A DNA stretch of 32,472 nucleotides from Syntrophomonadaceae bacterium (GTDB taxonomy: Bacteria > Bacillota > Syntrophomonadia > Syntrophomonadales > DTU052): NCBI GenBank assembly GCA_012729505.1, contig JAAYDA010000065.1, positions 1-32,472 on the forward strand, given 5' to 3'. The position numbers and the translations under genes are program-made. The notes beneath the pieces are model-generated. The model was given only the letters and a program-made list of their open reading frames with translations. It had not been told where the DNA came from and ran no database searches. Below, piece after piece: positions 1 to 32,472 of this stretch; position 1 is the first letter of the stretch, and the number at the start of each line of letters is the position of its first letter.

Positions 1-196
1 CACTGCTCTGGATAAGTCCGGACGGCGGCCGGTTAATAAAAGTAACGGTGTTTTCATCGAAGAAGTCGGTCAGCCTGAATACCTCTATCCGTGCAGTTCC
101 GGGGTTATCATTTCGATACATGTATAGTGTTACAGCCGCCGCATAATGTCCGGCAATAGACGGTGTGTGTTGTCCGGAAATTGACGGATATACTGA
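1..196 (-). pseudogene. Partial DNRLRE-like domain protein fragment, off left edge
   Basis: The minus strand is open from a TAG at 197-199 to the window edge, about 65 codons. The translation includes ARIEVFRLTDFFDENTVTF followed by INRP. This resembles DNRLRE-type surface-protein domains, which have a short beta pattern, a Trp or Phe-Asp-Glu-x-Thr-Val-Thr core and then Asn-x-Pro. These domains occur in secreted or cell-wall proteins. No normal start codon or ribosome site precedes the open frame; the only in-frame ATG lies inside the domain. The upstream side is replaced by an IS110-type remnant, so the gene was probably cut by that insertion, or its 5' end lost. The rest lies outside the window. 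The family call is by pattern only. Confidence 0.4.
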
Positions 197-228
197 CTAA
201 AAGATTTCCCCTTTTGGGGAAGGGAGAA

Positions 229-441
229 TTAATTCAACTCTCCCTCGATTACAAAAATATCAACCCATTTACTAAAGCTTTGAAAACCTTCCATGCTGTT
301 TAGAAATTTGAATACTTTGCCAAGTTCAACCCCACGCCAATCAAATGCTTTAGCATAATGTGTTTCACTTGCAATGTCCACCCCGATTACTATACTTTGC
401 TCTGATACTTGATTTAACTTTTCGTTTTGGGTACAATTCAT
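229..441 (-). pseudogene. Truncated IS110-family transposase (N-terminal remnant)
   Basis: The 70-residue product has the start of an IS110-type DEDD transposase: IGVDIASETHYAKAF, then DWRGVELGK and an F-x-N-x-x-G-F motif. The first catalytic Asp of the RuvC-like fold is present (G-V-D-I-A). Full members are about 300-450 residues, so everything after roughly residue 60 is missing and the frame ends in an unrelated tail. I chose the ATG at 441 because AGAGGA lies seven bases upstream; a TTG at 459 is also in frame. No Tnp C-terminal domain is seen in the window, so this is an inactive remnant, probably what interrupted the DNRLRE-like gene to its left. Confidence 0.7.
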
Positions 442-614
442 TCGAATACTTCCTCTCAATGATTTTTTTTAATTAGGGCGCTTGACCCTGTGTGTCATTG
501 TAGGGGAGTATTCTTTTTTTGCCAAAGTCCATTTTTGTTTGTTTACAGGAATGCTTTTATGTAATTCTTATTCATTAGAAATTACATTATTTTAAACATG
601 GAATTGCTGACGGC
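442..614. other. AT-rich non-coding stretch, possible IS110 left-end relic
   Basis: No gene is visible. The part next to the transposase remnant (about 460-530) probably is the non-coding 5' end of the IS110 element. A weak AT-rich inverted repeat (TGTAATT/AATTACA, about 560-590) lies downstream of the DUF169 stop codon on the minus strand; it lacks a U-tract and is not a convincing terminator. Confidence 0.3.
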
Positions 615-1367
615 CTATTTGTAGAAAGCGGCCAGCGCGGGTGAGGGATCCGTGGCTCCGCCAATATTAACAAGCGGGTATTTGAAGCCGACTTTGCGGA
701 GAATCTTAAAGCCCTTGAGTACCCGTTCAACTTCTCCCGGCGGTAAAGCGATGACAATCTCATCTTCGGCTACCTGCCCCATAGTACGTTCTCCAGCACA
801 AGGAATTCCTAGAGCAGGTTTGTTGGTAACATAGCATTGAGCCAAGGAGTCACTGCATGCCCCTTCTCCGATAAAGTGGAAGTTAAACTTTTCGTATTTT
901 ACCTTTTGCATTGCGCACATTGCCATCATAATTTGGGTCGGAGTGCCGTAAACTAGAACAACTTCCGGCTCAAATTTTTCCTTCACCAGAGGTGCTAGCA
1001 CGATAGCCTCACCGGGTGGGATCCTGTAATAGTCTTGCTGCTGCCTGACAGCTTCTTCTGGCGATGGCATCCATGTTAAGGCAAGAGAGGCCGCTTCTTC
1101 CTTCATGCTCTGTTCATCAGTTGCAAGTAGTCCGTGAATCCGCTTGCAACGATCCAGCATACCATCCTCCCTGGTTACCCCAATGGTCAGGCCCTGAGCT
1201 CTAACCAGATAAGGTATCTGACAAAATGCGCAGGTAGCTTTCCATCGCATCATCCTAGGAATCTGATCTAGTTCCTCCGCCTTTTGCAGCACCCTAAATC
1301 CAATCGGCTCGGTCCGTAAACACAGCTCTGTCTTTAATTCCTGACTCATCTCTTTCCAAATACCCAT
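615..1367 (-). CDS. DUF169 family protein
   Basis: The 250-residue protein matches the DUF169 family (COG2043-type), which is common in anaerobic bacteria and archaea and has no established function. Recognisable features are the RTEPIGFRVL-like N-terminus, a central CAFCQ segment and a C-terminal block GIPCAGERTMGQ followed by EIVIALPPGEVERVL, the part most typical of the family. Several cysteines (ATCAFC, GACSDS, IPCAGE) could bind metal or a cofactor, but this is inference. Length is normal and the gene looks intact. The ATG at 1367 has GGGAGGA eight bases upstream. A palindrome 24 bases upstream may be an operator. It is on the same strand as tex but separated by about 235 bases that hold an unrecognised ORF fragment. 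Confidence 0.75.
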   Translation of the reverse strand: MGIWKEMSQELKTELCLRTEPIGFRVLQKAEELDQIPRMMRWKATCAFCQIPYLVRAQGLTIGVTREDGMLDRCKRIHGLLATDEQSMKEEAASLALTWMPSPEEAVRQQQDYYRIPPGEAIVLAPLVKEKFEPEVVLVYGTPTQIMMAMCAMQKVKYEKFNFHFIGEGACSDSLAQCYVTNKPALGIPCAGERTMGQVAEDEIVIALPPGEVERVLKGFKILRKVGFKYPLVNIGGATDPSPALAAFYK

Positions 1368-1390
1368 TGTTAATTCCTCCCTTAATTATT

Positions 1391-1405
1391 GTAATCTCGG
1401 ATTAC
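1391..1405. promoter_or_regulatory. Palindrome GTAATC-N3-GATTAC upstream of DUF169 gene
   Basis: A perfect 6+6 inverted repeat with a 3-base centre lies just upstream of the Shine-Dalgarno site of the DUF169 gene. Its size and place fit an operator for a dimeric regulator, or a short RNA hairpin. No regulator gene is adjacent, so the role is inferred. Confidence 0.3.
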
Positions 1406-1426
1406 TATTACAGGACAAATGAGGCG

Positions 1427-1600
1427 TTATGCCACCTTGTTCTTGATCACCATGGCAATGTTATCCAACAGCGCTTCGACTGAAGCTCCTCCAATAGCCA
1501 GAACCTTGGCATACCGAGACTGCAGCTTTAGTTCGACGATTGCAGAGCCTGCATTTTGTATCGCAGGATAATACGCTGATGTTCCCTCATTCAGAAATCT
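1427..1600 (-). pseudogene. Start-less ORF fragment between tex and DUF169, not recognised
   Basis: Between the tex stop and the DUF169 start the minus strand carries about 55 open codons ending at TAA 1427-1429. The translation contains AIVELKLQSRYAKVLAIGG and then ASVEALLDNIAMVIKNK, which has the amphipathic composition of a real folded domain rather than noise. There is no ATG, GTG or TTG with a ribosome site near its beginning; the only in-frame ATG is seven codons from the end. It could be the tail of a gene whose front was lost, in line with the IS remnant nearby. I do not recognise the family. Confidence 0.3.
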
Positions 1601-1601
1601 G

Positions 1602-3761
1602 CTAGACCGAGGTCCCGGCTTTTTTCATACTCAGAGACACCCGGTTTTTTTCCTTGTCTACAAGAATCACCTGAACATTGATAATATCTCCCACCGACAC
1701 CAGCTCCATCGGATGTTTGATCCTTCTCTCGGACATCTCGGATATATGAACGAGCCCATCGACTTTGACCCCGATATCTACAAAAACTCCGAAGTCCACT
1801 ACGTTGCGAACCACCCCCTGAAATTCCATGCCCATCAATAAGGAATCCATACTGAGCACATCCTGTCTGAAGACCGGCGGCGGAACATCCTCGCGCGGGT
1901 CACGACCCGGACGAGTCAATGCCTCTATGATATCTCTAAGAGTAGGTAGTCCTACTCCCAATTCCCGTGCCACCAAGTTGATATCAAGTCCCTCCAGTTT
2001 CCGCAGTAGCGAATCACTTCCCACTTGACTCATTTCCTCTCCGATGTAGCTCAAGAGCCTCTCGGTCAGATCATAAGATTCGGGATGAATAGGAGTGGCA
2101 TCCAACGGGTTCTTGCCTCTGGGAATGCGCAGGAATCCAGCCGCTTGTTCAAATGCTTTGGGTCCCAGCCGCGGAACCTTCAGAAGCTGCCTGCGATCCT
2201 GGAAAGGCCCGGCCTCTTCCCGCCGCTTGACTATGTTGGCCGCGACCGTACCGCTCAAACCCGCCACATAGGAGAGGAGCGACGGCGAGGCCGTGTTCAG
2301 ATCAACGCCGACATGATTGACCGCCGACTCCACCACCCCGCACAAGCTTTCATCCAGCCGTTTGGATGGAATATCATGCTGATACTGCCCCACCCCGCAG
2401 CTGCGAGGCTCGATCTTGACCAGCTCCGCCAGTGGGTCGATGACCCGGCGGGCAATCGAGATGGCACTTCGCTCACTTACGTCGAGTTCCGGGAACTCCT
2501 GAGCCGCCAGGGGAGAAGCGGAATAGACACTGGCGCCGGCTTCGCTGACAATGGTATAAACCAGCAGGGGATCATCCGAATTTCGAATAAAATCGGCCAC
2601 CACCTGTTCGGTTTCCCGGGATCCCGTCCCATTTCCGATGGCAATCGCATTGATCCGGTGTTCTTTCAGCAGCCGTTTCAGGGTTTTCATCGTCCCCTGA
2701 ACATCTCGGCGGGGCGGGGTCGGATAAAAAACTCCTATGTCCAGAACCTGCCCGGTAGAATCAACGACCGCCCATTTGCACCCGGTACGGTAGCCCGGGT
2801 CAATCCCGAGAATGATCTTGCCCCATACCGGAGGCTGCAGGAGCAGCCGGCGCAGGTTTTGGGAAAAGACCTGCAGCGCTTGTTCCTGAGCCTTATCCGT
2901 AAGCTCGCTGCGGATGTCACGTTCCACCGCCGGAAAAAGGAGGCGGCGGTACGCATCGCGGATGGCCTCGGAAACCTGGTCGGAGCTGGTCCCATCCTGT
3001 ACAAGCCGTTGAGTTAACCAGTCAATCACCAGATCGCTTTCCATTTCAACGCCAGCTTTTAAAAACTCCTCTTTCTCTCCCCGATTGATGGCCAATATGC
3101 GGTGAGGAGGTATCCTGTTCACCGGTTCCTGAAAGTCGTAATACAGGGAATAGACTGATTCCTGTTCAGTGTCTCGGCCGCGGCTGCGGATTAGGCCCCT
3201 CCTTCGCATCATTTCTCGCACCTTCTGCCGCACCTCAGGGTCATCGGCCACCTGTTCGGCAATGATGTCTCGAGCCCCCTGCAAGGCATCTTCCACCGTC
3301 GGAACATCATCCCCCAAATATTTTTCAGTTTCAGCGAACAAAAATTCCTCCCCGGGAAAAGACCAGAGAAAATCAGCCAATCCCTGCAGTCCTCTTTCCC
3401 GGGCCACCGATGCCCGGGTCTTGCGTTTGAGCCGATAGGGACGGTACAAATCCTCCAGATCGGTCAGCCGCCGGACAGCCAGGATTTTCGCCTTTAATTC
3501 ATCGGTTAGCTTGCCCTGTTCGTCAATCAGGCGCAGCACATCCGCCTTTTTCTCTTCCAAGTTGCGGTAATAACGCAGGCGCTCTTCAATCTTACGAATC
3601 TCCACCTCGTCCAGTTCGCCGGTGACCTCCTTGCGGTACCTGGCAATGAAGGGGATGGTCTTGTCATCATCAAGGAGGGAAACCGTATTCTGAACCTTAC
3701 CCAGAGGAATTCCGGTCTCATCAGCAATTCGCTTAAAAATTTCCGCTTCTACAGTCGACAT
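1602..3761 (-). CDS. tex: Tex, S1 RNA-binding transcription accessory protein
   Basis: The 719 residues match Tex in length and order. An N-terminal helical region holds the hallmark TIPFIARYRKEVTGELDE. A YqgF/RuvC-like domain begins near residue 315 (ILGIDPGYRTGCKWAVVD). Helix-hairpin-helix motifs lie about 490-560 (DLNTASPSLLSYVAGLS and KVPRLGPKAFEQAAGF). An S1 domain occupies about 640-715 (VVRNVVDFGVFVDIGVKVDG, then LVHISEMS). Tex is a cytoplasmic nucleic-acid-binding factor linked to transcription and RNA metabolism. The ATG at 3761 is the only plausible start (in-frame TGA just upstream), but the AAAGGAG touches it with no spacing. A 22-codon ORF with a perfect ribosome site ends six bases before this ATG, which suggests translational coupling. 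Confidence 0.95.
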   Translation of the reverse strand: MSTVEAEIFKRIADETGIPLGKVQNTVSLLDDDKTIPFIARYRKEVTGELDEVEIRKIEERLRYYRNLEEKKADVLRLIDEQGKLTDELKAKILAVRRLTDLEDLYRPYRLKRKTRASVARERGLQGLADFLWSFPGEEFLFAETEKYLGDDVPTVEDALQGARDIIAEQVADDPEVRQKVREMMRRRGLIRSRGRDTEQESVYSLYYDFQEPVNRIPPHRILAINRGEKEEFLKAGVEMESDLVIDWLTQRLVQDGTSSDQVSEAIRDAYRRLLFPAVERDIRSELTDKAQEQALQVFSQNLRRLLLQPPVWGKIILGIDPGYRTGCKWAVVDSTGQVLDIGVFYPTPPRRDVQGTMKTLKRLLKEHRINAIAIGNGTGSRETEQVVADFIRNSDDPLLVYTIVSEAGASVYSASPLAAQEFPELDVSERSAISIARRVIDPLAELVKIEPRSCGVGQYQHDIPSKRLDESLCGVVESAVNHVGVDLNTASPSLLSYVAGLSGTVAANIVKRREEAGPFQDRRQLLKVPRLGPKAFEQAAGFLRIPRGKNPLDATPIHPESYDLTERLLSYIGEEMSQVGSDSLLRKLEGLDINLVARELGVGLPTLRDIIEALTRPGRDPREDVPPPVFRQDVLSMDSLLMGMEFQGVVRNVVDFGVFVDIGVKVDGLVHISEMSERRIKHPMELVSVGDIINVQVILVDKEKNRVSLSMKKAGTSV

Positions 3762-3767
3762 CTCCTT

Positions 3768-3836
3768 TCATATTGACAGCCTAATACTTAGTTTAGATTC
3801 TAACTCATTATTGAAAGAAAAAGGGATTTTGAGCAT
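3768..3836 (-). CDS. 22-codon upstream ORF (leader peptide) before tex
   Basis: The minus strand has GAAGGAGG eight bases before an ATG at 3836, followed by 22 codons (MLKIPFSFNNELESKLSIRL, then SI) and TGA at 3770-3768. The stop lies six bases before the tex ATG and overlaps the AAAGGAG of tex. The ribosome site is much better than that of tex itself. It may be a short leader that delivers ribosomes to tex, or a small functional peptide. No run of a single regulatory amino acid is present, so a classical attenuation peptide is not indicated. Confidence 0.45.
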   Translation of the reverse strand: MLKIPFSFNNELESKLSIRLSI

Positions 3837-4151
3837 TAGAAAAACCTCCTTCACATCAGGAACGCCTTATTTACCTCGTTGACGTATTATTTTTTAGGTG
3901 ATATCATACAATTTAATAAAGGGGTTGCCGCTTTTGGAATGTCGGTAGGTCCTTAATCTTCGTTGCGAACTGAGATAATACGACTGCACTTAGGGTGGGC
4001 ATGGTTGCAATCATTAGGACAAACCATGCTGTGAATTTCGATTGTTCCTTTATGAATGTTTCGGGGCAATCCTTCCTTACTGTTTTCAAATAAGGCCCCG
4101 CAATTGCGGAGCCTCTACCATAGTTATCATTCGGAGCGAAATCTTAGCTAG
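3837..4151. other. Intergenic region between tex and STAS-like gene
   Basis: No full-size gene is visible. On the minus strand, 4027-3953 encodes a 24-residue Cys-rich peptide (MVCPNDCNHAHPKCSRII...), extendable to 38 residues from a TTG at 4069 with AAGGAAGGA right before it. It could be a tiny zinc-binding peptide or chance. The tex promoter should lie here; no convincing -35/-10 pair was found. Confidence 0.3.
4094..4113 (-). terminator. Possible rho-independent terminator of the c-di-GMP unit
   Basis: On the minus strand a GC-rich hairpin (GGCTCCGC, AATT loop, GCGGGGCC, one mismatch) lies about 40 bases after the STAS-like stop and is followed by TTATTT. The U-tract is short, so the call is tentative. 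Confidence 0.45.
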
Positions 4152-4562
4152 TTATCCCGTTGTTAAATACTCCAGAGCATCGCTCTCGGAATCGAATACA
4201 TTGAATGAACGGTCGCTAGAAGATGTGGTTGTCGTATATGCGACCTTCATAAGTGCGCTGTCTATTCCCACAACAGCGCCTTTCTTTACGTATGGTCGAT
4301 TAAACGCCATATATTCTTTGACAGCGGAAAGCATTGAGGAGTTGAAACGCATTCCGGACAGAAGCGTTAAAGTGACTGCACCGTTTTGTCCTTTTGCAGT
4401 AACTTTCTTTTTTGCTTCCTCAATGATCGGTAGGATGCCTTCTAAATTAGTACACCCCGTGAAATCAATTCTTACAATATCAATTCCCTTATGATTAATA
4501 TTTTCGACTCGTATGATAATCGTATAATGCCCCCCGTTGTCAAGACACAAACGGCTTTGCAC
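4152..4562 (-). CDS. Small SpoIIAA/STAS-like domain protein
   Basis: The 136-residue protein has the alternating strand/helix pattern of SpoIIAA- or STAS-like domains: IDIVRIDFTGCTNLEGILPI, a basic helix, VTLTLLSGMRFNSSMLSAVK and YVKKGAVVGIDSALMKVAY. It ends with FNVFDSESDALEYL, a typical final strand-helix. Such domains act as cytoplasmic protein-interaction modules. The start is the GTG at 4562 with AAGGAG ten bases upstream; the first 25 residues are outside the domain and the true start could be slightly downstream. The gene lies 50 bases after the GGDEF-EAL gene on the same strand, so the two are probably one operon and may work together. I see no conserved phosphorylatable serine that I can assign with certainty. 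Confidence 0.55.
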   Translation of the reverse strand: MQSRLCLDNGGHYTIIIRVENINHKGIDIVRIDFTGCTNLEGILPIIEEAKKKVTAKGQNGAVTLTLLSGMRFNSSMLSAVKEYMAFNRPYVKKGAVVGIDSALMKVAYTTTTSSSDRSFNVFDSESDALEYLTTG

Positions 4563-4612
4563 ATTTCATGCTCTCCTTTTCAAGATAAATGTAAATTAGA
4601 ATCTCCTATCTT

Positions 4613-7600
4613 TTATTCATTCGGCTTTTCATCAAGGGCCTGACTTCGAAACAAATTTTCTATGTCCTCTGCCGGCATTGGTTTATAGCAGAAATACCCT
4701 TGAACATCATCGCACATTTTTTGGCTCAGAAATTCCAGTTGGGGCGCTGTTTCAACCCCTTCAGCTATCACTTCAAGGTCAAGGCTTTGAGCTAAGTTGA
4801 TGATTACCTTTGTTATGGCCTGGTCTTTTTCAGAGCCTTCAATGCCTTGTATAAACTGCATGTCAATCTTTATCCGATCAATTGGCAAGGTTTTCAGACG
4901 ATTAAGAGTAGAATATTCTGTACCAAAATCATCAATTGAAATAAAAACGCCAACTTCCTTGAATTGATTTAAAGCCTCAATTATGTGTGACGATTCTTTC
5001 GCGGCAACGCTTTCGGTGATTTCCAGTTCAAGATATTTAGGCTCAAGTTTTGATTTGTCCAAAATCGATTTTACATTCTCAACAAATCCAGGATTGTTAA
5101 ATTGGACTGCTGAAAGATTAACAGCAACTCGTACCGCAGGGAAGCCCTTGTCTTGCCATATTTTATTTTGATGAATTGCTGTTTGAAGCACCCACTCTCC
5201 GATGCTGTTTATTGTGCCATTCATTTCCGCGAGGGGAATGAAAACACTTGGTGGAATCATACCTAATTCCGGATGCTTCCATCGGAGAAGAGCCTCCAAT
5301 CCAACAATTTTACCAGTTCTCAGCTTTACCTGGGGTTGATAATACAGAATCAGTTCGTTTCTTTCTTGGACACGGTAAAGCTGGTTAGATAATTTGATGT
5401 TCCTTTTCACATCTTCTTTCATATCGTTTGTACACATAACATACTGGGTTTTTCCCCTGCCCTTCGCTATGTACATGGCAATATCGGCATTCTTGATTAA
5501 GGTTTCTGTATCTTTACCGTCAAAGGGGTAGATTGCTACCCCGGCGCTCGCAGTTACATAAAACTCTTGTTCATTAACATAGAAGGGATTTTTAAACAGC
5601 TCCATAATGATATCTGCAATTTTGATGATATCATTTTCGTCATTTAGGTTGTTAGCTAAAATCAGAAACTCGTCCCCGCCAAAACGAGCGACTGTATCTG
5701 TTTTACGCAAGCGGGATGTAAGTCCTTGCGAAATTTCTTTCAGAAGAGCATCTCCGCCGTTATGACCCATGGTGTCATTTACCATTTTGAAGCCATCCAG
5801 ATCTAAAAACATTACGCCTATAAACCGCTCAGTTCTTTTTGCCAGATGAATCGCTTGAGATAAGCGGTCGGAAAACAAAGTGCGATTTGGGAGCCCAGTT
5901 AAGTGATCGTAATAAGCCATATATTCAATTGTTTTTTCAGACTCTATTCTTAATAAGCCGTCAGCTATCAAGTGGGACAGTACCCTGAGCAGTTCAACAT
6001 GATGGGATGACCGTGTTTTTTTTGAAGCAACAGCGTCCAATCCGATGAATCCAAGCATGATACCATCTTGCTCAATGGGGACAACCATAACTGACTTAAC
6101 ACCTTGCTTCGAAAGAGTGTCTTTTTCGTTTGAGGCCGCGTCAGGAAGATCGTCAATATCCTCCACATGAATTAATTTGTTGGTGGATAGTTCACTCATC
6201 CACCAAGGAAATACATCCAAAGGCACATTTTGTATCAGCCCGGCTTCGGAGGAAACTCCCTGACTGCACCATTCATAGGCATAGGTCATGGTATTTTGGT
6301 CATGGTTGATTAAAAAAATATAGGTGCGGTCAACAAGAAAAAATTGTCCTACCCTATCTAACAGGTCAGCAAATTTTTTATCCATGTTCATTTGATTAAT
6401 ATTAATAAAATCTGCGGAAACCTTCGACACGAGCTTTTGGAAGTTTGTCTGGAGGATATTTTCTTTTATTCTGCTAATGTACGATTTGTTTACAAAAGAA
6501 CCAACCATTAAAGCAATAAGAAATATACCGATTCTTAAAATATAATCAAATTCATCTATGTATACAGCCCCTTTTGGCGCACGAATCCAAACAAGAACTT
6601 GAGTAGCAACTGATACCGTTGTGATTAAAACTAGTTGCTTGCGAGTATTGAAAACCAGAGAGGCCATCATCAGAATTAAAGGAAATGCCCAGACAGTTAT
6701 GCTGGCGTAATCCGCAAACTGCATGGTGATAATGGGAATGCTGCATAACATTGTAATAAGGACAATAGACTGCTTGATTTTTATGTTATTTAAAAGCTGA
6801 GTAAACAAAACTACCATTCCGGTAAATGATATAATCGCGCCTCCCAACATCATAGACCGCAAGCTTTCCTGGTCATTTATCAGATGAGGAAAATAATAAG
6901 AAAGAATACTTGCTAATCCGCCAATTAAAAACGCAAATCCTATATAATTTTGCATTTTCAATAAAGTTTCTTTTGGTAATAATAAATCACTTTCTTCTTG
7001 AGGGGGTTTCTCCATTAATTTGTAATACTTCATTGCATAGCAAATCGCCCCAACCGGCAAAAGTGTAAACAGGGGAGCCATTTGGGGGAGAGGGCTTTTT
7101 GTCAGGGAGGTCAAAAAGATATCAGTCAAACTGCCGAGTAAAAACGCCGCTACAAGTGATGTTAGAAAAAGATTTGCCTGTTTTCCGATGCTTAAGTCAT
7201 TAGAGTGCCGCCTTTTCCATCGTAAGATGAGAATAAGGCAAGCGAGTATGTAGACAATATAATAAACGTGAAAAAATGTTGTCAATGCATTTTGAGTCGC
7301 GATATTAACCCAGCCGTAACTCGCTTGTATAAAGTTGTATTGACCGATGGAAATTGCCCTGGACACTCCGAAAGCATATACTGAAACAACAGCAGGCAAG
7401 TATATCAGCGCACAATATGCCCGCGGCTTGCGGGAGCAACGATTGGTTGTCAGCACTAAAAAGAAATGCAGCAAAAGGCTATAGATAGTACCCCAACCAA
7501 CCGCCGAGATTCTTCTCCATATAAAACAAATTTCCCATGTTTGCGCAGAGGTTGCGATAGAAAAGCCCAAGGACCAGAAACATAAAGATAAGCATATGGC

Positions 7601-7717
7601 AAAAAAGATTCTGTTTAATTTACCGTTAGAGTTTGTTTGAAATGTATATATTCCAAAAATTAGATACACAATAAATGCAACAAAAAATAGCAATGAAAAA
7701 AATAGTGGGGTTTGCAT
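4613..7717 (-). CDS. Membrane GAF-GGDEF-EAL cyclic-di-GMP enzyme
   Basis: This protein of 1034 residues should make and/or break cyclic di-GMP at the membrane. Two hydrophobic bundles (about 1-235, resembling 7TM histidine-kinase sensor regions, and about 255-415) are followed by a GAF domain (about 440-590), GGDEF and EAL. The GGDEF active site is intact (ARFGGDEF, near 680-684) and is preceded by RKTD, a standard RxxD inhibitory site. The EAL domain keeps EALLRW (near 808), EITES, SIDDFGTEYS, IKIDMQF and AEGVET, so phosphodiesterase activity is also expected. I chose the ATG at 7717 because GAGGAGG lies six bases upstream; an ATG at 7738 is in frame but has no ribosome site. Its downstream partner is a STAS-like gene. 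A 12-bp inverted repeat sits just before the gene. Confidence 0.93.
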   Translation of the reverse strand: MQTPLFFSLLFFVAFIVYLIFGIYTFQTNSNGKLNRIFFAICLSLCFWSLGFSIATSAQTWEICFIWRRISAVGWGTIYSLLLHFFLVLTTNRCSRKPRAYCALIYLPAVVSVYAFGVSRAISIGQYNFIQASYGWVNIATQNALTTFFHVYYIVYILACLILILRWKRRHSNDLSIGKQANLFLTSLVAAFLLGSLTDIFLTSLTKSPLPQMAPLFTLLPVGAICYAMKYYKLMEKPPQEESDLLLPKETLLKMQNYIGFAFLIGGLASILSYYFPHLINDQESLRSMMLGGAIISFTGMVVLFTQLLNNIKIKQSIVLITMLCSIPIITMQFADYASITVWAFPLILMMASLVFNTRKQLVLITTVSVATQVLVWIRAPKGAVYIDEFDYILRIGIFLIALMVGSFVNKSYISRIKENILQTNFQKLVSKVSADFININQMNMDKKFADLLDRVGQFFLVDRTYIFLINHDQNTMTYAYEWCSQGVSSEAGLIQNVPLDVFPWWMSELSTNKLIHVEDIDDLPDAASNEKDTLSKQGVKSVMVVPIEQDGIMLGFIGLDAVASKKTRSSHHVELLRVLSHLIADGLLRIESEKTIEYMAYYDHLTGLPNRTLFSDRLSQAIHLAKRTERFIGVMFLDLDGFKMVNDTMGHNGGDALLKEISQGLTSRLRKTDTVARFGGDEFLILANNLNDENDIIKIADIIMELFKNPFYVNEQEFYVTASAGVAIYPFDGKDTETLIKNADIAMYIAKGRGKTQYVMCTNDMKEDVKRNIKLSNQLYRVQERNELILYYQPQVKLRTGKIVGLEALLRWKHPELGMIPPSVFIPLAEMNGTINSIGEWVLQTAIHQNKIWQDKGFPAVRVAVNLSAVQFNNPGFVENVKSILDKSKLEPKYLELEITESVAAKESSHIIEALNQFKEVGVFISIDDFGTEYSTLNRLKTLPIDRIKIDMQFIQGIEGSEKDQAITKVIINLAQSLDLEVIAEGVETAPQLEFLSQKMCDDVQGYFCYKPMPAEDIENLFRSQALDEKPNE

Positions 7718-7740
7718 AACAAGCCTCCTCGATATCATAT

Positions 7741-7777
7741 AAACATCCTTTTAGTCAGATTAAATAAAAGGATGTTT
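7741..7777. repeat. 12-bp perfect inverted repeat before the GGDEF-EAL gene
   Basis: The arms AAACATCCTTTT (7741-7752) and AAAAGGATGTTT (7766-7777) flank a 13-base centre. The hairpin would form in the mRNA leader about 25 bases before the chosen ATG, next to the ribosome site. It could be an operator or a leader hairpin; it has no U-tract in the direction of the gene. Confidence 0.5.
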
Positions 7778-8196
7778 GTCTTTTAAATAACCAAATTTAT
7801 GCGTTATATAATTTATAAGACGATATCCACATTTTCCATATAATGACTTGGAAGTATCATCTAATATAATTATCGTCTGTTTTCATGTTTTCTTGACACC
7901 TTTTGTTGAAAATGCAGATCATTGCCAATAACAGTAAAGCATTGTTATTATTTGTCTAATATTTACTAAATACAGAGGCATACAGAAACGCCCAGGCAAG
8001 CGGGCGCTGTCCACTTGGGTGTTCAGCGCTGGCGATACATTTGGTAGGGTTTAGGACTGCATAATGAGAGGAACAAATTGACCAATTTTACCGTTTTACC
8101 CTCTGCTGCGGTTTTAGGTCCAGTTTCCCATGTGAAGGTTATGAAAAAGGGCATGTTGAGATCAAAAACTAGTAGAACAGCAGACGGGTTCTACAA
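7778..8196. other. Intergenic region without a recognisable gene
   Basis: The stretch is AT-rich with several short inverted repeats: GCGCTG/CAGCGC near 8006-8031 and GTAGAAC/GTTCTAC near 8172-8194. No open frame looks like protein. The promoter of the GGDEF-EAL gene should be in the left half. The GC-richer part (about 7985-8195) may be decayed sequence, but I cannot assign it. Confidence 0.3.
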
Positions 8197-8235
8197 GAAA
8201 AACAAAAAACGGGAAGAAGATGTTTTCTTCCCCCG
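8197..8235 (-). terminator. Rho-independent terminator of the Gre-like gene
   Basis: On the minus strand a stem of about ten pairs (ACGGGGGAAGAA with TTCTTCCCGT, one bulge, loop 8221-8224 region) is followed at once by TTTTTTGTTTTT. It lies about 30 bases after the stop codon of the Gre-like gene. The hairpin and U-tract are textbook. Confidence 0.85.
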
Positions 8236-8263
8236 TCATAATAGAACAACGTACTGAGAATGG

Positions 8264-8698
8264 TTACATGTGAATCTCTTGGACCCGATATTGAAATAGT
8301 CCGGCCGGAACTTCCACGGCTACCTCTTCATCCACTTTTCGCAGGATCAAGGAGCGGCCTACCGGTGACATACATGAAATACAACCGGATTTCGATTCAT
8401 TACAAGGTCCGATCAGTTTAAATTTTAATGGCTTTTTCCGTTTTAAATCGAGGACAGTAACTTCGCTGCCAATAACCACAAAGGGCACATCATTGCCGGA
8501 GTTTTCTGACTTCTTGGCTGTCTTAATCAAGCGAGACAACTGATCCGCGTAATGAGCTAGATCGCGTTCAAAGTCAGTCCGTTCTTGCGAAATATGAGGG
8601 AAAATCCTATTCATCAAATGGTCTTTTTCTTCTTCAATACAGGCCAGATGATTTTGGAGTTCCTCAATAACAGGAAGCGACAAGCTGATTATTCCCAT
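8264..8698 (-). CDS. Gre-like transcription factor with degenerate coiled-coil tip
   Basis: The last 75 residues (VVIGSEVTVLDLKRKKPLKF, then GCISCMSPVGRSLILRKVDEEV and AVEVPAGLFQYRVQEIHM) match the GreA/GreB C-terminal FKBP-like domain: GS-x-V-T-V-x-D, S-P-x-G-R-x-L and V-E-V-P-A-G-x-x-x-Y-x-V-x-x-I. The first 65 residues form a coiled coil, but the GreA tip motif D-L-S-E-N-A-E-Y is absent; the corresponding stretch is SQERTDFERD. It should bind RNA polymerase through the secondary channel, but whether it stimulates RNA cleavage is doubtful. Length (144) is slightly under GreA. The ATG at 8698 has GGAGG eight bases upstream. A strong promoter lies on the minus strand at 8775-8803 and a terminator follows, so it is a one-gene unit. 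Confidence 0.75.
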   Translation of the reverse strand: MGIISLSLPVIEELQNHLACIEEEKDHLMNRIFPHISQERTDFERDLAHYADQLSRLIKTAKKSENSGNDVPFVVIGSEVTVLDLKRKKPLKFKLIGPCNESKSGCISCMSPVGRSLILRKVDEEVAVEVPAGLFQYRVQEIHM

Positions 8699-8743
8699 GC
8701 CATTACCTCCAAAAAATTAAGAAAAAATAAAACTAGAGGGCGC

Positions 8744-8759
8744 TTCGCCGCTTGGCGAA
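8744..8759 (-). repeat. Leader hairpin in the Gre-like transcript
   Basis: TTCGCC and GGCGAA with a four-base loop form a perfect 6-bp stem in the first 25 nucleotides of the predicted leader. About 14 bases later the leader is U-rich (TTTTATTTTTTC). It may be a pause site or a poor attenuator. Confidence 0.35.
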
Positions 8760-8774
8760 ACACCCATTAAAATT

Positions 8775-8803
8775 AATATATCATGACATACAATGATTGT
8801 CAA
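8775..8803 (-). promoter_or_regulatory. Sigma-A promoter of the Gre-like gene
   Basis: On the minus strand TTGACA (8803-8798), a 17-base spacer and TATATT (8780-8775) match the housekeeping consensus in 11 of 12 positions. Predicted transcription start is near 8768, giving a leader of about 70 bases. Confidence 0.8.
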
Positions 8804-8844
8804 TCAAGTTATATGATTCCATTTAATGCAAATCCAATTAGTTT

Positions 8845-8873
8845 TTGACAACTTCTTTCTTTAAGACTGTAAT
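8845..8873 (+). promoter_or_regulatory. Sigma-A promoter for the DivIVA-ankyrin gene and downstream genes
   Basis: TTGACA (8845-8850), 17 bases, then TGTAAT (8868-8873). It is divergent from the Gre-like promoter, 42 bases away, and gives a leader of about 125 bases before the ATG at 9006. It may drive much of the pilus/shikimate run. Confidence 0.65.
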
Positions 8874-8942
8874 GATTCTGAATATACTATGCTGAAAAGA
8901 GGGATATGGGCCTTTTGCGAAGTATAGACAATATATTATGGA

Positions 8943-8979
8943 GCGGTGGTAATAGGTTCACATCGGAACGGACCGCCGT
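8943..8979 (+). promoter_or_regulatory. Structured leader before the DivIVA-ankyrin gene
   Basis: GCGGTGG (8943-8949) pairs with CCGCCGT (8973-8979), with two G-U pairs, and encloses a second stem GTTC/GAAC (8956-8959 with 8966-8969). The structure ends 15 bases before the GGGGGG ribosome site. It does not match a riboswitch class that I can recognise. Confidence 0.3.
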
Positions 8980-9005
8980 TTACTACTAACCGGGGGGAAA
9001 ACTAA

Positions 9006-10598
9006 ATGATCGTACCCCAAGAGATCAGAAACCGCCGATTCAAAACTGGTTTAAGAGGGTATAGCCCTGATGAGATAGAGGAATTTCAAGAACGGCTGGC
9101 TCTGGAATTTGAGGAACTGTACAGCAGTAATGAGAAATTGAAGCAGCGATTGGGTCAGGTGCGCAGTCAGATTGCAGCTCTCAAGGAAACTGAGCTGGGA
9201 CTGGAGCGAATTCAGGCAATTACCAATCATCAAGGGACTCTGGCTGAAGCTTCAGCTCTTCAGGAGGCCCGGGAGCTGCTGGATGCTGCTCTTCCCCATG
9301 TAGAGCAGCGCATCAGAGGTTACCGGGAGGTTCTGCAGAGGATCGAATTATTAACTGAAGAGGCCCATATGTTATGGCGAATTGAATCTGTGCAGTCATT
9401 TCCGGCCGAACTGGATGAGGAGATGGATTTATTAAGCCGACAGGTGCAGGAGCTGTCTGGAAATCTGGAGGAGTATTCCGGGTACCTTAAAGCACATCAC
9501 CCGATCAACAAGATGCCGGTACTGACAGTAGAAATGTTAATGGCTGCTGCTGACGGGGAGCTGGATCTTTCAGCTTTGAGCCTGCCACCGGAAGAGCCGG
9601 CTCCTTCATCCCAGGATGAAAGTATGCGAGAAGATTTTCCGGTGTTGCCTATTGATAATGAGATTGGGATAGTTCCCACCATAGAGGAACCTAAGCTGGA
9701 ATTAAAGGAGGCTTTACTTGCCAATGCCATAAAAATTGTGGAGGGGAGACCGAGGAATGGGATTGATTTTTCAGTACGGGAAAAGCCTTTTGATATTCCA
9801 GCCCCCAAACAATTTGTGGATAAGGACAGGAGCCATTCGAAGCCGGAGAAAAAGAAAGCGGCAGGCGATTCTTCCCGGAACCGATTAGCATGGGCTCTGA
9901 TCTTTATTGTGGTAGTTGTTTCAGGAATTAGCGGGGGATATTTTTTTAGCAATTATTTCGATAAATTGCCGCCTGTTTTCAGTAATACTGAACCTTCCGG
10001 CGGAGATAGTGAGGCTCTTTCTGCTTCACCTCTTTTAGCAGCGGTGATTGCTAATGATATTGATCAGGTCAAAGTGCTTTTGAATTCCGGGGAGTCAACT
10101 AAAACCATGACTCCCCAGGGAGAATCTCCCTTGATGATTGCTGCTCATAAAGGGAATGTTGAGCTGGCGGAGGTTTTGCTCCGGGCCGGTGCAGACCCTG
10201 ATCTTCAGACAACGGATTGGGGAGGCACGGCTCTCATGTATGGGGCATTTCAGGGCCACCTGGAGATAGTTGAGCTTCTGGCAAAAAACCATGCCGATCT
10301 GGATATTAAGAATAAAAACGGATGGACAGCCTTGATGGCGGCTGCTTATGCCGGACGTCCGCAGACAGCACGTTTTTTGGTTATGGAAGGTGCCGACCCT
10401 TATCTGGAAAGCTCCGATGGTTTAAATGCGTATCAACTGGCAATTCTGGCTGGGCGTGAACTGACCGCCCAAAACATGAAACAGGCCGGAGTATTGGCAA
10501 GCGAAGTCGGAAGCGGGCAGCTTGAACCCGATCAGGAAGGGGATTTTGGTAAAAATCCGTTATTGCTGGAGATGTTCAGTTTGTCGGTGGATTCCTGA
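9006..10598 (+). CDS. DivIVA-domain, single-TM, ankyrin-repeat protein
   Basis: The 530-residue protein joins parts rarely seen together. Residues 1-50 match the DivIVA N-terminus (IVPQEIRNRRFKTGLRGYSP, then DEIEEF): the I-x-N-x-x-F and G-Y-x-x-D-E-I-x-x-F signature that in DivIVA/GpsB proteins binds curved membrane. A coiled coil covers about 30-160, followed by an acidic, Pro-rich linker. A basic patch (KPEKKK, RNR) precedes one transmembrane helix (about 293-311). Ankyrin repeats fill about 341-498 (for example GESPLMIAAHKGNVELAEVL and NGWTALMAAAYAGRPQTARF). The charge pattern predicts DivIVA inside and ankyrins outside. ATG at 9006 follows GGGGGG. The prepilin peptidase gene starts 70 bases downstream, suggesting a pilus-related or cell-pole scaffold; this is inference. 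Confidence 0.85.
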   Translation: MIVPQEIRNRRFKTGLRGYSPDEIEEFQERLALEFEELYSSNEKLKQRLGQVRSQIAALKETELGLERIQAITNHQGTLAEASALQEARELLDAALPHVEQRIRGYREVLQRIELLTEEAHMLWRIESVQSFPAELDEEMDLLSRQVQELSGNLEEYSGYLKAHHPINKMPVLTVEMLMAAADGELDLSALSLPPEEPAPSSQDESMREDFPVLPIDNEIGIVPTIEEPKLELKEALLANAIKIVEGRPRNGIDFSVREKPFDIPAPKQFVDKDRSHSKPEKKKAAGDSSRNRLAWALIFIVVVVSGISGGYFFSNYFDKLPPVFSNTEPSGGDSEALSASPLLAAVIANDIDQVKVLLNSGESTKTMTPQGESPLMIAAHKGNVELAEVLLRAGADPDLQTTDWGGTALMYGAFQGHLEIVELLAKNHADLDIKNKNGWTALMAAAYAGRPQTARFLVMEGADPYLESSDGLNAYQLAILAGRELTAQNMKQAGVLASEVGSGQLEPDQEGDFGKNPLLLEMFSLSVDS

Positions 10599-10668
10599 GC
10601 CTAAGTTGGATATTGATATGTATTAACATAGATGAAGGCCTTTATCATCCAATGACAAAGGGGGAGTC

Positions 10669-11433
10669 ATGGCTGGCTTTTCATTTCTGATATTCATTTT
10701 GGGCGCCTGTGTGGGCAGTTTCCTAAATGTCTGCATTTACCGGATTCCTGCCCGGGAATCTTTGCTGATGCCGCCCTCTCATTGTCCAGAATGCGGAAGC
10801 CGTCTGGGGATATTGCAGCTGATTCCTATCATCAGTTACTTTTTTCTGCTGGGAAGGTGCCGATCATGCCGGGCCAGGATTTCCTGGCGGTATCCAATGG
10901 TTGAGGGTCTTACGGGGCTGTTGTTTTTATTGGTGTGGCATGTTTACGGTTTTAGCTGGCAAACGGCGGCGGCTTGGATATTTGTTTCGGTTCTGATTGT
11001 GGTCAGTTTTATTGATTGGGACCATTATATCATTCCTGATAATATGCTTCTGGGGGGGATTTTGGCAGGAATTCCTTTTCTGGCGCTGCAGTCGTGGACA
11101 ACACTAGGATGGGGATTAGCAGCTGCTTTGGGCTATGGAAGTATTATGGGGCTCATCGCCTTCATTTCCAAAGGGGGAATGGGCGGAGGTGATGTGAAGC
11201 TGGCAGCATTTTTGGGATTTTTTCTGGGTCCATACCTGGGAGGGCTGGCCTTGCTCCTGGGATTCCTGATGGGAGGGCTTATTGGGATTGTATTAATGCT
11301 TGCCGGGAAGAAGACCGGCAAAGATGTAATCGCCTTCGGCCCCTACCTGGCTTTGGGAGGATTGTTGGCTCTGCTAAAGGGATTTGATATCATTAATTGG
11401 TATCTGGCCTTTTTTTGCTGGAAAATATTATAG
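10669..11433 (+). CDS. pilD: Prepilin peptidase, A24 family (PilD)
   Basis: This 254-residue integral membrane enzyme cleaves prepilin leaders after Gly and usually methylates the new N-terminus. The N-terminal domain starts GACVGSFLNVCIYRIP and has the two zinc CxxC pairs (C39/C42 CPEC and C64/C67 CRSC) of bifunctional PilD-type enzymes. The aspartyl protease residues are D116 in FIDWDHYIIPD and D175 in GGGDVKL. About seven hydrophobic segments follow. Length is normal. ATG at 10669 has GGGGGAG six bases upstream. Its substrates are the pilin-like genes further down this window. Confidence 0.96.
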   Translation: MAGFSFLIFILGACVGSFLNVCIYRIPARESLLMPPSHCPECGSRLGILQLIPIISYFFLLGRCRSCRARISWRYPMVEGLTGLLFLLVWHVYGFSWQTAAAWIFVSVLIVVSFIDWDHYIIPDNMLLGGILAGIPFLALQSWTTLGWGLAAALGYGSIMGLIAFISKGGMGGGDVKLAAFLGFFLGPYLGGLALLLGFLMGGLIGIVLMLAGKKTGKDVIAFGPYLALGGLLALLKGFDIINWYLAFFCWKIL

Positions 11434-11521
11434 GGTCGGGATCACGCAATTCTATTCCTGCTCTGGTCGTTGCTTATTTCCTGGGTTATTATATAAGATA
11501 TCGGTTGTGGAGGTAAATTTT

Positions 11522-12052
11522 TTGGATAAATACCTGTTTCCCGACGTTTATGTAGAATCTATTCTGGATCTGCCCCTGGAGAAGCTATATGTTCTGGGGA
11601 TCAGGGCTTTCATTCTGGATCTGGACAATACGGTTACCGAATGGAACAACAGAGAGGTGCGAGAAGAGGTTCATTTGTGGGCAAAGAAGGCTAAAGAAGA
11701 AGGATTTCAGGCTTGTATTGCCTCTAACAATAGCCGGGCCAGAGTTTTGGCTGTGGCTGAAGAATTGGATATTCCATTTGTTCATAAGGCGAGGAAGCCC
11801 CGGCGGCGGGCTTTTTATCGGGCTATGGCTGCTATGGGCAGCAGTCCTCAGGAAACTGCAGTCATTGGCGATCAGATATTCACTGATATTCTGGGGGGGA
11901 ATCGCATGAACCTGTTTACAATTCTGGTTGTCCCCCTTCATCCTCGGGAGTTTTTTGGGACTCGGATTATGCGGAAATTGGAAAAACCGGTTTTGCGCCG
12001 AATCAAAGAGGCCATAAAACGAGGGGAAATAAACTCAATTTTTTCCGACTAA
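11522..12052 (+). CDS. yqeG: YqeG-family HAD-IIIA phosphatase
   Basis: The 176-residue protein has HAD motif I (ILDLDNTVTEW), motif II (CIASNNS) and the late motif (VIGDQIFTDILGGN), with the short insert-free layout of YqeG. The N-terminus DKYLFPDVYVESILDLPLE is typical of this family, whose substrate is not firmly established. I place the start at TTG 11522 because GGAGG lies eight bases upstream and family members begin here; the open frame reaches further upstream into pilD but without a ribosome site. In Bacillus yqeG sits next to yqeH and aroE; here yqeH is missing and aroE follows directly after about 120 bases. Confidence 0.85.
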   Translation: MDKYLFPDVYVESILDLPLEKLYVLGIRAFILDLDNTVTEWNNREVREEVHLWAKKAKEEGFQACIASNNSRARVLAVAEELDIPFVHKARKPRRRAFYRAMAAMGSSPQETAVIGDQIFTDILGGNRMNLFTILVVPLHPREFFGTRIMRKLEKPVLRRIKEAIKRGEINSIFSD

Positions 12053-12175
12053 TAAGTGTTTTGGTCCAATAATATGCGGTGGCCTGTCGACATGGTATGC
12101 TTGCTTTAGGAGTGTCTTTTCTGTAATAATCTACCTGTACAGATTCTCTTATCGAAAAAAGAAGAGGGCAGAGTA

Positions 12176-13033
12176 GTGCACATCGATGTGGAGACTAAAG
12201 TTTTTGGGCTGATAGGATATCCACTCAGCCATTCTCTGTCACCGTTAATGCATAACCAGGCTTTTACGGTGGCCGGGATTAATGCGGTTTATCTTCCCTT
12301 TCCGGTTCACCCGAATCAATTCTCTTCTGTGGTCGATGCTGCCAAGACTTTGAAAATCCCAGGGTTTAACGTTACAATTCCGTATAAAGAGATGATTATT
12401 CCTTATTTGGATGAGATTGATCAGGAGGCTGGCCGGTGTGGATCAGTCAATCTGGTTATTATCGAGGATGGAAGAGCGCTGGGTTTTAACACGGATGGAG
12501 TTGGCTTTCTGGATGCCCTTCGTCAGGAGGGGCATGTGCCGTCAGGTTTGGCAATAATTCTGGGAGCGGGTGGCGCCGCTCGTGCTTTAGGATATACTCT
12601 GGCAATAAACGGAATGGAAACGGTGTTTGTTAATAGGTCCCTGCCCCGGGCCCGGTTGCTGGCCCAAGAAATTATGAGCCTTACCGGGCAGGAGAGCCAG
12701 GCTATGGAATATGGCGGCGGCAAGGTTCATGAATATCTGGACAGGGCAAAATTGGTGGTTAATACTACTCCGCTGGGGATGTTCCCTGATAATAGCTTGA
12801 TGCCGGACATTGACTTGCGCGGAGCTGATTCGGGGACAATAATTTGTGATATCATATATAATCCGATGAACACCAGACTGCTCCAAGAGGCCCGGAGTTT
12901 AGGACTTCGGACCATGGATGGCACTGGGATGTTTGTCAATCAGGGTGTCCGCAGCTGGGAAATGATGGTCGGAAAAAAAGCTCCCAGGCAGGAAATGTAT
13001 GATGTGGTGCAAAAACGGCTCCTTGAGGATTAA
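12176..13033 (+). CDS. aroE: Shikimate dehydrogenase
   Basis: AroE reduces 3-dehydroshikimate to shikimate with NADPH. The 285-residue protein has the substrate site GYPLSHSLSPLMHN, catalytic K71 in NVTIPYKEM, N92, and D107 in FNTDGVGF. The nucleotide loop is GAGGAARAL, followed by an NR-type pocket (VNRSLPRARLL), which favours NADP. VNTTPLGM and GTGMFVNQG close the family pattern. GTG at 12176 follows GAGGG by six to seven bases. The stop overlaps the beginning of the GspH-type pilin gene. A TGTCGAC near 12088 is one base off a Spo0A core and was not called. Confidence 0.96.
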   Translation: MHIDVETKVFGLIGYPLSHSLSPLMHNQAFTVAGINAVYLPFPVHPNQFSSVVDAAKTLKIPGFNVTIPYKEMIIPYLDEIDQEAGRCGSVNLVIIEDGRALGFNTDGVGFLDALRQEGHVPSGLAIILGAGGAARALGYTLAINGMETVFVNRSLPRARLLAQEIMSLTGQESQAMEYGGGKVHEYLDRAKLVVNTTPLGMFPDNSLMPDIDLRGADSGTIICDIIYNPMNTRLLQEARSLGLRTMDGTGMFVNQGVRSWEMMVGKKAPRQEMYDVVQKRLLED

Positions 13034-13523
13034 ACCGAATGGGTCAGGGTATACTCTCGTTGAGCTTCTGGCGGTTTTAGCAATAATCAGTCTGATTTTT
13101 GTGTTAGCCTGGCCTGCTTACCGTGGTGTGGCTGAAAAGCTGGCACTGCGTCAGGATGCGGCTGTCTTGGCCCGGGAGCTTCGATTGGCCCGCCAGACCG
13201 CTATTACTATGGGTGAAGAATGCTGTGTAATCTTTATTGCCAGTTCGGCAGCCAAGCCTTCTACCACCTATCAGATCAGGCGAGGGGGAAAAATACGAAT
13301 TGTAAGGCTGACCCGAGGGGTAACCATAGCAGGTTCCAGTTTTGCCCGAGATCCGGTTTACCCTTCTCAGTATGACCGGACAGCCTGTCGATTTGTGCCT
13401 TCCGGAGCACCTACTGGAGGAGGGACGGTTCATTTGAAGAATAGTGGGGAGGAATCTCTTTATGTGGCGGTGACCCCGGCTACTGCCCGGGTGCGGGTGA
13501 CAGCAGAGGACCCCCGTAATTGA
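13023..13523 (+). CDS. GspH/FimT-type minor pseudopilin
   Basis: A class III signal PNGSG^YTLVELLAVLAIISLIF marks this as a prepilin: cleavage after Gly, Glu at +5, then the hydrophobic helix. The rest has the GspH/FimT pattern (REL-RLARQTAITMG) and two short disulfide-capable cysteine spots (ECC, TACRF). It probably primes pilus assembly in the membrane. I place the start at TTG 13023, giving an 11-residue leader and overlapping the aroE stop by 11 bases; ATG 12999 or 13002, after AGGAA, would give a longer leader and cannot be excluded. Pipelines may differ here. Mature length about 155 residues is normal. Confidence 0.8.
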   Translation: MRIKPNGSGYTLVELLAVLAIISLIFVLAWPAYRGVAEKLALRQDAAVLARELRLARQTAITMGEECCVIFIASSAAKPSTTYQIRRGGKIRIVRLTRGVTIAGSSFARDPVYPSQYDRTACRFVPSGAPTGGGTVHLKNSGEESLYVAVTPATARVRVTAEDPRN

Positions 13524-13575
13524 TGCGATATTTGAGCTGGCCGGTAAGTAATCCACTCTAATTGGAGGATGCTTA

Positions 13576-14082
13576 GTGTTTTTTGATTTGGCTTTCATTT
13601 TCTTCGCCCGGATTATTGACGTTTCTCTGGGTACGGTGCGTATGATACTGACCATAAAGGGTGACCGTTATCGGGCGGCGCTTATTGGGTTTATCGAAAT
13701 ATTTGTTTATGTTGTTGCTCTGAGCAAGGTCATTGGGGCTTTTGAAGACCCGTTGAAGCTTGCCCTTTACTGCTTGGGATTTGCCTGCGGAATCATTGTA
13801 GGCAGTTGGATGGAAGAGCTGTTGGCTTTGGGGCATCGGGGCTTGCAGGTGACTATTAATAAGGAACACCAGGATTTGGTGGACCACCTGCGTGATTTAG
13901 GATATGCGGTGACAATTTGGGAAGCTCAGGGGCGGGAAGGTCCGAAAATAGTTATGAATCTGGTGGTAAGACGGGAGATGGCCGGAAAGGTGGAAGAATT
14001 CATTCGTGAAGCTGATCCCCAGGCTTTTATCATATTCCTGGAACCAAAGAATTTTTCAGGAGGATTTATAAAGAAGAAGTGA
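13576..14082 (+). CDS. UPF0316 / DUF2179-DUF5698 membrane protein
   Basis: The 168 residues match UPF0316 proteins: three N-terminal hydrophobic helices with the signature ARIIDVSLGTVRMILTIKG and GFIEIFVYVVALSKV, then a soluble DUF2179-type domain from about residue 85 (VTINKEHQDLVDHLRDLGYA). Such soluble domains resemble those of YitT-type membrane proteins and may bind a small ligand; function is unknown. GTG at 13576 has GGAGG seven bases upstream. It sits between a minor pilin and aroC with very short gaps, so it is part of the same transcription unit. Confidence 0.85.
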   Translation: MFFDLAFIFFARIIDVSLGTVRMILTIKGDRYRAALIGFIEIFVYVVALSKVIGAFEDPLKLALYCLGFACGIIVGSWMEELLALGHRGLQVTINKEHQDLVDHLRDLGYAVTIWEAQGREGPKIVMNLVVRREMAGKVEEFIREADPQAFIIFLEPKNFSGGFIKKK

Positions 14083-14095
14083 GAGGGTGAATGAT

Positions 14096-15277
14096 TTGCT
14101 GCGATTACTAACCGCCGGAGAGTCCCATGGACCGGCCCTGACTACTATTATTGAGGGGCTGCCTGCCGGAATTCCCATTCAGAAGTCTGACCTGGATCAT
14201 CAATTGCAGAGAAGACAAATGGGCTATGGCCGTGGGGGCCGGATGCAGATTGAGAAGGATCAGGTCCGAATTTTGTCAGGGATCAGGAATGGCAGAACCC
14301 TGGGAAGTCCGGTCACCCTTATGATAGAAAACAAAGATTACCGGAACTGGCAAGAGATAATGGACCCGGAGTCGGTTCAGGAAGGCAGAGAAGTGAAGCG
14401 CCCGCGGCCGGGCCACGTGGATTTGGCCGGAGGAATGAAATATAATCATCAAGATCTGCGTAATGTATTAGAGAGGTCCTCGGCTCGGGAAACTGCGGCC
14501 CGGGTTGCGGCAGGTTCAATATGCAGGCAATTTCTTGAACAGTTTGACATAAAGATTTATAGTCAAGTGGTTTCTGTCGGGAGTGTGGTTAGCCCTGCCC
14601 GGGGAATAATATTCCCGGCCTCTCTGCAAAAGCTGGCTGATGAGTCGCCGGTCAGGTGTCCGGATAAGCCGGCGGCTGATGAGATGATGGCCTGCATTGA
14701 TCAGGCCAGGAGTCAAGGGGAATCCTTGGGCGGAAGCTTTGAAATACTGGTGGATAATCTTCCTCCCGGCCTGGGCAGCTATGTTCAGATGGACCGCAGG
14801 TTGGATGCTTTATTGGCCGGGGCCATGATGGGAATTCCGGCGATTAAGGCGGTGGAAATCGGAGAAGGACTGGATAGTTCGGGACAGAAGGGGTCTTTGG
14901 TACACGATCAGATCTATTATTCTTCTGAACAGGGCCTTTTTCGCCGGCAAAACAAAGCCGGCGGAATAGAGGGCGGAGTCAGCAATGGTGAGCAGCTTAT
15001 GGTTCGGGCTTATATGAAGCCTATTCCTACGCTTTATCAGCCGCTGCTGAGCGTGAATATTGATGATTGGCAGGAAGAAACAGCGGATATTGAACGATCT
15101 GACATATGTGCCGTACCGGCAGCCGCAGTAGTTGGCGAGGCCATGGCTGCAATTGTTCTGACCAATGAGATGCTGATCAAATTGGGCGGAGATTCGGTTG
15201 AAGAGTTGACTGAGAACTACGATAATTATATGAGATATTTAGAAAAGGTGTGGAAATGGACAAAAAGAAAAACATAG
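14096..15277 (+). CDS. aroC: Chorismate synthase
   Basis: AroC makes chorismate from EPSP with reduced FMN, the last common step of aromatic synthesis. Visible signatures are LLTAGESHGPALTTIIEGLP, RRQMGYGRGGRMQIEKD, the central RPGHVDLAGGMKYN followed by RNVLERSSARETAARVA, and NKAGGIEGGVSNGE. About 393 residues, normal. I prefer TTG 14096 (start M-L-R-L-L-T-A-G-E-S-H-G, the usual family start) because AGAGGG lies eight bases upstream; the in-frame GTG at 14087 would overlap that ribosome site. The end overlaps aroK by 22 bases, indicating translational coupling. Confidence 0.96.
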   Translation: MLRLLTAGESHGPALTTIIEGLPAGIPIQKSDLDHQLQRRQMGYGRGGRMQIEKDQVRILSGIRNGRTLGSPVTLMIENKDYRNWQEIMDPESVQEGREVKRPRPGHVDLAGGMKYNHQDLRNVLERSSARETAARVAAGSICRQFLEQFDIKIYSQVVSVGSVVSPARGIIFPASLQKLADESPVRCPDKPAADEMMACIDQARSQGESLGGSFEILVDNLPPGLGSYVQMDRRLDALLAGAMMGIPAIKAVEIGEGLDSSGQKGSLVHDQIYYSSEQGLFRRQNKAGGIEGGVSNGEQLMVRAYMKPIPTLYQPLLSVNIDDWQEETADIERSDICAVPAAAVVGEAMAAIVLTNEMLIKLGGDSVEELTENYDNYMRYLEKVWKWTKRKT

Positions 15278-15774
15278 TATTAATAGGCTTTATGGGTACC
15301 GGAAAAACCGCGGTCGGAACCCGGCTGGCGGCCAGACTGGGACGGGAGTTTGTGGATACGGATAAAGAGGTTGAAAAGGTTACCGGGTTAGCCGTCCGGG
15401 ATATTTTTTTGAAACATGGTCAGACCAGATTCAGGTCGGAGGAGGCCTTGATTGTTCAGAAGCTGGCTGCCGGCAAGGGCCTGGTCATTGCTACCGGAGG
15501 CGGGTCAATTATTAACCCTGAGAATCTCACGCTGTTAAAAGAAGATGGCATCCTGGTTTGCCTTCAGGCAGAGCCTGAAGAAATCCTGCGCCGGGTAAAC
15601 AAAAAACGCCATACCCGTCCATTGATCAAGAAAAGTATGACGGCAGAGGATATTCTTGAATTGCTGCGGGAGAGGCAGGAGTATTATGATAATGCTGACT
15701 TATTTGTAGATACATCCAGATTGGAGCCGGATGAAATCGTTAACAAAATTCTGCAGAAATTAAATGAGAGGTAG
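15256..15774 (+). CDS. aroK: Shikimate kinase
   Basis: AroK phosphorylates shikimate. The 172-residue protein has the P-loop GFMGTGKT (11-18), the shikimate-binding FVDTDKEVE and FRSEEALIV, GGG in IATGGGSII, and an R-x-x-x-R-x-L-I lid (KKRHTRPLI). ATG at 15256 follows AGGTG; it lies inside the end of aroC, and a GTG six bases upstream is an unlikely alternative. aroB follows after three bases. Confidence 0.95.
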   Translation: MDKKKNIVLIGFMGTGKTAVGTRLAARLGREFVDTDKEVEKVTGLAVRDIFLKHGQTRFRSEEALIVQKLAAGKGLVIATGGGSIINPENLTLLKEDGILVCLQAEPEEILRRVNKKRHTRPLIKKSMTAEDILELLRERQEYYDNADLFVDTSRLEPDEIVNKILQKLNER

Positions 15775-15777
15775 TAT

Positions 15778-16821
15778 ATGGACAGGGTGCGTGTGGAGCT
15801 TGGTCTCCGGTCTTATGATATTGTGATTCACAATGGAGCTTTGGAGCAGCTGCCTGCCCTGCTGCATGAGGAAGCAGGCGATAAAACCAGGGTTATGTTG
15901 GTGACAAATCCCGTAATTTATAAGCTGTATGGCCAAAAGGTACAGAAGAACCTGGGGATGAGTAAGGAAGAGCTGATTATTGCCCTGGTAAACGATGGTG
16001 AGGAATACAAGACTATGGCGGAAGCGGAGCGATTAATCGATCTTCTTATCGAGCACAAGTTTGATCGTCATAGCTTGATCCTGGCTCTGGGCGGAGGTGT
16101 GATTGGTGATCTGGCCGGATTTGTGGCCGCCATCTATCAGCGAGGTATAGACTATGTACAGATTCCTACTACCCTGGTGGCCCAGGTAGACAGCAGTGTG
16201 GGAGGCAAGACGGCCGTTAATCACCCCAATGCCAAAAATATGATCGGGGCTTTTCATCAGCCGCGTTTAGTGGTAATCGATCCTCTGGTGCTGAGAAGTC
16301 TTTCTCAGCGTGATTTCTTGTCGGGATTGGCAGAGGTCGTCAAATACGGACTGATTGCCGACCGGGATTTTTTCGATTTTTTACGGGACAATGCCGAAAA
16401 GATCAATGCCCGGGAAGACCAGGTCATTCAGCAGATCATTCTTTGGTCCTGTCGCATTAAGGGTTATATAGTAGAGAATGATGAAAGAGAAGGCGGGATT
16501 AGGGCCATATTGAACCTGGGTCATACCTTTGGACACGCCATTGAAAGATATTTCGGTTATGGACATTACCGGCATGGTGAGGCTGTGGCTATTGGAATGG
16601 GAATGGCTGCCGGTCTGGCCAATCAACTGGAAATGTTAAAAACTGACGATATGGAAAAGATCCTGGAGCTTTTGAAGAGCTTGAGATTAGATTTTCCCGA
16701 TCCGGAAATTCCTGCGGAGCATTTTATGCGTCTGATGAGTATGGATAAAAAAGCGAAGGATGGCCGTCTGAGGCTGGTTTTGCCCACTGATATCGGCAAA
16801 GTTCAGATAGTCGTTATGTAA
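15778..16821 (+). CDS. aroB: 3-dehydroquinate synthase
   Basis: AroB closes DAHP to 3-dehydroquinate using NAD and a divalent metal. The 347-residue protein has NDGEEYKTM, ALGGGVIGDLAGFVAA, IPTTLVAQVDSSVGGKTAVN and metal ligands E186 (GLAEVVKYG), H249 (LNLGHTFGHAIE) and H266 (YRHGEAVAIGM). Length is normal. ATG at 15778 directly follows the aroK stop, with GAGAGG seven bases upstream. DAHP synthase and EPSP synthase, needed to complete the pathway, are not in the window. Confidence 0.97.
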   Translation: MDRVRVELGLRSYDIVIHNGALEQLPALLHEEAGDKTRVMLVTNPVIYKLYGQKVQKNLGMSKEELIIALVNDGEEYKTMAEAERLIDLLIEHKFDRHSLILALGGGVIGDLAGFVAAIYQRGIDYVQIPTTLVAQVDSSVGGKTAVNHPNAKNMIGAFHQPRLVVIDPLVLRSLSQRDFLSGLAEVVKYGLIADRDFFDFLRDNAEKINAREDQVIQQIILWSCRIKGYIVENDEREGGIRAILNLGHTFGHAIERYFGYGHYRHGEAVAIGMGMAAGLANQLEMLKTDDMEKILELLKSLRLDFPDPEIPAEHFMRLMSMDKKAKDGRLRLVLPTDIGKVQIVVM

Positions 16822-16880
16822 TAATTCGTCACCGCTCAAATATTTTCCAAAAAATTGATGCATTGTAAAGATATATAGTA

Positions 16881-16886
16881 TATAAT
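16881..16886 (+). promoter_or_regulatory. Possible -10 box before pilB
   Basis: The 104-base gap after aroB is strongly AT-rich and contains TATAAT (16881-16886). The nearest -35-like TTGATG (16855-16860) is 20 bases away, too far for a good promoter. It may be a weak or differently recognised promoter giving the pilus genes some independence from aroB. Confidence 0.3.
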
Positions 16887-16925
16887 CATAGAATCATATA
16901 CTATTATTTGCAAAGCAGGGTTATT

Positions 16926-18554
16926 ATGTCATTATTGCGGACCAGGTCTAAAGCGGCGGCGGTGAAGAAATCTGAAAATTCTCCAGTGCATCGGGAAAAT
17001 GACGAAAAGAGAGTTGCTCATTTAATTGCGAAAAAGGCTGCTAATCTGCAAAATTCCAGTCTTCATCAGGTTGTCATAGATCCAGAATTAGTTAACATAA
17101 TACCGACGTTTTATATCCGTCAATACCGGCTCCTTCCTTTGCGGCGCTTGGGAGATCGTTTGATTTTGGCCATGACTGACCCGTCTGATTTGTATGCCAT
17201 TGAGGCGGTAGAAATGGTTACCCGTCTCCGGGTAGAGGTGATACGGGCAGAGGAAGAGGAGCTTGATTATTTCCTGCATCAGTTGGGCCTCCAGTATGGT
17301 TATGCTGATCTGCACAACGCTCTGGAGAGTCTGGAATCCCACCTGGAGGATGCCCGGTTCTGTCTGCCTGATTATACTGAATCTCAAGTTAACGAAAATG
17401 ATTCGGTGGTACATCTGGTCAATTCTTTGCTGGCCCAGGCAGTTATGTCAGAGGCAAGTGACATTCACATTGAGCCGGTGGAGGGCAAGCTGCGTATCAG
17501 GTTGCGTATTGATGGGGAGCTTATGGAGATAGCCTCTCTTCCCCTCTCATTCGCTCCGGCGATTTTGGCCCGGGTCAAAGTGCTGTCAGGGCTGGACATT
17601 GCAGAACGGCGCCATCCCCAGGATGGGCGGCTGCAGCAAATAGTTGATAACCGTCAGGTGGGCTTCCGAGTTGCTACTCTGCCGTCTATTGATGGCGAAA
17701 AGGTGGTTTTGCGCGTCCTTGACCGGCAGCGCAGTCTTCTGAACTTGGACAACCTTGGGATGGAAGATGTTAATCACCGTATTTTACAGCGGTTCCTGCA
17801 GCGCAGACACGGCTTGATTCTGGTCACTGGTCCCACCGGTTCCGGCAAATCCACTTCTCTCTATGCCATGCTTCATCATCTCAATCTCCCCGGCCGGCAT
17901 ATTGTCACCCTTGAGGATCCGGCAGAGTATTCTTTATCGGGAGTAACCCAGGTACAGATAAATCCGCGGATTGGCCTGGGTTTTGCTGAATGCTTGCGGG
18001 CGGTTCTGCGCATGGACCCCGACGTCATAATGGTGGGGGAGATCAGAGATGTGGAAACCGCCGGTTTAGCTGTTACGGCAGCTTTAAGCGGCCATCTGGT
18101 TTTTTCTACTCTCCATACCACTTCCGCAGTCAGCACCGTAACCAGGCTGACGGATATGGGAATTGAGCCGTATTTATTGTCTTCGGCTTTGGCCGGTGTT
18201 ATTTCTCAAAGGCTGATCAGGCTTCTCTGTGTAAACTGCAGTGAAGCCTTTTTTTTGTCTGACGGTTCAGTCCGCCGATTGTCTCCGGATAGGGAGGAAA
18301 GTTCATTGTTTTATCGTTCAGTGGGCTGTCCCCGCTGCGGCTTCAGCGGTTATCGAGGGCGTATGGCCATTCAAGAGGTTATGGAAATAGACGATTCGCT
18401 GCGGAGTCTGATAAACCAGGGGGCGACACAAGAGGAGCTGGAGATACAGGCAAAAAAGACGGGCATGATCACCTTAAGGGAAGATGGACTGTGTAAAGCC
18501 CGGCGTGGTCTTAGCTCTATTGAAGAGATTCTGAGGACCCTTGGTTCCCATTAG
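16926..18554 (+). CDS. pilB: Type IV pilus assembly ATPase PilB
   Basis: PilB is the cytoplasmic hexameric ATPase that drives pilus extension. The 542-residue protein has an N-terminal MshEN/T2SSE-N region (about 25-130), the catalytic GspE domain with SEASDIHIEP, Walker A GPTGSGKST (302-310), Asp box VTLEDPAEY, Walker B LRMDPDVIMVGEIRD, and the His box STLHTT. The zinc motif C435/C438 and C468/C471 is present. I use ATG 16926, preceded by CAGGG; the in-frame TTG at 16908 has no ribosome site. It is the only pilus ATPase here; no PilT retraction ATPase lies in the window. Confidence 0.96.
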   Translation: MSLLRTRSKAAAVKKSENSPVHRENDEKRVAHLIAKKAANLQNSSLHQVVIDPELVNIIPTFYIRQYRLLPLRRLGDRLILAMTDPSDLYAIEAVEMVTRLRVEVIRAEEEELDYFLHQLGLQYGYADLHNALESLESHLEDARFCLPDYTESQVNENDSVVHLVNSLLAQAVMSEASDIHIEPVEGKLRIRLRIDGELMEIASLPLSFAPAILARVKVLSGLDIAERRHPQDGRLQQIVDNRQVGFRVATLPSIDGEKVVLRVLDRQRSLLNLDNLGMEDVNHRILQRFLQRRHGLILVTGPTGSGKSTSLYAMLHHLNLPGRHIVTLEDPAEYSLSGVTQVQINPRIGLGFAECLRAVLRMDPDVIMVGEIRDVETAGLAVTAALSGHLVFSTLHTTSAVSTVTRLTDMGIEPYLLSSALAGVISQRLIRLLCVNCSEAFFLSDGSVRRLSPDREESSLFYRSVGCPRCGFSGYRGRMAIQEVMEIDDSLRSLINQGATQEELEIQAKKTGMITLREDGLCKARRGLSSIEEILRTLGSH

Positions 18555-18582
18555 GTTCCGGCCAAGACGGGAGGGATTTGCC

Positions 18583-19788
18583 ATGAGGCTTTATCATTAC
18601 TTGATTCGGGATCCTGGAGGAAAGGTAATTGCCGGGAAAGATAGGGCGGCGAATCGGGAGCAGCTGGTCCAAACCTGGATAAACCGGGGGTGCTGGGTTA
18701 TGAAGGTGGAAGAAGTCCCGCAATGGCCCGGGGAAATGAAGTTGAAGTTCAGGACCAGGCTCAGACCCCGGGAACGGGAAATCACTTTGCTTTTTCAGCA
18801 GATGGCTGCCCTGACCGGGGCGGGAATCCCTGTCCTAAGGTCTCTGCAGATATTGCATAGTCAGGCAGCGGCTATGATGCAGCCTCTGCTGGCCTCCATC
18901 ATAGCAGATGTTGAACGGGGAATACCTTTGTGGAAGGCTCTGGATAATCAAGGACCGGTCTTTTCTGCTGTGGGGGTGCAGATGATCCGCAGTGGGGAGT
19001 GGAGCGGTACTTTGGGGGAAGCATTGGGGCGGCTGGCAGAATACATGAAAAAGCAGCAGCAGTTTGGGAAACAGATTCGAAGCGCTTCCCTTTATCCGGG
19101 CCTATTAGCTCTCCTTTCCATGATGGCATTGGTATTTATCATAACATTTATTATTCCCCGTATTACTGCTGTTTTGGGCCCGGAAGCCCAGCTGCCTCTT
19201 ATGACGGCCTGGCTTCTTAGCTGTGCAGATTTTTTGGCTGACTGGGGAGTGGTTCTGTTTCTGGTCTGCCTGGTTTTCCTAATAGGTGGAATTTGGTGGC
19301 GGCAAAAACCATCGGGACGAATGTTTATCGATAATATCCTGCTGGCTGTGCCGGTGGCGGGTAAGATCATCCGCCAAATAGAGATGGCTCGCATTATGGG
19401 AAGCCTGGGGATTTTGCTGAAGTCGGGCCTTACGATAATTGAAGCCCTGGCTATGACGGAGAAGCTGACTCATAACCTGGTGGTCAGGCAGGCACTTGTT
19501 AATGTGGGTTGTAATGTGAGCCAGGGAATGAGTATGGGGGCGGCTTTGCTGCGCAGTGGCTTTTTCAATATGCTGGCGGCTCAGATGGTGGCGGTGGGAG
19601 AAGAAACCGGCCTGATGGATGAAGCTCTGTCAAATGCGGCCCAATATTACGAAGGGGAGGCCCAGGCTGCAGTTGCTAAAATGATAACCCTTCTGGAGCC
19701 GATGCTGATACTGTTTATGGCATTAGTGGTAGGTTCCATAACAATTGGTTGTATCTTGCCCATGCTGGATGTTATGACTATTTTTTAA
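18583..19788 (+). CDS. pilC: Type IV pilus inner-membrane platform PilC
   Basis: The 401-residue protein has two GspF/T2SSF domains (about 60-180 and 265-390) each ending in hydrophobic helices, as expected for the platform that couples PilB to pilin insertion. Typical stretches are LFQQMAALTGAGIPVLRSL, GSLGILLKSGLTIIEAL and MVAVGEETGLMDEAL. The start ATG 18583 has GGGAGG eight bases upstream; the frame stays open upstream to 18541 without a ribosome site. Six to fifteen bases separate it from the major-pilin-like gene. Confidence 0.96.
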   Translation: MRLYHYLIRDPGGKVIAGKDRAANREQLVQTWINRGCWVMKVEEVPQWPGEMKLKFRTRLRPREREITLLFQQMAALTGAGIPVLRSLQILHSQAAAMMQPLLASIIADVERGIPLWKALDNQGPVFSAVGVQMIRSGEWSGTLGEALGRLAEYMKKQQQFGKQIRSASLYPGLLALLSMMALVFIITFIIPRITAVLGPEAQLPLMTAWLLSCADFLADWGVVLFLVCLVFLIGGIWWRQKPSGRMFIDNILLAVPVAGKIIRQIEMARIMGSLGILLKSGLTIIEALAMTEKLTHNLVVRQALVNVGCNVSQGMSMGAALLRSGFFNMLAAQMVAVGEETGLMDEALSNAAQYYEGEAQAAVAKMITLLEPMLILFMALVVGSITIGCILPMLDVMTIF

Positions 19789-19803
19789 AAGGAGATGGTG
19801 AGC

Positions 19804-20178
19804 TTGAGGGGAGCAGGGAAGGAGCAAAAGAAGAGATTAGGAAACCAAGGATTTACTATGTTGGAGCTGCTGGCGGTATTTGCAATTCTGGCCATAGTGG
19901 CAATGGTAGCGGTGCCTCGTTATACCAAAGCGGTGGAGGCCAGTAAGGTGAAGGCCTGTGAGACAAATATTGAGATGCTGACTAAGGCGGCGGCCATGTA
20001 TCACGAGATTGAAGGAGAATGGCCTGATTCGGTCGAGGCTTTACATACCGAAGGATACATAGATGAAGAGGTTAAATGCCCGTTACCGTCTGAAGGCGAA
20101 AATGAGGAAGGATATGATATCTTGGATGGGGTAGTCACTTGTGCTAATTCACATCAATCAACTGAGAACGGGGAGTAA
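19804..20178 (+). CDS. Major-pilin-like prepilin (PilA/ComGC type)
   Basis: The signal is RLGNQG^FTMLELLAVFAILA, with Glu at +5 and a Pro-containing helix end (VAVPRYTKAVEASKVKACET), the classic pilin/ComGC layout. The mature part is about 108 residues, acidic, with three cysteines (KAC, VKC, VTC), two of which may form a disulfide. Its place right after pilC suggests the main subunit. I chose TTG 19804 because AAGGAG lies nine bases upstream; ATG 19795 touches the AAGGAG and GTG 19798 is three bases away. The leader is then 16 residues. Confidence 0.82.
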   Translation: MRGAGKEQKKRLGNQGFTMLELLAVFAILAIVAMVAVPRYTKAVEASKVKACETNIEMLTKAAAMYHEIEGEWPDSVEALHTEGYIDEEVKCPLPSEGENEEGYDILDGVVTCANSHQSTENGE

Positions 20179-20205
20179 AAACGAGAGCTTAGGCATGGGC
20201 GGGAT

Positions 20206-20625
20206 ATGATCATCTGGATGGGGAGGAGAAATTTGTTCAGAGGGGATGAAAAAGGTCTGGGGCTTATTGAGGTTCTGGCGGCCATGGCCCTTTTGTCATT
20301 AGGAGTGGTGATATTATTCGGGGGATTTGTCAATGCTCACACCTGGAACCGGAATGCCGGTCAGCGGTCCCGGGCCATACTTTTTGCCTCGGGGGTAATC
20401 GAGGAGCTTAAAGCCCGGCCGGATAAGGTGGAACCCACCTCCGGCAGTTCTCCCGGGCAATTGGATTTGGAGCTGGAGGTTCCCGAGGATCTGGAGGTGG
20501 CAGTGGTTATCAGGAGCTATGATGAATCATTACAGCTTTTTATGGTGGAGGTAAGCTGCGGCAGGTGGGAAGGAGACCGGATTAAGACTGAAAATCTGAC
20601 TACTATCCTGGAGGGGGAGGGCTAA
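20206..20625 (+). CDS. PilV-like minor prepilin
   Basis: The prepilin signal is GDEKG^LGLIEVLAAMALLSLG, with Glu at +5. The rest (RSRAILFASGVIEELKARPD) fits the PilV/GspI type of minor pilin; about 120 mature residues. Two starts are possible: ATG 20206 with GGGCGGG upstream, or TTG 20233 with GGAGG six bases upstream, which gives a seven-residue leader. The stop codon lies one base before the ATT start of the next gene, so the two are coupled. Confidence 0.78.
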   Translation: MIIWMGRRNLFRGDEKGLGLIEVLAAMALLSLGVVILFGGFVNAHTWNRNAGQRSRAILFASGVIEELKARPDKVEPTSGSSPGQLDLELEVPEDLEVAVVIRSYDESLQLFMVEVSCGRWEGDRIKTENLTTILEGEG

Positions 20626-20626
20626 G

Positions 20627-21094
20627 ATTAATAGAGCCTGGGAGACGGCAGCAACTAAAAGATCCGGTGGCTATACCCTTCTGGAGCTGTTGGCGGCTTT
20701 GGCGATCAGCACCGTGATTATTGGGGCAATGGGAGGGCTGTTGATTAATGGCAGCCAGGCTTATGGGCGGGTGGACCGCTATTCGGAGCTTCAGGAGAAT
20801 GGCCGGACAGGTATGGAAATGATAGCCCGGGATTTCAAAAGCAGCCGCCAGGTAGTTCGAATTAGCGATAGAGAGATCAGCATAATAGGAGCAGAAGGGG
20901 CGTCGGTTATCTATCGGGTTAGCAACGGCACTCTTTATCGGGCGGTACCCGGCACTTCCAATCCGGTTTGTATGCAGGTGGAGGAATTCAGAGTGGAGGA
21001 AGTATTTCCTGATCTCCTTAAGGTCAAATTGATCACCGAAAACCATGGGGACAGGTATATTCTGCAGACTCAGGTGATGAGAAGGAGCGATTAG
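20627..21094 (+). CDS. PilW/GspJ-like minor prepilin with apparent ATT start
   Basis: The protein carries a full prepilin signal SGG^YTLLELLAALAISTVIIG, followed by ELQENGRTGMEMIARDF, typical of PilW/GspJ-type minor pilins. Reading back from the signal there is no ATG, GTG or TTG: the codons run to ATT at 20627, and upstream of that the frame has no start before a TGA at 20597. GGGGGAGGG lies about six bases before this ATT. So translation probably starts at ATT, or is coupled to the preceding stop (TAA 20623-20625). Starting at the TTG at 20690 would remove the cleavage site and half of the helix. The product is then 155 residues. Confidence 0.75.
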   Translation: MNRAWETAATKRSGGYTLLELLAALAISTVIIGAMGGLLINGSQAYGRVDRYSELQENGRTGMEMIARDFKSSRQVVRISDREISIIGAEGASVIYRVSNGTLYRAVPGTSNPVCMQVEEFRVEEVFPDLLKVKLITENHGDRYILQTQVMRRSD

Positions 21095-21098
21095 CCAA

Positions 21099-22121
21099 TT
21101 GCCGGGAACAGAGAAGGGTTCGATTCTGTTAACAGCCATGTATACCATAGTGGTGCTGACTCTGATCTTGCTGGGAGCGGCGACCCTGGCTCAGCTGGAA
21201 GGTACCATTGGGGTGCGTCATGTTCGCTCTCTTCAGGCTGCTTATCTGGCGGAAGGCGCCATAGATGTGGCCCGGGCCACTATTTTTTGTTGTCCCGCCG
21301 TCCTGGAAGACCCTGCCTTCTCCTATGATTTGGAGCTGGAAACACCGGAATTGCAGGGGGAGGCCAAGGTGCAGGTAACCAGACCTTCGCGAAATGGATC
21401 AATTATCATCCAGGCCCGGGCCACATTAGCCGATGGGGCAAAAAAAAGGCTGGAGGTATCCCTGACTGCTCCGCCGGCCTATGCTCTTTACTCTCAAGGG
21501 CTTTGCCTGAACCCGGTGCTGAATATGACGGGAATCCATATCGAGTACCCTCTGGAGGGCCAATTCATAATAAGCCCGGGCACTCAGGGGGCCTATCAGG
21601 TTTTTGAGGGAATTGATGAGCCCTTTCCGGAGGAAGGCCACACTCATCGCTATCGGCCTCCGGTTATGGCCATAGACTATTGGAAGAAGGCGGCTGCAGG
21701 AGATCGGGCCGACTGGGGTTCCTACACCTATCACTATATAGATGGAAGCACCAGCTTGCCTCCGGTATTAAGCAAAGCAATTTATGCCGTGGATGGTGAT
21801 GTTTTGATCCATGGCTCTGTTCAAATGGCCGACTGTATTATCATAGCCAGTGGTGACATATCCGCGGCCAATACCGGGTCCCAGTCCTCAAACATAGAAG
21901 GCCTGCTCTTTGCCGGGAGGAACATCAACCTGTATCAGGCCGAAGAGGAAATGAGGATTTACGGAAACCTGGTTGCCGCCGGCAACATAAATGCGGGGTG
22001 TGGCGGCAACATCTGCCTTACTTCTCCGTCTGATCAGGAATATGTTCGGAGAGCGCCCTTGGGGATAAGAAACAAACTGGGGTTTTTGTCCATGATCAGC
22101 TACAAAGAAATAATGAATTGA
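21099..22121 (+). CDS. PilX-like pilus assembly protein with repetitive beta C-terminus
   Basis: The N-terminus TEKG^SILLTAMYTIVVLTLILL and AAYLAEGAIDVARA match PilX_N-type proteins, which lack the Glu+5 of true pilins and often end the minor pilin set. The remaining 260 residues are larger than in usual PilX. The last part (AVDGDVLIHGSVQMADCIII, IEGLLFAGRNINLY, MRIYGNLVAAGNINAG) has a turn-strand pattern like beta-helical or polymer-forming domains. Start TTG 21099 lies four bases after the previous stop with AAGGAG 13 bases upstream. It may be a pilus tip or cell-surface component; inferred. Confidence 0.7.
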   Translation: MPGTEKGSILLTAMYTIVVLTLILLGAATLAQLEGTIGVRHVRSLQAAYLAEGAIDVARATIFCCPAVLEDPAFSYDLELETPELQGEAKVQVTRPSRNGSIIIQARATLADGAKKRLEVSLTAPPAYALYSQGLCLNPVLNMTGIHIEYPLEGQFIISPGTQGAYQVFEGIDEPFPEEGHTHRYRPPVMAIDYWKKAAAGDRADWGSYTYHYIDGSTSLPPVLSKAIYAVDGDVLIHGSVQMADCIIIASGDISAANTGSQSSNIEGLLFAGRNINLYQAEEEMRIYGNLVAAGNINAGCGGNICLTSPSDQEYVRRAPLGIRNKLGFLSMISYKEIMN

Positions 22122-22133
22122 GAGGGAAACAAG

Positions 22134-23093
22134 GTGGCTTGGCTGACTAAAAACAAATGGACCGGATTAGGATTGGAGATGGGCCGCAAGCAGATGCGCA
22201 TGGTCAGCATTGAAGGCAGCCGGGCCACCTCTGTGCTCACCGCCTTTGGTGAGGCGCCGGTTCCTGACGAGGTGATGGAAAACGGCAAGATTTGCCGACC
22301 GGAGTTAATTGCTGCAAGCCTGAGTCGGCTGCGTGAGTCTCTGGCCGCCAGGCGAAAAAATGTGGTCATGTCACTTCCTGATACGGCTGTATTCGTAAGG
22401 GAATTGGTTTTGCCGCACATGAAGACTCGGGAGCTGTTTCAGGCAGCCCGTTATCACGCCCTGTCTGAGCTGCCGCTTGCATTGGAGGAGATGGTGGTAC
22501 GGGTCATCAGCATCAGACCTCAGGATAGGGAAATGATGGAATTGACCATCGTCGCCGCTCGGCGGAATGAGGTGCAGGAATGGGCCAATATAGCTGTGAT
22601 GGCGGGAATGAAGCCTATTGTGGAGATTCGGCCCCTGGCCGTGGCCCGGGCCATGAAATTGGATGCCGTCCCTCAAATCATTCTGTGCTTAGGGGAGCAG
22701 ACCAGTGGAATCTCCTATTTTGACAGAGGCCAGCTGAGACACATGAGGACTATATCCAAAGGAGGGGCTTGGTCCCCGGGGGAATTGGCCGGGGATGACT
22801 TTATTATTGGTAAGGATGTCGGCAATTATCCTTTGACCGGGTGGTTGGCCGACGAGATTCAACGTTCCTTTGAATTCTGGGGGCGAAACAGAACAATCCC
22901 CCTGGAAGCCTGTCGTTTCCATGTTACCGGTAGGAATGATATTTGCGGATCCTGGCCGGACCGGTGGCAACAGCCTCAGCAGGCCCAGCCCTGGAACGCG
23001 GTTAAGCCCCCTGGAAATCTCAGCCCGGAAGACCGGAGTCGTTTAGAGTGTGATTATGTGGCGGCTATAGGTCTAGCCCTGCGAAAGGTGTAA
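22134..23093 (+). CDS. pilM: PilM-like actin-fold pilus assembly protein
   Basis: PilM is a cytoplasmic actin-like ATPase that binds the N-terminus of PilN. The 319 residues begin GLGLEMGRKQMRMVSIEG, a variant of the first phosphate motif with Glu where Asp is usual, and contain KNVVMSLPDTAVFVRELVLP, QAARYHALSELPLALEEMVV and LCLGEQTSGISYFDRGQL, which follow the family. The protein is slightly short. GTG 22134 follows GAGAGGG by about seven bases. pilN and pilO follow, as in known pilMNO sets. Confidence 0.88.
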   Translation: MAWLTKNKWTGLGLEMGRKQMRMVSIEGSRATSVLTAFGEAPVPDEVMENGKICRPELIAASLSRLRESLAARRKNVVMSLPDTAVFVRELVLPHMKTRELFQAARYHALSELPLALEEMVVRVISIRPQDREMMELTIVAARRNEVQEWANIAVMAGMKPIVEIRPLAVARAMKLDAVPQIILCLGEQTSGISYFDRGQLRHMRTISKGGAWSPGELAGDDFIIGKDVGNYPLTGWLADEIQRSFEFWGRNRTIPLEACRFHVTGRNDICGSWPDRWQQPQQAQPWNAVKPPGNLSPEDRSRLECDYVAAIGLALRKV

Positions 23094-23102
23094 TGGTGTA
23101 AA

Positions 23103-23648
23103 ATGAAGCATTCGCCATCCTTTGACATTAATCTATGGTCGGTGGAATCTAAATGGAAAAAGCTGTTTAACCGGCCTGGTTTCCTTAGTATTGGAGCAAT
23201 CCTGCTGGTAAGTTGGCTGTGGACAAGTATTATTGGCTGGTATCATCTCTGTGAAGCGCGTCAGCTCCGGGAAATTGCGGCATTGGAGAGTCAGGTGGCC
23301 GACAGGGGCGGCGGAGCTGAAACGGAAGCGCTGGCAAAACGGGTGGCGCAATTAAAGTCCGGGGCCCAGACTATAGAAAAGGACCGCCTGGATTTCCCGG
23401 GTTTGCTGGCCCAGGTGCAAGCTGCGATTCCGCCCGAAGTTACCCTGCAGCAGGTATACATAACAGAAAATCGCCTGGTCTGCCGGGGGACGGCCCCCGG
23501 TTATCCCGAAGTGGCCCAATACATGATATCTCTGGATAAGGCAGAGTATTTGAATGAACCTGTCTGCAGCCTGGCCGAAACCTATCAGGAAGGAATTCGT
23601 TTTGATATTTTACTTCAGATTTCTCCTGGAGGGGGGAGAGGAGAATGA
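23103..23648 (+). CDS. pilN: PilN-like pilus assembly protein
   Basis: The 181-residue protein has a short cytoplasmic N-terminus with FDINLWS, a variant of the I-N-L-L-P motif by which PilN binds PilM, one transmembrane helix (about 27-47), a coiled coil (about 50-95) and a C-terminal ferredoxin-like domain. This is the normal PilN layout. ATG at 23103 is preceded by a weak GGTGTAA. It overlaps pilO by four bases (ATGA). Confidence 0.85.
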   Translation: MKHSPSFDINLWSVESKWKKLFNRPGFLSIGAILLVSWLWTSIIGWYHLCEARQLREIAALESQVADRGGGAETEALAKRVAQLKSGAQTIEKDRLDFPGLLAQVQAAIPPEVTLQQVYITENRLVCRGTAPGYPEVAQYMISLDKAEYLNEPVCSLAETYQEGIRFDILLQISPGGGRGE

Positions 23649-24154
23649 AACCCACCGGAAAGGTTATAGTCCTGTTGGCGGTATTTCTTCTCATCAGCTT
23701 TTTGGCCTTCCAACACTTAAGCACGGTAATGGCCAGAGTGGAAGCAAACCACAGGCTGATCACCGGTCTGGAACAGCGGGGAGAAAGGGAAAAGCCTGAT
23801 GAGATGGTTAAGCTTCGCCAGGAAAGAGCCCGGCTGGAAGAAAGGATTCCTGATCAGGCAAGAAATGCCGAGATGATAATAGTCCTGACGGATTTGGCCG
23901 CAAGACATCATCTTCAGCAGTTGGCCCTCAAGGAAAGCCGGGGGGAAAGTAAAATTGAGGCGGAGGGTAATTTCAACATAGATATTAAGACCAATACCTT
24001 TATCTGGCATGGCCGTGGATCGTATTCCGACCTTCGGGCTTTCTTGGCAGATCTGGAGACGAATAACCGTTTAGTCAGCATAAGCAGCCTGGAGCTGACC
24101 ACATCAGATGCCCTCTGGAACCTGACTTTTCAACTTAACACCTTCTTCAACTGA
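23645..24154 (+). CDS. pilO: PilO-like pilus assembly protein
   Basis: The 169 residues comprise a transmembrane helix at 7-24, a coiled coil (about 30-75, VKLRQERARLEERIPDQA) and a C-terminal alpha/beta domain ending SLELTTSDALWNLTFQLNTF. This matches PilO, the partner of PilN. The ATG overlaps the pilN stop (ATGA) and has GGGGAGAGGAG upstream. No PilP or PilQ follows, as expected in a cell with one membrane. About 195 bases without a gene follow, holding the tldD promoter. Confidence 0.85.
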   Translation: MKPTGKVIVLLAVFLLISFLAFQHLSTVMARVEANHRLITGLEQRGEREKPDEMVKLRQERARLEERIPDQARNAEMIIVLTDLAARHHLQQLALKESRGESKIEAEGNFNIDIKTNTFIWHGRGSYSDLRAFLADLETNNRLVSISSLELTTSDALWNLTFQLNTFFN

Positions 24155-24233
24155 TTATTCCGGATGCAATTGGGGCTGATTTTCTTGTCTGCTAAAGTCC
24201 CGATAACCTCGATGAATAGAAGGACCGCAGAAG

Positions 24234-24262
24234 TGGACAATAGATAATGGATAAGATATATT
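24234..24262 (+). promoter_or_regulatory. Sigma-A-like promoter upstream of tldD
   Basis: TGGACA (24234-24239), 17 bases, TATATT (24257-24262): 10 of 12 consensus positions. Transcription would start near 24269, giving an 80-base leader that contains the Spo0A-box-like site. Confidence 0.6.
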
Positions 24263-24300
24263 ATGGTATGTTATTCTGGTATTAGGTGGATTTAATGGAA

Positions 24301-24310
24301 TTTGTCGAAT
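24301..24310 (+). promoter_or_regulatory. Spo0A-box-like site upstream of tldD
   Basis: TTTGTCGAAT contains the TGTCGAA core of the 0A box. It lies about 30 bases downstream of the predicted start of transcription, a position compatible with repression. The call is by motif only. Confidence 0.4.
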
Positions 24311-24350
24311 AGGTATTCGATGACATATGGTTCACAAGGAGGACAGGAAA

Positions 24351-25769
24351 ATGTTAGATAAAGCTGTTATGTCCAAGGTTTTGGCCGAGGCGTTAAAAAA
24401 AGGCGGGGATTTCGCGGAAATTTATGTGGAAGGGAAAGACCTGACCGGGATTATTTGTGAAGATAAAAAAATCGAAAAGGTTAACAGCGGCAGAGAATCG
24501 GGAGCCGGAGTCCGGGTTATCTCCAACGGCAATACCGCTTATGCTTATACCAATGATCTTTCCGAGGGGGGACTTCTGGAGACGGCCCGTACCGTAGCTC
24601 ATGCAGCTTCCGGCGCGGACAGGGACATTACCATTGAACTTAATTCTCAGCATGGGCAGCTGGAAATGCCGTTTTTGAAGATGCCGGAGCAGTTCCCTTT
24701 TAAAGACAAGGTGCAGACTTTGCTGAGGGCGGATAAGGCGGCTCGGGCGGTGGGTCCGGAGATCAAGCAGGTTACGGTTGCTTTGTCGGATGTACACAAG
24801 AGATTCCAGATCGCCAATTCCCTGGGAGAATTGGTGGAGGATGAAGTGGTGAGAACCCGCTTTGTGATCAATGCCATCTCTGCCCGTGATGAAGTAATCC
24901 AGACGGGATTCGAAGCAGCGGGAGGAGTGACGGGCTGGGAGCTTCTCGACTGCAATAATGTAGAGGATATGGCCCGGCAAGCCGCTCAGCGGGCGGTTAT
25001 GATGCTGGATGCCAAGCCTGCTCCGGCGGGACGGATGCCGGTGGTGATGTCCAGCGAAGCAGGGGGTACCATGATTCATGAGGCTTGCGGCCATGGACTG
25101 GAGGCGGATCTTGTTCAAAAAGGCCTTTCTGTTTATTCCAAGATCGGGGAGGAAGTAGCCGCCCCCATAGTCAGTGTAGTTGATGATGCCAGCATTACCG
25201 GAAAAAACGGCTATGTGCGTTTTGATGATGAAGGGAGTCCGGGACGCAAAAAAGTACTGATTGAGAACGGGGTCCTGAAAGGTTATATGCATGACCGGCT
25301 TACGGCCCAAAAGGATGGGGTGGAGCCTACCGGTAACGGACGACGGGAGTCCTACCAGCACAAACCGATTCCGCGTATGACCAACACGTATATTGCTTCC
25401 GGTGAAGATGATCCCGAAACGATCATTAGGGAAACTGCCCGGGGGCTTTTGGTCAAGAAGATGGGCGGAGGGCAGGTTAACACCACCACCGGCGATTTTG
25501 TTTTTGATGTTCAGGAAGGTTACATTATTGAAAATGGAGAGATCAAATATCCGGTCCGAGGGGCTACCCTCACCGGCAATGGACCGGAAGTCCTTCGTAA
25601 TATAGATATGGTCGGCAATGATCTGGGATTTGCTATTGGTACCTGCGGCAAGGATGGACAGGGGGTGCCGGTGGCCGATGCTCAGCCCACCATTCGCATC
25701 AAAAGCATGACGGTGGGGGGAACCATGTCCGGAGACGGCCCGGAGATCAGAAGGATTCGCCGGGTTTAG
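24351..25769 (+). CDS. tldD: TldD metalloprotease subunit
   Basis: TldD pairs with TldE to form a zinc protease acting on unfolded or modified peptides. The 472-residue protein has the zinc motif HEACGH (H243, E244, H248 in MIHEACGHGLEADLVQKG), and typical GNGRRESYQHKPIPRMTNTY and GTCGKDGQGVPVADAQPT near the end, with the third ligand Cys. ATG 24351 has AAGGAGG seven bases upstream; an ATG at 24327 is in frame without a ribosome site. tldE follows after 28-46 bases. Confidence 0.96.
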   Translation: MLDKAVMSKVLAEALKKGGDFAEIYVEGKDLTGIICEDKKIEKVNSGRESGAGVRVISNGNTAYAYTNDLSEGGLLETARTVAHAASGADRDITIELNSQHGQLEMPFLKMPEQFPFKDKVQTLLRADKAARAVGPEIKQVTVALSDVHKRFQIANSLGELVEDEVVRTRFVINAISARDEVIQTGFEAAGGVTGWELLDCNNVEDMARQAAQRAVMMLDAKPAPAGRMPVVMSSEAGGTMIHEACGHGLEADLVQKGLSVYSKIGEEVAAPIVSVVDDASITGKNGYVRFDDEGSPGRKKVLIENGVLKGYMHDRLTAQKDGVEPTGNGRRESYQHKPIPRMTNTYIASGEDDPETIIRETARGLLVKKMGGGQVNTTTGDFVFDVQEGYIIENGEIKYPVRGATLTGNGPEVLRNIDMVGNDLGFAIGTCGKDGQGVPVADAQPTIRIKSMTVGGTMSGDGPEIRRIRRV

Positions 25770-25815
25770 CCCAGAACTTGAGGGTTAGTTATTAAGCGTG
25801 TTAGGGGGTCAAAAA

Positions 25816-27156
25816 TTGAAGGAAAAGCTATTGGAAGCCGGACGCCGGGCCGTGGAGCTGGCTAAGAAAACAGATGTTGAGGCTGAGGCCTTCGTTTTGC
25901 ATAGTGAGGATCTTACCATTGAAGCTCGGGACGGACAGATAGAAACCTTGAAGAAAGCCGAAGAAATCGGGCTGGGGATTCGGGTCCTGCGGGGAAGCCG
26001 TATCGGCTTCAGCTTTACTACCGATCTGAATCAGGCTGCCCTGGAGGAGACAATCAATCGCGCCCTGGAAGCTTCGCTCTACACCGCTGAGGATCCGTAT
26101 AATGTGCTGCCGGATCCAACCTCGGATTATCCCGCCATGAACACCTTTGATCCGGACCTTGAAAACACCGAATTGGAAGCCAAGGTGGAGTTGGCCCGGC
26201 AGATTGAGATCGAAGCTCGCCGCTATGATTCACGGATCAAGATTGTGGATAGCTCCGCATACCAGGATTCACGCTATTCCGTAGCTGTGGTCAATTCCCG
26301 GGGGATTGAGGCGTTTCAGAAGGCTGCTTACTGTGGTATCTATATATCGCTGATGGCCGAGGAAAATGGGGATGTACAAACGGGTTTTGCGGTGGAAGCC
26401 CGGCGTCGTTTAAAGGAAATGGATCCGGCTCAGGTAGGCAGGGAAGCGGCCTATAATGCAATCCGCAGTTTGGGAGCCAAAAGTGCCCCCTCCCGTTCCA
26501 TGCCCTGTATTATGGAACCATATGTGATGACGAATTTTCTGGGAGTACTGTCCGAGACCTTATCAGCAGATTCGGTACAGAAGGGGAAATCGGCTTTGCA
26601 GGGCAAATCAGGTCAGGTTATAGCCAGTCCTCAGGTATGTCTGGTGGATGACGGTACTTATGAAAACGGGATTTCTTCCTTTCCTTTTGATGGTGAAGGC
26701 TGGCCTTCCCAAAGGACGGTTTTGATTGATAATGGAATCCTGCACACTTTTTTGTATGATACTTATACTGCCGGCAAGGATAAGACCCAATCTACCGGTA
26801 ACGGAACCAGGGGATCATTTCGGGGACTGCCCAGTGTAGGAACAACCAATCTGTTTTTAAAACCAGGTGCCGAAGCACCCGCAAAGCTATGGGAAGACAT
26901 TGAAAGAGGATTGTATGTTACCCAGGTAATGGGGGTTCATACGGCGAATCCCATTTCCGGAGACTTTTCGCTGGGGGCCAGCGGGATCATGATTGAAAAG
27001 GGTCAGCTCACCTATCCGGTGCGCGGCTTGACTATAGCAGGCAATCTTTTTGCCTTCCTGCGTGATATCGAGGGAATAGCTGAAGACCTGCGCTTTTTTG
27101 GCGGAACCGGTTCTCCGACAGTACGGATAAAGGCCTTGAGCGTGGGAGGAGAGTAG
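25816..27156 (+). CDS. tldE: TldE/PmbA non-catalytic partner of TldD
   Basis: The protein is homologous to TldD but lacks HExxxH: the equivalent place reads PYVMTNFLGVLSETLSADSV. It has the TldE pattern SFPFDGEGWPSQRTVLIDNG, QSTGNGTRGSFRGLP and NPISGDFSLGASGIMIE. About 446 residues, normal. I place the start at TTG 25816 because TTAGGGGG lies about seven bases upstream; GTG 25798 is in frame but has a poor ribosome site. aroQ follows after 36 bases. Confidence 0.93.
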   Translation: MKEKLLEAGRRAVELAKKTDVEAEAFVLHSEDLTIEARDGQIETLKKAEEIGLGIRVLRGSRIGFSFTTDLNQAALEETINRALEASLYTAEDPYNVLPDPTSDYPAMNTFDPDLENTELEAKVELARQIEIEARRYDSRIKIVDSSAYQDSRYSVAVVNSRGIEAFQKAAYCGIYISLMAEENGDVQTGFAVEARRRLKEMDPAQVGREAAYNAIRSLGAKSAPSRSMPCIMEPYVMTNFLGVLSETLSADSVQKGKSALQGKSGQVIASPQVCLVDDGTYENGISSFPFDGEGWPSQRTVLIDNGILHTFLYDTYTAGKDKTQSTGNGTRGSFRGLPSVGTTNLFLKPGAEAPAKLWEDIERGLYVTQVMGVHTANPISGDFSLGASGIMIEKGQLTYPVRGLTIAGNLFAFLRDIEGIAEDLRFFGGTGSPTVRIKALSVGGE

Positions 27157-27192
27157 AGAAGACAGGAAGTGACCGGTGAGGGAGGGGACGGA

Positions 27193-27639
27193 ATGAAAAA
27201 AATAATGGTGATCAACGGGCCTAACCTAAATATGTTGGGCACTAGAGAGCCGGGGCTTTATGGCCGGGAGACCCTGGGTGAGATTGAAGAGCGAATGAGG
27301 GAATCGGCGGTGGAAAACGGCCTGGCCCTGGAATTTTTTCAATCGAACCACGAGGGAGAGCTGGTGGACAAAGTTCAGTCTTGTCAGGGCCGGGCGGATG
27401 CCATTATTATTAATGCCGGGGCCTTAAGCCATTACAGCATAAGTCTCCATGATGCTCTGCTGGCAGTGGACCTGCCGGTTATTGAAGTTCATTTGAGCAA
27501 CATCTACCGCCGGGAGGATTTCCGACACCAATCCCTTATTTCGGCAACCGCTGTGGGCGGCATATTTGGTTTCGGCAAAGACAGCTATTTACTTGCTTTG
27601 GCGGCAGCAATACGTTTGCTGCATGATGATGAGGAATAA
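27193..27639 (+). CDS. aroQ: 3-dehydroquinate dehydratase, type II
   Basis: AroQ removes water from 3-dehydroquinate, the step between AroB and AroE. The 148-residue protein shows NGPNLNMLGTREPGLYG with catalytic R18 and Y23, FFQSNHEGELVD, INAGALSHYSISLHDAL and EVHLSNIYRREDFRHQS with H100 and R111. ATG 27193 has GGAGGGG upstream; the frame is open to 27169 without a better site. The M24 peptidase gene starts two bases after the stop. Confidence 0.97.
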   Translation: MKKIMVINGPNLNMLGTREPGLYGRETLGEIEERMRESAVENGLALEFFQSNHEGELVDKVQSCQGRADAIIINAGALSHYSISLHDALLAVDLPVIEVHLSNIYRREDFRHQSLISATAVGGIFGFGKDSYLLALAAAIRLLHDDEE

Positions 27640-27640
27640 C

Positions 27641-28699
27641 ATGGGCAATAATACGAGAATAAATAATTTGCGAAAATTGATTAAGGACCAGGAGCTGGAT
27701 GGTTTACTGGTTACCGATCCGGCCAATGTTTTTTATCTGGCGTCCTTTTCCGGAGACGGTACCCTGCTGATTACTGATGAAGCTCAATTCCTGGTAACAG
27801 ACCGGCGCTATATTGAGCAGGCGGAGGCAGAGGCTCCGGAGTTTACCATTGGGGATATTGCAGAGACTGACTGGAAGCTGCTGACCCAAAAAGTGTCTCA
27901 GGTAGGTTTTGAAAGCGCTCACCTCACTTATCAGAGTTATCTGGTCTGGTCAGGCATAATAGGAGAAAAGCTGAAATCCACCAACATGCTGGTGGAGAAT
28001 CTGCGCATGATTAAGGATGAGGATGAGATTGAAAGGCTTCGGGGAGCGGTCCGAATCGGAGATGAGGTTTTCCAGGATGTTCTGGCAGAGATTCGCCCCG
28101 GAGTCAGTGAAAAACATCTGGCCACATATATTGAGCATCGTCTGCGGATACGGGGGTGTGACCGGGAGGCTTTTGATACTATTGCAGTGTCGGGACAGCG
28201 TTCCTCACTTCCGCATGGGAAGCCCTCGGAAAAAACCTTGGAGATTGGTGATTTGCTGACTCTGGATTATGGAGGTGTCTATCAAGGTTATTCCGGAGAT
28301 ATGACGCGAACCGTTGCGGTGAATAAATCCTGTCCCCGCATTCGCAACATTTATAGTTGGGTTCTGGAGGCACAGATGGCCGGAGTGGAGGCAGTTGCAC
28401 CTGGGAAAACATGCCGGGAGATTGACGGGGCCGTAAGGGAGGTATTTGAAAGAGCAAATCTGATTCAGCACTTTGCTCATTCTACCGGACATGGAGTCGG
28501 CCTGAATGTACATGAGCTTCCTTCGGTTTCCCGGAAAAATGACCGTATTTTGCAAGAAAACATGGTAATCACCATTGAGCCCGGACTCTATATACCAGGT
28601 TGGGGAGGAATCCGGATAGAAGATGTAGTATTAGTTAGGGGCAATTCCAACGGTCACGAGATATTGACCAATACTGTCAAGGATCTCTTGATCATCTGA
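27641..28699 (+). CDS. pepP: M24-family Xaa-Pro aminopeptidase
   Basis: The 352 residues contain an N-terminal creatinase-type domain (about 1-120, [20 protein letters not shown]) and the pita-bread catalytic domain. Metal ligands are D209 (LTLDYGG), D220 (YSGDMTRT), H284 ([12 protein letters not shown]), E313 (ITIEPGLY) and E327 (GIRIEDVV). These identify a proline-specific M24B peptidase. ATG 27641 has GAGG seven bases upstream. It lies between aroQ and efp, an arrangement common in Firmicutes. Confidence 0.94.
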
Positions 28700-28715
28700 A
28701 ACGGAGGGGATAGAA

Positions 28716-29273
28716 ATGATTTCAGTAAACGATTTCAAGACGGGCGTGACCGTTGAACTGGATGGTATGGTCTGGCAGGTGGTAGAATTCCAACACGTCA
28801 AACCTGGTAAAGGGGCAGCTTTTGTCAGAAGCAAGCTAAGAAACGTAAAAACTGGAGCGTCGGTAGAAAAAACTTTTCGGGGCGGCGAAAAAGTCCCCCG
28901 GGCCCGCCTGGACAAAAGTGAAATGCAGTACTTATACGGCGGTGGCAACGAATATTTTTTTATGGATAATAGCACCTATGAACAGGTGGCGATTTCACCG
29001 GAACAGTTGGGTGATGGGCTGAAGTGGCTCAAGGAAAACATGAATATTCAAGTGGTCATGTTCCGGGGGGAAATCATTGGTTTGGAGCTTCCCAACTTTG
29101 TGGAGCTGGAAGTTGTAGACACTGAGCCGGGTATTAAAGGTGATACCGCTTCCGGCGCCACCAAGCAGGCTACCCTGGAGACAGGGGCGAAGGTGCAAGT
29201 CCCTCTGTTTGTCAATGTCGGCGATGTGCTGAGGATAGATACACGAACCGGACAATATATGGAAAGAGCATGA
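28716..29273 (+). CDS. efp: Elongation factor P
   Basis: EF-P binds stalled ribosomes and helps form peptide bonds at polyproline. The 185-residue protein has the three OB/KOW-like domains and loop [10 protein letters not shown] with K32, the residue modified in Bacillus. ATG 28716 has GGAGGGG seven bases upstream. It is the last gene of the long plus-strand run; a terminator-like hairpin follows 200 bases later. Confidence 0.97.
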
Positions 29274-29312
29274 TAGCAAAGTGAGGCGTTAGGCGAAACG
29301 GGGCAGATTCAG

Positions 29313-29354
29313 TCAGGACATAGGTAACAGAAATTGTTCAAGACATGGGTAACA
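29313..29354 (+). mobile_element. IS-end-like tandem repeat
   Basis: TCAGGACATAGGTAACA (29313-29329) and TCAAGACATGGGTAACA (29338-29354) are 15/17 identical with a 25-base period. Such repeated GACATRGGTAACA motifs resemble transposase-binding repeats at ends of IS481/IS3-like elements. No transposase gene is nearby, so this is probably a solitary end. Confidence 0.4.
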
Positions 29355-29472
29355 CTTCTTACAAAATAATAGATGAAGAAATCATAACGAATCTGCGTAA
29401 ATCTGTGTTAAGCAGCGTCTATAAAACCCTTAGTCGAGACTATTAGGAGAGATTTGGCTTCCGCATATGAAT

Positions 29473-29525
29473 AAAAGCGGAGATAGCGTTTAAGCCTGGC
29501 AGGCTGCCCGCCTGTCTCCGCTTTT
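29473..29525 (+). terminator. Terminator-like hairpin after efp
   Basis: Arms AAAAGCGGAGA (29473-29483) and TCTCCGCTTTT (29515-29525) pair perfectly, and TTTTTAT follows. The inside can form CAGGC/GCCTG (29500-29514) or, alternatively, AGCCT/AGGCT (29493-29505). It likely ends the aroQ-pepP-efp transcript. Confidence 0.65.
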
Positions 29526-29544
29526 TATCCGATGACTAATCTGT

Positions 29545-29583
29545 CCTTGGGCACCCGCCTCTATAGGCGGCGGGTGCCCAAGG
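29545..29583. repeat. 15-bp perfect inverted repeat
   Basis: CCTTGGGCACCCGCC (29545-29559) and its exact complement (29569-29583) enclose nine bases. No U-tract follows on either strand, so it is not a standard terminator. Confidence 0.6.
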
Positions 29584-29607
29584 GCAGTTAAGTCCCTGGA
29601 TTCGTGC

Positions 29608-29651
29608 GACTAAGATTCAGGTGGAGTTTTGACTCCACCTGAATCTTAGTC
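29608..29651. repeat. 20-bp perfect inverted repeat with 4-base loop
   Basis: The arms 29608-29627 and 29632-29651 are exactly complementary (starting GACTAAGATTCAGG) around TTTG. A T-rich stretch appears about 20 bases later (TTTATTTTTTTC). It could be a second terminator or a dispersed palindromic repeat. Confidence 0.7.
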
Positions 29652-29700
29652 TTACTTTATCGGTTTGATTTATTTTTTTCTGAATACACCAAGCCCCGCC

Positions 29701-30103
29701 ACATTTTTGCAGGATTATGTCAATGATCAGGAAAATGTCATAAAGAGACTGGCGGGAGGCACACATACTTTAGCAGAGATTTGGCTTCCAGCTTCGATCC
29801 GGATTGAATTCCACTTGCTCCCGGAATGAGAACCGGCAACCTCAACTGCTCGGATTCGGCCTCCGAGCAGCACACCGCCAATTCGCCCTCCATGGCTCAG
29901 GAGGCGGACTCGGGACCTCCTGTCCCTCGGCTGCTCTTCTGCCTCACCTTCGCAGGTGTTTGCTCGGTTCTCATCCCCACGGTCGCTACGCTGGAATTCA
30001 TCTCGTGTCTTCGCACCCGGTTTCCGGATTGTGGGATGACATTTTCCATGATGACTTATACCATGACATTATCGCTGATCAACAACACATTTCTGCAGGA
30101 TTA
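29701..30103. repeat. Nested flanking repeats around the structured block
   Basis: ACATTTTTGCAGGATTA (29701-29717) recurs as ACATTTCTGCAGGATTA (30087-30103), 16/17 in direct orientation. Inside them GGAAAATGTCAT (29730-29741) recurs inverted as ATGACATTTTCC (30036-30047). Together they bracket the hairpin-rich block like the ends of a small element. Confidence 0.45.
29805..30000. ncRNA. Candidate structured RNA or small non-coding element
   Basis: The block is closed by TGAATTCCA/TGGAATTCA (29805-29813 with 29992-30000) and by a 16-bp bulged stem (29823-29839 with 29960-29976). Inside are hairpins CTGCTCGGA/TCCGAGCAG (29846-29870), CCTCC/GGAGG (29887-29904), GGGAC/GTCCC (29912-29926) and CACCT/AGGTG (29945-29958). 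The open frames here are rich in Ser, His, Pro and Arg, overlap each other and lack ribosome sites, so they are not genes. A folded RNA, such as a HEARO-like element, or a MITE-like transposon are both possible; strand unknown. Confidence 0.35.
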
Positions 30104-30120
30104 ATTGCTATTCTTAATGG

Positions 30121-30126
30121 TATAAT
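30121..30126 (+). promoter_or_regulatory. -10 box placed for leaderless transcription of DUF1538 gene
   Basis: A perfect TATAAT ends seven bases before the ATG at 30134. Transcription would begin at or next to the ATG. No Shine-Dalgarno sequence is present. The -35 region is unclear and coincides with the repeat ending at 30103. Confidence 0.5.
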
Positions 30127-30133
30127 TTAGAAT

Positions 30134-31774
30134 ATGAAATTTTTCAACACACTTAAAGAGGTTTTTTTATCGTCGTTGCCGTTGGCAGTGATCATCATAA
30201 TTGTCTGTGGATTCATAGAGCCAATGGAAAACAGTTTCGATTATGTGAAGCTGGCCGTGGGGTATTTGGGTGTTGTAGTCGGACAGGCCTTTTTTTTAGA
30301 CGGGCTTGATATCAGCATTTTACCCATAGGAAAACTGGTGGGCAGTTCACTAATAAAGCTGAAAAAGGCGATTTTTATAATCCTGGTCGGCTTCTTGTTC
30401 GGACTTATGGGCACCGTGGCCGAACCGGCCCTTTGGGTTTTGGCGAAGCAGACCCACATGATATTGGATGGCGTAAACGAGTTAGTATTCGTATGGGTTC
30501 TAAGCAGCGGAATAGGCGTGTTCGTCGGGTTCGCACTGTTCAGAATTCTAAGAAACCTGGATATCAAAGTTGTTTTTATTGTACTATATATTTTAATATT
30601 TCTTATGGTCCCTTTTGTTCCCGAGGAGTTTATCGCCCTGGCTTTTGATGGCAGCGGTGCAACGACGGGTGATGTTTCGGTGCCGTTTATCCTCGCGCTG
30701 GGGTTGGGTATTTCGGCCACGATGTCAAAATCCAAAACTAACGACGATACTTTCGGAATAATTGGACTGGCGTCAGTGGGGCCGATTATGGCGCTGTTCA
30801 TTTACGGCATAATTTTGAAGGCAGGCTACGGCGGAACAATGCCCCCTGCCGGGGTATACAATCCGGGGGCAATAAATAATCTGGGCGAAATAATTGTTTC
30901 CAATTTGGGCAGCGTTGCCTTGGCGCTTTTACCGATTGTGCTTGTTTTTTTGCCATTTCAGCGTTTTTTGATTAAGCTGTCCAGAGCGGAACTTAGAAAG
31001 ATTATGCTGGGAATGATGGTCGTATACGTGGGGCTGCTCATCTTTCTGTCAGGAATTGACTTCGGTTTTGCGTTCGCGGCCAAATATATTGGTGAAGTAT
31101 TTTTGGATCCCACCCGCCCCGAGTGGTTTAAATGGCTGCTGCTGGTGATCGGATTTGTGCTGGGTATGGCTATAACGCTGTCAGAGCCAGCAGTCACCGT
31201 ACTGGGGAAACAACTTGAAGAAATAACCAATGGTCATATCAAGGAGATGGTCATACGTATAACATTAGCCATAGGCATAGGTTTTGCGGCGCTGATTTGT
31301 ATGGTGAAAATTCTAACCCAAATTAACATTCTCTGGTTTTTGGTTCCGCTTTATGCTATAGCATTGATCATGCTTAGATTTTCATCTAAGCTTTTCGTAG
31401 GCTTGGCCTTCGATTCCGGCGGTGTCACCGGGGGCGCGTTGACATCAGCGTTTTTAACCCCGCTTACGCTGGGGACGGCACAAGCTGTTGCCGCATCAGC
31501 AGGGCAGGGCGCCCAATCGGTTTTGACCAATGGGTTTGGAATAATAGCCTTTATCTCAGTTACCCCTTTAATAGCAGTGCAAACTTTAGGTATAATTTAT
31601 GATATACGGCTTAAGAAAGAACAGCGGCTCATTACTGAAGCCGAGTTAATGGAACTGGAGGAACTAACTTCGCTTGCCATGCATGCAGATAAAACGGAAA
31701 TAGATGATACGCAAAAAAAAGGCAAAGCTGACTATGAAGGCTCAGTCGGGGAGGTAAATGATTGCAATGAATAA
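30134..31774 (+). CDS. DUF1538 integral membrane protein, internally duplicated
   Basis: The 546-residue protein has about 12-14 hydrophobic segments and matches the DUF1538 family, of unknown substrate. Two homologous halves are visible: EPALWVLAKQ (97-106) against EPAVTVLGKQ (351-360); LAFDGSGATTG (169-179) against LAFDSGGVTGG (424-434); GIIGLASVGP (208-217) against GIIAFISVTP (469-478). Conserved E-P, D and G-rich re-entrant-like motifs in each half suggest a transporter or channel. A charged cytoplasmic tail (about 490-546) could bind the PII-like proteins encoded next. No ribosome site precedes the ATG. The gene overlaps the first PII-like gene. Confidence 0.85.
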   Translation: MKFFNTLKEVFLSSLPLAVIIIIVCGFIEPMENSFDYVKLAVGYLGVVVGQAFFLDGLDISILPIGKLVGSSLIKLKKAIFIILVGFLFGLMGTVAEPALWVLAKQTHMILDGVNELVFVWVLSSGIGVFVGFALFRILRNLDIKVVFIVLYILIFLMVPFVPEEFIALAFDGSGATTGDVSVPFILALGLGISATMSKSKTNDDTFGIIGLASVGPIMALFIYGIILKAGYGGTMPPAGVYNPGAINNLGEIIVSNLGSVALALLPIVLVFLPFQRFLIKLSRAELRKIMLGMMVVYVGLLIFLSGIDFGFAFAAKYIGEVFLDPTRPEWFKWLLLVIGFVLGMAITLSEPAVTVLGKQLEEITNGHIKEMVIRITLAIGIGFAALICMVKILTQINILWFLVPLYAIALIMLRFSSKLFVGLAFDSGGVTGGALTSAFLTPLTLGTAQAVAASAGQGAQSVLTNGFGIIAFISVTPLIAVQTLGIIYDIRLKKEQRLITEAELMELEELTSLAMHADKTEIDDTQKKGKADYEGSVGEVNDCNE

Positions 31775-32081
31775 TCATTTAGACGGCTTGGTTTTTTTGA
31801 CGGTGATAGCCGGAAGGAAGCAAAAGAGCCTGCTATTAGATGCGCTTACAGAGGCGGGAGGGCGGCTGGTAAATATCGTATACGGAAGAGGGACTGTCGA
31901 TGCCAATTACCTTAAATGCATATTTGGGTTGGTGCCGGAAGAATCCAAAGTGGTAATAATCTGCCTGTTGCCTGGCATAAAATCCGATGCCGTGTTGGAA
32001 ATGCTGATTAAGAAGTTTCGTTTTGACAAGCCAAATACAGGAATTGCCTTCACTATACCGGTAGCAAAGTTATCAATTTAA
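31767..32081 (+). CDS. PII-like signalling protein, first copy
   Basis: The roughly 104-residue protein has the PII ferredoxin-like pattern: VFLTVIAGRKQKSLLLDALT, then GGRLVNIVYGRGTV, a short T-loop region, SKVVIICLLPGIKSDAVLEM and KPNTGIAFTIPVAKL at the end. The classic K-x-E-x-x-T-loop with Tyr51 is not present. ATG 31767 is used (ATGAATAA overlap with the DUF1538 stop), GGGGAGG 12 bases upstream; ATG 31758 is closer to that site and also possible. It should be a small-molecule sensor for the membrane partner; ligand unknown. Confidence 0.8.
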   Translation: MNNHLDGLVFLTVIAGRKQKSLLLDALTEAGGRLVNIVYGRGTVDANYLKCIFGLVPEESKVVIICLLPGIKSDAVLEMLIKKFRFDKPNTGIAFTIPVAKLSI

Positions 32082-32099
32082 ATACAGAGGAATGAAAAA

Positions 32100-32417
32100 A
32101 TGGAAAAAAGCGAAAATATGAAAGCTCTGTTTGTAATCGTTAACGCCGGCTTCGCCGACGAGGTGGTGGACATCGCTCACCAGGCAGGTGCACGTGGAGG
32201 GACAATTATAAACGCCCGCGGTATCGGCCCGGTGCATAAATCTATTATGGGTATTACCGTAGACACTGAAAAGGAAATAGTATTAAGTGTCGTAAGCGGG
32301 GATACAGCAGAAAAAATTATGGCTGCCATCAAAGAAAAGGCAGGATTGAAATCCCCTGCCAAAGGTATTTGCTTTACTATGCCGGTTGAAAAACACTTGT
32401 TTAACAGCAGCTACTAG
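32100..32417 (+). CDS. PII-like signalling protein, second copy
   Basis: The 105-residue protein has ALFVIVNAGFADEVVDIAHQ, then AGARGGTIINARGIGP, EKEIVLSVVSGDTAEKIM and AKGICFTMPVEK. The order beta-alpha-beta, loop, beta-alpha-beta is that of PII proteins, and ARGGTI is typical. It is clearly different from the first copy (under about one third identical by eye), so the pair may form heteromers or sense different states. ATG 32100 follows AGAGGA by about ten bases. The 55 bases to the window edge hold no gene. Confidence 0.85.
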   Translation: MEKSENMKALFVIVNAGFADEVVDIAHQAGARGGTIINARGIGPVHKSIMGITVDTEKEIVLSVVSGDTAEKIMAAIKEKAGLKSPAKGICFTMPVEKHLFNSSY

Positions 32418-32472
32418 GGACACGAGGGGATGTTTTTGTTGGGGCACTTATCCTCTATTAAGGCCACAACAA

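Follow-up and report, generated by a model that had tools for sequence, protein, structure and literature searches.

PII signaling proteins are known to control membrane transporters. In GlnK-AmtB, a PII-fold protein is encoded beside its membrane transporter, and in SbtB-SbtA a dedicated PII-like protein with atypical loops stands beside a Na+-linked transporter; NifI1 and NifI2 are two adjacent, divergent PII paralogues that act on one target, nitrogenase. The transporters named as PII-controlled in a 2023 review are limited to those for ammonium, nitrate/nitrite, urea, and bicarbonate (PMC10710835). In YitT/DUF2179 proteins, for example Borrelia BB0017, a short-looped PII-like domain is attached to a membrane segment (PMC6516651). 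For DUF1538 membrane proteins, the tested members are UmpA and UmpB of Halomonas zhaodongensis, which act jointly as a Na+(Li+,K+)/H+ antiporter active in Escherichia coli and described in a paper that nowhere mentions PII (PMC5484666); a machine-learning study places DUF1538 among the key growth-pH genes (PMC13255231). Control of transporters by PII is established; its link to DUF1538, reported here, was found in no open-access paper, and DUF1538 itself is mentioned in only five of them.

The window, the whole 32,472-nucleotide stretch of a Syntrophomonadaceae genome analyzed here, carries genes for a DUF1538 protein and two PII-like proteins, PII1 and PII2. The membrane protein has the Pfam domain of UmpAB, and its repeats match UmpA and UmpB in order; UmpA and UmpB, however, are the products of two genes, whereas the window encodes a single protein far below the equivalog cut-offs and accompanied by PII. 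As with GlnK-AmtB, a PII-fold protein is encoded beside a membrane transporter and cytoplasmic docking is predicted, but the window set has neither an Amt domain nor a uridylylation site, its T-loop is shortened, and it includes two different PIIs. A dedicated PII-like protein with atypical loops likens it to SbtB-SbtA, although DUF1538 matches no SbtA fold and the number of PII domains varies from one to three. Paired, adjacent, divergent PIIs with one target recall NifI1-NifI2, except that the target here is a membrane transporter. YitT/DUF2179 proteins differ in having four predicted transmembrane segments and belonging to another family, which PII2 matches only at E=0.36.

A fused UmpA-UmpB-like membrane protein

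The three genes lie in the order DUF1538, PII1, PII2 at the contig end (Table 1); the last 17 bp of the DUF1538 gene are shared with the start of PII1, and 55 bases separate the end of PII2 from that of the contig. Chance as the source of this arrangement is excluded because it recurs across genomes. The 860 bp upstream of the operon (29274-30133) contain no clear gene and show short repeated motifs (AGAGATTTGGCTTCC occurs twice); a search with Rfam for riboswitches ahead of the operon, of the sodium or any other class, matched nothing in the window.

Table 1. Features of the DUF1538-PII locus (window positions)
Feature	Coordinates	Strand	Basis
DUF1538 membrane protein, fused UmpA-like and UmpB-like repeats; predicted cation/H+ antiporter	30134..31774	+	546 aa ORF, PF07556
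DUF1538 repeat 1 (UmpA-like); E97-P98, D172/P184 at helix breaks	30188..30814	+	PF07556, 196 bits
DUF1538 repeat 2 (UmpB-like); E351-P352, D427-G429	30935..31597	+	PF07556, 203.5 bits
Charged C-terminal helical tail of DUF1538 protein, residues 488-546	31595..31771	+	Modelled helix, charge count, L045/L046 fusions
PII1, divergent PII-like protein, 107 aa	31758..32081	+	ORF, hhalign to PII2, fold of fused homologue
PII2, PII-like protein, 105 aa, short T-loop; conserved last domain	32100..32417	+	PF00543, PDB profile matches, position-specific subfamily

A Pfam search finds two copies of PF07556 in the 546-aa protein (E=3.4e-116), with the UmpA model fitting best over residues 24-227 and the UmpB model over residues 258-495. 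In an AlphaFold2 model built from 74 sequences (pLDDT 92.4, pTM 0.88), helices of repeat 1 are interrupted at 95/98 and 176/182 and those of repeat 2 at 349/352 and near 431, and a long C-terminal helix spans 470-533; the last 59 residues include 16 D/E and 8 K/R. These results, with the overlapping or near-contiguous ORFs and confirmed domains, bear out the initial annotation's description of a tight trio in which a duplicated polytopic membrane protein with a charged C-terminal tail is joined by two divergent PII-like proteins. Its statement that DUF1538 has no established substrate is refuted by the tested Na+(Li+,K+)/H+ antiport of UmpAB (PMC5484666).

The NCBIfam equivalog cut-offs (NF041627/NF041628) are not reached by the window protein, which scores 165.4 against 490 bits for UmpA and 141.4 against 500 bits for UmpB. 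Because it falls so far below both, we classify it from its sequence as a distant fused form and not as an UmpAB orthologue by the equivalog standard; for the same reason, its substrate could differ.

At cation/proton sites, acidic residues are expected at helix breaks. In repeat 1, E97 is kept in at least 225 of 226 aligned rows, and P98, D172, and P184 are each present in 226/226; in repeat 2, E351 and P352 are found in all 229 rows and D427 in 228/228. The four acidic residues are essentially invariant in fused and split DUF1538 proteins alike, and E97/D172 and E351/D427 make up a putative cation/proton site. A PDB search by sequence with DUF1538 gave no match, Foldseek of the model against the PDB reached at best E=0.042 (TM about 0.1-0.2) with no SbtA or other solved fold, and nothing in a viral structure library matched; on these searches, a known transporter fold was rejected.

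Two PII-like proteins without nitrogen-type signatures

PII2 exceeds the P-II Pfam cut-off (PF00543; 38.3 versus 25 bits), whereas PII1 by sequence alone stays below it (15.8 bits, E=0.018); profile-profile comparison with hhalign nonetheless establishes their homology (probability 97.9, E=4e-13). Sequence-profile searches of the PDB reach PII chains from the PII2 family at E=4e-6 and from the PII1 family only at E=0.016. The PII1 domain of a natural DUF1538-PII1 fusion (L045) has, in its predicted structure, the beta-alpha-beta-beta-alpha-beta order of the PII fold, and Foldseek aligns it with PstA, GlnK, CPII, and PotN at probability 1.00, with no E-value below 0.001.

Two PROSITE patterns were used, PS00496, which we take to be the uridylylation-site signature in the T-loop, and PS00638, presumably the C-terminal/B-loop signature G-D-G-K-I-F. 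PS00496 occurs in 0/388 and PS00638 likewise in 0/388 of the PII domains examined. Aligned by eye, many of these domains have P-G-x-G-I-A-F in place of the B-loop signature and G-G-T-x-x-x-A-R-G at the position of the canonical T-loop base. The whole genome, scored 100% complete (G000), encodes no further PF00543 protein and no ammonium transporter domain (PF00909), hence no AmtB. With both signatures, any other PII, and AmtB all absent, nitrogen control by PII1 and PII2 appears unlikely; the canonical PII ligand motifs are missing as well.

PII genes adjoin DUF1538 in three phyla

Loci were drawn from plasmids, named genomes, and genome samples of three phyla: the window's own (taken as Bacillota), that of an Accumulibacter metagenome-assembled genome (MAG; taken as Pseudomonadota), and that of a Spirochaetaceae MAG (Spirochaetota). 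DUF1538 is found in 138/398, 126/398, and 41/198 genomes of these samples, respectively. Of the distinct DUF1538 loci, chosen by DUF1538 score, 219 had enough sequence after the gene to show a neighbor; in 218 of them one or more PII domains follow directly on the same strand (median gap -4 bp), and the remaining one, L216, belongs to a genome with a PII2-type match at another place. Because these loci had been picked by DUF1538 score, a PII2 profile was run, independently of them, over the 398 genomes of the Bacillota sample, with the window's own genome inside the 138: a PII2-type match is present in 136/138 DUF1538-positive and 8/260 other genomes. The outcome that the initial annotation named as refuting, genes that do not recur together, is thus contradicted by both counts. 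One of the two genomes missed has its locus cut by a contig end; the other has a DUF1538 pseudogene. That decayed copy (G056:C1:2161174-2161630) contains several internal stops, its genome has no PII2-type match, and transporter and PII seem to have been lost together.

The linkage extends toward the characterized antiporter. Near relatives of UmpA and UmpB, at 348-416 bits against cut-offs of 490/500, also have PII as the next gene downstream; no genome with UmpA above its equivalog cut-off was found, the best reaching 416 of 490 bits, and there too PII adjoins. No other recurrent neighbor that would name a substrate exceeds 8/80 loci. On a Methylocystis plasmid (L006:3267-5058), an umpA-umpB-PII cassette is surrounded by IS66 and IS4 transposase genes, which suggests that it moves as a unit. 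An Accumulibacter-named MAG contig (L043) carries a clostridial-like copy with 71% identity to the window protein, by binning error or transfer.

Architectures and PII subfamilies

The commonest arrangement is a fused DUF1538 gene followed by a tandem-PII gene (96 loci), and then split umpA-umpB with one PII (60 loci). The window's type, a fused DUF1538 with two PII genes, is found at 20 loci; a fused DUF1538 with a triple-PII gene at 17, all from the Spirochaetota sample; and split umpA-umpB with tandem PII or two PIIs at 12 and 8, respectively. The PII form follows the group: most Clostridia have a tandem-PII gene, Pseudomonadota a single PII, and Spirochaetota a triple-PII gene, which encodes ~370 aa after DUF1538 (L193-L209), a chain that could form a whole PII trimer alone. 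In two isolates, Lutispora thermophila (L045, 641 aa) and Scatolibacter rhodanostii (L046, 648 aa), DUF1538 and PII1 share one ORF, with PII1 continuous with the tail, and PII2 is a separate gene after it.

Domains sort by position. The PII2 type occupies the last place in 119/119 second-of-two and 17/17 third-of-three domains and accounts for 61/62 single domains, and 114/139 first-of-two domains fall in a clade of their own (support 98). Given these position-specific subfamilies, the window's two PIIs are the split counterpart of the tandem PII, with PII2 as the common core. The pair of paralogues, in which the initial annotation saw a hint of dual input or a hetero-oligomeric sensor, is not peculiar to this locus: it corresponds to the halves of the clostridial tandem PII, with one or three domains elsewhere.

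In three Bacillota genomes (L247:4649-6592, L250:3979-5858, and L249:2828-4717), a PII2-type gene away from DUF1538 lies directly upstream of a gene for an ArsB/NhaD-like transporter (CitMHS, PF03600, E=9e-90), making this another antiporter family that has a partner from the PII2 branch. One 5.6-Mb genome (G346) combines a three-gene set closely related to that of the window (L248:5637-8025), a further DUF1538 locus whose PII is tandem (L121), and the ArsB-associated PII, so that several PII-transporter pairs coexist.

A model for PII-gated antiport and its alternatives

We think it somewhat more probable than its negation that DUF1538, PII1, and PII2 form one self-contained monovalent cation/proton antiport unit gated by dedicated PII-like sensors; the gating we infer from adjacency, co-occurrence, and fusion. 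The initial annotation's proposal of a possible PII-gated transporter draws strong support from the near-obligate adjacency in three phyla and from the two natural fusions, and the pairing of the PII2 type with ArsB/NhaD-like transporters and the growth-pH study (PMC13255231) fit the model as context. The transporter would be a fused UmpA-UmpB that exchanges a monovalent cation for protons, which would be bound by the invariant Glu (E97/E351, at the E-P helix break) and Asp (D172/D427, before the second break) of each repeat. Since PII1 and PII2 are each homologous to one half of the clostridial tandem PII, they would probably join in a single mixed ring. This ring would dock on the transporter's C-terminal helix at the cytoplasmic face; the natural fusions in L. 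thermophila and S. rhodanostii show the placement at this tail. Binding of an adenine nucleotide or other small metabolite may then alter docking, turning the antiporter on or off, and, by analogy with GlnK-AmtB and SbtB-SbtA, cation or pH export would be matched to the energy state of the cell. Regulation is not of the uridylylation-based nitrogen type, because the site is absent, and PII is not needed for transport as such, because UmpAB functioned in E. coli with no PII being described (PMC5484666).

Four other readings bear on this model. The one that survives best, although we consider it doubtful, is a PII-gated transporter with a different substrate (bicarbonate, ammonium, an organic anion, or a metal), with UmpAB antiport confined to one distant branch. 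The window protein is indeed distant from UmpA and UmpB, no substrate-specific neighbor gene recurs, and ammonium or bicarbonate is the substrate of the secondary transporters known to be gated by PII (PMC10710835); yet the invariance of the acidic residues across UmpA/UmpB-like and fused proteins suggests one chemistry, and the PII2 type pairs with an ArsB/NhaD-like transporter as well. It is less probable still, and in our judgment unlikely, that the PII-like proteins serve constitutively, as structural subunits or assembly factors, and not as ligand-responsive switches: many domains keep the glycine-rich effector-pocket motifs G-G-T-x-x-x-A-R-G and P-G-x-G-I-A-F, and no PII is reported for the UmpAB activity in E. 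coli, although near-obligate presence, gene fusion, loss of the canonical ligand motifs, and the divergence of the first PII domain would fit a structural role. The transporter could conversely be a membrane receptor that sequesters PII in response to ion flux or membrane potential, leaving free PII to signal elsewhere, much as AmtB sequesters GlnK (PMC10710835); with no other PII in the genome, the pair could be its only PII signal, but two genomes have PII1 covalently joined to the transporter and gene context suggests no second target, making this reading quite improbable. Ordinary GlnB/GlnK nitrogen regulators lying beside a membrane protein by accident, as the public plasmid annotation "P-II family nitrogen regulator" would have it, are scarcely credible and are refuted by near-universal adjacency (218/219), the lack of uridylylation or C-terminal P-II signatures (0/388), co-occurrence (136/138 versus 8/260), and a genome without AmtB.

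Returning to the gated antiport unit, we hold a broader version of it tentatively, at slightly less than even confidence: a very widespread cation/proton antiporter of unsolved fold whose dedicated PII ring, built of one, two, or three domain types, would bind a new ligand and tie ion and pH homeostasis to a metabolite, with PII2 representing a general antiporter-regulating PII branch that also serves ArsB/NhaD-like exchangers.

Implications

Roughly one in three of the Bacillota and Pseudomonadota genomes sampled, and one in five of the Spirochaetota genomes, contain DUF1538. Almost all the loci examined come with a PII of their own, publicly annotated as a "nitrogen regulator." Because the tested DUF1538 members antiport and PIIs almost constantly adjoin them, sometimes fused, these systems appear to be a sensor-controlled class of ion antiporter, widespread and so far undescribed, for which the natural DUF1538-PII1 fusions are a good structural target. 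If PII gates these antiporters, many "nitrogen regulator" annotations would be misleading, and PII signaling would extend to sodium, potassium, and pH homeostasis.
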